Source of the DNA: Verrucomicrobiota bacterium
GTDB taxonomy: Bacteria; Verrucomicrobiota; Verrucomicrobiia; Limisphaerales; UBA9464
DNA: 58,302 nucleotides
Direction: 5' to 3'
NCBI GenBank assembly: GCA_947471985.1
Contig: CANIZL010000034.1
Location: 1 to 58,302 of the forward strand
The notes beneath the pieces are model-generated. The model was given only the letters and a program-made list of their open reading frames with translations, searched no databases and was not told where the DNA came from. Both the position numbers and the translations under genes were made by a program. This document shows positions 1 to 58,302 of the stretch, piece after piece (the stretch's first letter is position 1; every line of letters begins with the position of its first letter).

Positions 1-269
1 AATACCGTCGTGGCATCATTCCCACGCACTTCCGGTGAATCTACGGACCTATTTGCAACTGCTCCCACGGACCATTGCGACATCACTCCCACTTTCACCA
101 CGAACAAATTTGGGAATCACTCCTCGAATTACCGCGAAGCGCTACAGCATTTGCACCTCCCGCCGGGCCCGGGCGGTGAATCACCCGTCGCCGGGGTGGC
201 CGGGTGAATTCCCTGCGCAGCTGACTCCTGCATTGAATCTGCGACTTCGCCAGCGATGGTGCCGGCCGC
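1..269. other. Leading intergenic region with a small hairpin
   Basis: No convincing gene is visible here on either strand. A perfect 7-bp inverted repeat lies at 181-187 (TCACCCG) and 201-207 (CGGGTGA). It sits about 60 bases before the serB start and could be the terminator of a gene to the left or a 5' leader element of serB. The sequence does not decide between these, and no T-run follows the hairpin. Confidence 0.4.
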
Positions 270-1109
270 ATGTCGTCTGTCTTGATTCAAGGTGCGTCCC
301 TGACCCGGGCGTCGATCCAACGTCTTCAGGAGTTGACCGGTGCGTCGGCGCACGTGGTGGTCTCGTCCTCGGTGGCCCAACTCACGGGAGCGGCGGTGCC
401 GCTGTCTCCGGCGGCGCGCAGCTTTGCCCGCGACGAACGGGTGGATCTTACCGTGGTGCCCCGCCCGTTGCTCGCCGGGGAGTTTCGTCTGCTGGCGATG
501 GATATGGATTCCACCCTCATCACCATCGAATGCATCGACGAGATTGCCGATCTGGTGGGCGTGAAGCCGCAGGTGAAGGAAATTACTGAGGCGGCCATGC
601 GGGGCGAAGTTGATTTCGCCGGGGCGTTGCGTCGACGGGTGGCGCTGCTGGCCGGACTCGAGGTGGCCAAACTGGAACAGGTCTACACGGAGCGCTTGAA
701 GCTGTCCCCCGGCGCCGAGCATCTTCTGGAGTTCGCCCGGCGTTCGGGTTGGAAAACGCTGCTGGTCTCGGGCGGTTTCACTTTTTTCACGGATCGACTC
801 AAGGGCCGGCTGGGATTGGATCACACGCTGGCCAACACGCTGGAGGTGAAGGATGGTCGCCTGACCGGGCACGTGAGCGGGGCAATCGTCGATGCGGAAG
901 GAAAGGCCGCGGAAGTGAGGCGCATCTGCGGGTTGCTCGGATGTCCCACGACGGCCGCCGTGGTGGTGGGCGACGGCGCCAATGATCTGCGGATGATGGC
1001 CGATGCCGGCTGGTCGGTGGCCTTCCACGCCAAGCCGGTGGTTCAGGAGAAAGCCCACATGGCCATCAATTTCAACGGCCTGGAAGCACTGCCCCAAATT
1101 TTCCAGTAA
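270..1109 (+). CDS. serB: Phosphoserine phosphatase
   Basis: Final step of serine biosynthesis: hydrolyses O-phosphoserine to serine and phosphate in the cytoplasm. The 279-residue product carries the HAD-family signature DMDST at residues 78-82 (nucleophile Asp78, acid/base Asp80), the LLVSGGF motif that holds the phosphate-binding Ser near residue 168, and VVGDGANDLRMM near residue 233, which supplies the Mg-binding aspartates. The first 70 residues are the short N-terminal region found in SerB proteins and are less conserved. An ATG at 255 in the same frame hits a stop within 30 bases, so ATG 270 is the start. The gene is convergent with glgB and no other serine-pathway gene is near. Identification is firm on motifs. 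Confidence 0.95.
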   Translation: MSSVLIQGASLTRASIQRLQELTGASAHVVVSSSVAQLTGAAVPLSPAARSFARDERVDLTVVPRPLLAGEFRLLAMDMDSTLITIECIDEIADLVGVKPQVKEITEAAMRGEVDFAGALRRRVALLAGLEVAKLEQVYTERLKLSPGAEHLLEFARRSGWKTLLVSGGFTFFTDRLKGRLGLDHTLANTLEVKDGRLTGHVSGAIVDAEGKAAEVRRICGLLGCPTTAAVVVGDGANDLRMMADAGWSVAFHAKPVVQEKAHMAINFNGLEALPQIFQ

Positions 1110-1121
1110 ACAGCGTCCTTG

Positions 1122-1148
1122 GGCCGGCGGGGCATAAAGCCGCCGGCC
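1122..1148. terminator. GC-rich hairpin between convergent serB and glgB
   Basis: A perfect 9-bp inverted repeat, GGCCGGCGG at 1122-1130 and CCGCCGGCC at 1140-1148 with a 9-base loop, lies in the 72-base gap between the two convergent stop codons. Being symmetric it could stop transcription from both sides. There is no T-run, so it would be a weak intrinsic terminator or a 3'-end stabiliser. Confidence 0.6.
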
Positions 1149-1181
1149 GCAGTTTCGCGGCGCCGCGCACAGAACTCGACA

Positions 1182-3377
1182 TTACCGCGCGCCGGCGCGG
1201 AAGACGACGATGCCCAGTGGCGGCAAGACCAACGGGGCGGAATAGCGCTGATTCTGCACCGTGTAATCCTCGGCGGTGATGCTTCCGCCATTGCCCACGT
1301 TGCTTCCGCCATACAGGGAGCCATCGCTGTTCAGGACCTCCATCCAGACACCGGGCAACGGCAATCCCACACGATAATCCCGCAAGGGGTTGGGCGTGAG
1401 ATTCAAGACGACCAGCACATGGCCCCCAGTTTCGCGATCGTGCCGGATGAAGCTGAGGACACTGTTGCCGTGATCCGAGCAGTCGACCCACCAGAAGCCG
1501 TCACTGTCATAGTCGCCGCGCCACAGCGCCGGTTCCTGCTGATAAAAGGCATTCAGATCCCGCACCCAGTTCTGGGTGCCGATGTGATACGGTCCCGCGT
1601 CGAGCAGCCACCAGTTGAGTTCGCTGTCCTCCGCCCATTCGCGGCGCTGGCCGATTTCACCGCCCATAAAGAGCAGCTTCTTGCCGGGGAAGAGCCATTG
1701 ATACCCCAACAGGACCCGTAGATTGGCGAACCCCTGCCAGTCATCCCCCGGCATGCGCCCGCGCAGGGAGCCCTTGCCGTGGACGACTTCGTCGTGCGAC
1801 AGCGGCAGTACGAAGTTCTCGTGGCCATGGTACAACATGGCGAAGGTCAGTTCATTTTGGTGATACCGCCGGTGGATCGGATCCCGCCCGAAGTATCCCA
1901 GGGTGTCGTGCATCCAGCCCATGTTCCACTTGAGGGTGAAGCCCAATCCGCCCAGCCAGGGCGGTCGGGAAACCATCGGCCATGCCGTGCTTTCCTCCGC
2001 AATGGTGACCGCGCCCGGATGCTCCGTGTGGACGAGATGGTTCACGTGCTTGAGGAAATCCACCGCCTCCAGATTCTCCCGGCCCCCGTGCCGATTGGGG
2101 ATCCATTCGCCCGGCTGGCGGGAATAATCGAGATACAGCATCGACGCCACGGCATCGACCCGGAGACCATCAATGTGAAACCGTTCGCACCAGAAAAGGG
2201 CATTCGACGCGAGGAAATTCCGCACTTCATGGCGGCCGAAATTGAAGATCAACGTGCCCCAATCCTGATGCGCGCCCTGACGCGGATCCTCGTGCTCGTA
2301 GAGGGCGGTGCCGTCGAATTGGGCGAGCGCCCAGGTGTCGCGGGGAAAGTGGGCCGGCACCCAATCGATGATCACGCCGATGCCCGCCTCGTGCAGGGCG
2401 TTGATCAGAAATTGAAAATCATCGGGGGTGCCGAATCGGCTGGTAGGGGCAAAGAAACCGGTGACCTGATAACCCCAGCTCGGGTAGTACGCGTGCTCGG
2501 CGGGCGGCAGGAGCTCCACGTGGGTGAAGCCCATCTGCACCAGGTAACTGGAGAGCGGTCCGGCCAGTTCCCGATAACTCAGGGATTCGTGGGCGGACTT
2601 GCGGCGCCAGGAACCCAGGTGCAGTTCGTAGATGCTCATCGGCGCCCGCAGGGCATTCGTGCGGGCCCGACGTTCCATCCAGGCCGCGTCGTTCCATTTG
2701 TACTGACGCGTCTCCCAAACGATGGCCGCCTGTAGCGGCGGAAGTTCAAAAAAGGCGCCGAACGGATCCGTGTGGACCGCCAGTTGTCCGTGGGCGTCGA
2801 GCAGTTCGAATTTGTAGAGGGCACCCTTGGCGACGCCGGGAATGAAAATCTCCCAGACACCACTGGCTCCCAACAGGCGCATGGTATGAGCCCGGCCGTC
2901 CCAGTTATTGAACGAGCCGATGACGGAGACCCGGCGGGCATTGGGCGCCCACACGGCGAACGCACAGCCCGGAACCCCATCGATGGTATCCAAGTGGGCG
3001 CCAAGGCGATCATACAGACGGCGATGATTGCCTTCGCCGAAAAGATGCAAATCCTGCTCCCCGAGTGTCGGCAGAAACGAATACGGATCGCGGTGCTGAC
3101 GCCGCCGGCCGGTTTGATCGGTGACGATCAAATCGTAGGCATACACGGATCGTCCCGCCTTGCTGACGCCTTCAAACACACAGGTGTCACCCAGACGCTT
3201 GAGTTCGAAACGCGGCTGCTGGGCATCGTGGGTCGGAACCAGTTCCACCCGGACCGCATCGGGAATCTGGGCCCGGGCCACGAGACCCGGACCGCCGGGG
3301 TGCAGTCCCAGCAGCGAATGCGGCGAGCGATGCAACAGCTGGTGAAGCGAACCAAGTTCCGCGTCCGTAAGTAGCAT
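1182..3377 (-). CDS. glgB: 1,4-alpha-glucan branching enzyme
   Basis: Glycogen synthesis: transfers a cut alpha-1,4 glucan segment to an alpha-1,6 position. The 731-residue product has the usual GlgB layout: N-terminal domain, a CBM48-like carbohydrate-binding region (FAVWAPNARRVSVIGSFNNW) and the GH13 barrel. Catalytic motifs seen are GLRVDAVASMLYLDYSR (nucleophile Asp408), TIAEESTAWP (acid/base Glu) and LPLSHDEVVHGKGSL (third carboxylate), followed by the C-terminal beta domain. The frame is open for 36 more codons upstream, but that extension is proline/arginine-rich and unlike the family, so ATG 3377, starting MLLTDAELG, is preferred. No other glg gene is in the window, so the rest of the pathway must be elsewhere. 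Confidence 0.95.
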   Translation of the reverse strand: MLLTDAELGSLHQLLHRSPHSLLGLHPGGPGLVARAQIPDAVRVELVPTHDAQQPRFELKRLGDTCVFEGVSKAGRSVYAYDLIVTDQTGRRRQHRDPYSFLPTLGEQDLHLFGEGNHRRLYDRLGAHLDTIDGVPGCAFAVWAPNARRVSVIGSFNNWDGRAHTMRLLGASGVWEIFIPGVAKGALYKFELLDAHGQLAVHTDPFGAFFELPPLQAAIVWETRQYKWNDAAWMERRARTNALRAPMSIYELHLGSWRRKSAHESLSYRELAGPLSSYLVQMGFTHVELLPPAEHAYYPSWGYQVTGFFAPTSRFGTPDDFQFLINALHEAGIGVIIDWVPAHFPRDTWALAQFDGTALYEHEDPRQGAHQDWGTLIFNFGRHEVRNFLASNALFWCERFHIDGLRVDAVASMLYLDYSRQPGEWIPNRHGGRENLEAVDFLKHVNHLVHTEHPGAVTIAEESTAWPMVSRPPWLGGLGFTLKWNMGWMHDTLGYFGRDPIHRRYHQNELTFAMLYHGHENFVLPLSHDEVVHGKGSLRGRMPGDDWQGFANLRVLLGYQWLFPGKKLLFMGGEIGQRREWAEDSELNWWLLDAGPYHIGTQNWVRDLNAFYQQEPALWRGDYDSDGFWWVDCSDHGNSVLSFIRHDRETGGHVLVVLNLTPNPLRDYRVGLPLPGVWMEVLNSDGSLYGGSNVGNGGSITAEDYTVQNQRYSAPLVLPPLGIVVFRAGAR

Positions 3378-3576
3378 GGCCGAAGCGTAGGCACGACTCC
3401 GGGCAAAAGCCGATGGAAATTTTCGACTGTCCGCGGGTGTGCCGGGGGGGGGATCGCCAAGGGGGGTGACGGTCGCGCCCCGCATTCCCCGGCGGGACGA
3501 TCAAGCGAAGGGGGTGGAATCCCGCGCGGCAGTCTGGCAGGTCCGGAAGGCGTTCAGGCGAACCGGTTCGCCCCCT

Positions 3577-4206
3577 TCAACCGGGCTCGCTGCCCAGCTC
3601 CACATTCCAATAGGCCAAATCGAGGAAGTGCTTCCAGTCATCGTGCATGGTCCCACCGAAACTGACCTGAACGAAGGGACGCCACTTCGGTCGTTTTGGT
3701 TTGCGGACCAGCCGCAGACCGGCCTCGAGGGGCGTGCGGTTGGACTTGCGCGTATTACACGGAATGCAGGAACAGACGATGTTCTCCCAAGTGGTCGGTC
3801 CTCCCCGATCGCGCGGCACGACGTGGTCGAGATTCAGGTCCTTCCGTTCAAAAACCCGGCCGCAGTACTGGCACATGTTTTTGTCCCGCTCGAAGATGTT
3901 GTGCCGGGTGAACTTGACCTCCTGTCGCGGCACGCGGTCAAAGGCCAGAAGGAGAATCACCCGGGGCAACCGGAGCCGGAACGAAACGGTATGAATGGCC
4001 AGTTCATGTTCGGGGGGCGGCTGGACGGAGGAGAAATCGCGCCAGGCTTTGAAGTCAAAGGTGCGGAAATCGCCGTCTTGATCGCCAAACACCACTTGGG
4101 CCTGGCCTTCGAAGAGTAGAGTCAACGCCCGCCGTACGGAGCAGATATTGACGGCCTGCCAAAGCCGGTTCAGGACCAGCACTTGTTGATTCAGCGCCCG
4201 AGTCAT
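3577..4206 (-). CDS. HNH endonuclease family protein
   Basis: A 209-residue protein with a C-terminal HNH nuclease domain. Two CxxC knuckles (CQYC and CIPC) bind a structural zinc and flank the LDHVVPRDRGG segment with its His, followed by the Asn residues of TTWENIV and NTRKSNRTP. The N-terminal half (LNQQVLVLNRLWQAVNICS) is typical of the stand-alone HNH proteins common in Verrucomicrobiota, Planctomycetota and cyanobacteria, whose role is unknown. A TTG three codons upstream is possible, but ATG 4206 is the better start. It lies 108 bases downstream of the oxidoreductase gene on the same strand with no restriction-modification or phage partner. The nuclease assignment is sound; its biological role is not known. 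Confidence 0.85.
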   Translation of the reverse strand: MTRALNQQVLVLNRLWQAVNICSVRRALTLLFEGQAQVVFGDQDGDFRTFDFKAWRDFSSVQPPPEHELAIHTVSFRLRLPRVILLLAFDRVPRQEVKFTRHNIFERDKNMCQYCGRVFERKDLNLDHVVPRDRGGPTTWENIVCSCIPCNTRKSNRTPLEAGLRLVRKPKRPKWRPFVQVSFGGTMHDDWKHFLDLAYWNVELGSEPG

Positions 4207-4314
4207 GGTTCTCAAATCCCGGATCGTGATTCCACGATCCGAGAATTGAGTGTACTGCTTAACCGATGATCGGACCGGCTGTCAAACGACGAACGCGTCG
4301 CCGACGCGCCGGGA

Positions 4315-5472
4315 TCACTTGTTCTTCAACTGCTTCACCTTCTCCCAGCGGCGGGTGCCGGCCGACTTGAGCACGGCGTCCGTGACGTAGTCCGTCGCCA
4401 GACCGTCGCGGAAGGTCGGACCCGCGGGCTTGCCGGAGTCGAGCCCTTCGACGAAGTCCGCCACCTGGTGCACGAAGCTGTGTTCGTAACCGAGCTGGAG
4501 CCCGGGCACCCACCACTTGCCCACATACGGATGGGCTCCGTTGTCGGAGACGTGGATCGACCGCCAGCCGCGCACGGCGCCTTCGTCCTTGTGGTCGAAG
4601 TACTGCAAACGGTGCAGATCATGGAGGTCCCAGAAGAGAGAGCCGTTCTCACCGTTGATCTCAAAGGTGTAGAGCGCCTTGTGGCCGCGCGCGTACCGGG
4701 TGGATTCGAAGGTCGCGAGCGAGCCATTGTTGAACCGCGCGAGGAACGCGCTGGCGTCGTCGATGGACACCTTCTGCACCTTGCCGGTCAGGCTGTGCTT
4801 GCGTTCCTTGATGAAGGTTTCGGTCATGGCCGTGACTTCCTGGATGCCGCCGTTCAACCAGAGGGCGGTGTCAATGCAATGGGCGAGGAGATCGCCCGTC
4901 ACTCCGGAGCCGGAGACACTGGCGTCCAACCGCCAGAGGCCCGCACCGCCCTGCGGCAGTTCGGGGCTGATGGTCCAATCCTGCAGGAACTTGGCGCGAT
5001 AATGGAAAATCCGGCCGAGGCGGCCCTCGTCAATCAGCTGCTTGGCCAGCGTGACGGCCGGGCAGCGGCGGTAATTGTACCAGACCATGTTGGCCACCTT
5101 CGCCTTCTCGACGGCCGCGACCATCTTCTCGGCCTCGGGTCCGTTCATGCCCAGCGGCTTTTCGCAGAGGATCATCTTGCCGGCCTTGGCCGCTGCGATG
5201 GCCATCTCGGCGTGCAGGTTGTTGGGCGTGGCAATGTCGATGACGTCGATGTCATCCCGGGCGATGAGTTTGCGCCAGTCCGTTTCGATGGACTTGTACT
5301 GCCAGCGATCGGCGAAGCCTTTGACGGCTTCCGCGTTGCGGGCGCAGACGGCCTGCAGCTGGACCTGGTGACCGAGGTCGAAGAAGTGATTGACCTGGGC
5401 GAAGGCGTTGGAGTGAGCGCGACCCATGAAGCCGTAGCCGATGAGCCCGATACGTAGCGGTTTCTTTGCCAT
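4315..5472 (-). CDS. Gfo/Idh/MocA family NAD(P)-dependent oxidoreductase
   Basis: A 385-residue cytosolic sugar or cyclitol dehydrogenase-like enzyme. The N-terminal Rossmann fold shows [14 protein letters not shown] near residues 6-19, then the family motif [10 protein letters not shown] near residue 100 with the conserved EKP lysine. The C-terminal alpha/beta domain holds [19 protein letters not shown], whose DxxxH pattern places the likely catalytic His. The long C-terminal part ([17 protein letters not shown]) is typical of the large oxidoreductase subfamily abundant in Verrucomicrobiota and Planctomycetota. The substrate cannot be read from sequence. It is divergent from the CotH-like gene across 144 bases, which should contain both promoters. 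Confidence 0.9.
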
Positions 5473-5616
5473 ATATGGAATGCGGAGGGGAATCTAGCGC
5501 AGGCCCCGCGGCACCCGGCAAGCGGATTGTCACGCACGGAACCGGAATTCCGGCGCAACCGTGGGTGAACGCAATTTTCAGATGCACACCCCGGCCGTCG
5601 CCCTTCAGTTTGTGCC

Positions 5617-7203
5617 ATGCCTCGGTTTCTTCCCCTGCCCAAGTCGGGCTTCAAACGTTGGTTGGCCCTCGGAGGGTATGTTCTGGCCGGTCTGGTGCTG
5701 TTCATTGTGACGCTGGGCGTCAGCGTGTATTTCGCCTTCCAGAAGTCCTCCGCCTTCCAGGGGTGGGTGTTCTCCAAGATGATGCCCTCGGAACCGCTGC
5801 CCGAACGGGCGTCGTACCATGGGTTTAGTCCGCAAGCATCGTCCGTGCAGACCGCCGCGGACATCTTCCGGCCCACCAACATCTGGACGATCCATTTCCA
5901 TTTTACGGCGGCGGAATACGCCGCGCTGGGGCCCAATCGTATTCCGATGGCTCAGCTGCAGTCCGAAGGGGACACCGGTCCCATGCTCAGCAATCCGAAT
6001 GCGCAGCGCAATGGGGTGGCGGGCATGCTGGGATTTGAATTCCCCTGGTCGACTGGGAGCGTGGAAATCGGCGGGCGCTTCTTCACCAACGCCGGGGTTC
6101 GCTTCAAGGGCAACGGCACCTTCCTCGGCGGACTGTCCACGTACAAGAAGCCGCTGAAGATCGACCTCGACCGTCAGGTCAAAGGACAGGATTTGGGCGG
6201 GCGAACGATTCTGAACCTCGGCAATCTTTCGGCCGATTTCACCTGCCTGAGCGACGCCCTCGCGTACGAGTTTTTTCGCGACGCCGGCGTGGCGGCCCCG
6301 CGCACCGCCTATGCCCGGGTTTTCCACACGATCGAAGGCCGCAACGACGCGCAGAATCGTCTGCTCGGACTCTATGCGATGATTGAAAACCCCGACGCCC
6401 GCTGGGCAGCCGAAGTCTTCGGCACCAAGGGGGTTGCGCTGTTCAAGCCGGTCACCACGCTGTCGTTTACGGATCTGGGGAAGGACTGGACCAATTACCA
6501 CCGCACCTATGATCCCAAAACCAAGGTCAATGCTGCCCAGCAACAACGCGTCATGGATTTTGCCCAACTCGTGAGCCACGGCACCGACGCCGAGTTCAAC
6601 ACCCGCCTGGGGGAATTTTTGGACCTCGATCAAACGGCCCGGTTCCTCGCCTGTGAGGTGATGCTTGCCAACTACGATGGGATTCTGGCTCAGGGACAAA
6701 ACTACCTCGTGTCACTGGATCCGCGATCCAACCGCTTTGGGTTTGTGCCCTGGGATCTGGATCATTCGTGGGGCGAATTTCCCCTGCTGGGCAAGGCGGA
6801 GCAACGGGAGCAGAGCAGCATTGAACACCCGTGGGTTTCGCATAATCCGCTGTTGGAACGTCTCTGGGCGCAGCCGGAATTCGCGACGAAGTACCACGCG
6901 GAATTACGTCGGCTGCTGGACACCCTGTTTGTGCCGGCCCGTCTCGAACGCCGCATCGACGAACTGGCCGCGGTGATTCGTCCGGCTGTGGCGGAAATGC
7001 CGCCGCTGCGGGTGGAACGTTTCGAACGGGCGATTTCCAGTGACGTCGGCAGCGAGGATCGCGATCCCCCCGGGCGCGGCCCGATGGATTCCAACCGGCC
7101 CGCCTGGCAGTTGAAGCGCTTCATTCGGGCGCGGGCCGCGCACGTTCGTCGGCAGTTGGCCGGCGAGGAAAAGGGAATGACACCGCCTCGCATGAAGTTC
7201 TGA
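5617..7203 (+). CDS. CotH-like kinase-domain protein, membrane-anchored
   Basis: A 528-residue protein with an N-terminal membrane segment near residues 18-42 and a large extracytoplasmic part of the CotH family. Signature stretches are GVRFKGNGTF, DALAYEFFRDAGVAAPRTAY and RFGFVPWDLDHSWGEF; the last matches the conserved W-D-x-D-x-S/T pattern of CotH active sites. CotH of Bacillus is a protein kinase of spore-coat proteins. In Verrucomicrobiota and Planctomycetota such proteins are secreted and their substrates are unknown. The C-terminal quarter is charged and may be a helical tail. It starts from its own divergent promoter region and is followed after 104 bases by a pseudopilin gene. The family call is firm; kinase activity is inferred. 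Confidence 0.85.
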   Translation: MPRFLPLPKSGFKRWLALGGYVLAGLVLFIVTLGVSVYFAFQKSSAFQGWVFSKMMPSEPLPERASYHGFSPQASSVQTAADIFRPTNIWTIHFHFTAAEYAALGPNRIPMAQLQSEGDTGPMLSNPNAQRNGVAGMLGFEFPWSTGSVEIGGRFFTNAGVRFKGNGTFLGGLSTYKKPLKIDLDRQVKGQDLGGRTILNLGNLSADFTCLSDALAYEFFRDAGVAAPRTAYARVFHTIEGRNDAQNRLLGLYAMIENPDARWAAEVFGTKGVALFKPVTTLSFTDLGKDWTNYHRTYDPKTKVNAAQQQRVMDFAQLVSHGTDAEFNTRLGEFLDLDQTARFLACEVMLANYDGILAQGQNYLVSLDPRSNRFGFVPWDLDHSWGEFPLLGKAEQREQSSIEHPWVSHNPLLERLWAQPEFATKYHAELRRLLDTLFVPARLERRIDELAAVIRPAVAEMPPLRVERFERAISSDVGSEDRDPPGRGPMDSNRPAWQLKRFIRARAAHVRRQLAGEEKGMTPPRMKF

Positions 7204-7307
7204 TTTTGCGGGATCCGGCGCCCTGCGTCCGATTCCCTTCGGTCCGTGAATTGCTCCTGATTCAAATCTCCGTGTAACAAGTCCCCAATTTCTGCGTAGC
7301 AGGGGGC

Positions 7308-7982
7308 ATGAGGATTTCGGGGCGGCGACGGAGCGGATTCACGCTGGTCGAAGTGTTGGTGGTGATGGCGGTGTTGGTCTTACTCTTCGGTTGGCTGGGC
7401 CCGGCGCTTTCCCGGGCCCGGGGGGCGGCCTTGGGCGTGGGATGTCTGGGAAACCTCCGCAATTGGGGGCAAGGAACTCACGGATATGCCGGGGAAAATC
7501 AGGATTTTCTACCGTACGACGGAGCCGGCAACGGCACCTCGCGATCGGGCGCGTGGTACGCCGATCTCCCACCGTATCTCGGTGAACGACCCTATTCGGA
7601 GCAACCCGCGTGGCGGACCAACCCGGTCGCCCGCTTGCCCCGCTCGGTCTGGCTTTGCCCGGCGAATGGACGTCGCAGCGATGGGTGGATGCTGTTTCAT
7701 TACAGTCTGAATCGGCTCGTAAACGGCTCGGGCACGGATACCCAGCGGGTGCGGCTGAGCCATCTGACGGAGCCTTCCCGGACGGTCTGGTTGTTCGACA
7801 ACGGTGGGGAGGCGGCCGTGGCGACGGCGGGCAATGTGCACACGAACCTGCATCGAGCCGGAGCCAACTTTCTGTTTGTGGACGGACACGCGGCCCGATT
7901 CCCCCGCTCAGCCTACCGGGACACGATCCGGAACCGGGCCCGCATGGATCATCCGGACCTGCGGTGGACGGGGCAGGATTGA
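7308..7982 (+). CDS. Type II secretion-like pseudopilin (prepilin N-terminal methylation motif)
   Basis: A 224-residue protein with a short basic leader and the prepilin peptidase site RSGFTLVEVLVVMAVLVLL; cleavage is expected between Gly and Phe, with Glu at mature position 5. The globular part ends in the ANFLFVDGHAARFP segment, the H-x-n-DG signature shared by the large pseudopilin families of Verrucomicrobiota and Planctomycetota. It is the first of three such genes here (also at 12444 and 26685). None sits near pilin assembly or secretion ATPase genes, so each is an orphan cargo-type pseudopilin. ATG 7308 is preceded by GCAGGGGGC, a purine-rich stretch that can serve as ribosome binding site. 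Confidence 0.88.
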   Translation: MRISGRRRSGFTLVEVLVVMAVLVLLFGWLGPALSRARGAALGVGCLGNLRNWGQGTHGYAGENQDFLPYDGAGNGTSRSGAWYADLPPYLGERPYSEQPAWRTNPVARLPRSVWLCPANGRRSDGWMLFHYSLNRLVNGSGTDTQRVRLSHLTEPSRTVWLFDNGGEAAVATAGNVHTNLHRAGANFLFVDGHAARFPRSAYRDTIRNRARMDHPDLRWTGQD

Positions 7983-8087
7983 TGGAGGCGGCGCTGTGGC
8001 GGGTTGCGGGCCGCCCGGCCAAAAGTCTGAAACATTCCTAGCCGGCCCGGGTACTTGGATTCGAATCGGAAAACGAAAGCGAATCCT

Positions 8088-8372
8088 ATGAGTCAAATCC
8101 TGAGCGTGTTGGCGATTGGTGCGGTGGTGCTGCTGGCGGTGTTTTGCCTGGTGGCCCTGCCGCTGGCGTTCTGCGCGGTGATCGTGGCGTCGTTCGTCCT
8201 GTGGATCTGGATGCTGATTGACGCCATCCGCAATGATTCCCTGAATGGCTGGGCGCGCGTGGGGTGGGCGATCCTGATCTGGTTCACCCATTGGATCGGC
8301 GCGCTGATCTATTTCTGTGTCGCGCGGAAAAGCCGGTTGTCCGGCAAGACGACGTCGTTGCTGGCGTCCTGA
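8088..8372 (+). CDS. Small membrane protein, PLDc_N-like
   Basis: A 94-residue hydrophobic protein with an N-terminal membrane span near residues 5-42 (two closely packed segments), the polar stretch IDAIRNDSLNGWARVGW, and a second span ILIWFTHWIGALIYFCVARK. The W-x-x-x-D...I-G-x-x-I/L-Y-F pattern is that of the PLDc_N domain, the membrane region preceding phospholipase D nucleases but also found alone in many small proteins. Function is unknown. The frame is open back to a TTG at 8055, but ATG 8088 gives a normal membrane-protein N-terminus and is preferred. Confidence 0.75.
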   Translation: MSQILSVLAIGAVVLLAVFCLVALPLAFCAVIVASFVLWIWMLIDAIRNDSLNGWARVGWAILIWFTHWIGALIYFCVARKSRLSGKTTSLLAS

Positions 8373-8492
8373 ACGCGGGGATCGAAGTCACTCGGCGGCC
8401 CCTGCGGTTCAGGTCCCCGGGCCGTGGGGCATTTGCAATCCGCGGCATTCCCACCCTTGGCGAACGGCCGGCCGGCACCAAAGTTGCCGCCG

Positions 8493-9380
8493 ATGACGAA
8501 CCTAATCGATGGTCGGGCGATTGCGCAGCAGATCCACGCGGAGACCGCTGCCCGTGTGGCGGTTTTGAAGTCCCGGGGCCTCACCCCCGGTCTGCTGTTC
8601 ATCCGGGTGGGCGAAGATCCGGCGTCGCAGGTTTACGTCGGCATGAAGGAAAAGAAGTCGGCCGAATTGGGGTTCCATTCGACGACGCGGGTGTTGCCGG
8701 AAACCACCACCCAGGCGGAACTGCTCACGTTGATCGCGGCGGCCAACGCGGATCCGCAATGGCATGGCATCCTCGTGCAGGCTCCCCTGCCGCGGCACAT
8801 CGATCAAACCGTGATTTACGCGGCGGTGGATCCGGCCAAGGACGTGGACGGTTTTCATCCGGTGAATGTGGGCCGGCTCATGCTCGGCGATGGCGGCGGG
8901 TTCATTCCTTGTACCCCGGGCGGCGTGCATGAATTGCTGATTCGCAGCGGGGTGGCGCTATCCGGTGCGGAAGTGGTGGTCCTGGGCCGCGGCAACATTG
9001 TCGGCAAGCCCATGGCGGCCATCCTCCTGCAAAAGGGCCGGAACGCGAATGCTACGGTGACGGTGGTGCACAGTGGGACACGCGATGTCGCCGGACATTG
9101 CCGTCGCGCGGATGTGCTGGTCGCGGCGATGGGGGTTCCTGAATTCGTCCGGGCCGACATGGTGAAGCCGGGCGCCGTGGTGATCGATGTGGGCGTGAAT
9201 CGCGTGCCGGACGCGACCACCAAATCGGGCACCCGCTTGGTGGGTGACGTCGCGTTTGCCGAGGTGCAGCCCAAGGCGGGCTTGATCACACCGAATCCGG
9301 GCGGTGTGGGACCGATGACCATTGCCATGCTGCTGGCGAACACCGCCCGGGCGGCGGAGAACTTTCTGGGTGCGCGATGA
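8493..9380 (+). CDS. folD: Bifunctional methylenetetrahydrofolate dehydrogenase / methenyltetrahydrofolate cyclohydrolase
   Basis: One-carbon metabolism: interconverts 5,10-methylene-, methenyl- and 10-formyl-tetrahydrofolate with NADP in the cytosol. The 295-residue product has the full family set: VGEDPASQVYVGMKEKK (Tyr48 and catalytic Lys52 correspond to the Y-x3-K pair), ILVQAPLPRHID, PAKDVDGFHPVNVGRL, PCTPGGVHELL, the nucleotide-binding VVLGRGNIVGKPMA, and PGGVGPMTIAMLL near the end. The frame is open for 23 more codons upstream, but that extension is proline-rich and absent from the family; ATG 8493 starts the conserved protein. Its stop overlaps the next gene's ATG (ATGA), so the two are probably translated together. 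Confidence 0.96.
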   Translation: MTNLIDGRAIAQQIHAETAARVAVLKSRGLTPGLLFIRVGEDPASQVYVGMKEKKSAELGFHSTTRVLPETTTQAELLTLIAAANADPQWHGILVQAPLPRHIDQTVIYAAVDPAKDVDGFHPVNVGRLMLGDGGGFIPCTPGGVHELLIRSGVALSGAEVVVLGRGNIVGKPMAAILLQKGRNANATVTVVHSGTRDVAGHCRRADVLVAAMGVPEFVRADMVKPGAVVIDVGVNRVPDATTKSGTRLVGDVAFAEVQPKAGLITPNPGGVGPMTIAMLLANTARAAENFLGAR

Positions 9381-9670
9381 GTTTCCGGCCGCCGGGTGAT
9401 TGTCCGAATTGCAGCGAGGAAGTCCCCGCGCGGGCGAAATCCTGCCCGCATTGCGGCGCCACGGCGGAGGCGGGCTGGAATGACGAATCGGGCTACGAAG
9501 GCCTGGATTTGCCGGACGACGAGCCGTTCGATTACGAAGGATTTCGGGAGCGGGAATTCGGCACGCCCAACCGCCGCCAACCCGCGGCTCGCCGGATCTG
9601 GCCCTGGGTGGCGCTCGTCCTCGCGGCTTCGATCCTCTGGGTGGCGTGGGGTTGGATCTTCCACCGCTGA
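9377..9670 (+). CDS. Zinc-ribbon protein with C-terminal membrane anchor
   Basis: A 97-residue protein with an N-terminal zinc ribbon (Cys9, Cys12, Cys23 and Cys26, pattern CPNC...CPHC), an acidic linker (residues 33-60) and one C-terminal membrane span, WVALVLAASILWVAWGWIF. The zinc ribbon would face the cytoplasm if the tail anchors with the C-terminus out. It overlaps the folD stop by four bases, suggesting translational coupling, although no functional link to folate metabolism is evident. Specific function unknown. Confidence 0.8.
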   Translation: MSFRPPGDCPNCSEEVPARAKSCPHCGATAEAGWNDESGYEGLDLPDDEPFDYEGFREREFGTPNRRQPAARRIWPWVALVLAASILWVAWGWIFHR

Positions 9671-9688
9671 CGCCGACGGCCGGAGTCG

Positions 9689-11914
9689 TCAGGGCACCGT
9701 GTGCCACCGGTTGATGGCCGGTCGTTGGAGCTCAGTTCGACTCCCATCAGCCCAGATCACCACGGCGGAACGAATCTCTGATTGCGTGCCGAGGCCGAAA
9801 TGAACCTGGTCCGTCTGCTGGGTTCGATACCCATCGCCGGTTACGAGCCAGCGGCGTTGCGTGCCGGTGGTGGTTTGGAGTTCAATGCGGGAATTGACGG
9901 CGGATTTCCGCCCGGGCCCCGTCCCGAAACGCAGGCCGATCCAGTTGCCGGGCGACGGCGTTTCGTTGAGGAAAATCACCAGCCGTTGTTGCGGACGCGG
10001 CCAGCCTTCGACGGTGGTCAGGGCCAGGTCCACGCGGCCGTCGCCATCGAAGTCGGCCGCCAGAGCATTGCGGCCGTCGGCAAGAAAACCCACCCCGCTG
10101 AGCCACGCGGATTCCACATAGCCGTTGGTGCCGGCGTTCCGCAGGAGAGCCTGGTGCTGCCAGCCCCCGTACGAAGCATGGTCCGCGGAGCGACGTCCCA
10201 TCGCCGCTTGAAAGTAGAGTTCGGCGGCGGGATCGTTCGTGGAGCCCGCTGCGTAGATGTCGTGCAGCCAGAACTGGCGTTCGTAATCGCGCTGGCTGGC
10301 ACGGGTCTCGTGGCCGGTGGCGAAGAAGTAGTCCGGTCGACCATCGTTCTCGACATCCAACTCCGCCACGCCCCACGCCCAACCGGCGTGCGCCAACGAT
10401 CGGGTTTCCGGGGTGGTTTCCCACCGCAGGCCGGCGGGTGAATTCAGGAAAACCCGGTTGCCCGCAGTCATGGCGGCCCGTTGGCGGGTGTGCTCAGGAA
10501 ACTCAGGCAGCCCCAGCGTCAAGGCGTCTAATCGCGCGGCCCACGGTGAGTCCATGCCCACCATCAGCAGGTCCGGACGATCGTCGCCATTCCGATCCAC
10601 CACCGCGTGGGCCATGCCAAACGCGTGTCGATTGTCACCCAGCGCCGCGGTGCCATCGATGAAATGTCCCCGGCCGTCATTGAGGAAAACATCGAGCCCC
10701 GCAAAATCACTGATGTTGATCAGATCCGGCGCGCCGTCGCCGTTGAGATCCAGCCAGCTGGCGGAGTAGGTTCGACGCCGATTTTTCGGAGCCAAGCCGG
10801 CGGATTCCGTGACGTCGGTGAATCCTGTGGGTCCGTCATTGCGCAGCAGGAAGGAACGGAAGCCGTCCAGGGCGTCGTAATACGGGGTGGGGAATTGACC
10901 CAGTTGATACGGGTTCTTGTACTGCGTCAGCCAGACATCCAGATCGCCGTCGCGGTCGATATCCGCCAGCGCCAGACATTCGGGATGGATCAACGGTTCA
11001 GGGCTTCGCCACCGGAGCACCGGCGGCGCGAATCCGCCCGTGCCATCTCCGAGCGCAATCCACAATCCGTCGCGGCCGCCGAGGCAAAGATCGTTCCAGC
11101 CGTCCCCGTTGAAGTCGGCCAGCGCGGCGGCCAGCGCGTGGTCCGGGGGCAATCCTTCGAGCGTTGGGCCCGCCTGCCATACCGATGCGGCGGCGGCGGG
11201 GGATCCGGCGGGAGCGCGAAGTTGAAAACGCTGCCGTGCCGAGATCAGCAGCAGTTCCGGTCCGGCGGGGGTGGACTGGAAGAGGAGGGGGTCGGCAAAC
11301 AGCGTGTTGGTGGGCGGCTGCAGGAGGAATTCCTGCACCGGCCGGAATTGGATGCGGCCTTGTGGTTGGGTAAGGCGGAGTAAATCCAGCGCGAGGGGCT
11401 CGGACGCTTCCGGTGTGGTGGCGTTGGCGGCCGGCCAGCGAATTGCAACGCTCGCGGTGAGCGCGACCCGATCGTCCCCGCGGGACAGCAGCAGTTCCCA
11501 GTTGATTTCGCTGACGCCGGCCAGGAGGTCGGAACGCGACGTCGGCGTGGGGCGCCAGGTGAGTCGTTCCCAAACCCAACCGAATTTCCGATACCCCTCA
11601 CTCGCGGTCGACACGGCCGCCAAGCCCGGCCAACGCCCCAAGGTTTGTCCCCAGACCTCCCACGGTTGGGTGGCCGACTGGACGGCGTCGGTGGTGAGGG
11701 CGCACCACGAGTCAGCGGCGCGGAGGTTCTGGGTGGCGGACCAAGCGGTTTCCTCGCGCGCCGTCGCGGCCGCCTCCAAGGACAGGTAACGCTGGGCGGC
11801 CCGCGTCATGCGGGAGTCCAGATCGGCGACGCGAGCGCGATGGCGGCGGACCATGGTGGCGGTGCCCGCGGCGATTCCCAGGAGGGCCAACAGAAGGACC
11901 AGACGCGGGCGCAT
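9689..11914 (-). CDS. FG-GAP/VCBS repeat protein with C-terminal ASPIC/UnbV domain
   Basis: A 741-residue exported protein. An N-terminal hydrophobic segment (RLVLLLALLGIAAG) is a signal peptide or anchor. The middle holds several FG-GAP/VCBS beta-propeller repeats recognisable by calcium-binding DxNxDGxxD loops: DFNGDGWNDL, DIDRDGDLDVW, DLNGDGAPDL, DRNGDDRPDL, DVENDGRPDY and DFDGDGRVDL. The end matches ASPIC/UnbV (WIGLRFGTGPGRKSAVNSRI through FGLGTQSEIRSAVVIWADG). Such proteins are abundant in Verrucomicrobiota and Planctomycetota and are thought to act at the cell surface; no enzymatic role is established. The frame is open back to a GTG at 11980, but ATG 11914 places the signal peptide correctly. 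It lies 125 bases downstream of the small lipoprotein gene. Confidence 0.88.
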   Translation of the reverse strand: MRPRLVLLLALLGIAAGTATMVRRHRARVADLDSRMTRAAQRYLSLEAAATAREETAWSATQNLRAADSWCALTTDAVQSATQPWEVWGQTLGRWPGLAAVSTASEGYRKFGWVWERLTWRPTPTSRSDLLAGVSEINWELLLSRGDDRVALTASVAIRWPAANATTPEASEPLALDLLRLTQPQGRIQFRPVQEFLLQPPTNTLFADPLLFQSTPAGPELLLISARQRFQLRAPAGSPAAAASVWQAGPTLEGLPPDHALAAALADFNGDGWNDLCLGGRDGLWIALGDGTGGFAPPVLRWRSPEPLIHPECLALADIDRDGDLDVWLTQYKNPYQLGQFPTPYYDALDGFRSFLLRNDGPTGFTDVTESAGLAPKNRRRTYSASWLDLNGDGAPDLINISDFAGLDVFLNDGRGHFIDGTAALGDNRHAFGMAHAVVDRNGDDRPDLLMVGMDSPWAARLDALTLGLPEFPEHTRQRAAMTAGNRVFLNSPAGLRWETTPETRSLAHAGWAWGVAELDVENDGRPDYFFATGHETRASQRDYERQFWLHDIYAAGSTNDPAAELYFQAAMGRRSADHASYGGWQHQALLRNAGTNGYVESAWLSGVGFLADGRNALAADFDGDGRVDLALTTVEGWPRPQQRLVIFLNETPSPGNWIGLRFGTGPGRKSAVNSRIELQTTTGTQRRWLVTGDGYRTQQTDQVHFGLGTQSEIRSAVVIWADGSRTELQRPAINRWHTVP

Positions 11915-12039
11915 GAAGGAAAAATGAAAAACGGCGGAAGGGTGGTTTTGAGCCAACGCCTTCCGCCGTACTGAACCCACCGTCTGGCCAGTAAGCTAGG
12001 TTCCGAATCCGAAACCCGACTCCGGACAGCGGTTCGGAA

Positions 12040-12432
12040 TTAACGTCCGTTGATGATCCGGGACAGGTTCTGATAGGCCTCCCGGGCGGCCGCATCCGTC
12101 TTCGTGGCGTCGCTCAGTTCATCCTGCAAGGCGAGCATCTTGACCCGCTTTTCGTCGGTCATGGGCGGCCGGCGAAGCTGGACGATTTCGGCGACCACCG
12201 AGTCCCAGTTTTTCGCCGACTCACCCGCCGCGGCGCCGGCCTTTTTGGCGGCCGCCGTCGCGGCAACGCCGGCGGCGACACTGGGATCAAAGGCACCGTC
12301 ATCCGCGCCCGCCGCCTTGGCCTTGGGCTGAACTTCGGCGGCAGCCTCGGTGGGCGCCTCCGTCTTGGCCTCCTTTTTGGAGCAACCGGTCGCCGCCAAC
12401 AAAGCCAGAAGTACTACTGGAATCGATCTCAT
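12040..12432 (-). CDS. Small alanine-rich lipoprotein
   Basis: A 130-residue protein with a clear lipoprotein signal: MRSIPVVLLALLAATGC, lipobox AATGC, and lysine after the cysteine. The mature part starts with a low-complexity Ala/Lys/Glu/Pro stretch, likely a flexible envelope spacer. It then has a helical C-terminal region (VAEIVQLRRPPMTDEKRVKM and onward) rich in alternating charges. No family recognised. It starts 11 bases after the pseudopilin stop and is probably co-transcribed with it. The frame continues upstream to 12468, but ATG 12432 is the natural lipoprotein start. Confidence 0.75.
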   Translation of the reverse strand: MRSIPVVLLALLAATGCSKKEAKTEAPTEAAAEVQPKAKAAGADDGAFDPSVAAGVAATAAAKKAGAAAGESAKNWDSVVAEIVQLRRPPMTDEKRVKMLALQDELSDATKTDAAAREAYQNLSRIINGR

Positions 12433-12443
12433 CGGGGGGAGCC

Positions 12444-13334
12444 TTATTTGTAAGCGGGTCCGATCCAAACGTTATTTTCCGTCGCCTTCGGGGACATCGC
12501 CTTGAAGCCCGCGGGCATGCTGCCCGGCGTACCCACACCGCCGGCCATTTCGACGAACTCACGGAAACGGATGAAATTGGCGCTGCCGTCCAGACGGCCG
12601 ATCGCCGACTGCCCGCCGAAGTCCTTGGTGTAATCACCGCGGGTGTACTTGCTGGCCTTGTGCCGCTGGGAGATGCCTTCGTGCGGCTGATTGCCGGTGT
12701 CGTTGAAGAGGAACGGATCCGCCTCGGCCGTTTCCCAGAAGAGGATGTCCATCGGATTGAACTGGGTCACCTTGCGGGCGAAGCCATCCTGCCAACCGGC
12801 CAGGTTGCCCAGGTCGATGATGCAGCCGTTCCAGGTGTAGCTGGTCAATTTGACCGTCCGACCCTTCCATTCCTGCTTCTTTGTGGAGGTCACTTCCGCC
12901 AGATCCTTGGGGCAGAACAAAACCTTGGGCGTGGCCAGATAGTTGCCCAACAGGCCTTTTTGGAAGAAGGGCAGCTGCGCCAGCGACTTGGAATTGGGGG
13001 AGAAGGGCGATTTGTCATCCCCGTTGGCGTCGGGAATTGTGCCGCCGGTGGTGTTGGTCTTCAAGGCGTACGCCCAGCAATCGCCACCCGTCAGACCCCA
13101 ACCGGGACTCGGGAGCCGCTCCTGATTGTCACCGGTGAACATGTGGGTGCTGAGGGTGATCTGCTTGCAGCCGCTCAAATCGATGGCGGCCTGCGCCTTG
13201 TCCTTGGCCTTGGCCAAAGCGGGCAGCAGCATGCCGGCGAGAATCGCGATGATCGCGATCACGACGAGCAGTTCAATCAGGGTGAAGCCAACCGGATTCG
13301 GCTGGCCTGACTTACGAGTTGCTAATTTGCGCAT
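12444..13334 (-). CDS. Type II secretion-like pseudopilin
   Basis: A 296-residue protein with an unusually typical prepilin N-terminus ([20 protein letters not shown] then [17 protein letters not shown]); the G|FTLIE site is cleaved by prepilin peptidase and Glu5 is present. The globular part contains FCPKDLAEVTSTKKQEW and SAIGRLDGSANFIRFREF; the latter is the counterpart of the VDGH segment of its relatives. The reading frame extends 30 codons upstream, but the extension is unlike any prepilin leader, so ATG 13334 is chosen. Directly upstream is the 3' end of the giant subtilase gene, 195 bases away; downstream is the lipoprotein at 12432. Confidence 0.88.
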   Translation of the reverse strand: MRKLATRKSGQPNPVGFTLIELLVVIAIIAILAGMLLPALAKAKDKAQAAIDLSGCKQITLSTHMFTGDNQERLPSPGWGLTGGDCWAYALKTNTTGGTIPDANGDDKSPFSPNSKSLAQLPFFQKGLLGNYLATPKVLFCPKDLAEVTSTKKQEWKGRTVKLTSYTWNGCIIDLGNLAGWQDGFARKVTQFNPMDILFWETAEADPFLFNDTGNQPHEGISQRHKASKYTRGDYTKDFGGQSAIGRLDGSANFIRFREFVEMAGGVGTPGSMPAGFKAMSPKATENNVWIGPAYK

Positions 13335-13529
13335 AATTATTGAGGCCGATGTCTCCCGACACGCGGCGATTTCTGTTAACAGGGATTTGCTGGCCACTAG
13401 ACCAACTGTTTGGGCCGAGGTCAACAGTTTGGGGGGTAAAATGTCGGCGCCTGCCGCGGGGGCGGGGGGCGTTGGACGGCCCCCCGGCCCAGACGACGGG
13501 TGTATTTCGTCGAGGGTTACCGGCGCCGC

Positions 13530-16500
13530 TTAGGGCCGAACACTGACGCGGAAGAAGTACGGAATGCGGGCGTCCAGCGCCGGCAGAATGACACTTTTGA
13601 TTCCGCCGATACCGGTAATGGGATCCGAATAAGGCGTCCAAAAGACCAGATCCTGCGAGCCTTCGAGGACGTACTCGCGTCCCACCTGACTCGGCCAGGT
13701 GAGCCGGACGGTTCGATTAGGCAATTCCTGGGGTAACGACACCCGCAAGGCACTGGCAGCGTTGGTGGGATTCGTGCCGGCATAGAACTCGCGGAGATCA
13801 CTCACGCCGTCGCCGTCATGGTCGGCACTCCCCGGAAAAGGGGAAGGCCCGCCGAAAAACCGGGTCTCCCACAGGTCTGAGAGGCCGTTCCGATTGGCGT
13901 CGGGGAACAGATACGTGCCCACGAACACGAGGGCGTTGGTCGAATCACCCAAGTGATTGGTCTGCGGCGCGGGAGTGAGGTAGTACGGGACATCCAACCA
14001 GTGGATCACGTAGTCGCCCGGCGGCACGTTGGTACTCCAGAGTCGCCCGTTGCCACCCGCGGTCGCGGCGGTGCTGGTTAGCAGAAAGCTGGCCTGCGAC
14101 AGATTGTTGCTCACCACCACCCGGCTGCTGGCCACCACATTCAAATCGACCGCCAAATCGTCGATCAGCCAGCCCAACCGGTCCGTGGTGTTGAAACTGA
14201 AAAGTTGGTAGTTGAACCGGAATCGGACGGTCGATCCAACAAAGCGGCTGAGGTCCACGGTGACCTCCTCCCAGCCTCCGGAACTCTCGGCCTCGGGCGT
14301 ATAGATCGTGGTCCACGCCGCTCCGTTGTCCGTGGAGACCGCCACCTGCGCGGTTTGCACCAGATCGCCGCCGCCGAAGGAATCATCCCCACCACTGTCG
14401 GTTTGGGTAAAATCATAGGCCTGCCAGAAGCGCAGCGTGGCCTGATTGCCGCCCACCAGACTGATCGCGGGAGTGATGAGATCGGAAATGGCGAAATCGG
14501 TAAATTCGCCCTTGAGATTGGTCCCCCAGCAATTGGTTCCGCTATGCGCAGTCACGCCGTGCGCATTCTCGGCGACGCCGAACTGCCAGCCCACCTGCGC
14601 CAGATCCGATCCGTCACCCTCGTCCCCAATGATGCTGCCGGTGCCGCCGCTGTCGTTGAAGACGACGTACCCTTCGCGTCCATGTTCCAGGTCGTCCCGC
14701 ACCGGGGGCTTCAACGGGGTCAGTGTGCGCACCGTGTGGTATTTCCCGTTCGCATTGTCCCGGGAAACGTTCCCGGCCGCGTCCCGACTCACGACTTCGA
14801 AATAATACGTCTTATCCGGCAGCAATCCGCGGATCTGCACCTCGTGATGGGTGGCCAACTCCGCGTTGTACGACGTCTTGGTCAGAAAGGAATCGTCGCC
14901 GCCGGATTCACCGTACCGAACCAGCGCGTCGGCCGGTTTGTCGGTTTCCCAGATCAGCGTGGCCTCGTTGTAAGCCGGATCGGAATCGATGCCGCTGATC
15001 ACCGGGCCGATGGTGTCGACCGGTACGGTGACCGTTAGTGTGCGATTGGCGGCGTCGAGATAGGTGGCACCCACCGAATTGCCGTGCACTGCAGGGAACC
15101 GGCCGGCGCTGCCGGGTGCGGGCGGGGCAATCAAAGTGGCCCGGCCGCGGAAGACACCCTTCTGCGGCGTGGCGGAAAGGGTCAGGGTTTGTTCCGGGGC
15201 GGTGCCCACTTTCAAGGCGAGATTCACCGTGGCCTGCGCGGTGCGGCGGGCATCCACCACCTCCACCACAACATTGGCCGGCACGGTGTACGCGCTTTGA
15301 TCAAAAGCCACCGAGGCGCCGGCTTGCAGATCAGGAAGCAGGAAGGCCACCGCTTGAGCGAGCGCTTCCGTCCGGTTGTTGTCGCCGTCACCGGTCGCGG
15401 GAATGGCTTCGAAGGCGAACGACCAGAAGACGACGCGGCCCTTGCTGTCGGCTCCGGTCCGCGGGTAACGCAGGCCGACAATCCGGCCGTCCTCCTGCGT
15501 GAGACTCGCCGCGGCGTCCGGCTGCAGGCGCAGGTGATCCGGTCCGTCTTCCCAAACAATTCCCAGCAGATCGATCAACAGGCCGCTGGGGAATTCGCTG
15601 TAGTCGAGCGCGAAATTCAAGGTCCCACCCACGGGGTCGCCGGCGATGGCCTTGATCGCCGTGGCGCCCTGATCTTCGTCGAAACTGGCGAGGTGCAGGA
15701 CATTCGTGCGGAAGGTCAGATCCGCCGGCTGGGTCAACCGGGAGATCAAATCGTAGGAGGCGACAAACAGCGAGCCCCCACCGGCGACATAACGGTTGAG
15801 CGCGGTGGTCAGACCGGGTGCCGGACTGGACAATTCCTCGGGCCGCCAGAGGACCAGACGGTACTGGGAGAGTTCATCGAGCGTGGGTGCCAGACCGTTG
15901 TTCTCGGAGGTGTCCCAGATTTCGTAATTAATTCCCAGAGCATCCAAAGGACCGGTCCAGGTCTCCCGGCCGGGATACGGTTGATCCGCGAATTCGTTCA
16001 GCAGCGATTCGGGGGAGTAAACCAGCAGCGCCGTTTTCGGGGGGGGCGGCGTAAAGCGGTAATAGACTCCACCGGGCAGGGTGTTGGTCGTGACATTGCC
16101 GGCCGCATCCGCGCTGATGACGTAAAAATAGTAGAGGGTATCGGCTTCCAGCGCGGGGAGGACCACTTGGTGCGCCACGGCCAGCCCAACCGTATTCACG
16201 ATGTTGGTGACGGCGTTGGTGATGCCGTAGATGACCGTGCCGGTGGCGGCCTCGCCGGTGAGCCACGTGATGGTGACCCGACCGAAGGTGGCCTTCGATT
16301 GCACGTTCGCCACCGTGGGGGCGGTCAGATCCACCAGGGCACTCGCATGCCGTTCACCCGCGGGACTGGCGTCCAGATAGGTCACCGTGAGTTCATCCCC
16401 GTCGGCTACTTGGAGGATCTGGTCGACGGTGTTGGTCGCTCCGATGTCCAGGTTCACCGTGCCCACAAACGAGCCGCTCGAACCACCCGGAACCCGCGAC

Positions 16501-18878
16501 AGCAGCAGATCGAATCCACCGGGTTCCCGCGAACTGGCCACCCGGACGGTAACGTTGGTTCGCGCGCCCAGATCGAAATCCGTGAGCCGCACCGTCGCGG
16601 TCCCCGGGGCGCGGTAGCCGGGGCGATCAAAGGAAATCACGCCCTCACCCGGCAGCGGGAGGGCGCCGGAAATGACCAGGGCGAAATCCTGCTGCGGCGC
16701 CGCGTTGGTCCGGTGGTGCACGTCGGCCACCACATTGTGCGCCCGCACCCGCACCAGCCATTCGCCGGCCGTGGGCAGCGAAAGATGCACGGCTTCCACG
16801 TTGTTGATGCGATCGCCTTCCGGGGTGCCGGCGACGGATTCGCCTTCCGAAAAGGCATTCCCCCGATAGAGCGAGCCATCCGGAGCCACGACCTCCAAAT
16901 CCAAATCGTTCACCAAGGCCGGAATGGCGGCCGGGAGTGCCGGGACATCGGTGTAGACCAGGGTCACCTTGAGCTGGTCATCCGCCCCCACCACCACGCG
17001 TTTTTCCCACGACTGCGCCGTGTGCAGCTCCGGACCTTGATCCAGCAGATCGAAACGCCGGTCCCCGTTGATCAAGTTGACCAGATTGATGCGCCCCCAG
17101 CCTTCATCGCCGTTGGGTACCGGAGCGGTGTCACCCACGACGATGCCGCTGGTGGGATCTCCGTCGGCCTGCGGTTTGGGCTGGCTGGACAGGGAGGCCT
17201 TCTTGGCGGCGCTGCTGACGCCACCGGCGAACGAGCCGTCACCCGGGTCGGGAATCGTCGCGGTGCCCATGTCATCCGCGGAATTGATCAGTCCGGCTTT
17301 GACCAGCGCCGGTGAAGGAGTCTGGCCCGCGTGCGTTTGCCGATACCACTGCACCAGTACCGCCGCCGCACCGCTGGCGTGGGGGCCGGCTTGCGAGGTT
17401 CCCCCTTCGTACAGGTAGTGGTCGCTGATGGGCGACCAGGAGTTGTTGTCGTTGGCAAAAATCGAACGTAGCGAGGCGATCCAGGTTCCGGGGGCGACGA
17501 CATCGGGTTTGATGCGCCCGTCTTCGCAGGGGCCGCGGCTGGAGAAATCCGCCATCACTTCCTGGCCCTCGGCGTACAGCACCAGGTTGAAGCGGTTGTT
17601 CTGGCAGGCTCCCGTGGCGATGACGTTCTTCGCCACGGCGGGTGAGCCAATGGTTTGTTCGCCCGGACCCGCGTTGCCGGCACTGAATTCAAGAATGTAC
17701 GGCTGCTCCCCGGGGGTCAGCGCGTCGGCATCGCGGACGAGGGCGTCGAACTCCGCGGCGCTGAGATCGTATTGGCCGCTGGTGTCGTCGCCCCAGGAAT
17801 TGGAACCTACATACGCGCCGCTGCGCACGGCGTCGCGGGTCAATTGCTCGTACGAAGCCGGCGGAAAATAGTCGCCGTTGCCATCAAAGATGCGTTGTCC
17901 GACCAGGTGCGCACCCGGGGCCACGCCCAGGCCGAACAGCTCGCCGTCATCATCCGCTTCGCCGGTGGCGCCGTCACCGGCCACGATCCCGGCACAATGC
18001 GTGCCGTGGCCGTGTTCATCGCTGGCGTCGGCCAGGCCGCCGTAGGCGAAAAGGGCGTCCACCCGCCCATCGATGTCGGGATGCAGGATTTCCACATCGC
18101 CGGAATCCAGGCCGGAATCCGCCACCGCCACCGTCACCCCGCGGCCGTCAAATCCCAGGTCGTGCAATTCCGCCATCGAGCCGGCGGTCTCACCTTCCCC
18201 CATAAGAATTTTCGTGGCCACGGCATCGAAGAGCCGCATGTGCGCGGCGGGTTCGATCCAGATAATCGCCGGCGATTTGGCGAGTTCGAACAGGCGGCGG
18301 CCGTCGATCTGCCCGCTGGTCACCGTGCCCAGATGAGTGGCGTGCAGCGGCGTGGCGGATCGGAGCTGCCGGTTCACGAGGACGCGTTCGAAGCCCGATA
18401 CCTGCGGGCGCAAGAGCACGCGTACCGGCAGGGGCGCACCCGGAGCCACGGCCAGGCGTTGGTTGAGGCGGGGATCAATCTTGTAACGCGCCTCGTAGGG
18501 TCCGACCCAGCGGACGAAAGGCAGGGCCCGCAGGGCGGCCAGTTCGGTGTCCTGCAATCGGGTGATGAAGGTGTCGTCGGGAATGTAGTGCAGCGGTTCG
18601 GCTCCGAGGGCTGCCAGGGGGGCGCGGTATTCGGTTTGAAAACGTCCGTTGAACTGCACCAGCCACAGGCCGGTCGCGGTGGCCTCGGCGGGCGTCGTTC
18701 CGGTCGCAGCGGGCGCGGCGGCCCGCTTGAGGGGCGTCGTGATGATTCCAGTGCGGAGGCGGATCGGCTTGGTGTTCGCCGGAGGTTCTTCCGAGCGGAG
18801 GGGCAGGGTCACGGCCAGGCTCAATATCCCGAGCCAGGCCCACAGCAACGCCCAGCGTCGGAGAAACGGTGAATGCAC
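13530..18878 (-). CDS. Very large secreted subtilisin-family (S8) serine protease
   Basis: A 1782-residue exported protein. A signal peptide (residues 1-29) and a propeptide-like region precede the S8 catalytic domain, whose triad is visible as VAVADSGLD (Asp254), HGHGTHCAG (His291) and GGTSQAGPHASG (Ser495). After the protease come beta-sandwich modules: a P-domain-like DLEVVAPDGSLYRGN region, two fibronectin-III-like units containing LYYFYVISADAAGNV and TYYFEVVSRDAAGNV, a carbohydrate/MAM-like jelly roll (residues about 1390-1600), and a C-terminal calcium-binding thrombospondin-3-type segment (DHDGDGVSDLREFYAGTNP). The modular tail suggests a cell-surface or extracellular enzyme that binds polymers or proteins. 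The start is 68 bases after the DUF1501 stop, so it may be read from the same transcript. Confidence 0.92.
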   Translation of the reverse strand: MHSPFLRRWALLWAWLGILSLAVTLPLRSEEPPANTKPIRLRTGIITTPLKRAAAPAATGTTPAEATATGLWLVQFNGRFQTEYRAPLAALGAEPLHYIPDDTFITRLQDTELAALRALPFVRWVGPYEARYKIDPRLNQRLAVAPGAPLPVRVLLRPQVSGFERVLVNRQLRSATPLHATHLGTVTSGQIDGRRLFELAKSPAIIWIEPAAHMRLFDAVATKILMGEGETAGSMAELHDLGFDGRGVTVAVADSGLDSGDVEILHPDIDGRVDALFAYGGLADASDEHGHGTHCAGIVAGDGATGEADDDGELFGLGVAPGAHLVGQRIFDGNGDYFPPASYEQLTRDAVRSGAYVGSNSWGDDTSGQYDLSAAEFDALVRDADALTPGEQPYILEFSAGNAGPGEQTIGSPAVAKNVIATGACQNNRFNLVLYAEGQEVMADFSSRGPCEDGRIKPDVVAPGTWIASLRSIFANDNNSWSPISDHYLYEGGTSQAGPHASGAAAVLVQWYRQTHAGQTPSPALVKAGLINSADDMGTATIPDPGDGSFAGGVSSAAKKASLSSQPKPQADGDPTSGIVVGDTAPVPNGDEGWGRINLVNLINGDRRFDLLDQGPELHTAQSWEKRVVVGADDQLKVTLVYTDVPALPAAIPALVNDLDLEVVAPDGSLYRGNAFSEGESVAGTPEGDRINNVEAVHLSLPTAGEWLVRVRAHNVVADVHHRTNAAPQQDFALVISGALPLPGEGVISFDRPGYRAPGTATVRLTDFDLGARTNVTVRVASSREPGGFDLLLSRVPGGSSGSFVGTVNLDIGATNTVDQILQVADGDELTVTYLDASPAGERHASALVDLTAPTVANVQSKATFGRVTITWLTGEAATGTVIYGITNAVTNIVNTVGLAVAHQVVLPALEADTLYYFYVISADAAGNVTTNTLPGGVYYRFTPPPPKTALLVYSPESLLNEFADQPYPGRETWTGPLDALGINYEIWDTSENNGLAPTLDELSQYRLVLWRPEELSSPAPGLTTALNRYVAGGGSLFVASYDLISRLTQPADLTFRTNVLHLASFDEDQGATAIKAIAGDPVGGTLNFALDYSEFPSGLLIDLLGIVWEDGPDHLRLQPDAAASLTQEDGRIVGLRYPRTGADSKGRVVFWSFAFEAIPATGDGDNNRTEALAQAVAFLLPDLQAGASVAFDQSAYTVPANVVVEVVDARRTAQATVNLALKVGTAPEQTLTLSATPQKGVFRGRATLIAPPAPGSAGRFPAVHGNSVGATYLDAANRTLTVTVPVDTIGPVISGIDSDPAYNEATLIWETDKPADALVRYGESGGDDSFLTKTSYNAELATHHEVQIRGLLPDKTYYFEVVSRDAAGNVSRDNANGKYHTVRTLTPLKPPVRDDLEHGREGYVVFNDSGGTGSIIGDEGDGSDLAQVGWQFGVAENAHGVTAHSGTNCWGTNLKGEFTDFAISDLITPAISLVGGNQATLRFWQAYDFTQTDSGGDDSFGGGDLVQTAQVAVSTDNGAAWTTIYTPEAESSGGWEEVTVDLSRFVGSTVRFRFNYQLFSFNTTDRLGWLIDDLAVDLNVVASSRVVVSNNLSQASFLLTSTAATAGGNGRLWSTNVPPGDYVIHWLDVPYYLTPAPQTNHLGDSTNALVFVGTYLFPDANRNGLSDLWETRFFGGPSPFPGSADHDGDGVSDLREFYAGTNPTNAASALRVSLPQELPNRTVRLTWPSQVGREYVLEGSQDLVFWTPYSDPITGIGGIKSVILPALDARIPYFFRVSVRP

Positions 18879-18946
18879 AGCCTCACGCTAGCCAGACTCC
18901 CGATTCGCACAAGGTGCGGACTGCACCGCCACGGCGGCTCCGCCGG

Positions 18947-20398
18947 TCAGGCCAGGATCGGACGGACCACATTCCCGTGGATGTCCGTCAGTCGATAGTC
19001 GCGGCCCTGATGGCGGAAGGTCAGGCGTTCATGATCGATCCCCAGGCAGTGCAGGATCGTGGCGTTCAGGTCATGCAACGGCACCGGATCGCGCACGATG
19101 TTGTAGGAGTAGTCGTCGGTCTCCCCGTGGACCATGCCCGGTCGGATGCCACCGCCGGCCAGCCAGATCGAGAAACAACGCGGATGATGATCGCGGCCGA
19201 AGTTGGTTTCGGTCAGCGTTCCCTGACTGAACACCGTGCGACCAAACTCACCGCCCCAGATCACCAGTGTGTCCTCGAGCAAACCCCGCTCCTGCAGATC
19301 GGTGATCAGCGCCGCGGAGGGTTGATCCGTATCGTAGCACTGGTGCCGGATGCCGCCGGGCAGATTGTCGTGTTGATCCCACCCGCGGTGATAAAGCTGG
19401 ATGAAGCGCACCCCGCGTTCGGCGAGCCGGCGAGCCAGAATGCAATTCGCGGCAAACGTTCCCGGCTTGGTGGATTCCGGACCGTACCGCGTAAACGTCG
19501 ACGGTGGTTCATGCGTGAGGTCGGTGAGTTCCGGCACCGACGCCTGCATGCGGAATGCGAGTTCGTACTGGGCGATGCGGGTTTGGATCTCCGGATCCTG
19601 ATAATCCTCGAACTGCATCCGATTCAGGGCGCCGAGATCGTCCAACATGCCCCGTCGACGCCCGGTATCGATCCCCGGCGGGTTCGAGAGAAACAGCACC
19701 GGGTCGCGCCCCGGACTGAACCGCACGCCCTGATGGTGGGACGGCAGAAAACCCGCCCCCCACATGCGCTCGTGCAGGGGTTGGGCGTTGGTGGGCCCGC
19801 TGGGGCGGGAGATCATCACGACAAACGTCGGCAGATTTTCGTTCGTTGAACCCAGACCGTACGACAGCCAGGCGCCCAGGGAGGGGCGGCCGGGCACTTG
19901 ATGACCGGTTTGCAACAGCGTCATGGCCGGATCGTGATTGATCGCGTCGGTGTGCAGGGAGCGGATGACGCACAATTGGTCGACGATCTGCGCGGTGAAG
20001 GGCAGCACTTCGCTCAAGGCGGTGCCGCATCGGCCGTGCGGTCGGAATTCAAACAGGGACGGCGCCACGGGCAGGGTCTTCTGTCCGGAGGTCATCCCGG
20101 TGAGCCGTTGCGTGCCGCGCACGGAATCCGGCAGGGGTTCCCGGAAGCGCGCCTTTAGACCGGGCTTGGGATCGAACAGATCCAGCTGCGAGGGAGCACC
20201 GGCCTGGGTCAGGTAAATCACGCGGCGCGCCCGTGCGGACCGATGCGGAAGCGGCGTTGGGTTGGGTCCGCTGGCAGCCGACGCGCCCGGGCCCGGGCCC
20301 AACAGGGCGGCCAATGCCGCCAGACCAACGCCCGAGCCGGTGCGTCCCAGAAATTGACGACGCGTCACCGACCACGGATCCGGCGGGGAGAAAAGCAT
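18947..20398 (-). CDS. DUF1501 family exported protein (sulfatase-like), Tat substrate
   Basis: A 483-residue protein with a twin-arginine signal, TRRQFLGRTG at residues 12-20 followed by a hydrophobic core. The mature part is DUF1501, an alkaline phosphatase/sulfatase-superfamily relative: VIYLTQAGAPSQLDLFDPKP (usual AGGPSQ-D-DPKP motif), GHQVPGRPSLGAWLSYGLG, FIQLYHRGWDQHDNL, TLVIWGGEFGRTVF and GRDHHPRCFSIWLAGGG. These hold the His/Asp residues expected to bind metal. It follows the PSD1-type cytochrome gene by 4 bases; this pairing is a hallmark of Planctomycetota-Verrucomicrobiota genomes. The biochemical role of the pair is unproven, and export as a folded, metal-loaded enzyme is inferred from the Tat signal. 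Confidence 0.92.
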   Translation of the reverse strand: MLFSPPDPWSVTRRQFLGRTGSGVGLAALAALLGPGPGASAASGPNPTPLPHRSARARRVIYLTQAGAPSQLDLFDPKPGLKARFREPLPDSVRGTQRLTGMTSGQKTLPVAPSLFEFRPHGRCGTALSEVLPFTAQIVDQLCVIRSLHTDAINHDPAMTLLQTGHQVPGRPSLGAWLSYGLGSTNENLPTFVVMISRPSGPTNAQPLHERMWGAGFLPSHHQGVRFSPGRDPVLFLSNPPGIDTGRRRGMLDDLGALNRMQFEDYQDPEIQTRIAQYELAFRMQASVPELTDLTHEPPSTFTRYGPESTKPGTFAANCILARRLAERGVRFIQLYHRGWDQHDNLPGGIRHQCYDTDQPSAALITDLQERGLLEDTLVIWGGEFGRTVFSQGTLTETNFGRDHHPRCFSIWLAGGGIRPGMVHGETDDYSYNIVRDPVPLHDLNATILHCLGIDHERLTFRHQGRDYRLTDIHGNVVRPILA

Positions 20399-20402
20399 GG
20401 GC

Positions 20403-23400
20403 TTATTGTTGGGTGATGGTTTCGTCGAGATTGAGCATCGTGCTCGCCACGGTGGTGAACGCGGCGAGTTCCACGGGATCCAACGCGGCCGGCGGGCGGG
20501 ACGCGCCGACTGTGATCAAACCGTCCGCGCCCGTCCGATCCTGTCGAAAGGCCGCCGCCGCCCGGTGCCAACCCGCGGCCAGCACCGCGAGTTCGGCCGG
20601 TCGGGGTTCTCGGCTCAAGGTGAGGCGGAAGCCGTGGCGGATGCGTGACTCCAAATCCGTTCCACCGGCCTGCATCATTCGGGTCGCCAGGGCGCGGGCG
20701 GCTTCGACGTAGGTCGGGTCGTTGAGCAGATTCAAAGCCTGCAACGGAGTGCTGGTGCGCGCGCGCCGGACGGTGCAGGTCTCGCGAAACGGCATGTCAA
20801 AGAGGAGCAGCGCGGGATTCGGCACGGAACGTTTCCAATAGGTGTAGAGCGTGCGTCGGTACAAATCGGTGCCGGTCCCGATGACATACGTGCTGGCGGA
20901 CGAACCCGCGACCACCTGCTCGTAAAGCCCCGGCGGATGGTAGGGACGCACCGAGGGTCCGCCGGGCGATTCCACCAACAGCCCGCTGACGGCGAGGGCC
21001 TGATCCCGGATCGCCTCGATCGTCAAACGATGCCGCGGACCGCGGGCCAGCCAGCGGTTCTCCGGATCCGCCGCCGCCTGTTCCGGGTGGAAACGCGAGT
21101 CCTGTCGATACGTCGCGCTTCGGACCAACAACTTCATCATCGCCTTGATGTCCCAACCGGTCCGGATGAATTCGCTCGCCAGCCAATCCAGCAGTTCGGG
21201 ATGGGTCGGCGGTTCGCCCTGCATGCCAAAGTCCTCCGCCGTGCGCACCAATCCGAGGCCGAACACCGATTGCCATAACCGGTTCACGGTCACGCGGGCG
21301 GTCAGCGGATTGCGAGGATCGACCAGCCAGCGGGCCAGCCCGAGACGATTGCGCGGCCATTCGGCGGCGAAGGCCAGCAGGTTGGTCGGCGTGTCGGCGG
21401 TTACGACTTCGCCGGGTTGTTGATACGAACCCCGGGTGAGCACGTGCGTCGTCCGCGGCGTGGCCATTTCCGACATGACCAGCGTGATGGGACTCGCCAG
21501 ATCCAGTTCGTCCGCCTGCCGGGTCAATCCAGCGATGCGCTCGCGCAAGGTCTCGTGCTCCGCGGTGCGGGAGCGTTGGAACTCCGTCACTCTTTGCGCC
21601 GCCTCCGCACTGCGTGGACCGATGGGCTGGGCGAGCAGGGGCGCGATCTCCGGAGGAATCAGCAGGGCAGGATCCAGCTCCGTGGTGCGCAGTCGGAATC
21701 CCCACGCGCCGAGGGTTTCGGCGGCGCGGAGTTCAACGGTCAAATGCAGCTCGGCGGGGGCGATGTTGGTGGCGGGGTTTTGCACCAGAAAAACGCCGGT
21801 GCCGGTGGCCGCGTTCGTGGGCTGAATCCGCCAGAAGGTCTCGGCCTTTCCGTCCACGGCCGGATTCAATTCGGTGGTGGCGGCCGTTCCGTTCAGGTTC
21901 GCGGGGCGGAGAGTCCAATGGTTGGTGCGCCGGGTGGTGTTCTGAATTTCCACGGACCACAGGCGAATTTCCGCCACGGCCACGACGGAATTTGAGCGAA
22001 CCGAGGTGGGGCTCCGGGGCGTCCACTCGAGTTGAATCGCTGTCGGCGCCGTTCGGGGAAAGGCGGCCTGCAAGCGCAGGGGCGTCGCGGTGGAAGCCGC
22101 GTCCGGGCCGCCCGACCAGACGCCCTCCGCACCGAGCGGGGTTACGGTTTCGCCGGCCGTGACGACGGCGCCGGCGAGTGGCTGCCAGTTGGGAGCGGCC
22201 GTTTTTGCCCGGGTCTCCCAGTCCGGCTGGCCAGCTTCCAATCGCTGCCGCAGCTGATTCCATTTTTCGGTCGTAGTCGCAAGATCGGCCTTCACTCGCG
22301 CCAGGGCGGCGTCGGTTTCGGCAGACGGCAATTTCAGAAAGGGCGGGGTGCTGCGCCGAATATTGGCGCCGTAGTCGCCGACGCCGCTCTCCGGAATATT
22401 GTGGAAAAAGGAAAGCAGACGGTAGTAATCGCGTTGGGTTAGGGGGTCGTACTTGTGGTCATGGCACCGCGCGCAGTTCATCGTCAAACCCAGCCACACG
22501 GTGGCCGTCGTCTCCACCCGGTCGGCGCAGTATTCCGCGAGAAACTCCTCGGGGATGATGCCGCCTTCCTCGTTGATCATGTGATTGCGATGAAAGCCGG
22601 TCGCGATTTTTTGCTCCAGAGTGGCGTTCGGGAGGAGGTCGCCGGCGAGCTGTTCCACCGTGAAGGTGTCGAAGGGGAGATTGCGGTTGAAGGCGCGCAC
22701 CACCCAGTCCCGCCAGCCCCACAGTTCGCGATCGCGATCCACCTGATAGCCGTTGCTGTCGGCAAAGCGCGCGGCGTCCAGCCAGTCCTGCGACATGCGT
22801 TCGCCATAACGCGGCGACGCCAGAAGGCGGTCCACCACCCGTTCGTACGCCGTCGGGGAAGGGTCGGCGAGAAAGGCGTCGAGCTCCGCCGGCGTTGGCG
22901 GAAGTCCGGTGAGATCCAGCGAGACCCGGCGCAGCAAGGTGGCGGGCGGCGCCTCTTTGGCCGGTTGCCAGCCGTGGGCCTCGAGGCCCGCCAGGATGAA
23001 GGGATCGATCGCCGAACGCACCCAACCGGGCTGACCGACCGCGGGCACGGCGGGTCGTTGAACCGGTTGAAACGCCCAATGTCCCGGATAGTCCGCGCCC
23101 TCGGCGATCCAGCGTCGCAGGGTTTCCTTTTCCGCTGCCGTGAGCACCCGGTGCGTTTCCGGCGGCGGCATCTGTTCGTCGGCGTCGACGGAGAAGAGGC
23201 GTCGCAGAACTTCGCTTTTTTCAGGTTTGCCCGGAACAATCGGAATCGCCCCCGATTTGGCCGGCTGGGTCGCGCTGGTGCGCTGGTCGAGCCGCAATCC
23301 CGCCTTGCGCGCGCCGGCATCAAACCCGTGGCATCGGAAACAAGCGTCCGCCAGTAATGGCCGGACCTCCCGCTGATAGTCGACCGCACCCAGCCGAAGG

Positions 23401-23447
23401 CCCGTCACAACGAGCACCCATAGCCAGGTGGCGATTTTTCTGATCAT
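20403..23447 (-). CDS. PSD1/DUF1549/DUF1553 domain protein with planctomycete-type cytochrome c domain
   Basis: A 1014-residue exported protein. After a signal peptide comes a PSCyt1-type domain with a CxxCH haem site, CFRCH at residues 36-40, and the downstream PEKSEVLRRLF and EQMPPPETHRVLTAAEKETL motifs. Then DUF1549 (RRVSLDLTGLPPTPAELDAF, SQDWLDAARFADSNGYQVD, MNCARCHDHKYDPLTQRDYY, with a second CxxCH). A galactose-binding-like beta domain occupies the centre, then DUF1553 (RNRLGLARWLVDPRNPLTAR, VNRLWQSVFGLGLVRTAEDFG and RDQALAVSGLL). It forms an operon with DUF1501. It is divergent from the gene at 23465 with only 17 bases between the two start codons, so at least one promoter must lie inside the opposite gene. 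Confidence 0.93.
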   Translation of the reverse strand: MIRKIATWLWVLVVTGLRLGAVDYQREVRPLLADACFRCHGFDAGARKAGLRLDQRTSATQPAKSGAIPIVPGKPEKSEVLRRLFSVDADEQMPPPETHRVLTAAEKETLRRWIAEGADYPGHWAFQPVQRPAVPAVGQPGWVRSAIDPFILAGLEAHGWQPAKEAPPATLLRRVSLDLTGLPPTPAELDAFLADPSPTAYERVVDRLLASPRYGERMSQDWLDAARFADSNGYQVDRDRELWGWRDWVVRAFNRNLPFDTFTVEQLAGDLLPNATLEQKIATGFHRNHMINEEGGIIPEEFLAEYCADRVETTATVWLGLTMNCARCHDHKYDPLTQRDYYRLLSFFHNIPESGVGDYGANIRRSTPPFLKLPSAETDAALARVKADLATTTEKWNQLRQRLEAGQPDWETRAKTAAPNWQPLAGAVVTAGETVTPLGAEGVWSGGPDAASTATPLRLQAAFPRTAPTAIQLEWTPRSPTSVRSNSVVAVAEIRLWSVEIQNTTRRTNHWTLRPANLNGTAATTELNPAVDGKAETFWRIQPTNAATGTGVFLVQNPATNIAPAELHLTVELRAAETLGAWGFRLRTTELDPALLIPPEIAPLLAQPIGPRSAEAAQRVTEFQRSRTAEHETLRERIAGLTRQADELDLASPITLVMSEMATPRTTHVLTRGSYQQPGEVVTADTPTNLLAFAAEWPRNRLGLARWLVDPRNPLTARVTVNRLWQSVFGLGLVRTAEDFGMQGEPPTHPELLDWLASEFIRTGWDIKAMMKLLVRSATYRQDSRFHPEQAAADPENRWLARGPRHRLTIEAIRDQALAVSGLLVESPGGPSVRPYHPPGLYEQVVAGSSASTYVIGTGTDLYRRTLYTYWKRSVPNPALLLFDMPFRETCTVRRARTSTPLQALNLLNDPTYVEAARALATRMMQAGGTDLESRIRHGFRLTLSREPRPAELAVLAAGWHRAAAAFRQDRTGADGLITVGASRPPAALDPVELAAFTTVASTMLNLDETITQQ

Positions 23448-23464
23448 GTGATGACCACCTCAAA

Positions 23465-24505
23465 ATGCGGACATTTCAACAAGTGCAAAATCTGTTCCGC
23501 CGCGACTCGTCGCGCGGGGAGTCGAACGTTTCATCAGGAGGCGTCGATCGCATCGTTTCGAAGTGGCGGGGTATTGGGGGCCCGGGTTTTTGGTACCCGC
23601 TTTTGGCTTGGGCGATTTTGCCGGTGTTCCTGGTCCTGCGGGCCGCCGCGCCGGCTCCCGCGGGCCGTGGGGCGGTGACCTCGCTGTCGCTGCCGCCCTT
23701 GCGGATTGAGGGTCAAGCCGCCACCGCGCACACTCAGGGGGTCGAAGTGATCGGTGACGATTTTTACGTTACCGCCCGACGCGAGGATGTGCATCCGTCG
23801 CGGGCGCTGCTGTTGCGGACGAATCCGCGCCGGACGGACTGGGACGTTTGGGATATCACACCCCGGGGGACGGGCGGTGAATCCTCGGTCCTCGATCATC
23901 CCGGCGGCTTCCAATCCGATGGGCGTCGCTTGTGGATTCCGGTGGCGGAGAGCCGTCGGAATGGGCGCAGCGTTGTCCGAACCTATGCGCTGGCGGATCT
24001 CCGGAGTGGCGCCCCGGTGAAGCCCGAGCGCGAGTTTCCCGTCGACGACCACATCGGTGCCCTGGCGGTCTCGGCCCGGCACAAAGTTTTGCTCGGGGCG
24101 AATTGGGATACGGAGACCGTGTACGTTTGGGATTTGGCAGGGCACTTGCAGCGGACTTTGCGTGGAGACGCCCTGAAATCTCGGGGTTTGGGGGCAGTGG
24201 CTGGGCCGGAAGGGCGGGTGGGTTTGGCGATCCAGGATTGGAAATGGCGCGGTGAGTTCCTTTATGCGGGAGGGTTGTTCAAAGCTCCCGGACAAAATGT
24301 GGCGCAGCCGCTGAGCCGGTGGTGGCGATTTTCGCATTTCCTGGAGCCGGAGTTCACGGTGCAATCGCTGGCCCTGCCGATGATTCTGCCGGTGGAAGTG
24401 GCGCACGAAGCGATGGCGATAACTGGGCGCGCGGGCTTTTTCCTGCCGGAGGACCTAGGCACCACCAACCGGGTGTTTCGGGTCCCGTTAAGCCCCCGGA
24501 AATAA
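23465..24505 (+). CDS. Uncharacterised membrane-anchored or secreted protein, DUF6454-like
   Basis: A 346-residue protein with a hydrophobic segment (WYPLLAWAILPVFLVLRAAA, about residues 43-62) followed by a beta-rich region of repeated short strands suggestive of a beta-propeller: HTQGVEVIGDDFYVTARR, VLDHPGGFQSDGRRLWIPVA, DDHIGALAVSARHKVLLGAN. It resembles proteins annotated DUF6454, recalled from family knowledge rather than searched. The 40 residues before the hydrophobic segment are unusual for a signal peptide. The real start may be later, though no ATG, GTG or TTG is well placed after the AGGAGG at 23536-23541. Divergent from PSD1. Function unknown. Confidence 0.65.
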   Translation: MRTFQQVQNLFRRDSSRGESNVSSGGVDRIVSKWRGIGGPGFWYPLLAWAILPVFLVLRAAAPAPAGRGAVTSLSLPPLRIEGQAATAHTQGVEVIGDDFYVTARREDVHPSRALLLRTNPRRTDWDVWDITPRGTGGESSVLDHPGGFQSDGRRLWIPVAESRRNGRSVVRTYALADLRSGAPVKPEREFPVDDHIGALAVSARHKVLLGANWDTETVYVWDLAGHLQRTLRGDALKSRGLGAVAGPEGRVGLAIQDWKWRGEFLYAGGLFKAPGQNVAQPLSRWWRFSHFLEPEFTVQSLALPMILPVEVAHEAMAITGRAGFFLPEDLGTTNRVFRVPLSPRK

Positions 24506-25034
24506 ATAGCGCGCGGGTGAGGAGGGATCGCCCGAAGTCGGTCCCCCATCTCACCGTGAAATCAGCGTGAGCGTGGGGTGGGTGGGCGGTCTACTGAGGC
24601 AAGTGCTGGGTTAAACGATCAAGGGTAGTGTGTGTGACCGGCAGTTGAGGAGCGGCCTTGACTGCCGGTCCTTTCCGGTCCCGGTGGAGCGATTGAATCC
24701 CTCGCCGGGGGGCCAGGAGAGAACCCTGGAAGATGCGTCCGCCGCATCGCCCCGCCGTCCCCTCAGCCGCCCAATCCCAACCCCCCCCGCGAAGCCCACA
24801 TCCCCAAGGAAGCCATCCCGGGCCAGGTTCACTGATCGACCTCGGAGATGATAAAGTTACTATTGGCTATCAACCGAATAAGTGTCGTGAATTTGAAATA
24901 GTGAGCCTGGCACGCTGTAGATGCGGTTAGCGAGCCTGGCACCACCGCGATGGATAAAGTTTTTTTTGAACCTGGCACCGTATTTTTGCCCCGCCCCAGC
25001 CCGGGTTCCCGAATTCTGAACCTGGCACCGGGGG
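24506..25034. other. 529-base non-coding region with hairpin and short repeats
   Basis: No gene is visible. It contains a perfect 10-bp hairpin (24636-24670), a cytosine-rich tract (24765-24790) and six copies of a CCTGGCACC-type repeat (24820 to 25063, the last inside the tilS end). Composition changes to AT-rich around 24845-24900. It separates two convergent genes and looks like a landing site for small repeats. Confidence 0.6.
24636..24670. terminator. 10-bp hairpin, possible terminator or REP-like element
   Basis: Perfect inverted repeat GACCGGCAGT (24636-24645) and ACTGCCGGTC (24661-24670) with a 15-base loop, followed by CTTTCC. It lies 130 bases downstream of the DUF6454-like stop. 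There is no long T-run, so an extragenic palindrome is as likely as a terminator. Confidence 0.45.
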
Positions 25035-25063
25035 CTATTGGGTTGGACTTTTAACCTGGCGCC
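24820..25063. repeat. Cluster of CCTGGCACC repeats (first of two)
   Basis: Six copies of a 12-base unit with consensus GAACCTGGCACC. One is inverted (GGGCCAGGTTCA, 24820-24831). Five are direct: GAGCCTGGCACG 24903, GAGCCTGGCACC 24932, GAACCTGGCACC 24968, GAACCTGGCACC 25018 and a variant AACCTGGCGCC ending at 25063. Spacing between starts is irregular (29-50 bases) and the sequences between copies are unrelated, so this is not a CRISPR. The last copy runs into the tilS C-terminus. A second cluster is at 45512-45747. Confidence 0.75.
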
Positions 25064-26480
25064 GGATTTTTCGGGACGCTGCGGGTAGCTTTGAACGGGT
25101 GGCGGCGGGTGCGGTGGTGCGTTGCCAGGTCCAGACCAGACGCGCAGCGGTGTGTGGCTGCACTTTGAAGGGATCACCCGGGGGCAGACCCTCCACCCAA
25201 AAAATCTCTCCCGCCGCCGTCGTGGCCACCACCCGCTGACGCCGCTCCGGTCCGGGGACCTTCCGATTGGTGAACACGTCCTGAAGCTTGGTGGGCTTCG
25301 CCATTCCCAAGGGTTGAAATCGATCGCCGGGAAGCCAATGCCGGAGGTGGATCTGCGGTCCCACCGCAGCGGCATCAAATTGCTCCGTGCCCGGCGGTGA
25401 CTTCGGTGGCCGCCCCGTCGCCGGTTTGGCGGTGGACCGTCGCCAGCGGAGTTCTACGTCGTCAAAACTTCGGCTGCCTCGGGAGCCCAGTTCGAGGGCC
25501 GCGGAAGTTGTCGTGAAGCCGGGGGTGGGCGGGACGGATTCCAAACCCCCTTCCGGCTGGCGTCGGAGGACGCGTCCGGCGGCCGCGCTTTGACGGCTTT
25601 GCGTGCGCCGCAGCCGTTCCACCAGATCGAAGTCGACCGGACACCCCAGATCCCAGAGCTGTCGCCGGATGACGGCGCGCTGCACCGCGACCGGCAGTCG
25701 ATCGAAAGCCCGGGGGCGGCGCATCGTGGTCCACTTCTCCGCGAGGGATTCCACGCACTCGGCATCGGCACCCACCAACTCAGCGCTGCGCCGTATCACC
25801 TGATCCAGATGGGCGCCGACCTGCTCCCGCAACCAGGGCAGGACCGTCTGGCGAATGTGGTTGCGCGGAATGGAGAGATCCTGATTGCTCCCATCTTCCC
25901 GGAAGGGCCATCCGCCCTGGGCGACGAAGTCCCGTAGCTCGACCTTGCGGAGGCTCAGCAGGGGGCGGAGCAGCGTGATGCTTGAATCGCTGGGCGAAGG
26001 GGAGATTTCCGCCATGCCCCCGAGTCCGTCGCCGCCCGAACCCCGGAAAAGTCGCAGCAGAAACAACTCTGTTTGATCGTCGCCATGATGGGCCAGGGCG
26101 ATTGATCTCGCGCCGACTTCGCGGGCGGTGCGAGCCAGAAATGCGTGACGCAATCGGCGGGCGGTCATCTCCAGTGAGCCGGCCGTCCGATTCATTTCGC
26201 CGCGAACGTTCACGCGGGCGACCACACACGCCCAACCGAGGCGCGTCGCCAGCTCCTGCACCAGGGCCGCGTCGGCATCGGCCTCCGCGCCGCGCAGACC
26301 GTGGTGCGCGTGGGCCACGGTGAGCGGGACCTGATGGGCGCGGGCCAGTTCGGTCAGTCCCACCAGCAAGGCCACGGAATCGGCACCACCGGAAACACCC
26401 ACGACGATGCCGCGTGCCGTCGAACGACGCGGCCACGCGGCCCAGCAATGGGCCAGAGTGGTGGCAAGCGACGACGACAC
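25035..26480 (-). CDS. tilS: tRNA(Ile)-lysidine synthase
   Basis: Modifies C34 of the CAU-anticodon tRNA-Ile to lysidine using lysine and ATP; essential for reading AUA codons. The 481-residue product has the PP-loop ATPase signature VSGGADSVALL (residues 29-39), AHAHHGLRG, LAHHGDDQTELFLLRLFRGS (the H-x-x-D-Q-x-E motif) and RPLLSLRKVELRDF, then an extended C-terminal region containing HLRHWLPGDRFQPLGM and TKLQDVFTNRKVP of the TilS C-terminal domain. It starts at GTG 26480; there is no better ATG close by. The last residues (RRQVKSPTQ) are encoded partly by a CCTGGCGCC repeat unit, so the tail appears extended or altered by repeat insertion. Confidence 0.93.
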   Translation of the reverse strand: MSSSLATTLAHCWAAWPRRSTARGIVVGVSGGADSVALLVGLTELARAHQVPLTVAHAHHGLRGAEADADAALVQELATRLGWACVVARVNVRGEMNRTAGSLEMTARRLRHAFLARTAREVGARSIALAHHGDDQTELFLLRLFRGSGGDGLGGMAEISPSPSDSSITLLRPLLSLRKVELRDFVAQGGWPFREDGSNQDLSIPRNHIRQTVLPWLREQVGAHLDQVIRRSAELVGADAECVESLAEKWTTMRRPRAFDRLPVAVQRAVIRRQLWDLGCPVDFDLVERLRRTQSRQSAAAGRVLRRQPEGGLESVPPTPGFTTTSAALELGSRGSRSFDDVELRWRRSTAKPATGRPPKSPPGTEQFDAAAVGPQIHLRHWLPGDRFQPLGMAKPTKLQDVFTNRKVPGPERRQRVVATTAAGEIFWVEGLPPGDPFKVQPHTAARLVWTWQRTTAPAATRSKLPAASRKIRRQVKSPTQ

Positions 26481-26684
26481 GCGATCAAGCTATCATGCCG
26501 GTCGGCGGGACCGCCAGTATCGCCGGGGATTCCGCAGCAAAATGGCTCCGGCCCGCCATCCCCGCGCAACCGTTCCGGAAGCGGCCACGCAGGGCGCTGC
26601 GGGAGGCGTGGATTCGACCGCGCCCGAAAATAGTTCAAGTCCCCTTGAATCTCCGGCGCGGTGAATGGGTCCGTAGGGTTTGGT

Positions 26685-27479
26685 ATGACATTCTTGGAAT
26701 CGATTAAGGAGGGCGGCGGGAACGCCGGCCGGCGTACGGGCGAGGGTTTCACGTTGATCGAACTGCTCGTGGTGATCGCCATCATTGCGATTCTCGCGGG
26801 CATGTTGTTGCCGGCGTTGGGCGGCGCGAAGGGCGCGGCGCAGCGGATTGCCTGTTTGAATGGCGAGAAGCAATTGGGGACTTCCGCGGCCCTCTATGCG
26901 ACGGATCATCACGGGGAATATCCCTCCCGCTCGCTCGCCGAGCGCTGGCCGGAAAAACTTCGGGCCTATTACCAGACCACTAATCTTCTCCGGTGCCCCA
27001 TGGATCGTCGCGACGGGAAGGGTTTGCCGGAGACCGCGGATCATACCGGCAAGAACGCGGACAGCGCGTCCCGGACCTACATCATGAATGGGTTTAACGA
27101 TTATTGGCTCGAGACCTTGGTCGACGCCGGCAATGATGCGAACTTCATGAACCGGATCCTGGGCACGGCCATGAAGGATCAAAATGTTCCGCAGGTCAGC
27201 GATACCGTTCTGTTCGGTGAGAAGTTTTATCCGTCGGGACATTTCTGGATGGACGTCCTGGAGCCCGGGGTGAGCGCCACGGGTCAGACGGGGGGAAATC
27301 AGGAAACGCAATTGAACCAGAGCCTCCACGGACGCGCCGCCAACACGCCCGGTGCGGGTGGATCCAATTACGCGATGGCGGACGGCAGTTCGCGCTTCAT
27401 CAAGTACGGCGGCACCTTCGCCCCGGCGAATTTGTGGGCTACGACCACCAGTTGGCGCACGAATTCGCTGGGTTACTGA
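26685..27479 (+). CDS. Type II secretion-like pseudopilin
   Basis: A 264-residue protein with leader [11 protein letters not shown]..., cleavage site [18 protein letters not shown] and the long N-terminal helix [20 protein letters not shown]. The C-terminal end carries [19 protein letters not shown], the ADGS variant of the VDGH signature. Compared with the pseudopilin at 12444, the first 30 mature residues are almost identical while the globular domain differs, the usual pattern of cargo-specific pseudopilins. ATG 26685 is chosen; a GTG eight codons upstream (26661) is possible. Divergent from tilS across about 200 bases that should hold both promoters. Confidence 0.87.
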
Positions 27480-27554
27480 GCGAACGCCGCCGGCGGCTGC
27501 CGCTCCCGCAAACGTTTTGCTTGGACGCGGAAACCGCTACGGTTGACCTCTCAC

Positions 27555-28445
27555 ATGAAAATTTCGCTCCTTCGTCAGGCCGGTCTTGCCTTGGGCACGG
27601 CCAGTCTCGTTTTCCTGCTGGGCTGTTCCTCCGTGGCCCCTTCCGTGGGCACCGGACGGCATTTTAAGGGCCCGGTCGGACTTCAATTGTACAGCCTGCG
27701 CGGTCAATTCACGCAGAACGTTCCCGCCGCCATCCAGACCGCCAAGGGTTTTGGCATTCACGAGGTCGAACTGGCCGGCCTCTACAACCTGAAGGCCGAC
27801 ACCCTGCGGGACCTGCTCGTGACCGCCGGGTTGCAACCGATCAGCGGCCACTTTCCGTATGACCGGTTCAAGAATGATCCCGAAGGCATCGCCGCTGAGG
27901 CCAAGGCGCTGGGCTTGAAGTACGCCGGTTGCGCGTGGATCAACCATGCCGGCGGCTCCATGACCGCGGACGAAGCCCGCGCTGCGGCGGAGGTTTTTAA
28001 CAAGGCCGGGACCGTGCTCGCCCGCCATGGGATCAAGTGCTTCTATCACTGCCACGGCTTCGAATTCGTCGCCGATGCCGCTGGTGTCGCCCCGATGGAT
28101 CTGCTCATGCGCCACACCCATCCGGCGGACGTCTGTTTCGAAATGGACGTCGTTTGGGTGATTCATCCCGGGCAGAATCCGGCCACGTGGTTGAAGAAGT
28201 ACCCGGGTCGCTGGGAATTGATGCATTTGAAGGATCTCCGCCGCGGCGTGGCGACGGGAAATCAAACCGGCAAGGGCGATCCCAACGACGACGTGGCTCT
28301 CGGCACCGGTCAGGTGGACTGGCCCAGCGTGTTGTCGACGGCCCAGAAAACCGGTGTGAAGCACTACTTCATCGAGGACGAATCGGCGTCCGTCGTCACC
28401 CAGGTGCCGCAGACCTTGAAGTATCTCGAGACCGTCAGCTGGTAA
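27555..28445 (+). CDS. Sugar phosphate isomerase/epimerase-like lipoprotein (xylose isomerase-like TIM barrel)
   Basis: A 296-residue protein with a lipoprotein signal peptide (LVFLLGC, then SSVAPS) and an AP-endonuclease-2/xylose-isomerase-like TIM barrel: VGLQLYSLRGQFTQNVPAAI, GFGIHEVELAGLYNL, CFYHCHGFEFV, ADVCFEMDVVWVIHPGQNP, WELMHLKDLRRG and KHYFIEDESAS. The His, Glu and Asp residues at the strand ends are the usual metal ligands. Envelope-attached members of this superfamily are common in Verrucomicrobiota and are often linked to sugar or myo-inositol metabolism; the substrate here is unknown. ATG 27555 is preferred over a TTG four codons upstream. A strong terminator follows. Confidence 0.85.
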   Translation: MKISLLRQAGLALGTASLVFLLGCSSVAPSVGTGRHFKGPVGLQLYSLRGQFTQNVPAAIQTAKGFGIHEVELAGLYNLKADTLRDLLVTAGLQPISGHFPYDRFKNDPEGIAAEAKALGLKYAGCAWINHAGGSMTADEARAAAEVFNKAGTVLARHGIKCFYHCHGFEFVADAAGVAPMDLLMRHTHPADVCFEMDVVWVIHPGQNPATWLKKYPGRWELMHLKDLRRGVATGNQTGKGDPNDDVALGTGQVDWPSVLSTAQKTGVKHYFIEDESASVVTQVPQTLKYLETVSW

Positions 28446-28468
28446 TCGCCGCTGGCTGAAGACGAAAG

Positions 28469-28498
28469 GCCGCGATCCTTCGGGTTCGCGGCTTTTTT
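28469..28498 (+). terminator. Intrinsic terminator after the isomerase-like gene
   Basis: Inverted repeat GCCGCGA (28469-28475) and TCGCGGC (28486-28492) with a 10-base loop rich in CTTCGGG, followed directly by six T residues (28493-28498). This is a textbook intrinsic terminator placed 23 bases after the stop codon; it separates this gene from the alpha-2-macroglobulin gene. Confidence 0.9.
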
Positions 28499-28604
28499 GT
28501 TGGTTCGCCCGTCCGTCCGGGTCGGGCGATAGAAGCGCCAACTTTGCGACTAACTTTTCCGCCGGTTCTGGGTTAGTCTGAAAGCCGTTGGATTCAGGGT
28601 TGCC

Positions 28605-31600
28605 ATGAAATTCTTACTTCGTCACCTCGGGTTGCTCGTTTTCACCACCTTGCTCATGACTGCCGCTGATTTTTCCGCCACCCGGTCCGCCGCGGAAGCG
28701 GCTTTCACCGAGGGTTCCTTTGCCCGCGCGTACGAGCTTTACCGGTCTGCGCCCACCAATTTGACCGGCACGGACGCGCGGTGGCTGGCGTTCCGCCGGC
28801 CCGACAGCCAATGGCGGGCTCAGGGCGAGAACCTCCGGAATGAAGAGGTAAAAGCGGCGTTGAACGCACTGGAGAGCGCGTTTCCCGCCACCGCTCTGGC
28901 GGCGGAGCGGGATCCGATCTGGGCCGAGGCTCAGGAATCCGTGGGGGATTTGTGGAGCCGCCGGGGCGAATCCCGGGAACAGGTGAAGGCCCGCTACGGT
29001 CTGGCGCTTGATTGGTGGGCCGGCCAGAGCGATCTCGACACGGCGCGCGTCCGGTATCTGGCCATTGTCTCCAAGCTCGCGATCCGCGAGGGAAATCGAT
29101 ATCGCGGCCGCACGTGGGCGGATGATCTGGATCCATCCCTGCTGAATCGCGCGGTGGAAATCACCCGCGTCCCCGCCGATGTGGCGCAGTTCCGCTTCCT
29201 GCGGGCCCGGCAGTTCAGTCAACTCGCTCCGCCGGACGAGCGGGCCTTGTATCTGGTGGAGGACGATTTCCTCGCCGCCCTGAAACCCGGCAAGGCGAGT
29301 CCGTGGTACGACGCGGCGCTCTTCGAATACGCGGAATGGTTGAATCGCAGCGGCCGGCTGGTGTTGCCGGCCCGGGGTGCGTGGGGACGTCTTCCCGACG
29401 CGCCGCGGGCCTTGGAACGGTACCGGCAGCTCACGAGCGAATTTAGGGAGGGTGAATCCGCTTATTGGCATCAGGCTCAAAGTCAGGCGGACTCCCTGCT
29501 GGCGGAACACTTGGGCACCGCAGTCGAAGGCGCCTTTCTGCCCGGCAGCGAAGTGCAATTCCACCTGGAATGGCGAAACCTGCGTCGCGTGGAATGGACG
29601 TTGAAGCCGGTGTCGCTGCCGGACGACGTGCGCCTCACCGATCTCCGGCATGGTGCGGGGGAATGGCTGGATTCCCTCGCCCCTACCACCGCCCCCGTAC
29701 AGCGCGGTACGGTTGAGACGCAGGACGATGGTTTTCACAATCCCGGAGAAACCAACGTGGTGGTGCCGGTGAAGTTGACTGCCGGCGCGTATCTCTTGGA
29801 GGTGAAGGGCGGCAAGATGAACGCCCGCGAATTGGTCCTCGTTTCTGATGTGGTGCTCAGTCTGAAAACCGGCGCCCACAAAACGCTGGCCTGGTTGACC
29901 GACGTGACCACCGGACAACCCGTGGGGGGCGCCCGCGTGAAGCTCTGGCGCCTGGAGCAGGAGCCGGGGAAGACCGTGGCCGGCAAGGCGCAGCTCCAAA
30001 CGACCGGAGCGGATGGCGTGGCGGTCTTCGAATTCGAGCCGCACAACGCCCAGATTTTTGTCAGTGCCACCGCACCCGCCGCGGTCGGGTCGCGGCAGGC
30101 GTTGGCCGTCACCTGGGCCGACCCAGGGGAAACCGATCAGGAGACGTGGCGGCTCTACGTTTTCACGGATCGCCCGGCCTATCGTCCATCGGAGACGGTG
30201 CGATGGAAGGTCACGGCCCGGCAGCGTCGGCAGGGAGTGTATCGCACGCCGGCCGATGCCCCGGTGCATTACGAAGTCACCGACCCGCGACAGGGCAAGG
30301 TGACGAACGGCGTCGTGCGCCTGAATGCCTTTGGCTCCGGTTGGGCGGAATTCCCACTCGGAGCGCAGCCGGTGCTGGGCGCGTATGCCATCGCCTTTTG
30401 GGAGGACGCGGCTCATCAGCGCCCGATCGGCTCGGCCATGCTGTTTCGCAGCGAAGAATACAAGCTGCCGGAGTTTGAAGTAAAAGTGCGCCTGCCGGAG
30501 GAGGAACTTCCGGACGGCGGGCGAAAACCCCGGACGTATCGGCTGGGCGAGCGGGTCGAGGTCACGATTCAAGCGGACTACTATGCCGGCGGCGCCGTGG
30601 CGGATGGCGAAGTGGAATTATTGGTGCACCAATCGCCCTGGCACATGAGCTGGCCGCGGCCGCGGGAGTTTCCGTGGTATTACGACGATGAATCCGGCGC
30701 CCGCGGCTACGGCCGTTTTCCGGGTGCGGACCAAATTGTAAAACGGGAGACGCTGCGCACGGATGTCACCGGCAAGGCGGTGTTCTCGTGGGAAACCGAT
30801 GCCGCGGGCAGCGATGTGGAGTTTCGCATCGAAGCCCGGGTGCGCGACGCCGCACGTCGCGAGGTCACCGGGACCGGGGATGTGCGAGTGACCCGGCAAC
30901 GGTACTTCGTTTCCGGTCGGACGTTGAATCAAGTGGGTCGACCCGGCGCCACAACACGTTTGGAATTCCGCGCGCAAGATGCCAATCGGCAACCGGTGGG
31001 TGTCGCGGGCTCGGTGAAAATCACGCGGGAACGTTGGACGGAAATCTGGCTGGATCCGGCGGGCAAGGAATGGACGGGAGCGGAACTCGACGCGGCGCGC
31101 GCGCGTTCGCCGGTGTGGCCGCCGCCCGTGCCGCCCGGGGAAAAACCGTGGCGGATCAAGCACCGCGGATATGACCGGGACGAATTGCGCACGGAGACCG
31201 TGACCACTGGCACGAACGGCCTGGCGGAACTGGTCTTCACGCCGGATCGTGACGGATTCTATCGCTTCGCCTGGAGTTCCCCCGGGAACGCGACCGCGCC
31301 TCGTTCCACCGACCCGCGTCCCCAGCCCTTCGAACCGGAAGTCACCAGCGAGACCCAGTTGTGGGTTTGCTCGGCGGGTACCACCGACTTGGGATATCGG
31401 AGCGGTGGCGTGAGGATCATTCTGGATGCGGACACCGCCCGGGTGGGATCGCGTCTGCCCGTTCTGTTGGTCACCGAGGCACCGGATCGCTGGGTGCTGT
31501 TGACGACCGAGATCGCCGATGATTTCACCCACGAGGTGGTGCATGTGACGGGGACGGTGCAGCGGACGGAGATCGATCTGACCGAGCGGCATGTACCCAA

Positions 31601-34595
31601 CTTTCATCTCGGGGCGATGAGCGTGTTCCATCGGGAATTGCATACGGAGGACCAGGAAGTGGTAGTCCCGGCGGATCGGCATTTTCTCGACGTGACGGTG
31701 TCACCCGATCAACCCGCCTATGGCCCGCGCGAGGAAGGCTCGCTGTTGGTGAGCACACGGGATCGCGAGGGACGGCCCGTGAGTGCAGAGGTGGCACTGG
31801 GCGTGGTGGACGACAGCGTTTACGCAATTCAGGAGGAACTCGCAGGCGATCCGCGGCAGGTGTTCTTCGGTCAAAAACGCCCGCACACGACGCGCTTGGA
31901 ATCCGGTTTCAGCCAACGCCAATTCGTGCGTTTGGTGAAGGGCGTCGGAGATCACGCGACGGAGATTTTTGATGATCGAACCCCGTTCCCCGAACCGGAG
32001 CCGGAATCCGAGGTGGACGTGGACGACGGCGAGGTCGCCGACCATGGGATCATCGAGCGAAGGCCCAAGAATATCACGCCCTTGCCGGCGTCGGATCGGG
32101 TGCAAGTCCGGGCCAAAGGCGCGATGGCGATGTCGCTGGGGCGGGCGGCCGCCGGCGGGCGTATGGAAATGATGGCGATGGCCGCTCCGGCGATGGTCGC
32201 GGATGCTCCCGGCCAAGGCGCTGCCCAGGCTCCCAATCCAGCGGGCAGCGCGGTCGTGGTCCGTTCCGATTTCCGGGCCACCGCGTTTTGGCAACCGGAC
32301 CTCGTGACGGGTGCGGATGGGCAAGTGCGGGTGCCGGTGAAGTATCCCGATTCCCTGACCCGCTGGCGCGTCACCGCGCGCGCGGTGGGCCCGGAAACCC
32401 GTGTGGGTTGGTCAACAACGAATACCCGGACGCGCTCTCCCTTGATGGTCCGTTTGCAGGCACCGCGCTTTTTTGTCACCGGCGATCTCTGCGTGGTTTC
32501 GAGCCTCCTCGTCAACCAAACCGATCACCCGCTCGAAGTGCGATCGGTCCTCGAGGCGTCGGGGGTGACGATCGCCGGCGGCTATCGCAATGGTGAGTTC
32601 GTGAAGGAATCCCGTCCGCCAACCGTCACCGTGCCCGCTCACGGCCAGTTCCTGGACAACTGGGCGGTGCAGGTGCCGGCCGCGGGGCCGGTGAAACTCA
32701 AAGTCAGCGCGCTTCCCGTGAAGGCGGGCCAAGCCACCTTGGCGGACGCCATGGAGCGGGAGTACGTGGCGTATCCCCATGGCATCGAAAAATTCCTCGC
32801 CGTCACGGGCCAATCAACCGGTGACGTCGTCGAAGCCCGGCTGGATCTGCCGACGGCACGCGTGCCCGGCAGCACGCGGCTCACGGTGCGCGTGACGCCC
32901 AGTCGGGCGATTGCCCTGCTCGACGCGCTGCCGTATCTCGCCGATTACCCCTACGGTTGCACCGAACAAACACTCAGCCGCTTCCTCCCGGCAGTGCTGG
33001 TGCGAAAGACCCTGCGCGATCTCGGTCTCGACGCGGAGACCGCATTGAACCACGCGTTCGGCGGCATTACGCCAGGGCCCCAAGGACAAGTCGCGCCGCG
33101 CCTCGGTGCGAAAAAGGATCTGTCGAAGCTGGACGAAATGGTGCGGGCGGGATTGGACCGGCTGTTGGACTCCCAGCAAGCGGACGGCAGCTGGGGTTGG
33201 TGGAAAGAAGGCGCCAGTGATCCGTGGATGACGGCTTATGTGGTTTGGGGATTGAACCTGGCCCTGGAAGCCGGTGTGACCATGGACATCGCGCGGGTGG
33301 ATCGCGGCGTCGATTGGCTGGAGCGTCACCTGGCCGATCAGAATCGTCACCTGGGCACGCAGGTCTGGATGCTGCACGCGTTGGCCGCGCAGCACCGGCG
33401 CACCCAGGCGCGGGTGGTGCGCACGTTCCAGTCCGCGGCCTTTCAGAATCTGTGGACCCAACGCGAGTCCCTGTCCGGTTACGAACGCGCCCTGCTCCTG
33501 CTCGCCGCGCAAAGTTTCGGACGACCCGAGCAGGTAACGACGCTGGTGCGCAATCTGGAAAACGGCGTCGTGCGGAGCGATGCGGCGAATTCCGCGTTGC
33601 TGCCCGGGGCCACACAGCCGGCACAGCCCCTCGTGCACTGGGGCCAGGAACAAAACTGGTGGCGCTGGACCGACGGCGCCGTGGAATCGACCGCCACTGC
33701 TTTGCGGGCGCTGTTGTTGGTGGATCCGAAAAATGCGCTCGTGGAGCCGGCCCTCAACTGGTTGCTCAAAAACCGCCGCGGAGCCCAATGGAGCAATACC
33801 CGCGACACCGCCCTGGCCTTGCTGGCATTGAATGAACACCTGCGGTTCTCAGGCGAGGCGCGCGCCGACGGTGCCTTTGCTGTGGAGGTCAATGGCCGGG
33901 AGATTGGCCAACGCGATCTGCGGGGCCGGGCTTTGTGGGATCTCGCGGGTGAATTCACCGTTCCCGCCGAACTCATTGCCAACCAGAACACCGTTCGGAT
34001 CCGTCGCACGGCGGGCCAGGGTCCCCTCTACTATTCCGCCGACGCGGCATTCTTTACCGCCGAGGAACCCATCACTCCCGCGGGGAACGAACTGTTCGTG
34101 CGCCGGGAATATTTCAAACTCGTGGGTCGCCCGACTCTGCTCAAGGGACTCGTCTACGACCGACAACCCCTCCGCGATGGCGAGCGGGTGAAATCCGGCG
34201 ATCGCGTGGAGGCGGTGCTCACGGTCGAGACCAAAAACGATTACGAATACCTGCTGTTTGAGGATCTCAAACCAGCGGGCCTGGAGGCGGCGTCGCTCAC
34301 CAGTGGCGGCTGGCTTTCAGCGCGGCGCTTGCGCGATGGGCGGGCGGCCGATCACGTCGGGCAGCGGGATCCGGGGGATTACCTGGGCAATGATCGGGCG
34401 GTGTATCCCGAGTGGCGCGACCGGCAGGCAGCGCTGTTTGTGGATCAACTCCCGACCGGCTTTTGGGAGGTGCGCTATCAATTCCGGGCCGAGGTGCCGG
34501 GAAATTTCCACGCGCTGCCCGTCGTGGCCCACGCGATGTATGTGCCCGAACTGCGCGCCAATTCCGCCGAGATCCGGGTGCAGGTGCGGGATTAA
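28605..34595 (+). CDS. Bacterial alpha-2-macroglobulin family protein
   Basis: A 1996-residue exported protein. Signal peptide at residues 1-20, then a helical repeat-like N-terminal region (about 25-310), a string of beta-sandwich MG domains, and a low-complexity Met/Ala/Gly-rich segment near residues 1173-1215 (MSLGRAAAGGRMEMMAMAAP) just before the conserved FRATAFWQPDLVTGADGQV region. The thioester motif YPYGCTEQTLSRF places Cys1452 and Gln1455, followed by the alpha/alpha toroid thioester domain with WGWWKEGASDPWMTAYVVWG, and a C-terminal receptor-binding-like domain. Such proteins trap attacking proteases by bait cleavage and covalent capture. No lipobox is seen, so it is likely periplasmic and soluble. 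The partner gene pbpC, usual in proteobacteria, is absent. Confidence 0.93.
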   Translation: MKFLLRHLGLLVFTTLLMTAADFSATRSAAEAAFTEGSFARAYELYRSAPTNLTGTDARWLAFRRPDSQWRAQGENLRNEEVKAALNALESAFPATALAAERDPIWAEAQESVGDLWSRRGESREQVKARYGLALDWWAGQSDLDTARVRYLAIVSKLAIREGNRYRGRTWADDLDPSLLNRAVEITRVPADVAQFRFLRARQFSQLAPPDERALYLVEDDFLAALKPGKASPWYDAALFEYAEWLNRSGRLVLPARGAWGRLPDAPRALERYRQLTSEFREGESAYWHQAQSQADSLLAEHLGTAVEGAFLPGSEVQFHLEWRNLRRVEWTLKPVSLPDDVRLTDLRHGAGEWLDSLAPTTAPVQRGTVETQDDGFHNPGETNVVVPVKLTAGAYLLEVKGGKMNARELVLVSDVVLSLKTGAHKTLAWLTDVTTGQPVGGARVKLWRLEQEPGKTVAGKAQLQTTGADGVAVFEFEPHNAQIFVSATAPAAVGSRQALAVTWADPGETDQETWRLYVFTDRPAYRPSETVRWKVTARQRRQGVYRTPADAPVHYEVTDPRQGKVTNGVVRLNAFGSGWAEFPLGAQPVLGAYAIAFWEDAAHQRPIGSAMLFRSEEYKLPEFEVKVRLPEEELPDGGRKPRTYRLGERVEVTIQADYYAGGAVADGEVELLVHQSPWHMSWPRPREFPWYYDDESGARGYGRFPGADQIVKRETLRTDVTGKAVFSWETDAAGSDVEFRIEARVRDAARREVTGTGDVRVTRQRYFVSGRTLNQVGRPGATTRLEFRAQDANRQPVGVAGSVKITRERWTEIWLDPAGKEWTGAELDAARARSPVWPPPVPPGEKPWRIKHRGYDRDELRTETVTTGTNGLAELVFTPDRDGFYRFAWSSPGNATAPRSTDPRPQPFEPEVTSETQLWVCSAGTTDLGYRSGGVRIILDADTARVGSRLPVLLVTEAPDRWVLLTTEIADDFTHEVVHVTGTVQRTEIDLTERHVPNFHLGAMSVFHRELHTEDQEVVVPADRHFLDVTVSPDQPAYGPREEGSLLVSTRDREGRPVSAEVALGVVDDSVYAIQEELAGDPRQVFFGQKRPHTTRLESGFSQRQFVRLVKGVGDHATEIFDDRTPFPEPEPESEVDVDDGEVADHGIIERRPKNITPLPASDRVQVRAKGAMAMSLGRAAAGGRMEMMAMAAPAMVADAPGQGAAQAPNPAGSAVVVRSDFRATAFWQPDLVTGADGQVRVPVKYPDSLTRWRVTARAVGPETRVGWSTTNTRTRSPLMVRLQAPRFFVTGDLCVVSSLLVNQTDHPLEVRSVLEASGVTIAGGYRNGEFVKESRPPTVTVPAHGQFLDNWAVQVPAAGPVKLKVSALPVKAGQATLADAMEREYVAYPHGIEKFLAVTGQSTGDVVEARLDLPTARVPGSTRLTVRVTPSRAIALLDALPYLADYPYGCTEQTLSRFLPAVLVRKTLRDLGLDAETALNHAFGGITPGPQGQVAPRLGAKKDLSKLDEMVRAGLDRLLDSQQADGSWGWWKEGASDPWMTAYVVWGLNLALEAGVTMDIARVDRGVDWLERHLADQNRHLGTQVWMLHALAAQHRRTQARVVRTFQSAAFQNLWTQRESLSGYERALLLLAAQSFGRPEQVTTLVRNLENGVVRSDAANSALLPGATQPAQPLVHWGQEQNWWRWTDGAVESTATALRALLLVDPKNALVEPALNWLLKNRRGAQWSNTRDTALALLALNEHLRFSGEARADGAFAVEVNGREIGQRDLRGRALWDLAGEFTVPAELIANQNTVRIRRTAGQGPLYYSADAAFFTAEEPITPAGNELFVRREYFKLVGRPTLLKGLVYDRQPLRDGERVKSGDRVEAVLTVETKNDYEYLLFEDLKPAGLEAASLTSGGWLSARRLRDGRAADHVGQRDPGDYLGNDRAVYPEWRDRQAALFVDQLPTGFWEVRYQFRAEVPGNFHALPVVAHAMYVPELRANSAEIRVQVRD

Positions 34596-34617
34596 ATCGC
34601 GGCCATGAATTTGCGTC

Positions 34618-35667
34618 TCAAGGCGGCGTCACCGGGAGAATCTCCACGCCCGCTTCACGGCGGAGGCGGGCCGCGTACTCCGGCGTCCGCAGTTCCTGTT
34701 CGCGTCGCAGCAACAGGGTCCGGATGTCCGCCGCCACCGCGGTCAGCGGCTGCTGCCGGGCGGGAATGCGTTCGCGGCCGAGCAGCAGTTGCAGGCCGTA
34801 GGGTGTGGTGACGATCTCACTCAGCTCCCCTGACTTGAGGGCAAAAGCCGCTTTTTCCAGCGCCGGATCCAATTGCCCGCGAACCAGCGTATATTCCCCG
34901 CCGGTCTCCCGGGTGGTGGGATCCTCACTGTATTGCTTCACCAGCGCCGCGAAGTCGCCTCCGGCCCGGATCTGTTCCCGCAGCTTCTTCAATTGCTCCA
35001 ACTTCTCCGCCGTGCGGGTCGCGGGTAGCGCCTCCCCTTTCTCGGTCTGCGTCGACAGCAGAAGCACGGCGACGCGCACCTGTTCTGGTTGCTGCCAACG
35101 GGCGGGGTTCTCCTCGTAATACTTGAGGATGTCCGACTCCGGCAGATGGATGGAGGCCCGGACTTCCCGTTCCGTGACCGCCAGCGCCAGGGACTCCGTC
35201 AACTTCTCCGCCCGGAACTCCGCTTCGGTCAAGCCCACGGCCTGTAGGCGCGCGAGGAGCGCCGCCGGCGATCCCAAGTCCCGTTGCAAGCCGTCGACGA
35301 ACGAGCGGGATTCGAACTGCGCGCGCGCCCGGTCGGCCGGTGTGGCGCTGGCGGCTGCTAGGCGCGTGAAGATCATTTGTTCCAGGATATGTCCGGGCAA
35401 CGCCTTCGCCTGCGCCGCCGAAAGGGCCCGGCCGGAATTGGTGATCTCACTCAAGGTGCGTCGGACGCGGGCCTCCAATTCCGCCGCGTGGAGAATCAAT
35501 CCCCGCCCGCGGGCGACCACCGGCGACCGATCCTCCCCGGGCGTCGTCGCTGCCGGCTGAACCTTGGTGGGTGTGCCCTCCGCGCCCTGGCTCGTGGCGC
35601 ACCAACCAGCGAGCAGCAAAGCACGCAGACCCGCAGAGCGGACGCGCCGGAGACGCAATTTCAACAT
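34618..35667 (-). CDS. Periplasmic peptidyl-prolyl cis-trans isomerase, parvulin/SurA-like
   Basis: A 349-residue exported protein: signal peptide (LRALLLAGWCATSQGAEG), a helical SurA_N-like chaperone region (residues about 55-190) and a rotamase domain (about 195-305) with GGDFAALVKQYSEDPTTRET, GGEYTLVRGQLDPAL and LKSGELSEIVTTPYGLQLLL. The domain order matches PrsA/SurA-type folding factors that assist outer-membrane or secreted proteins. It is divergent from the TonB-dependent receptor gene, so a chaperone role for that outer-membrane barrel is plausible. Its 3' end is only 22 bases from the convergent end of the macroglobulin gene. Confidence 0.88.
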   Translation of the reverse strand: MLKLRLRRVRSAGLRALLLAGWCATSQGAEGTPTKVQPAATTPGEDRSPVVARGRGLILHAAELEARVRRTLSEITNSGRALSAAQAKALPGHILEQMIFTRLAAASATPADRARAQFESRSFVDGLQRDLGSPAALLARLQAVGLTEAEFRAEKLTESLALAVTEREVRASIHLPESDILKYYEENPARWQQPEQVRVAVLLLSTQTEKGEALPATRTAEKLEQLKKLREQIRAGGDFAALVKQYSEDPTTRETGGEYTLVRGQLDPALEKAAFALKSGELSEIVTTPYGLQLLLGRERIPARQQPLTAVAADIRTLLLRREQELRTPEYAARLRREAGVEILPVTPP

Positions 35668-35882
35668 GGGGATAACCTCGTCGAGACATTTGCCGGGACA
35701 CGCGAATTTTACCGGATCGACACGTCAGGGTCGGACCGATGTTTAAACCTCCCGGCCGCGCAACAATCGGCACAGCGGGGAGAATAGGCTTGCCTTTCCG
35801 AGACTTCGGGGCTTCGCTCGCACGAGATATAACTTCCTGGAACGAGAATCTCCGGGCGGGGAATCAGAAAAAACCAATCCGT

Positions 35883-38795
35883 ATGAGCACCAAGTCCATC
35901 CATGTCTTGGGGCGAGTCGAGATAGCTCGACGGTCATTGACCGTCGGTCTTGGCGCCCTCCTCATGGTTCCTGTCGCGCTCGCGCAGGATGCCAAAACCG
36001 CAACCGCCCCCGGCGATGCTGGGGAGCTCAAACCGGTGACGATCCGAACCGGATCCAACATCCCCAGCGCCGAGGAGGAAACGGTTTCCCCGGTCACCAC
36101 CTATACCGCCGAAGAGATTGCCAAGATGGGCGTGACGGACCTGAGTTCCCTCACGCAGCGACTACCGATCTCCAGCCAGGGCGGACTCGCGGGCAACAAT
36201 GGGGGTACCGGCTTTGCCCAGGGTGGCACGGGCGTTTCTCTCCGCGGTCTGGGGCTCAATGCCACCTTGGTGTTGTTGAATGGACGCCGCGTGGCGCCCT
36301 TTAGTTACGGCAGCGGTGGCACCATTACCTTCGTTAATCTCAATTCCCTGCCCTTGGAAGCAGTCGAGCGGGTGGAGATCCTCCGTGAAGGCGCCTCGGC
36401 GATCTATGGCGCGGACGCGATCGCAGGGGTCATCAATGTGGTGACTAAAAAGGATTTTGACGGCCTGCTGATCAAGGCCCGCTACGGCAATACCTTCTCC
36501 ACGGATACGGCGAGCCAGGCGTACTCGCTCACTTATGGAACCCACAGCAAGGACAATAAGACCTCCGTCTTGATCGTGGCGGATTACCTGAAGCAGAATT
36601 CGCTCTTCAATCGCGATCGGGCGTTTTCTTCCCAGACGGATGCCACCGGATTGAGTGTCTATGACGACGGCACCGGGCAAAGCTGGCCGGGTGCCAATCT
36701 GGGATCGACGGGGGGATACCCTGGCTATTTTACGGTGCCCCGGAATGCCCCCGGGCTGGTGGGCACTCCTTATGAGGGTACGGCTGGCACACGAAGGCTT
36801 GCCCCTCCCAAAGACACGAATGGCAGTGCGCCGGCCTCCGCCTATCACCTCGCCGGGCTGCAAGCCTATCCCGAGCTGGGGTCCGGGGAGGATCTCTATA
36901 ACTTTCTGAAGGATTCGCAGGCAACGCCGGATTCGGAGCGCTACGGGATTTTTGGGGCCATCGATCACCAGATCTTCGACGAAAAAATGGTGGTGTTCGG
37001 AACGTTCCAGATGCAGCGCGACGTCGAGCACGTGGAGTTGGCGCCCGCGCCCATCAGTTTTGCGGGCAATGGCTCCGGGATCGGAATCCCCCTGGGGGAG
37101 GTGCGGTATAAGAACGGATTCAAGATTACGGGGAATCAAATCACCATTCCCGTTGCCAATCCGTGGAATCCCTTTGGTGCGGATATTGTCGGCGGACAGT
37201 ACCGGTTCGTCGAGGCGGGTAACCGGCTCTATGACACCATTTCCCACAACTATAATTTTGTCGCCGGCCTGAAGGGTGACATCGACCCGCTGGGGCGGCT
37301 CAGTTACGAGACAGCCGTTTCCTACTCGCGGTCCGAGGACAACCGCCGGGAGGTGCAGATCGGAACCCAGCAGGTGCAAAATGCCCTGAACGATTTGAAC
37401 CTGGCCACGTCGTTGAACCTGTTTGGGGGGGCGAATTTCCACAATAATCCGGCGACGATCGAAGGGCTCAAAGTGCGGACTATCCACGAGGCGGGCACTC
37501 AGATTGCCAGTTGGGACGGCCGGATCTTCGGCAACATCGAGGCGCCCTTCTGGAAGCCGGGTAAATTTGGTTATGCGGTGGGTACTGAATATCGGGAGGA
37601 ACGCTTCTTTGACCATCCGGATGAACTCTCGAAGGCCGGAGCCCTGGTCGGATCGTCGCCCACGCGTGAAAGCAATGGGCATCGCTCCAGTGAGGCAGCA
37701 TTTATCGAGAGCACCATTCCGCTGGCAGGCCCGGAATTCAATGTGCCCGGCATTTACCGCTTCGACGTCAAGGCGGCCGGCCGGTTGGATAGCTACAGTG
37801 ATTTCGGTGAATCCGTGGTGCCGCTGGTGGGGCTCATCTGGCGCCCCTTCAATGAAGACCTGCTGTTCCGCGGAACCTATGGACAGAGCTTCCGGCCGCC
37901 TTCTCTCCGACAGCTCTTCAACGCGCCGCAAGATGCCCTGACCGGTGCTCCGGTCCGCGACCCGCTGCGTCCGGGTGATCTCCTGCCCCAAGTGCCGATC
38001 GTCACCGCGGGCAATCCCAACCTGCAACCCGAGACCTCCGACAACTGGTCTGTCGGTTCGGTGTTCACTCCGCACCAGATTCCCGGCCTGCGCCTCGAGG
38101 CGCAATGGTTCCAGATCAAGCGGCGCAACGAGATCTCGCAGCTCTCGCAGACCCTGGGCGGGACGAGCGCCATCGCCGGCATCCCTGGCAACTACACCCG
38201 GGATCCCTATGACGGAAATCCCCGCGCCCTGATTGATCCTGTTACCGGACAGTTGGCCGGGCCCCTCGTCTCCCTCGTGGATTCCTACGTCAACGTGGGC
38301 ACCACCATTGTCGACGCCATCGACGCAGGGGTGAGTTATGAGCTCAAGACCGAGACGGCGGGGACCTGGCTGTTCAGCGTCGAGCTGACCCGCATGCTCA
38401 GCAACCGCTCGGAAGTCAATCCGGGCGATGGTTACGGCGAGGCCGTGGGACAGGTGCTGCAATTCGACGGCTGGCCGAAGTGGCGGGGCATCGGTTCCGT
38501 TACCTGGGACTATCGCAAATTGCAACTGGGCGCCATGGCGGATTTCCGGAGCGGTCTGGATTATCCCCATCCCGGTTGGGATTCCACCGGCTATGCCCAC
38601 GTGAATTCCTTCCTCACCTTTGACCTGCAGGCGTCCTACAATCTGCCTTGGCAATCACGGATCACCGTCGGCATCCGGAACTTGATGGATTCCGATCCGC
38701 CGCTTTATATCGGCGATCAAGGCCAGTGGTATATCAGCACGTTGGATAATCCCTTCGGGCGCAGTTACTACATGGAGCTTAGCAAGAAGTTCTAA
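35883..38795 (+). CDS. TonB-dependent outer membrane receptor
   Basis: A 970-residue outer-membrane protein: signal peptide (LTVGLGALLMVPVALAQ), then a plug domain with VSPVTTYTAEEIAKMGVTDL, GVSLRGLGLNATLVLLNGRR, VERVEILREGASAIYGADAI and AGVINVVTKKDFDG. The 22-strand barrel has GTYGQSFRPPSLRQLF and NPNLQPETSDNWSVG, ending in SYYMELSKKF with the terminal Phe needed for barrel assembly. It would import a large ligand using the Ton complex; neither tonB nor exbBD is present here. There is no SusD-like neighbour, so it is not a classic polysaccharide-utilisation pair. The frame opens 48 codons further upstream, but the signal peptide begins at ATG 35883. Confidence 0.93.
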   Translation: MSTKSIHVLGRVEIARRSLTVGLGALLMVPVALAQDAKTATAPGDAGELKPVTIRTGSNIPSAEEETVSPVTTYTAEEIAKMGVTDLSSLTQRLPISSQGGLAGNNGGTGFAQGGTGVSLRGLGLNATLVLLNGRRVAPFSYGSGGTITFVNLNSLPLEAVERVEILREGASAIYGADAIAGVINVVTKKDFDGLLIKARYGNTFSTDTASQAYSLTYGTHSKDNKTSVLIVADYLKQNSLFNRDRAFSSQTDATGLSVYDDGTGQSWPGANLGSTGGYPGYFTVPRNAPGLVGTPYEGTAGTRRLAPPKDTNGSAPASAYHLAGLQAYPELGSGEDLYNFLKDSQATPDSERYGIFGAIDHQIFDEKMVVFGTFQMQRDVEHVELAPAPISFAGNGSGIGIPLGEVRYKNGFKITGNQITIPVANPWNPFGADIVGGQYRFVEAGNRLYDTISHNYNFVAGLKGDIDPLGRLSYETAVSYSRSEDNRREVQIGTQQVQNALNDLNLATSLNLFGGANFHNNPATIEGLKVRTIHEAGTQIASWDGRIFGNIEAPFWKPGKFGYAVGTEYREERFFDHPDELSKAGALVGSSPTRESNGHRSSEAAFIESTIPLAGPEFNVPGIYRFDVKAAGRLDSYSDFGESVVPLVGLIWRPFNEDLLFRGTYGQSFRPPSLRQLFNAPQDALTGAPVRDPLRPGDLLPQVPIVTAGNPNLQPETSDNWSVGSVFTPHQIPGLRLEAQWFQIKRRNEISQLSQTLGGTSAIAGIPGNYTRDPYDGNPRALIDPVTGQLAGPLVSLVDSYVNVGTTIVDAIDAGVSYELKTETAGTWLFSVELTRMLSNRSEVNPGDGYGEAVGQVLQFDGWPKWRGIGSVTWDYRKLQLGAMADFRSGLDYPHPGWDSTGYAHVNSFLTFDLQASYNLPWQSRITVGIRNLMDSDPPLYIGDQGQWYISTLDNPFGRSYYMELSKKF

Positions 38796-38821
38796 TCCGT
38801 TTGGGTCCGCGCATCACTGCG

Positions 38822-38862
38822 AAAAAGCCGCCGGTTCCGGGAAGGAAGCGGCGGCCATTTTT
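38822..38862. terminator. Bidirectional terminator between receptor and methyltransferase genes
   Basis: Stem GCCGCC (38827-38832) and GGCGGC (38850-38855), preceded by AAAAA (38822-38826) and followed by TTTTT (38858-38862), in the 83-base gap between convergent genes. The flanking A- and T-runs allow termination in both directions. Confidence 0.8.
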
Positions 38863-38878
38863 GTCTCCCGATTTGCCG

Positions 38879-39919
38879 TTAAGACGTCCGGTTCTGAAAA
38901 CGGTAGTGGCTGACATGCCATTCATTGCCGCCGCGGAAGCCCCACAGCTCGGCGCACGCGAGGTAAAAGATGCGCCAATACACCCACCACTTGGTTTCAT
39001 TGCCGGGACCATAGGTTTGCCGGAAGATCGTACGGATCTCCGCTTCGTTCTGGTCCATGTTGGCCAGCCACTGATGGGCGGTGCGTTCGTAGTGGCGGCC
39101 ATTCACCACCCAGTGCTGCTCCAGCCGGAGATCCCGCTGGAAATACAGCAGCAGATCATCGCTGGGCATGATACCGCCCGTGAAGAAATACCGGCTCATC
39201 CAATCGGTCTCATCCCGGGCAATGAAGTGGTAGGCGTACTCACGGTGGGTGAAGATGTGCACGAACAGTTTGCCGTCGGGCTTCAACCAACGGCCGATGT
39301 TGCCCAGCAGGCGCTCGTAGTTCTTCAGGTGCTCGAACATTTCCACCGACACCACCCGATCAAACTGGTGATCCCCCCCGGGCGGTTCGAAGTAGTTCGC
39401 GTCGCAGGTGATGATCGTGACGTTTCGCAAGCCGCGCTGCGCCGCCTGGGCGTCGATGTGCAGTTTCTGGGTGCGCGAATTGCTGACGCCAACGATGCGG
39501 GCCTGGGGATATTTCTCCGCCATCCACAAGGTCAGGGAACCCCAGCCGCAGCCGAGTTCGAGAATGCGTTGCCCGTCGGCCAATTCAGCGCGTTCGCCGG
39601 TCAATGCGAGCATGGCTTCCTCGCCTTCGGCCAGGCTTTCCGTGAACGTCGGGTAATAGCCGGACGAGTATTTCAGCCGCGGCCCGAGGCAGAGTTGATA
39701 GAAGCGGGTGGGAACCTCGTAGTGTTGCTCGTTGGCCGCGGCGGTTTCGATGGCGATCGGCGACGTCCGCAACTCCGCGACGATTTCCAGCAGATGCGCC
39801 CGTTGGGTGGCAACATCCGGCCGCTTCTCCTCACGTAGGCGTTGACGCAGCAAACGGCGGATGCCGAAACGGAGGACGGCGTCCGGGAAGACGTTTTGAA
39901 CCAGCAAATTATCCAGCAT
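38879..39919 (-). CDS. SAM-dependent methyltransferase, CFA synthase / coclaurine N-methyltransferase-like
   Basis: A 346-residue cytosolic protein that is the last gene of the lipid cluster. It starts [20 protein letters not shown], typical of the coclaurine N-methyltransferase-like branch of the cyclopropane synthase family. The SAM site is [20 protein letters not shown], then GVSNSRTQK, the conserved [14 protein letters not shown] and [13 protein letters not shown] (equivalent to the IFPGG-PS region of CFA synthases). It lacks the long N-terminal domain of true CFA synthases. Its substrate could be a fatty-acyl chain or an amine; sequence does not settle it. ATG 39919 is 13 bases after the DUF1295 stop; the frame upstream (to 39994) overlaps that gene and is rejected. 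Confidence 0.85.
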
Positions 39920-39932
39920 GACGGAGGCGGGG

Positions 39933-40772
39933 TTAGGACTTGAACCAGGGGATGAAGGCGCTGGTGGTGCGCTGATATTCCCGATAGGCCTCACCCTTCG
40001 ATTTGAGCGAGAGCGCTTCGGTCATGGGAATGCCGGTGACGTTGACGAGAAAGTGCCACATGAGCAGCGGACTGAGCAGGCCCAGCCAACCGCCGGGAGC
40101 CCCCAACGCAAAGGCCGCGTAACCGAGCCAGATGACCCACTCAAAAAAGTAATTGGGGTGCCGCGAATAATACCAGAGCCCGTCCTGACAGACCTGACCA
40201 CGCCGCGTGGGATTCGTGCGAAAGCGGGCCAGTTGGCGGTCGGCGATCGTTTCCCCAAGCCATCCGAAGCTCCAGAGGGCGATCCCCAGCCAGGCCCACG
40301 GTCCGAGAGTGAAGTGGGTCGTGTGTTGGGGATCCAGTAGGGTGAGCAGCCAGGGCACGGACAACACCACTTGCAGCGCGCCTTGCAGCAGATAGAAGCC
40401 GAACATGCGCCGTGCCTCCCCGGCACCCCATTCCCGCCGCAGTTCGGCGTAGCGCACATCCTCCACCGGGTGATGCGAGCGAACTCGGACGAAAAGATGT
40501 CCCCCGAGCCGCGCGGCCCAGAGGACCACCAATACGGTAAGGGTCCACGCGGCGGGCCAATTCCATTCGGGATACGCGTTGAGTTTGGTGTCGTAGTGCC
40601 AGCGGGCGGCGAGCCCCAGATAGAGCAGCACCAACGGGGCAAAGCCCAGGGACCACACGACGTCCACGACCCCGTAGTTTCGCACCCGTCGCGCGAACGC
40701 AAAGGTGGCGGTCATTTCGAGGATAACCCACAGGAGACCGGCCAGGGGGAGCCAGAGGTACGGGGAATTCAC
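39933..40772 (-). CDS. DUF1295 integral membrane protein, steroid 5-alpha-reductase-like
   Basis: A 279-residue polytopic membrane protein with about seven hydrophobic segments. The C-terminal region has the family hallmark [20 protein letters not shown] with the R-H-P-N-Y-F motif shared by 5-alpha-reductase, isoprenylcysteine methyltransferase and DUF1295 proteins, where it binds NADPH or SAM. It ends in [19 protein letters not shown], also typical. In many bacteria it lies in clusters with a CFA-like methyltransferase and DUF1365, as here, and reduction of a modified acyl chain is a reasonable guess. Start is GTG 40772, seven bases after the upstream stop, with no Shine-Dalgarno, so translational coupling is expected. 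Confidence 0.88.
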
Positions 40773-40779
40773 AGGAGGT

Positions 40780-42096
40780 TCACTGCATCAGGGCGCGGCA
40801 GTTGGGGCCTGCCCAGGTGGCTTGAACCACGCTGATGTTGCGCCAGGCAAAAGCGGCTTCGCAGTACGCGAGGTAATAATCCCACGTGCGGATGAAACGG
40901 TCGTCGAAGCCCAGCTCCCGAACCGCCTCGAGCTGCCCATGGAAACGGCTGCGCCATTCGCGCAGCGTGCGGGCGTAGTCGAGTCCGAGGTCGTGCAGCG
41001 AGTGCAGCGACAGCGACCCTGTCCGCTGCGCCACCGCCCCGACGCGGTTCATCGAGAGCAGCAGGGAACCGGGGAAGATGTGCTTTTGAATCCAATCCAC
41101 GTTGCGGCGGAATTCCCCGTGCCGGTGATCGGGACAGGTGATGAATTGCGCGGCAAACAGACCGTTGCGCTTTAACAGGGATTGCACCTTGCGGAAATAC
41201 GTGGGCAGAAAGGCGTCGCCTACGGCCTCCAGCATTTCCACGCTGACAATCTTGTCGAACTGGCCCTCCAGTTCCCGGTAATCTTGCAATCGCACTTCCA
41301 CCTGATCCGCGAGGCCCTCGCGCCGAAGGCGTTCGGTGGTGTAGCGATATTGCTCGTCGCTGATGGTGATCGTCGTGACCCGGCAGCCGTAATGCTGCGC
41401 CGCGTGAGCCGCCATGCCGCCCCAACCGGAACCGATCTCCAGCAGGTGATCCGTGGGAAGCAGTCGGAGTTCACGGCACAAACGGTCGTATTTGGCGGAC
41501 TGAGCGGCCGCCAGGGATTGGTCCGGCGCTTCAAACAGGGCCGCGCTATAAGTCATGCTTGGATCCAGCCACAGCGAGTAGAAGCGATTTCCCAGATCAT
41601 AATGGGCGTGGATGTTGGCGGCGGAGCCGGCGACCGAATTGCGACGGAACGCGTGATGCACGCGACTGGCGAGGTGGGATCCCGACCGCAGGCTGCTCAA
41701 CAGCCAGTCCCGCTGCCGGGAACCCGACATGCCGGGGGACTGATCCACATTCGCGCAAAACCAACCGATGACCGCCGGCAGATCCGGGGTGTCCCAGTCG
41801 CCCGCTTGATAGGCTTCGCCAAAGCCCAGATCCCCGGAGCGGGCGCAGCGCCGAAAGAAATTATTACGCCGCACGTGCATCACGACCTCGGGTCCGTCAA
41901 GACCGCGCCCGAACACCTGTTGGGACCCATCCGGCAGGCGCATCGTCAAGCGGCCGTTTTGCATTGGCGACAGCGCCCGCGTGACCAATTTTTGGGCGGC
42001 CCGATCCAGCCAGGAGGATCCGATCGCGTGCGTGCCGGAGGACGCGTCTGCGTGGGATTGGAGCAGCGAATACGAGTTGGATTCAGCGTCTTTCAC
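40780..42096 (-). CDS. Cyclopropane-fatty-acyl-phospholipid synthase family methyltransferase
   Basis: A 438-residue enzyme of the CFA synthase family, which adds a methylene (or methyl) group from SAM to the double bond of unsaturated acyl chains in phospholipids at the inner membrane face. It has the N-terminal lipid-binding domain (FGEAYQAGDWDTPDLPAVIG), then HYDLGNRFYSLWLDPSMTYS, the SAM site LLEIGSGWGGMAAHAAQHYG, IVSVEMLEAVG (active-site Glu), and QKHIFPGSLLLS, which aligns with the bicarbonate-binding loop. Length matches true CFA synthases. The start is GTG 42096; the next internal Met is residue 45. It is 133 bases downstream of the DUF1365 stop and overlaps closely with DUF1295. Confidence 0.9.
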   Translation of the reverse strand: MKDAESNSYSLLQSHADASSGTHAIGSSWLDRAAQKLVTRALSPMQNGRLTMRLPDGSQQVFGRGLDGPEVVMHVRRNNFFRRCARSGDLGFGEAYQAGDWDTPDLPAVIGWFCANVDQSPGMSGSRQRDWLLSSLRSGSHLASRVHHAFRRNSVAGSAANIHAHYDLGNRFYSLWLDPSMTYSAALFEAPDQSLAAAQSAKYDRLCRELRLLPTDHLLEIGSGWGGMAAHAAQHYGCRVTTITISDEQYRYTTERLRREGLADQVEVRLQDYRELEGQFDKIVSVEMLEAVGDAFLPTYFRKVQSLLKRNGLFAAQFITCPDHRHGEFRRNVDWIQKHIFPGSLLLSMNRVGAVAQRTGSLSLHSLHDLGLDYARTLREWRSRFHGQLEAVRELGFDDRFIRTWDYYLAYCEAAFAWRNISVVQATWAGPNCRALMQ

Positions 42097-42229
42097 AGGA
42101 GGTGCAGGGAAAGCAGGTGGAGCGACGGGCGGCAGTGGCCGGCCGGTTCGCGGCGGGCAGGGGGCACGGTGTTGTCCGCATTCTGGTGGTCGACCGGGGC
42201 GGGTGTCGAGTGAGACTTCACGGCGCGGA

Positions 42230-43126
42230 TCATGAGTGATGGGATTCGGCCGGCGGGAGCGTGGGGGCGATCACCGCGGTGCGTGCCTGCTTCAGCGAGG
42301 CGTGGGGGCGATACACACCCAACTGCTTTTCTGATTGGGCCGCCTTCGCGTGCCACGGAACCCGCTTCCACCAAAGTTTCAACGCCTGCCAGTGAATGAG
42401 GGTGATCACCCGCAGCGTGACCAGAGGATACTTGAGGGTGAGTCGGGCCAGTTCGCGATCGGTCAACGGGCGACGCTTCCCGGTCAGGGTGCTAATCAGC
42501 ACCGTCTGATCGGCGGTGACATCGTTGACCGTGATGACCAACTGTTCGCCCGGGGTGCGGAGTTGGAAGTCAAAATTCAACTCCAGATCGCTGAACGGCG
42601 ACACGTAGTATTCCTTGGGCACCACCACCCGGAAGGATTCCGGACCGGTCGCTCCGGGGGATGTGGCGCGGACCGGGATCAAATACGGTTTCAGTTCGCC
42701 AAACGTATTTTGCACCTCGGCCACGGCGCAGAGCGGAGTGCCATCGGCGCGGTGACAAAAATAGAAACTGACCGGGGCGAAGATGTAGCCAAAAACCCGG
42801 GGCAGGGTGACCAGGAGCACACGGGCATCGGTGGGCAGGACCACGTTCTGCCGCCCGAGCCAGAGGGACAGTTGGGAGCGCAGGTCAGGAGCGTCGGCCC
42901 CGGCGACGAGGTGATCAGAATCCCGGAATTCGTACGCATTGCGCCGGTTATGGCTGAAAAAGCGGAGCCGTTGGGCCACGGCCGGAAGCTCGGCCAGGTC
43001 CACGGCCAGCATGAAGATGCCGTACTCGAACCGATGGGATCGGGGGATGAAACGCTGATGCATCACGCGACACTCGTAGAGGCACGAGCGCCCGGGCGAT
43101 GCGGAACTGATTTCAGCGGTGGCCAT
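42230..43126 (-). CDS. DUF1365 domain protein
   Basis: A 298-residue protein of the DUF1365 family: SCLYECRVMHQRFIPRSHRF, FGYIFAPVSFYFCHRADGTP, EVQNTFGELKPYLI, FRVVVPKEYYVSPFSDLELN, and the C-terminal LTLKYPLVTLRVITLIHWQALKLWWK. Its function is unknown, but across bacteria it neighbours CFA-like methyltransferases and often an FAD-dependent amine-oxidase-like protein. Here it is the first gene of a four-gene minus-strand cluster in which that FAD protein is missing. ATG 43126 is chosen; the open frame continues 31 codons upstream into the repeat-rich region with no family similarity. Confidence 0.9.
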   Translation of the reverse strand: MATAEISSASPGRSCLYECRVMHQRFIPRSHRFEYGIFMLAVDLAELPAVAQRLRFFSHNRRNAYEFRDSDHLVAGADAPDLRSQLSLWLGRQNVVLPTDARVLLVTLPRVFGYIFAPVSFYFCHRADGTPLCAVAEVQNTFGELKPYLIPVRATSPGATGPESFRVVVPKEYYVSPFSDLELNFDFQLRTPGEQLVITVNDVTADQTVLISTLTGKRRPLTDRELARLTLKYPLVTLRVITLIHWQALKLWWKRVPWHAKAAQSEKQLGVYRPHASLKQARTAVIAPTLPPAESHHS

Positions 43127-43239
43127 GGCACGGAGGCGCAACCGGAAGGACTGCGCTGAAGAGGGAAGCACAGCTTCCCGAAAGCGCCACCCGAGGAAGG
43201 CGGAAAATCGGGGGCCCAAAGTGCCGTCGGCGGCCCCCG

Positions 43240-43297
43240 GTTCGGAGTCCCGCCTTCAGGCAGTGAGGTGGGCACCTGTAAGAGCGCGCCCCCAATT
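43240..43297. repeat. Intergenic repeat copy 1 (GTTCGGAGT-CCGCCTTCAGGC type)
   Basis: The first 22 bases differ from copy 2 at one position only, then identity falls but islands GCAC, TGT, CGC and CCCC remain in register. Centre of each unit is a short palindrome, CCGCCTTCAGGC(GG). It resembles the dispersed repeats that yield the recurrent spurious peptide LKAELRT in Verrucomicrobiota genomes; this link is from memory. Confidence 0.65.
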
Positions 43298-43407
43298 CCC
43301 CCCACCCGATGCCTCACCCGCAACACATCCCAGTAGCGAAGGCCGGGATTTCACCCAAAGCAGAGCCGCTAAAACCCTGTCGCGTGGGGTTCGGGTTCGG
43401 CTTCGAA

Positions 43408-43466
43408 GTTCGGAGTTCCGCCTTCAGGCGGTGGCGCATGCACTTGTTAAAACGCTCCCCAATGTC
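43408..43466. repeat. Intergenic repeat copy 2
   Basis: Direct imperfect copy of 43240-43297, 168 bases away. It contains the perfect palindrome CCGCCTTCAGGCGG at 43418-43431 and is preceded by TTCGGGTTCGGCTTCGAAG, a run of degenerate TTCGG units. Not part of any gene. Confidence 0.65.
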
Positions 43467-43574
43467 CTCAATCTCCCCACCCACGCCGCCGGCTGAATCC
43501 AACGATTCGAACGCCAACCGCCAAGGCCCTCGGCGCAGTCCAACCGCCGTACCGTTGTCGGCCGCAGCGCCCGG

Positions 43575-43943
43575 CTAACCCGCCTTCCGCTTCCGGAACA
43601 GGGCGCGAAGCCATAGGCCCCCACAAAACCCCACGACACAACCGCCAACGTTCGCGATCACCAAGCCGCCAACGAACGCGATGATCACTGTCGCGGTCGC
43701 CACGCCCTTCGCGATGTCGGAGGAAATTTCCGGCGCCGACTTCTGGCCCAAGGTCAGCAGTCCCCAAGCCACCAGCCAGAACAGGACGTTGCCGAGAATG
43801 AAGCCAGGCAACGTCCCGAGCGCACCCCAGAAGATATAGGAACTCCACCTCCGCAGCTCCCGAATGAACCAAAACACCAACGAAACCGCCAGAAGCCCGA
43901 TAAAGAGCAGCAAATAGGCCGGAAATATGAAGAAGTACGGCAT
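43575..43943 (-). CDS. Small membrane protein of unknown function (3 spans)
   Basis: A 122-residue hydrophobic protein with spans near residues 4-27, 36-66 and 78-112 and a basic C-terminus (LWLRALFRKRKAG), which would stay cytoplasmic. No family is recognised. It is the left-most gene of a long run of small minus-strand genes. Start ATG 43943 encodes MPYFFIFPAYLLL and there is no in-frame alternative. The 160-base gap upstream contains no gene. Confidence 0.6.
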   Translation of the reverse strand: MPYFFIFPAYLLLFIGLLAVSLVFWFIRELRRWSSYIFWGALGTLPGFILGNVLFWLVAWGLLTLGQKSAPEISSDIAKGVATATVIIAFVGGLVIANVGGCVVGFCGGLWLRALFRKRKAG

Positions 43944-44103
43944 GAAGCGCGGGGTCCGTTAACGCCCTTCACCGTGATCCGCCAACGAAGCCCCCGCGAA
44001 ACAAAATTCCCTCAAGACAGCCAACCGTCTGGCGTCAGCCCGACCCATCAGAGGCGTTCAGGCCCAGCGCTCATTTGCAGATAGGCCATTCAGGCGGCGC
44101 AGA

Positions 44104-44478
44104 TCAGCCGGCGTGGTCATCGGAAATCTTACCGGTATCCCAAACGATCTGACAGCGTGGACACGCCAACTGAAACCGGGAGCAGGTGGTGTACGGAATG
44201 GGCGCCAATTGAACCTGCAGGCGCCCGCTGCACGTCGGGCAACGGACGAGGTGATAAACGTAGATGCCTTGTGCGAACGCGAGAAAGGCCGGCACGCCAA
44301 AGCACCAGGCCGAGTCGGTCACCAAGGTGCCAGCAACGGTGCCAACGAACGCAACGGCCCAAACCCAATCCGGAAGAAACACCCGGCGCGGGAACGGACG
44401 TGCTGGCTCCATGGGCGTGAGCGTGTCAGCGGTGGGCTGTGGTTTACGGGTAACGGCAGTTGCCTCCAATGAATTCAT
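44104..44478 (-). CDS. Small membrane protein with C-terminal zinc ribbon
   Basis: A 124-residue protein with two closely spaced membrane spans (about residues 34-53 and 57-78) followed by a four-cysteine zinc-binding tail: Cys80/Cys83 (CPTC) and Cys106/Cys109 (CPRC), facing the cytoplasm in the simplest topology. No family recognised. ATG 44478 is chosen over a TTG eight codons upstream. It starts 48 bases after the stop of the membrane-protein gene at 44527, so the two may be co-transcribed. Confidence 0.62.
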   Translation of the reverse strand: MNSLEATAVTRKPQPTADTLTPMEPARPFPRRVFLPDWVWAVAFVGTVAGTLVTDSAWCFGVPAFLAFAQGIYVYHLVRCPTCSGRLQVQLAPIPYTTCSRFQLACPRCQIVWDTGKISDDHAG

Positions 44479-44526
44479 CGATGCCCTCGCCGGCCTGACC
44501 AACGATCTGCTTTCCCCTTCAAATCG

Positions 44527-45039
44527 CTATTTGGCGCCGCCCTTCTCACTTTGACTCAAGATCTGCGGGACAAACCGCTCGGAAAAGCCGGCGACAAACG
44601 ACCAGAACAGCAGCTTCGCCAGATCCGGTCCGGTCGAAGGATACGTCTGGGAAAAGAAATTCCGGATGTCTTCAGTGGTGGGGATGGGCGTGGAAAAGGG
44701 CGTGCTGGAAAACTGCGGAAAAAGCGAACCGTCCACCAACTTGCTCAAAAAACCGACGTAGAGCACCAGGGCAAAAATGCCCCCGTAAACGGGAATGAGC
44801 AGCACCTGAAACCACGACCGGGACAACAACTCCAGATCCTCGTTTCCAAATTTCTTGAGCCGCTGTTGAATGCTGACAAATCCGCCGAGCAAGCCGCACC
44901 CAAAACACGCCCACGAAACCATGAACCGGTCCCCGCGGATCAGGGTGAACCCGAAGAGGGCGACCACCAGTCCCAACGCGCAGGCCGTCATGAGAACCAG
45001 GCGCTTGGTGATGGTCAGTAACTGTTCGCAACGTGTCAT
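44527..45039 (-). CDS. Membrane protein of unknown function with AGFSERFVP motif
   Basis: A 170-residue protein with hydrophobic segments near residues 14-33, 40-56, 77-98 and 139-152. The C-terminal stretch LLFWSFVAGFSERFVPQIL is a recurrent motif of small uncharacterised membrane proteins in many bacteria. It supports a real gene, although the function is unknown. A conserved-looking loop GGFVSIQQRLKKF follows the second span. Start ATG 45039; stop TAG. It is preceded by an 829-base region without a gene but rich in repeats. Confidence 0.68.
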   Translation of the reverse strand: MTRCEQLLTITKRLVLMTACALGLVVALFGFTLIRGDRFMVSWACFGCGLLGGFVSIQQRLKKFGNEDLELLSRSWFQVLLIPVYGGIFALVLYVGFLSKLVDGSLFPQFSSTPFSTPIPTTEDIRNFFSQTYPSTGPDLAKLLFWSFVAGFSERFVPQILSQSEKGGAK

Positions 45040-45511
45040 AATACGGACGCACGGGGAGCCCCTACTTCAGTGCCGGGCAATCCCGCTCCACCCAGGCGCA
45101 GAGGCTGCGAGATTCCCTCGTAACATCCCCACCAATAGTCGATGGCGCGGAGAAATGAGTTTTGGGGCCGTCCGTGTGCCAACCGCGCAACTGTGTCACA
45201 GTGGCCCAGACTTGGGCAACCCCGAACTGGTGACCCAGACGGAAGTGAGAGCGAAAAACGGATCCATCGAGCGGGCCCCATTCCCCGGCATCGCACGCGC
45301 GCAACGACCGAATTCGCGACGCCCGATATCTGAATTCCGAGGTCCGACGATTGGCTGCATTCGTCAGGCGGGAAGGAAACGCGCGCCAACCCGGCCGCAG
45401 CCTGCCGAGGTTGCCGACGACCTCCGATCAGTCCGCAATCGGCCATATCGAATCACGAGAGCTGATTGAGAATTAAGCGCATAGAGCAACCGCACCCCAA
45501 GCGCCCACAAA

Positions 45512-45747
45512 GCGCCAGGTTCACCGTCCCCCCTCCACGGTGCCAGCCTCCCTATTTCACCTGCGAAAACATCGGGCCAGGTTCATCATTCGAACCCACT
45601 GAAGAGCGTGCCATCCTCCCTATCCGCCCGGCGTAGCGATCGTGCCAGGTTCGTTATCTTCGCGGGATAGGGAGCTTGGCACGCTGTCTGGCGCACGGGG
45701 GAATTGGGAGCGTGGTACCACCTCCACCCGGCAGTGAACCTGGCACC
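45512..45747. repeat. Cluster of CCTGGCACC repeats (second of two)
   Basis: Copies in both orientations. Inverted: GCGCCAGGTTCA 45512, GGTGCCAGCCTC 45539, GGGCCAGGTTCA 45574, CGTGCCAGGTTC 45641. Direct: GAGCTTGGCACG 45672, GAACCTGGCACC 45736. Degenerate forms at 45606 (GCGTGCCATCC) and 45708 (GAGCGTGGTACCACC). GGGCCAGGTTCA is identical to the inverted copy at 24820, and GGCACGCTGT occurs in both clusters. This marks a dispersed repeat family rather than chance. Confidence 0.75.
45606..45684. repeat. Long imperfect inverted repeat (about 20 paired bases)
   Basis: Left arm 45606-45627 and right arm 45662-45684 pair as GCGTGCCA/TGGCACGC (8 bp), a 2-base mismatch, CTCCCTATCC/GGATAGGGAG (10 bp), one bulged base and GC/GC. 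The 34-base loop contains a further repeat copy (45641-45652). The whole could fold into a stable RNA or cruciform; it has the size and layout of a REPIN-like or MITE-like element. Confidence 0.7.
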
Positions 45748-45868
45748 TTTGATTGGCAACTACGGGGATGCCGATTCGGCTACGGTTACGGCTGCGGCGG
45801 TGCGCCGAGTTTAAAGATTCCGCTTGGATGCCCCTTGCCCCGGTCGCTTTCCGCGGGTTGCGCAGTTC

Positions 45869-47308
45869 TCAATTAGGACCCGTGGCCGTGCCGGTTTTCC
45901 AATCCGCCGCCTTCAGGTCTGCAAGTTTGGCCGCATCCGGATCGTTGGCCTTTCGGCACGCCTCGATGCGGTCCAACAGGCCGGTGAAGTCGGCTCGGTG
46001 ACGGTCGCGCACCGGGCCGGGGATGGAGGCGAGCCCAACCGCAATGACCGCCGTCTCCTTCAGAAGCCAACCGTTCCGGTCTCCCGGTGAACTGGCGGTG
46101 GTGCTGTCATACCAAGCAACCTGCTGCTTCAGTACACTCCAGCACCGTTCCTGCACGGCCTCGGGCAAGGCCTCCGGCTTCAGGCTGAGCAGCAGCGCGA
46201 CGTGGTCGCGTTGCGTGCTGTCGCCGTCCTCGAAGAACGCCGTCACTCGGCGGACCCAATCCGGCTGCGCCGCGAGTTGAGCGAGCGCGGTACGAGTCGA
46301 ATCCAGCGTATCGAAACTGGTCGCGCGCAGGAGATCTGGAATGCGAATGTCCGTGGCGCCGCGAGTGCTCGCGGCCGGAATCCGCACCGGTTCGCCTTTC
46401 AAGTCCGCGAGCACTTTCCGCAGCAGGTCCGGAACCGGAATCGGGTACTCGTCCCGGCGCAGGATCTCCCACTCCAATAGCTCGGGAAGCGATCCACCAC
46501 TCAGCTTCTCTTGTTTCCACTCGGCACCGCGCTCGATGAGGAGGCAGGCGACATACCAATTCCGGTTCGCGACCGCGTGTCCCACCGGCCCGCGACCGTC
46601 CGGCGCCCGCAATTTAAGATCCGCACCGTGATCGAGCATCAGACGCAATCGCTCGGTGGCGGCTTCGTCCTCGCCCGGTTGCATGGCTCGCCACCAGACC
46701 GGCCGTTGTTCGGAGTCGAGCACATAAGGATTTGCACCCGCCTCCATCAGGAATTGGGTCAGCCGGGCACCGGTGGCGAGGGCGTGCAGGAGCGTGTCGG
46801 CGGAGGTGTCGCGCTTTGGGTCCGCCCCGGCAGTCAGCAGAACCCGCAATAGGTCGATGGCCTCCTCGGAATTGCCACTCTGCAAGACACCGAACTGCCA
46901 CAGGCTGGTGCCACCACCGTGAGGTTGATTCAAATCGCCGGCCGCCGGTATCAGCTGTTTGACCGCCGCGAGGTCCTGCCGCACCAAGGCTTGGGCCAGG
47001 CTCAATGCCGGACCCTGAAAATAGGCGCTGCCGCTGAACTGCCGTTGTTCCTGGATCCGCTTGGCGGTGGCCAGAATGGACGTGGCGATCAAAGGTACCG
47101 ATGCCAGCAGCAGGACAAGCAGGGCGGCGATCCGCCAGCCATCGGAACGGAGCAGTGGGAAGGAGCAGGCGGTCAGGGTTAGGACGCCGATGACGAACAG
47201 GAAGATGGCCACCAACAGCCCGTGGGTCCCACTCGCGAAAAGCCTCCACAAAACCACGGCCGCGATCCCGTCGAAAGCGACCACCGCCCAGAATATTTTC
47301 GCCATCAT
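45869..47308 (-). CDS. Membrane-anchored ankyrin repeat protein
   Basis: A 479-residue protein with three N-terminal membrane spans (about residues 4-22, 28-50 and 58-80), then ankyrin-type repeats between about 99 and 270: LAQALVRQDLAAVKQLIPAA, LLRVLLTAGADPKRDTSAD, LLHALATGARLTQFLMEAG, RLRLMLDHGADLKLRAPDG and HAVANRNWYVACLLIERGA. The C-terminal 200 residues are helical without a known family. Ankyrin repeats mediate protein binding, so this may be a scaffold at the membrane; in islands of small genes such proteins can act as immunity-type binders. ATGATG at 47308 allows either of two starts. Confidence 0.8.
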   Translation of the reverse strand: MMAKIFWAVVAFDGIAAVVLWRLFASGTHGLLVAIFLFVIGVLTLTACSFPLLRSDGWRIAALLVLLLASVPLIATSILATAKRIQEQRQFSGSAYFQGPALSLAQALVRQDLAAVKQLIPAAGDLNQPHGGGTSLWQFGVLQSGNSEEAIDLLRVLLTAGADPKRDTSADTLLHALATGARLTQFLMEAGANPYVLDSEQRPVWWRAMQPGEDEAATERLRLMLDHGADLKLRAPDGRGPVGHAVANRNWYVACLLIERGAEWKQEKLSGGSLPELLEWEILRRDEYPIPVPDLLRKVLADLKGEPVRIPAASTRGATDIRIPDLLRATSFDTLDSTRTALAQLAAQPDWVRRVTAFFEDGDSTQRDHVALLLSLKPEALPEAVQERCWSVLKQQVAWYDSTTASSPGDRNGWLLKETAVIAVGLASIPGPVRDRHRADFTGLLDRIEACRKANDPDAAKLADLKAADWKTGTATGPN

Positions 47309-47563
47309 GGAAACCTCGTTTTACCCGCTCTGGGAAAGTACCAATTCAAACAATGTCGCTCTCCAGCCCCTGTTGCGAATCCGCACGTGTTTTGGTCCGC
47401 TGGCCGGCCGAGTCGGTGGAAATCAAGGGACGGGGAATGTCTTCGAGCAGCGGGAATTCCGGCTGCGAATTGGCTGGGGCGGCTCCTTTCATTTGCGGGC
47501 ACTGTGTGGTGCCAAAATTGGAGCGGCAATGAGCCTTTGGTCGGAGGCGAATGCCGCTGAGTA

Positions 47564-48100
47564 TCATCCTGCCCTTGGGGACTTGAGGAAGACTCCGTGT
47601 GCCAAATTGTGCTCCAGACTGGCGATGCACGCCGCGTCCAACGGACGGTAGGGAGTCGCCAATAAACCCGCGCTCCACTCGATCCACCTCTCGATCTGTA
47701 ACTGGTCGCGGGGCTCGATACCGTCGTTCTCGCGACACCATTCCAACAACGCCGTACCGACCTGAATCGTCGCCCGAGAAAATTCAATGTTCCATTGGTG
47801 CAATTCGCGATGCGTTTCCTCCCACTCCGCAGCTCGCTCAACCAGAACGGTTGAGGCGGGAATGCCGGACTCGTAGCGGGCCACCGCGGAATCGAGGAGC
47901 GAGCCCATGCCTCCCCAAATTTCGCCCGTTGTCAGCCGGACCCGAATCACACCGTCATCTCGATCCATTGACTCAACTATATCCTGTAATTCGCGCACGT
48001 AGTAGCCCCCACCAGCCGGCTGCTGGAGCAGACGGATCCATTCCTTCAAAGCAGCAACCAATATCCCATTGGCGGACGAGGGGGCAGACGGGTGGTTCAT
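47564..48100 (-). CDS. Hypothetical soluble protein
   Basis: A 178-residue cytosolic-looking protein, helical with acidic stretches: ILVAALKEWIRLLQQPAGGG, YYVRELQDIVESMDRDDGVI and IQVGTALLEWCRENDGIEPR. No family recognised. Codon and amino-acid composition is that of a normal protein, unlike the shadow frames around it. ATG 48100 (MNHPSAPSS) is preferred over a TTG seven codons upstream. A hairpin lies 41-75 bases before the start. Confidence 0.55.
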   Translation of the reverse strand: MNHPSAPSSANGILVAALKEWIRLLQQPAGGGYYVRELQDIVESMDRDDGVIRVRLTTGEIWGGMGSLLDSAVARYESGIPASTVLVERAAEWEETHRELHQWNIEFSRATIQVGTALLEWCRENDGIEPRDQLQIERWIEWSAGLLATPYRPLDAACIASLEHNLAHGVFLKSPRAG

Positions 48101-48140
48101 CGCGCGTTCCGTTTCGGCCAACGACCAGAATGCCGGTATC

Positions 48141-48175
48141 CCAACCAGTTCGCTTGGTTTAGCTTAGCTGGTTGG
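48141..48175. other. 8-bp hairpin upstream of the 47564-48100 gene
   Basis: CCAACCAG (48141-48148) and CTGGTTGG (48168-48175) form a perfect inverted repeat with a 19-base loop in the leader between two minus-strand genes. It could terminate the upstream transcript or regulate the downstream one. No T-run is present. Confidence 0.4.
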
Positions 48176-48199
48176 CTCGCTGGTGGATGAAGAGACGGA

Positions 48200-48316
48200 T
48201 TAGCCACCGATGAAGGCATAAACTTCGTTGGTTTGTCCACTCACCCACCATCCCTCACTCCAGCCGCCCGTGCCCTCGGATTGGTGGTACAAGAAGTAGA
48301 ATCGTGGGACGGACAT
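48200..48316 (-). CDS. Very small ORF, possible gene remnant
   Basis: From ATG 48316 a 38-residue peptide reads MSVPRFYFLYHQSEGTGG then WSEGWWVSGQTNEVYAFIGG. The Trp/Tyr-rich end looks like the C-terminus of a real beta-rich protein. The same frame is open upstream to a TTG at 48463, but that part has no protein-like character. It may be the surviving 3' end of a degraded gene. No family recognised. Confidence 0.3.
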   Translation of the reverse strand: MSVPRFYFLYHQSEGTGGWSEGWWVSGQTNEVYAFIGG

Positions 48317-48630
48317 CGTGGCGGGCCGCCACCAACCCCAAGGAACCTTGGAACGTTCCGCGCTAAAGAAGGCCGTGTTGTCGGAGCCTTCCGGTGGCTC
48401 AGCCGGTACGGCAAGCAGGCCCTTGCCTTGGATCAATCGGGCCAGGGTGGACGGCGGACCCAAAGAAAACTGCGGGCAATCGCAACGGTTGCCGCTCGGA
48501 GGGCATTGCGGGTATCATAGTGTTAGATGTAGCCCCACCCGCACGCCGTGCTCTCCCGGGCGCCGCAGGCCGCAGAGCATTGTCCTGGAGACGACGTGCC
48601 GTCGTCTGGCCGCGGATTTCGGCTGCAGGA

Positions 48631-49233
48631 TCATTCCCATTGGAATTTCAGACCGCTGAGTTCGGAGAGTCCCTGTCTCATTCGGTCGTCACCACAGGCA
48701 AGGAGCGAATCCTGGCCCAGGCCGGCGATGAAAAAGCGCCGGCCCGCTCCCCGCGGCGTCACTAGGTTTTGCAGGCGTCCGTACAAGGTTGGATCGACCC
48801 AATCATCGTGGACTTTCAAATCCCAGTGAATGGTCTGGCCATCCAACTCAAACTCGACGAAGGCCTTGCGGTTTTTGATCTCCACCGAATCACGGACATT
48901 GGTCAGGGGGAGCGCGCCACGGGTCAGCGTAACGAAGCGATCCACGACGGCGACGTAGGCGCCGTGATCTTCGATGCATTCGGCATCGAAATGCCAAATG
49001 TCGTCGGAGACCCGTGGGAACTCTCCCCGCTCAACTTCCGAGCCAAGGACGCAAAGCAACTGCGCCCAATCCGTCGGAGAATCCATGGTCCCTCCCAGTG
49101 AGTAGAGAAGATCGTCCGGCGCAATGCCCTCCCGTACACGAATGCCTATCGTTTCGAGCTGCTGGAGCGCCGCCGCGACGGAGGGACGGTTTCGGTCGAC
49201 GGCGTCTTGGCGTTTGCGAGAGAATGGCCACAT
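48631..49233 (-). CDS. Hypothetical soluble protein, immunity-like composition
   Basis: A 200-residue cytosolic protein, acidic overall and rich in aromatic residues: DDIWHFDAECIEDHGAYVAV, VVDRFVTLTRGALPLTNVRD, AFVEFELDGQTIHWDLKVHD and RRFFIAGLGQDSLLACGDDR. The style (single-domain, acidic, alpha/beta) is that of many immunity proteins, although no specific family is recognised. Start ATG 49233. Neighbours are equally small orphan genes on the same strand. Confidence that it is a real gene is high; the role is a guess. Confidence 0.6.
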   Translation of the reverse strand: MWPFSRKRQDAVDRNRPSVAAALQQLETIGIRVREGIAPDDLLYSLGGTMDSPTDWAQLLCVLGSEVERGEFPRVSDDIWHFDAECIEDHGAYVAVVDRFVTLTRGALPLTNVRDSVEIKNRKAFVEFELDGQTIHWDLKVHDDWVDPTLYGRLQNLVTPRGAGRRFFIAGLGQDSLLACGDDRMRQGLSELSGLKFQWE

Positions 49234-49294
49234 AGATCAGGAATTGATTCCGGTGGAGCAGGCCGCTGCGCGGTGCGCCACGCCAGCTGTCGGA

Positions 49295-49726
49295 CTAGTT
49301 TGGTGCACCATGAATAATCGGATTGTAATAAAACGTCCAATACTTCCAGCGCTGGTCGATGGTCTGCGCAACCCCATTAGTTTCGATGACCCAATGAAAG
49401 GACCAAAGGCCATTCCGCCAGCTTCGGAGGCGGCTACCGTTGGGCGTGACCGGAAAGACCTCGGCTCGCAAAAATGAGAGATTCTGAGCGATGTCGTAGG
49501 TGTGGGGCTCAACCTCGATGCGGTACCTGCGGCCTTTTGGATCCGTGATATGCGATTGCCCGGTGTCGAACCGTTCGTGTTGGAAATCCAGTCCCGCCAG
49601 GAGATACCGGTTATCGCACAGGAGCAGGCTCGGATGCTCCGGCCCGGCGACCTGAACTGACTGCCGCAGCGGCAGGCAACCGGTGAGTAGGAGCAGGAGC
49701 CCAAACAGCGCGAGTGATCGCTTCAT
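49295..49726 (-). CDS. Lipoprotein of unknown function
   Basis: A 143-residue protein with a lipoprotein signal (MKRSLALFGLLLLLTGC, lipobox LTGC, then LPLRQ). The mature part, LLLCDNRYLLAGLDFQHERF then DTGQSHITDPKGRRYRIEVE and WKYWTFYYNPIIHGAPN, is beta-rich and ends in an aromatic cluster. No family recognised. ATG 49726 is chosen over an upstream in-frame start at 49771 because it places the signal peptide first. Confidence 0.68.
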   Translation of the reverse strand: MKRSLALFGLLLLLTGCLPLRQSVQVAGPEHPSLLLCDNRYLLAGLDFQHERFDTGQSHITDPKGRRYRIEVEPHTYDIAQNLSFLRAEVFPVTPNGSRLRSWRNGLWSFHWVIETNGVAQTIDQRWKYWTFYYNPIIHGAPN

Positions 49727-49859
49727 TGGGTCTGGCACGGGAAGGCCGTCACGCCGGGCCACAAAACGCATCCGCTCACGGAGAGTCTGGCCGGTGCATT
49801 TGGTGCGGGCATCGGGCTCGGAAACTCCTTCAAGCGGGATGCGCGAGCGGGGGCGGCGG

Positions 49860-50075
49860 TCATTTCAGCGACTCTCCAATCTTGGTCGTCTTTCCCCCGT
49901 AGCGGGTCCACAATTCCCCGGTTTTTGTGTCGATGATATAGCACCCATTGCCACCCGATTCGCTGCTGAACGCCGAAACCTGAAAACGTCCGCCGGGCGC
50001 GTCGCCCGGATGGCTCGCGCAGCCCGGGGCCAGCAGAGATACGAGGGCGAGGAACCCGAGAACAGATCTCTTCAT
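49860..50075 (-). CDS. Very small lipoprotein
   Basis: A 71-residue protein: signal MKRSVLGFLALVSLLAPGC with lipobox APGC, then a short mature region with NGCYIIDTKTGELWTRYGG. That beta-hairpin motif recurs in many small bacterial lipoproteins. Function unknown. It is 133 bases upstream of the other lipoprotein gene (49726) on the same strand, and the two may be co-transcribed. Confidence 0.65.
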   Translation of the reverse strand: MKRSVLGFLALVSLLAPGCASHPGDAPGGRFQVSAFSSESGGNGCYIIDTKTGELWTRYGGKTTKIGESLK

Positions 50076-50322
50076 GGAAGTCGCGGAAGTTTAAATACCG
50101 ATGCAGCCTGGAACAAACGGTAAAAGTTGGGAAGTGGGCTCGGATACCAGCCAAGGACGAAGCTTGAGACGACCCCTTATTTCGAACAGCCACAGCGAAT
50201 CCGATGGAGCCAACATGAATCGTCGCGTGGAATGGATCTGCCGAGAGAGTGTTCCCTTCACGCGACTGGAAATGGTGGGCATACCGGCGCCCCGGGTTTC
50301 CCGCGAGGCACCCGCCGTCCAG

Positions 50323-50865
50323 CTAAACTGCGGGTGATCCGGCACCCTCCTGGGCACTTGGCGCTAAATGCCGTCGTCGCCGCCAGGTGACGATCCAAAG
50401 CGCCACGCCACCGACGATTCCCGCGAGGTAGGACCCGGCGTGCGCCCAGGCATCGGTGAGGAACGCGGTATGCTTCTCGAGGGGAACCCGCGAAGCCAGG
50501 GGCTCCAGCAGCTGAAAGATACCGGCCCGGGAAGTCGCGAAGCCGACCAGCCCCGCAATCAGGGCGACGAGATACATGGCCGCGAGGAGCTTGCCGATGG
50601 GAACCATCAGTTGGCGGGCCCGGAGCTTTGGGCGTCGGCCGGCGCGGGCGGCCACGGAGAGGCCAAAGCCGAGCGGAAGCCCCACCCACCAGGTGGCCAC
50701 CACTCCCCAAAAAAATCCCAGCACTGTCGGGGACTCGGAATCGATCAGCCGCAGGTGTCCGATGGTGAAATATTCCACGCAAATGCGGGCCGTAACCTGG
50801 TCGTGAATGACCCCGTACAGAATCGCCGACGCGATGGCCAACGCGATGATGGCGAGGGATTGCAT
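50323..50865 (-). CDS. Membrane protein of unknown function (4 spans, HDQVTARICVEYF motif)
   Basis: A 180-residue protein with spans near residues 3-20, 48-74, 90-112 and 143-162. The stretch YGVIHDQVTARICVEYFTIG, followed by SPTVLGFFWGVVATWWVGLP, is conserved-looking and recurs in small uncharacterised membrane proteins of many bacteria. A His-Asp pair next to the first span is the most notable polar feature. The frame extends to 51033 but that extension is Arg-rich and without similarity; ATG 50865 is chosen. Function unknown. Confidence 0.7.
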   Translation of the reverse strand: MQSLAIIALAIASAILYGVIHDQVTARICVEYFTIGHLRLIDSESPTVLGFFWGVVATWWVGLPLGFGLSVAARAGRRPKLRARQLMVPIGKLLAAMYLVALIAGLVGFATSRAGIFQLLEPLASRVPLEKHTAFLTDAWAHAGSYLAGIVGGVALWIVTWRRRRHLAPSAQEGAGSPAV

Positions 50866-51222
50866 GGGATACGGCTCGCTGGCGGTTGGGCGGAGTCCAA
50901 AATTTGTCGATCCAAAGTACCGTCGATACCACAGGTGCGGTGCCGTGACCCTCCTATGGAGTGCTTTGGTTCGGGCGGCAGTTTCCCTGGTACCGCTAAA
51001 ACTGGCGGCTCTGGAGTAAGTTTCGAGTGCCAAAGATCAATTACGCGGGGATGCGGCCTTCCGTCCTTTCGTTGAGCGCAGGGGTCGGGGTAGTCCTCGC
51101 GAGCGTAAGTAAAAGCAACCGTCGCTCCGCGAGCGATAACCCGTTCGAGTGTTTCCGGCCGCCGGCGACGAATGCGTGAGTTTCGTAAAGTCAGTGATGT
51201 GAATTGTCGGGTGACGGCACCC
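50866..51222. other. 357-base region without a gene
   Basis: No coding sequence, hairpin or repeat stands out. It must contain the promoter of the gene at 50865 and the 3' end of the gene at 51223. The frames that cross it have arginine-rich, shadow-like composition. Confidence 0.5.
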
Positions 51223-51591
51223 TCAAATTTTGGTGGCACGCAGAATGACGAAAATCAGCGCCAATGGCGCCGCCCAGGTGAACGCGGCGAGTTCGAGGAG
51301 GCCGCGAAACTGGACGTGGTCTTCAACGACGCATTGGTAAAAGCCGGAAGTCATCCATGGCAGATTCAGGGCGGTTACCGTACCGAAGGCGATGAGGCGT
51401 GGGCTTCGGCGGGCGATCGCTGCGGAGGTCAGACCGAACAGGAGCGCCAGGAACGGAAGGGTCATGATGGCGGAACCTCGGTAGAGGACGGCAATGCCTG
51501 CTCCCACAATCGAACCGCAAACGATGGAGCCGAGCAGTAGCGCCGTGTCGAATTTGGTCGGCCATCCAGCGAAGGGCCCAAATAGGCGCAT
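51223..51591 (-). CDS. Small membrane protein of unknown function
   Basis: A 122-residue hydrophobic protein with spans near residues 17-36, 41-58 and 95-117 and a possible fourth (66-80). Recognisable pieces are LLLGSIVCGSIVGAGIAVLY and LEVAAF-like LELAAFTWAAPLALIFVILR. No family. It starts 48 bases after the stop of the next gene upstream, so these two may be one transcript. Start ATG 51591. Confidence 0.6.
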   Translation of the reverse strand: MRLFGPFAGWPTKFDTALLLGSIVCGSIVGAGIAVLYRGSAIMTLPFLALLFGLTSAAIARRSPRLIAFGTVTALNLPWMTSGFYQCVVEDHVQFRGLLELAAFTWAAPLALIFVILRATKI

Positions 51592-51639
51592 ATGGATTCA
51601 GTCCCAAGCAAAGATCACTGCGGAGCCAGAGGGATATTG

Positions 51640-51888
51640 TTAGGCACTGGGATCCTGGTTGTGCATATCGAACGCATCGACCTCCGGAGCCTCCACCGAA
51701 CCGGATGCGGGAAACGGCTTCAGCATCAGATAAACGACTGGCCCCAACACGGGTAAAAGCAGTACCACACTCCAACCCAGGCGACGAACCAACGGTACTC
51801 GTTTGCGTCGCCACAAACCGGCCAGCAACACAAGGCTCATCGCCTCAACAATTACAAGGCCTACAATGTCGGATGTGCTGATGGTCAT
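51640..51888 (-). CDS. Small two-span membrane protein, PLDc_N-like
   Basis: An 82-residue protein with two spans (about residues 6-24 and 36-55) separated by a basic loop (LWRRKRVPLVRRLGW). The second span, SVVLLLPVLGPVVYLMLKPF, matches the G-P-x-x-Y-x-x-x pattern of PLDc_N-type domains. The acidic tail would be cytoplasmic. ATG 51888 is preferred; the longer frame to 52017 has no protein-like character. The stop codon sits in GCCTAACAA, resembling an integron R'' site, but no partner site was found. Confidence 0.6.
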   Translation of the reverse strand: MTISTSDIVGLVIVEAMSLVLLAGLWRRKRVPLVRRLGWSVVLLLPVLGPVVYLMLKPFPASGSVEAPEVDAFDMHNQDPSA

Positions 51889-52130
51889 GCCGGTTCGTGA
51901 ACAGAATGAGGCAAACGATCCACCGCAAAGCCTGCGTATCCCGGGGAGCACTCCGCAAGACGACTGAAATCCGCTACCCGCTGACTGGGACGTTGGGTTT
52001 TGAAGGGAGCCGGTCATCCAATACGTGGCCCGATGCTTGGGAGAGTGGGACTAAGTGGGCTCGAATTATCCTGTGCGCTCATCCCGGGCTCATTGGCGTT
52101 GCCTGCGGCGCCGGGTTGGGAATCGGTCAA

Positions 52131-52379
52131 TCAATCCACTTCGTCCTTGAAAAGAAATGACGAAATCTCCCGGCTTTTGATGATGCAGAAAATCCCGATG
52201 ACAAGTTGGAGTGCGGCCGAAATGGGATACCACCAGTAGTATTCACCGCGTGAAGCCAAGCCAATGCCGCGGGATTGCAGCACGCTCACGAAGGCGCTGA
52301 TGATGGAGGGTAGGCCATGGGCCAAAACCGAGAGTCCCAGGATTTTGATCAGGACATTCGCCAGCTGCTTGGATTTCAT
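52131..52379 (-). CDS. Small two-span membrane protein
   Basis: An 82-residue protein with spans near residues 8-32 and 50-68 and a charged C-terminus (KSREISSFLFKDEVD). The GEYYWWYPISAALQLVIGIF segment is characteristic of a group of short uncharacterised membrane proteins seen in varied bacteria. Lower GC than the left half of the window. ATG 52379 is chosen over a GTG- or ATG-type start 12 codons upstream because the extension is proline-rich and unlike the rest. Confidence 0.62.
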   Translation of the reverse strand: MKSKQLANVLIKILGLSVLAHGLPSIISAFVSVLQSRGIGLASRGEYYWWYPISAALQLVIGIFCIIKSREISSFLFKDEVD

Positions 52380-52747
52380 ACGTGGTGTGGTGTGAGGGGG
52401 AGGGCTACTGATCAAGGTCAGTGCGCCGGGTGCGAAAGGGTAACGACGGATGGCGCGATGCCAAGGCCGGCTTCACCGGGTGCCACTATTTGAATATCAG
52501 TGTCCTTTGGTTCGCCACTACCCGACGTCCACCATTTGGCCGACGAATCCCGCAAAGCCGATAAAAAAGAAGAAGGTAGACAAACCGGCTCGTTACCGCG
52601 TGGAGCACCAGCAATGAAAGGATGGGGGAAAAAGAAAACGAGTACCTGGCTTAGACAGCACATCGGAGCGCCACCTCGCCCTGGCCGAGCTCGGCTGCTC
52701 TTCAATCGCCCAGGGACGACCAGCGTCCAATCCGGAGCTGTCGGCGG
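52380..52747. other. 368-base region without a clear gene
   Basis: A minus-strand frame (52418-52705) has one stretch, KWWTSGSGEPKDTDIQIVAP, that might derive from a lost gene, but start and family are absent. No hairpin or repeat was noticed. Confidence 0.4.
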
Positions 52748-53392
52748 CTAGTTTGTTGTTTCGGTGGCAGGATTGCCTTCGGATGCTGACGGCGACGGAG
52801 GCAGGTTGGCGCGAATGAAATCCACACATTCCTGGGCATGCGTCATCGCGATCAAGTGGCCGCCATCGAGGAACAGATCCGCGGTCCTTGGGGGTGGAAT
52901 CACGTGGTCATGAAGACCGTGAACGCGGAACACCTGGGTGTCGGACATACCAAGCCCCTTCCAGTCGAAGATGGCGGCGCACATTGCGCGAAGGAACGAG
53001 GCGTCAACGGTCGCAAACATCTGCGAAAGATCGGCGGGAATGGAGCCGGCGGAAAAGCGAAGCAGATCGATGGGGGCGATTTTCGCCAAGGGGTGAAGGG
53101 CCGAAAGCAGGGCGTTGACATCGCCGGGATGGACAGCGCTGCCGATGAGGTACAGCTGCGGAATGTGCCGGATTCGGGTGATTGCGCCGGCGACCATGCC
53201 GCCGAGTGAGGCGCCGACCAGGATGTCGCCATCGACGACGCGGTTCGCCGCGCAGAACGAGCGGGCAATGTCTTCGATGGTGATCTCGCCGGCATAGCGC
53301 GGCCAATCACTGGCAATGAAGGATGGCAACGTGGACCAGGGCGCCGGATACATCCGGTGATCAGCCCCCATCCCCGGCAGTGCGTGGATCAT
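52748..53392 (-). CDS. Alpha/beta hydrolase
   Basis: A 214-residue cytosolic hydrolase. Nucleophile elbow LVGASLGGMVAG gives Ser62; VHGLHDHVIPPP supplies Asp162, and GGHLIAMTHAQECVDFI supplies His179. All three triad residues of the fold are in order. The oxyanion region LPGMGADHRMY is near the N-terminus. The compact size fits small esterase-like members found beside orphan or toxin-immunity genes, but the substrate is unknown. Start ATG 53392. Confidence 0.82.
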   Translation of the reverse strand: MIHALPGMGADHRMYPAPWSTLPSFIASDWPRYAGEITIEDIARSFCAANRVVDGDILVGASLGGMVAGAITRIRHIPQLYLIGSAVHPGDVNALLSALHPLAKIAPIDLLRFSAGSIPADLSQMFATVDASFLRAMCAAIFDWKGLGMSDTQVFRVHGLHDHVIPPPRTADLFLDGGHLIAMTHAQECVDFIRANLPPSPSASEGNPATETTN

Positions 53393-53611
53393 TTTGCTGC
53401 GGGTAGAAAAAAGCGTTGGGATTTTGGACGTGGCGCGTGCGAAAGATAGTGGCCTCCGGCCTCCGCGAGAACAGTACGATTAGTTTGGTCGGGACCAGAT
53501 CAGGGAAGGTCTCGTGCGTGGAGCGACGGGGCCGCATGGCGGCCACCGATTTCAACGGCAGAACCCACACCGGGAATCCGGCCGGCATTCGGGTCAACCC
53601 GCGGATTCATC

Positions 53612-53953
53612 TCAATGCAAGAACTCGACAGCGACCAGGACGACCGCAATCAGAAGCAGAATCGGCGACCAGCAGTGCATGGGAATAAAGAACAAAGCGT
53701 GCTTCGACTGGTTAACGGCGAACTCCTTTCCGGTTAACTTGTCGATCACAATCCGATCGGCACGCTTGCGGAGAATATTGCCAAGGAACCAGCAGATTGC
53801 GGCGGCGACAGCCAGTGACACGGCGAACGGCCATTTATGATGGTCGTAGTACCCCTCGCCACGAATGGTGTTGAAGGCGAAGTTTGCCGCGAGAGAGCAA
53901 GCGAAGACAATCACGGCTACCAGGAATCCAAGACCTCTCCAGATGATGATCAT
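53612..53953 (-). CDS. Small membrane protein of unknown function
   Basis: A 113-residue protein with spans near residues 5-27, 43-60 and 92-110. Distinctive pieces are NTIRGEGYYDHHKWPFAVSL, DRIVIDKLTGKEFAVNQSKH and LFFIPMHCWSPILLLIAVV; the pattern recurs in small uncharacterised bacterial membrane proteins. The cytoplasmic loop between spans two and three carries the conserved-looking K-x-T-G-K/E motif. Start ATG 53953. Function unknown. Confidence 0.7.
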   Translation of the reverse strand: MIIIWRGLGFLVAVIVFACSLAANFAFNTIRGEGYYDHHKWPFAVSLAVAAAICWFLGNILRKRADRIVIDKLTGKEFAVNQSKHALFFIPMHCWSPILLLIAVVLVAVEFLH

Positions 53954-54035
53954 TAAATGGTTAAGTTAGGGTGATTTCGAGATTCGTTGTTTGCCTAGTT
54001 TAAAAAGCAAGCGCGATCAAGACCCAGAGGCCGGT

Positions 54036-54278
54036 TCAATTACCCGGCTTGCGCCCCTTGGAGTCGAACTGAACCAAAGTGCGTTTTGCGTCCAACGGCT
54101 CGAGGGAAATTCCGGTTTGGGATTTCAAATTGTTCCTCAATTGCGTCAAGAACTGGGCCTCATTGGTGTGGCTGAAGTCAAGGTCTAGCAAGCCACTCAG
54201 GGGGATTTTTGCGGAGAAATAGATGAGTTCGACGTTGGCGGCCTTTTGGTGCAGCTCCAAACGCTGAGGGATGGGCAT
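54036..54278 (-). CDS. Small hypothetical protein, possible 3' partner of the VOC gene
   Basis: An 80-residue protein starting MPIPQRLELHQKAANVELIY; it may be the remnant of a longer one: IPLSGLLDLDFSHTNEAQFL and TLVQFDSKGRKPGN. ATG 54278 lies 6 bases after the stop of the VOC gene (54285), so both are probably one transcript. No family recognised. Composition is protein-like, but the short length leaves it uncertain. Confidence 0.5.
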   Translation of the reverse strand: MPIPQRLELHQKAANVELIYFSAKIPLSGLLDLDFSHTNEAQFLTQLRNNLKSQTGISLEPLDAKRTLVQFDSKGRKPGN

Positions 54279-54284
54279 TCCACC

Positions 54285-54671
54285 TCATAAGGCTGATACG
54301 CCCGGGGTCGCCACTCCGAAGCAATGGGAATGGCCGTCCGCATCCGTGACGAAGAATTCGGTCTGACCGTAGTCGCGGTCGACGATTTCCGAGGGGCCGA
54401 ATCCGAGTCGGACGAGACGCTCCCGGAGTGCGTGGATATCGCCCGGAGCCCAGTAAAGTCGGATCCCTTCGTAATTCCCCGGAAGAGTCGCGGTGCCAAC
54501 GCGCTCATTGAGCCAGAACGAAAGTCGGCCGCCGTGGACCAGGCAACCGATCATGCGACCCTCCCGCCGCATGGGATTGGCCATGGTGAGTTGAAGCCCA
54601 TCCACCCAGAAGTGCAGGCTCTTTTCCAGATCCAGGCTCGGAATGATGGGGATGCAGGAGTCGACAAGCAT
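54285..54671 (-). CDS. VOC-fold protein (glyoxalase/bleomycin resistance superfamily)
   Basis: A 128-residue protein with the paired beta-alpha-beta units of the superfamily: IPIIPSLDLEKSLHFWVDGL at the N-terminus and IHALRERLVRLGFGPSEIV then YGQTEFFVTDADGHSHCFG in the second unit. D-x-D-G-H-x-H-x-F-G is the usual final strand motif. The first-unit metal ligand position is a Cys rather than His or Glu, so classical glyoxalase I metal binding is uncertain. It could bind a drug or metabolite without catalysis. Start ATG 54671. Confidence 0.78.
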   Translation of the reverse strand: MLVDSCIPIIPSLDLEKSLHFWVDGLQLTMANPMRREGRMIGCLVHGGRLSFWLNERVGTATLPGNYEGIRLYWAPGDIHALRERLVRLGFGPSEIVDRDYGQTEFFVTDADGHSHCFGVATPGVSAL

Positions 54672-54963
54672 AGGTGGGTGTATTGAGTCCGGTCGGGATG
54701 GTGGCGAATAACGGGTTAGTGTCTGGGTGACTGGCTGCCACGGAAGGGGCTGGGATCCGCCGTGAGCATGGGGTTCAGGGAGCGACTAGGTTGTGGATCG
54801 CGGAAGCTGTCCGCAACCCTTGGTAACCGAGTCAGCATTTCGAGCCAGTCACGCACAGGATGCACTCTGAATTCCAACGGGTTCGATGTCCATGTCGCGG
54901 GCAGCGCTGACGCATGCCCAAAATTGTTCCCGCAGAGACGCGCGGTGACGCCCCCGGCCTACT

Positions 54964-55290
54964 TCAAAAGCGTGCGGAGTGGTAAACGAAATGAGCTCGA
55001 TTCTCGGCGAGAAAGGGAGATTCGCGAATCAGGGCGCGGATACTGGAAATCGAAATCACAGCCAATTTCCGGCCGTTCAGCACACACGTCCACGAATGGG
55101 CGATACCCGCAACGGACGGGAGATAACCGGACGAAAGCGCCCGAGCCAAGGCTTCCGGGTCCACGAACGACGGCACCTCGACCATCTTCTCGTGGGGCGC
55201 GTCGCAATCATCGCCCGCACAAACGGAGTCACGGGTCAAAACGACCGGAAGCAGCGGTCTGGTCTTCAAAATCTGGAGGTCGGAGCTCAT
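54964..55290 (-). CDS. Hypothetical conserved protein (TRPLLPVVLTRDSVCAGDD type)
   Basis: A 108-residue soluble protein: QILKTRPLLPVVLTRDSVCA, APHEKMVEVPSFVDPEALAR, GYLPSVAGIAHSWTCVLNGR and FLAENRAHFVYHSARF. The segments look strongly conserved and I have seen similar small proteins in Verrucomicrobiota and Proteobacteria accessory regions, but I cannot name a family. ATG 55290 is chosen over a start 30 codons upstream whose extension has no protein-like character. Function unknown. Confidence 0.68.
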   Translation of the reverse strand: MSSDLQILKTRPLLPVVLTRDSVCAGDDCDAPHEKMVEVPSFVDPEALARALSSGYLPSVAGIAHSWTCVLNGRKLAVISISSIRALIRESPFLAENRAHFVYHSARF

Positions 55291-55655
55291 GCGCGTAGGA
55301 TTGGGTGTCGGGATAAGCTCTGGGACTATGGCGTTCCTATTCGTCCTTCCAAGGCACCTTTCATACTCACGAATAGCCATTCAGGTCGTGCCCCATCGAG
55401 CCAGCACGGCCTGCGCCGTTGTTGCGGGGTTTCATACAGTCGAAAACTGCTCGAATCATTCCCGGAAGTTTGCCCCGTTAACCTGGGAATCCTCGTGCGC
55501 CCGCACCGCAGAAACAAGATCATGCCGCAAGGCTTCGTCGGCGAGGCCAGACAACTCCCCCTGCTGCGGGGGGCCGTCTTAGCGGTCGGCAAAACCAATC
55601 ACAGCTTCCCAACCGACTTCAAAACCTCGGGACCCGGCTCGTTCAGTATGAATGA
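55291..55655. other. 365-base region without a clear gene
   Basis: No convincing coding sequence or repeat. Frames on both strands are Arg/Ser/Pro-rich and show no family. The promoter of the 55290 gene must lie here. Confidence 0.4.
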
Positions 55656-55832
55656 TCAGTCACTCTTGGCTGCTGAGGTCAGACGGCTCACCGCAAAGGC
55701 GGCCAGCGCGGCCGACAGAGCCGACAAGGCCGCTGATAGAAAGAACCCCCATTCAAGAACCCGAAGAAACAGGTACATCGAGGACGGCTGAACCACGATC
55801 AGGGCAATAATGGGCAGGGCAGATTGCTTCAT
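55656..55832 (-). CDS. Very small hydrophobic protein
   Basis: A 58-residue protein with two predicted membrane segments: LPIIALIVVQPSSMYLF and FFLSAALSALSAALAAFAVS. Such short hydrophobic peptides occur as antisense or toxin-like membrane peptides, but no family is recognised. ATG 55832 is chosen; eight codons more are possible from 55856. It could also be chance. Confidence 0.4.
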   Translation of the reverse strand: MKQSALPIIALIVVQPSSMYLFLRVLEWGFFLSAALSALSAALAAFAVSRLTSAAKSD

Positions 55833-55976
55833 AAGTATCGCGGCGGTGTTATTCAAAGCTCGGTGACGCGTGGAAGATAAACCTTCGGCCGCGATTGAGA
55901 CCGGAGTCCTTACCGGGACCTCCGGGTTGTTCCCCTTGGGAGCTCATTGGTAGGGGACCGTGTCACGGGCACACAC

Positions 55977-56366
55977 TCAGTCCAGCATCCAAGTGAAATA
56001 CTTCGCGGGAACCAACGCGGGAAGGGAGACCAAGGTTGCCAAGCCGCCCGTCAGGACGAGAGCCTGAATGAGGTGCGTTGGGAATCCGAGCCGCAGGTGG
56101 CGGAAGCAAAGTAGGACCGCCCAAAGCGGCGTGGCGACGAAGGGACACAACAGGTAGGCGGTTACCGAGGCCACCTGATGCAGGCTCAGCAGAAACGTGG
56201 GGGGATCATCGACCGCGTTGGTCGGCCATCCACCGAACGCCCAGCGCATATGCAGCGCCGTGCTCCCCAACAGGGCCAGTGCGAGCAGCGGCAACAGGGC
56301 GCAGAGCCAGGTTGGAGCACGCCATGAATTTGCTGGGGGGCGGGTCGTGACGGTTATATCGGTCAT
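55977..56366 (-). CDS. Small membrane protein of unknown function
   Basis: A 129-residue protein with spans near residues 20-40, 65-90 and 98-122: LCALLPLLALALLGSTALHM, YLLCPFVATPLWAVLLCFRH and LIQALVLTGGLATLVSLPAL. No family. Its ATG is only 9 bases after the stop of the DUF6678-like gene, so the two are co-transcribed and perhaps functionally paired, one soluble and one membrane component. Confidence 0.68.
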   Translation of the reverse strand: MTDITVTTRPPANSWRAPTWLCALLPLLALALLGSTALHMRWAFGGWPTNAVDDPPTFLLSLHQVASVTAYLLCPFVATPLWAVLLCFRHLRLGFPTHLIQALVLTGGLATLVSLPALVPAKYFTWMLD

Positions 56367-56375
56367 GTCGATGGG

Positions 56376-56819
56376 CTATTTGTCGATCACGGTGTCAAAC
56401 AAGTCATAGCTTCTGGGGCTGTACCCAAAGATCCGAATCAAGGTGTTGCCCTTGCGATAGTCCAGACCGGCACCTCGCAGGAGGTGTTCAATCCAAGGTG
56501 AGTGGTCCGTCGTCGCTGGGGCAATCAACATCCCGCGGTGTGTCTCCTGTTTAAATTCGATATCCAGCCACTCGACAGAAATGAGAGGGAATGGGACGTG
56601 ATGGAACCACTCGGCGTCCCAATCCGACACGGGGCCGTCAATGCACTTATAACGGTAGCTGGGCCGCCAATCCTCGCGGGCGCGCATCGCCGTGATGAGT
56701 TCATCCCACTTGGTATCGTTGGCGAGCCCGCATAACTCCCGCTGCTGAACAAGCCGGCGCAGTTTTTCGCGCTCGTTCGGTGCTGGCGAACTCGTGGCGG
56801 ATGGACGTGAGCTGTTCAT
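56376..56819 (-). CDS. DUF6678-like soluble protein
   Basis: A 147-residue cytosolic protein with the stretch REKLRRLVQQRELCGLANDT, KWDELITAMRAREDW, YKCIDGPVSDWDAEWFHHVP and LISVEWLDIEF. This resembles proteins annotated DUF6678, recalled from family knowledge rather than searched. Such single-domain proteins are common in toxin-immunity neighbourhoods. ATG 56819 is chosen over 56900, whose extension is Ser/Pro-rich. It leads a two-gene unit with the membrane protein at 56366. Confidence 0.68.
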   Translation of the reverse strand: MNSSRPSATSSPAPNEREKLRRLVQQRELCGLANDTKWDELITAMRAREDWRPSYRYKCIDGPVSDWDAEWFHHVPFPLISVEWLDIEFKQETHRGMLIAPATTDHSPWIEHLLRGAGLDYRKGNTLIRIFGYSPRSYDLFDTVIDK

Positions 56820-56945
56820 GTCAGTGGAGCGCGATGGCCTCACGGAATGGGTGAAGGAAGCTGCGGCGGTTGGGGAAGGGAAGCTGGATCCGCGGATCAA
56901 ACGAGGGATGCGGATGACGGGGAATTGCCCTTGCGTCGCCCGCCG

Positions 56946-57551
56946 TCAGGGAGTTTTTGGATCTTTTGGTTTCAGCGGCTCAGGCGGTTTCTGCTGGGAT
57001 GGAACGTGTTTCAAGACGTAGCGGGTCTTGGCATTGGCAAAGGTTTTGGGAGGCTCGTCGGATAAGGTGTAGTCGGCGAGGGTGAGCGTGCCGTCCTCAA
57101 TCTTGAAGATGGCTCCGACCACCTGGCCGATGCTGTCCGACTGGGAAGGTGGACACTCCTTGATGGTGGCGTGGAACTGCTGGGGGTCGGTGCCGGGAGG
57201 CAGGGTGATCGTCGTCCGAAACCAAAAGTTCGTGTCCCGGTAGAAGTGCAGGGAATCGCCCGTAACCGTGAGGGTGATCTTCTCGGCGGGTTTCGGGGGT
57301 GGACTCAACTCTTTGATCTTAAAAACGCCGATATCGAGTTCATCAGGCTTGCGTTCGGGGGTGGTTTTGGGAGGGCCCTGGTCTTCCACGAAGATTCCTT
57401 CCCAAGTTCCCTGAAGCGGTTGCAGCTCGGCCGCGGAGGGCGGATTGACCGCGGCTTTGGCCTTGGCCTTGGCGATGGGCCGTTCGCCCGCGTGAGCCAT
57501 GAAGGCGACGACGAGGCAACCGATGAGGGTGATGGGTCGGATTGATTTCAT
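56946..57551 (-). CDS. Secreted protein with TIGR03067-like domain
   Basis: A 201-residue exported protein: signal peptide MKSIRPITLIGCLVVAFMAHAG, then AAELQPLQGTWEGIFVEDQG, the LQGTWE start typical of TIGR03067-type domains that are abundant in planctomycetes. The rest is beta-rich (ITLTVTGDSLHFYRDTNFWF and VVGAIFKIEDGTLTLADYTL) and ends in a Pro/Lys-rich tail. There is no Cys for lipidation, so it is likely periplasmic. Function unknown. Start ATG 57551. Confidence 0.75.
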   Translation of the reverse strand: MKSIRPITLIGCLVVAFMAHAGERPIAKAKAKAAVNPPSAAELQPLQGTWEGIFVEDQGPPKTTPERKPDELDIGVFKIKELSPPPKPAEKITLTVTGDSLHFYRDTNFWFRTTITLPPGTDPQQFHATIKECPPSQSDSIGQVVGAIFKIEDGTLTLADYTLSDEPPKTFANAKTRYVLKHVPSQQKPPEPLKPKDPKTP

Positions 57552-57656
57552 CGGTGCGAGGATGGTGCGGCCGGCCGCGTGGGTTGTCAGGAATTTGTAA
57601 GGAGATGGTAATTTGTCGGTTTGGACCGGGGCGGGGATTGTTTCAGGTACCTCAGG

Positions 57657-58172
57657 TCATTCCGTGAAGCCGAATTTCTCCGCCAACTTGGGATAAAGCT
57701 GGGCAAGGCTGCGCGCATCCCAAGGCTCGCCTGATGGGTCTTTGGGGTGTGGACGCGAACGCGGAGATTCACAGCCGCCGTTTAGTGCCTCCGTAACCTT
57801 GGAGGGAATATACTGGTAGCCTTCCCAGAGCATTTGATCGCCGTCCTCCAACTCGAGATCGGCAAGTGACTGCGGGTCGACCATCGCCCGCTCGAAGGTG
57901 TGACGCCCCATGGATATGAGAGTGCTGCGAAAGTCCCAAAAGCTATCGTCTCCGCAGCCGTCAGCGATGATGTATGCCGCTGCCCATAGCGGCCAGTGGT
58001 AGGCGCGATCAACGCATTCGGTGAAATGCGCGTCAAAGGCGAGCACCTCATCCAGACTCAGCCGTCGCAGCTCGGCATCCAGCAACTGGCACTTCTTCTC
58101 CATGTCGCCGCCGGATGTTTGATGGACGCGATCAACGATGTTCCAGAAGTGATCTAGTGTACTGTTTAACAA
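57657..58172 (-). pseudogene. DUF4240 protein gene whose 5' end is replaced by an insertion element
   Basis: The frame encodes a 171-residue DUF4240 protein: DHFWNIVDRVHQTSGGDMEK, LLDAELRRLSLDEVLAFDAH, ADGCGDDSFWDFRSTLISMG and LWEGYQYIPSKVTEALNG. Family members start close to the FW-x-x-I/L-D motif. Here the sequence before DHFW (LNSTL) is not native, because it overlaps the end of the transposase gene, and only a TTG inside the transposase's last codons is available as start. The original start codon was therefore probably lost. Translation may still occur from the TTG, so the gene may survive. DUF4240 proteins are frequent in polymorphic-toxin neighbourhoods. Confidence 0.7.
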
Positions 58173-58302
58173 GTAACATTACTAACAGCCATTTCCCGAG
58201 CCAAAGCTTCACGCGCTCTGGCGATCTTCTCCAGAATCGTCTTTCCATCGGCCCGCCATTCGTACCGAGTCGGATTCAGATTCCACTGCGCGAGGTACTC
58301 GG
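58155..58302 (-). mobile_element. Left-hand end of an IS630-family-like insertion element
   Basis: From the right edge to 58166 the minus strand ends a transposase gene, and 10 bases beyond its TAA is a TA dinucleotide (58155-58156). This fits the TA target of IS630 elements, with an end starting GTGTACTGTTTAAC (58157-58170). The element continues past the window, so the other end and a duplicated TA cannot be checked. Confidence 0.65.
58166..58302 (-). CDS. IS630-family-like transposase, C-terminal fragment
   Basis: The last 44 codons are visible: EYLAQWNLNPTRYEWRADGK then TILEKIARAREALAREM. The Y-L-x-x-W-N-x-N-P-x-x-Y-x-W pattern with the closing I-L-x-K-I helix is the C-terminal end of IS630-type DDE transposases. 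The start lies outside the window, so the DDE catalytic residues cannot be inspected. The last codons (TGT TAA) overlap the first codons assigned to the DUF4240 gene. Confidence 0.72.
   Translation of the reverse strand, partial: EYLAQWNLNPTRYEWRADGKTILEKIARAREALAREMAVSNVTC

Follow-up and report, generated by a model that had tools for sequence, protein, structure and literature searches.

Four lipid-modification genes of a Verrucomicrobiota bacterium as the probable larger half of a split furan fatty acid locus

We analyzed a 58,302-nucleotide stretch of DNA from a Verrucomicrobiota bacterium (contig CANIZL010000034.1; hereafter, the window) and found that four genes in it, encoding a DUF1365 protein, a DUF1295 protein and two methyltransferases (MT1 and MT2), probably make up the greater part of a furan fatty acid locus whose genes have become separated. 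Furan fatty acids protect membranes against reactive oxygen. The gene set, its order, its co-occurrence in other genomes, active-site residues and a predicted fold were observed, and from these we infer all the reactions and the product. We read the pathway as one already known and the locus as a further example of it.

As the first-pass annotation had described, the four genes are open minus-strand frames in a row at 38879-43126, each with a Pfam match. The DUF1365 protein (42230..43126, minus strand; 298 aa; PF07103, E = 9.4e-76) is of the UfaO type, for which an O2-dependent furan-forming step is predicted. MT1 (40780..42096, minus strand; GTG start, 438 aa; PF02353, E = 2.3e-85) is a CFA-like methyltransferase, putatively of the UfaM type, with a predicted role in the first methylation of the unsaturated chain. 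The DUF1295 protein (39933..40772, minus strand; GTG start, 279 aa; PF06966, E = 4e-60) is predicted to be a membrane NADPH reductase with the steroid-reductase fold; it also matches PF02544 (36.2 bits against a cut-off of 22.6). MT2 (38879..39919, minus strand; 346 aa; PF02353, E = 1.9e-38) is a coclaurine-type methyltransferase and probable FufM, predicted to perform the second methylation, on the furan; its best solved relative is coclaurine N-methyltransferase (6gkv, E = 5.4e-72). Note that the MT2 ORF opens at 39994, and the ATG at 39919 is the likely start. From the coordinates, the gaps between DUF1365, MT1, DUF1295 and MT2 are 133, 7 and 13 bp, respectively, so that the earlier description of a compact arrangement holds for MT1-DUF1295-MT2 and less so for DUF1365. 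The same arrangement was found again in relatives and in other phyla, and is therefore not due to chance.

The locus had also been said to lack an FAD oxidase, which is true of the locus but not of the genome. Specifically, a Pfam search of six neighboring ORFs between 34618 and 47308 gave no FAD protein, whereas a search elsewhere in the genome, which had been proposed as a check, revealed an FAD protein of the expected kind on contig C36 (G000:C36:42732-44045). This amine-oxidase-like, FAD-binding protein (PF01593, E = 7.3e-28) is 42-46% identical to FAD proteins in Shinella and Caballeronia clusters, and a fatty acid desaturase gene lies 254 bp before its gene. The source genome has three PF01593 matches (C30, C36 and C51), and that on C36 alone fits as the partner. 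Judging from their translations, the C30 protein, encoded between hemN-like and hemH-like genes, looks like a protoporphyrinogen oxidase, and the C51 protein resembles the small subunit of glutamate synthase. A third CFA-like gene was also sought among the six PF02353 matches in the genome and rejected, the four outside the locus scoring at most 28 bits; no second DUF1295 was found in the source genome. We read the absence of the FAD gene beside the locus as relocation, by which the locus was split. The case shows that a missing neighbor gene can be a relocated one.

In the published pathway, methyl-furan fatty acids are synthesized by UfaO (DUF1365), UfaD (FAD), UfaM (CFA-like) and FufM, a second methyltransferase, and UfaO of Rhodobacter sphaeroides contains DUF1365 (PMC7380195). 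Given the FAD enzyme on C36, the gene set fits this pathway better than the 10-methyl pathway. Orthology to the characterized Ufa and Fuf proteins was assigned by family membership and is thus putative. A PF07103 protein and the PF01593 protein on C36 represent the UfaO and UfaD families; MT1, as a PF02353 protein with an incomplete cyclopropane site, is a candidate UfaM, and the coclaurine-type MT2 is a candidate FufM. By analogy, the desaturase would make a cis-monoene, which MT1 would methylate on the phospholipid with a shift of the double bond, as UfaM does. The C36 enzyme would then add a second double bond in the manner of UfaD, the DUF1365 protein would add O2 and close the furan like UfaO, and MT2 would put a second methyl group on the ring. 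The expected product would be mono- and dimethyl-furan fatty acids mopping up singlet oxygen and radicals. The low identity of the window DUF1365 protein to three proteobacterial cluster copies (23-38%) counts against this reading. The DUF1365 alignment comprised the window protein and 44 of 53 frames, near-duplicates and short and over-long frames having been dropped by eye. Among the listed structural matches to the DUF1365 model (pLDDT 90.3), nitrobindin/lipocalin-like barrels reached no more than Z 6.5, which is too weak to use. Regarding regulation, neither the window nor the 16 kb surrounding the C36 genes yielded any relative of the plasmid-cluster ChrR or sigma factor, and scans for sigma-70-type promoters and terminators were at chance level.

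The two parts of the set occur together in other genomes. Strong matches to DUF1295 (E < 1e-20) and to the C36-type FAD enzyme (E < 1e-50) were both present in 32 of 58 genomes, the window's own included, and both absent from 26; within the window's family, 31 genomes had both and four had neither. The thresholds for DUF1365 and MT2 were E < 1e-20 and E < 1e-40, respectively. At E ≤ 0.001, DUF1295, DUF1365, the FAD enzyme and MT2 were matched in 36, 32, 37 and 52 of the 58 genomes. A genome of an outgroup family (G055) has the genes in a single run, desaturase-FAD-DUF1365-MT1-(DUF2062)-DUF1295-MT2, and G002 is similar. On the other hand, two genomes count against the furan reading: G006 has DUF1365 but none of DUF1295, the FAD enzyme and MT2, and in G020 the other genes of the set are present but no DUF1365 match was obtained. 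We also examined the best 80 of at least 580 loci, a sample thereby biased to close relatives. All four partners lay within 7 kb of MT2 in 32 of the 41 with full flanks, and DUF1295 adjoined MT2 in 65 of 73 (eight exceptions), seven loci with <900 bp upstream of MT2 having been set aside. The same adjacency was seen in 44 of 44 plasmid records; the plasmid counts cover 60 of 61 records for DUF1295, 44 of 44 for MT2 (E ≤ 1e-30) and 60 of 96 for DUF1365. Near-identical strains contribute many of these records. Look-alike loci were found in Bacteroidota, Proteobacteria and Vampirovibrio.

We next consider the DUF1295 protein, which its structural model suggests, at the level of a prediction, to be an integral-membrane NADPH reductase of the steroid-reductase fold. 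The AlphaFold2 model (mean pLDDT 93.7) matched delta14-sterol reductase 4quv (Z 15.7, 4.1 Å, 245 residues), PbSRD5A 7c83 (Z 14.8, 4.3 Å, 214 residues) and SRD5A2 7bw1 (Z 13.9, 4.2 Å, 205 residues), with a best Foldseek E of only 4.7e-3. A single-sequence search of the PDB gave no match up to E = 1. Residues were compared in an alignment of the window protein and 53 of 63 extracted frames, from which near-duplicates and short and over-long frames were dropped by eye. Among the NADPH positions, D164 and N193 were kept in 54/54 and R171 was R or K in 54/54, while E197 was kept in 44/54 (Gln in nine, Val in one). The N160 position is Glu in 54/54, so that four of the five tested NADPH residues agree with a reductase. 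Note that R227, H231 and Y235 lie outside this alignment, and that the region of the Q-E-Y substrate motif is not covered by the alignments.

These features bear on whether the locus makes ordinary cyclopropanes. At the bicarbonate site of E. coli CFA (C139, E239, H266, I268 and Y317; PMC3132707), MT1 has A, E, Q, I and Y, so that the site is incomplete, and the H266 position is Gln in 61 of 62 cluster MT1s, the other having a gap. Control CFA enzymes from within the family (G011, G018 and G004:C90) have C, E, H, I and Y. The incomplete site, together with the reductase fold and alignable NADPH positions of DUF1295, makes an ordinary cyclopropane product doubtful, as had been supposed from the outset. 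The Gln is not decisive because cotton GhCPS1 and 2 share it at H266 and make cyclopropanes; these enzymes carry a fused FAD oxidase domain, whose deletion cuts activity by ~70% (PMC3132707). A plant-like synthesis, in which cyclopropane acids would be the product of MT1 and the FAD enzyme would do no more than boost their formation, would accommodate these facts. However, it leaves DUF1365, DUF1295 and MT2 without explanation, and in two window-family genomes that lack the gene set there is instead a CFA enzyme whose C/E/H/I/Y site is complete. Moreover, cyclopropanes were obtained neither from an Agrobacterium pair nor, in an earlier analysis, from Arabidopsis (PMC3132707). We thus regard such a synthesis as very unlikely.

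The first-pass annotation had favored mid-chain methyl-branched lipids through reduction of a methylene intermediate. The methylene does not agree with UfaM, which yields a methyl-branched chain whose double bond has moved (PMC7380195). A broader version, in which methylation of a double bond by MT1 or MT2 would leave an alkene for DUF1295 to reduce to saturated mid-chain methyl-branched lipids, draws on the fold shared with sterol and steroid reductases and on the adjacency of DUF1295 and MT2, as expected of a methylase-reductase pair. Sterol C24 methylation followed by reduction is an analogous scheme. DUF1295 could act on the UfaM-type product, and the idea would then suit the DUF1295-MT2 pair, but the same genomes also have DUF1365 and the FAD partner, which are needed for furans and not for reduction. 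In 10-methyl systems (BfaA/BfaB, TmsA/B), a PF01565-type reductase partners the methylase, and a scan covering 10 ORFs around the locus gave no PF01565 (FAD_binding_4) match. Taken together, a methyl-branched product appears unlikely. We also find it quite improbable that DUF1295 is no lipid reductase and either supplies electrons to UfaO or is an ICMT-like membrane methyltransferase of shared fold. Electron supply would suit the statement that the reductant of UfaO is unknown (PMC7380195), but 32 of the 60 listed plasmid records with UfaO-type genes have no DUF1295 on the same plasmid. ICMT chains are also among the structural matches to the model (Z 12.1 to 11.4), and the top sequence-profile match in the PDB, AtTam46, does not bear the name of a reductase. 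However, at two RHPxY-motif positions that are Met and Leu in the one ICMT sequence compared (4a2n), DUF1295 proteins have Asn (54/54) and Glu (44/54), and SRD5A2, PbSRD5A and the C14 reductase have Asn and an acid.

Within the preferred furan reading, we tentatively propose that DUF1295 may reduce an activated double bond on the furan lipid or its oxidation product. Furan formation and ring methylation proceed without DUF1295 in published assays with UfaD, UfaO and FufM proteins, which counts against the furan reading as a whole. No link of DUF1295 or 5-alpha reductases to furan fatty acids was found in the open-licence literature. One form of the proposal, itself rather unlikely, is that DUF1295 repairs oxidized furan lipids with NADPH. 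A furan chain oxidized by singlet oxygen or radicals would open to a dioxoene (2-ene-1,4-dione), and DUF1295 would reduce its double bond, as steroid 5-alpha-reductases reduce enones. The reactive lipid would thereby be removed, and the remaining 1,4-diketone could lose water and re-close to the furan in a Paal-Knorr reaction. At neutral pH, this closure might proceed slowly unless assisted. The linkage of DUF1295 to MT2 rather than to UfaO would mean that dimethyl furans are served. If repair were true, furan lipids would be a rechargeable membrane antioxidant, and a stoichiometric scavenger would become catalytic. In Chlamydomonas, a DUF1295 gene is induced by singlet oxygen together with CFA1, CFA2 and a DUF1365 gene (PMC4067076). 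We think that DUF1295, kept beside the second methylase, is the part most worth testing; on the furan reading, an odd cluster of methyltransferases and DUFs in Verrucomicrobiota becomes a furan fatty acid locus that can be put to the test.

Among known systems, E. coli cfa shares the PF02353 family with MT1 (35.9% identity over 357 columns), but MT1 lacks its C139, H240 and H266 (A, A and Q). PbSRD5A, SRD5A2 and 4quv share the fold of the DUF1295 model and the NADPH-site Asp and Asn, but are only 15-18% identical to it and differ at the N160 position. In Arabidopsis, the same enzyme families are proposed for furan lipids (AtUFAMD1, AtUFAO1 and AtFUFM1/LIME1): AT3G23510 resembles both UfaM and UfaD in one protein, AT1G30130 is UfaO-like and AT4G33110 is FufM-like. 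Unlike the present set, that system is on lipid droplets, and DUF1295 is unmentioned in the available text (PMC10940516). A plasmid cluster of Acinetobacter sp. WY4 (NZ_CP053948.1, locus L091) has desaturase, FAD, DUF1365, CFA-like, DUF1295 and MT2 genes in identical order, but is unsplit and, as far as seen, uncharacterized. R. sphaeroides has a CFA-like methylase (RSP2144, ufaM), an FAD desaturase (RSP1091, ufaD) and DUF1365 (RSP1090, ufaO) at more than one locus; it differs in making the monomethyl furan, for which RSP1087-1089 are dispensable, and FufM from Rhodopseudomonas palustris was added for the dimethyl form (PMC7380195). In R. palustris, RPA0923, the neighbor of RPA0924 (fufM), was deleted in that study (PMC7380195), and our guess is that it is a DUF1295 gene. 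As proposed for the present set, R. palustris has a second methylase for dimethyl-furan acids, and its set is split, fufM lying apart from RPA2569-2571 (ufaM, ufaO and ufaD).

The window is one complete contig (C34) of a 6.38 Mb genome in 180 contigs. On its minus strand, DUF1365 (UfaO-type), the CFA-like methyltransferase MT1 (putatively UfaM-type), DUF1295 and the coclaurine-type methyltransferase MT2 (a probable FufM) lie in that order at 43126-38879, with intergenic gaps of 133, 7 and 13 bp. A whole-genome search showed that the DUF1295 gene is the sole copy and that MT1 and MT2 are the only strong CFA-family genes; the closest named relatives of MT2 were Verrucomicrobiota MAGs (Limisphaerales, 'subdivision 3' and Pedosphaera). 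The MT1-DUF1295 gap is 7 bp in the window, and among fetched relatives whose gap is at least 480 bp, most have a small DUF1475 protein or DUF2062 there; the single DUF1475 match in the genome is on contig C75, away from this pair. A 21-base sequence occurs twice in non-coding DNA upstream of DUF1365 (43240-43260 and 43408-43428, minus strand), with a third genome copy on contig C25; shuffles of the window gave no such repeats.

The first-pass annotation had considered the usual FAD oxidase absent. This held at the cluster, but a genome search located an FAD protein (UfaD-type) on another contig, at C36:42732-44045 (PF01593, E 7.3e-28). Its neighbour, 254 bp ahead, encodes a fatty acid desaturase (PF00487, E 3.7e-19), and 20 of 30 FAD loci have a desaturase match no more than 1.5 kb away from the FAD gene. 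The FAD gene is also faced by a fatty acid hydroxylase-family gene (PF04116; 8089-8865 of L070, the locus extracted from C36); a search with this hydroxylase showed no counterpart next to any of the other 29 FAD loci.

Together, the window and C36 contain all four furan-pathway enzyme families, and the cluster plus the C36 FAD gene most likely constitute a furan fatty acid synthesis set. As described in PMC7380195 for R. sphaeroides and R. palustris, the 18:1 chain is methylated on phospholipid by UfaM and given a second double bond by the FAD protein UfaD; the DUF1365 protein UfaO closes the furan with oxygen taken from O2, and FufM gives the ring its second methyl. Under singlet oxygen the furan acid is lost, and cells unable to make it are killed (PMC7380195, citing earlier work). 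The predicted model of DUF1365 (42230-43126) is a beta-barrel weakly resembling nitrobindin and fatty-acid-binding barrels (Z at most 6.5), a likeness that is possibly a lead on the UfaO cofactor.

Among 58 genomes, including the window's own, strong matches to DUF1295 (E<1e-20) and the FAD enzyme (E<1e-50) were both present in the same 32 and both absent from 26, the Fisher values being too small owing to the relatedness of the genomes. Within the window's own family, 31 genomes had both and four (G006, G011, G018 and G031) had neither; since these four fall in two genera that also include both-positive genomes, joint loss is suggested. MT2 (E<1e-40) was present in 31 and DUF1365 (E<1e-20) in 30 of the 32 genomes, and G006 was the only one of the 58 with DUF1365 alone.

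The window locus probably arose by splitting of a once-joined gene set. In G055, from another family of the same order, desaturase, FAD, DUF1365, MT1, DUF2062, DUF1295 and MT2 follow one another on one strand; G002 and G003 are arranged similarly, and G004 has FAD, DUF1365, an MT1 piece, DUF1295 and MT2 on a single contig. The remaining 28 of the 32 genomes with both genes have FAD and DUF1295 on separate contigs, many assemblies being fragmentary. The cluster MT1 of G004 (contig C46, L182-L183 region) keeps the family residues only through the domain's first half and appears to be frameshifted; G004 also holds a complete CFA enzyme on C90.

An MT2 alignment, used to scan genome contigs, yielded 80 loci, the best of at least 580 and biased to close relatives, with Verrucomicrobiota, Bacteroidota, Gammaproteobacteria and Vampirovibrio among them; the gene set is old and widespread. 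Among these best 80, DUF1295 was immediately upstream of MT2 in 65 of the 73 loci with enough upstream sequence, and FAD, DUF1365, MT1 and DUF1295 all lay within 7 kb of MT2 in 32 of 41 full-flank loci. On plasmids, DUF1295 was within 138 bp of MT2 in all 44 MT2 records (E<=1e-30; many near-identical strains), whereas 32 of the 60 DUF1365 records listed (of 96) lacked DUF1295 on the same record, so that DUF1295 tracks MT2 more than the furan-forming core. Counting against a strict tie, MT2 was absent from 16 of 60 plasmid DUF1295 records, one of these being a Legionella lytica plasmid that carries FAD, DUF1365, CFA-like and DUF1295 genes. Photolyase, lipocalin, chalcone-isomerase-family, DUF2878, DUF2177 or DUF2256 genes recur near plasmid clusters L091, L092, L095 and L096.

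At the positions of E. coli CFA C139, E239, H266, I268 and Y317, MT1 has A, E, Q, I and Y. Among 62 cluster MT1s, H266 is Q in 61, the remaining one having a gap, and 53 carry another residue in place of C139, whereas all five residues are kept in the CFA enzymes of G011 and G018, where the set is absent, and at the second site of G004. These residues support MT1 being a non-standard CFA-family enzyme. The Q is no proof of its product, because cotton GhCPS1 and GhCPS2 likewise have Q and yet make cyclopropanes (unlike GhCPS3; PMC3132707).

The DUF1295 model (mean pLDDT 93.7) matched delta14-sterol reductase (Z 15.7, 4.1 A, 245 residues), PbSRD5A (Z 14.8, 4.3 A, 214 residues) and SRD5A2 (Z 13.9, 4.2 A, 205 residues), with ICMT at Z 12.1 and lower; Foldseek E-values were weak (best 4.7e-3). 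Of five alignable SRD5A2 NADPH residues, as listed in PMC7815742, four are kept, namely D164, R171 (R or K), N193 and E197 (44 of 54), and the N160 position is Glu throughout the 54-sequence alignment. The RHPNY motif has Asn and an acid as in reductases, against Met and Leu in ICMT 4a2n. On this evidence DUF1295 is likelier a reductase than a methyltransferase. Furan synthesis and ring methylation proceeded without added DUF1295 protein in the assays described in PMC7380195, so a role around the furan product is more likely than one in making it. Steroid 5-alpha-reductases reduce enones (PMC7815742), and furan acids become dioxoenes on oxidation (PMC12595405), which by analogy gives the idea that DUF1295 might reduce oxidised furan acids and so recycle them.

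A sigma factor gene and an anti-sigma factor gene open several alpha- and betaproteobacterial clusters, the latter annotated as ChrR, the singlet-oxygen regulator of R. sphaeroides, in two. A sigma-factor-like gene (34-38% to that of a Caballeronia cluster) is found in two Verrucomicrobiota clusters, L099 (1-480) and L104 (139-660), divergent and right before the desaturase, as in ChrR-type clusters. In Chlamydomonas, singlet oxygen induces DUF1295, DUF1365 and two CFA genes in a SAK1-dependent manner (PMC4067076). R. palustris RPA0923 adjoins fufM and was deleted by the authors of PMC7380195; that paper describes the enzyme set and already predicted its occurrence in many bacteria. In the open-licence literature we found no description of the split locus, its Verrucomicrobial setting or the fixed DUF1295-MT2 pair.
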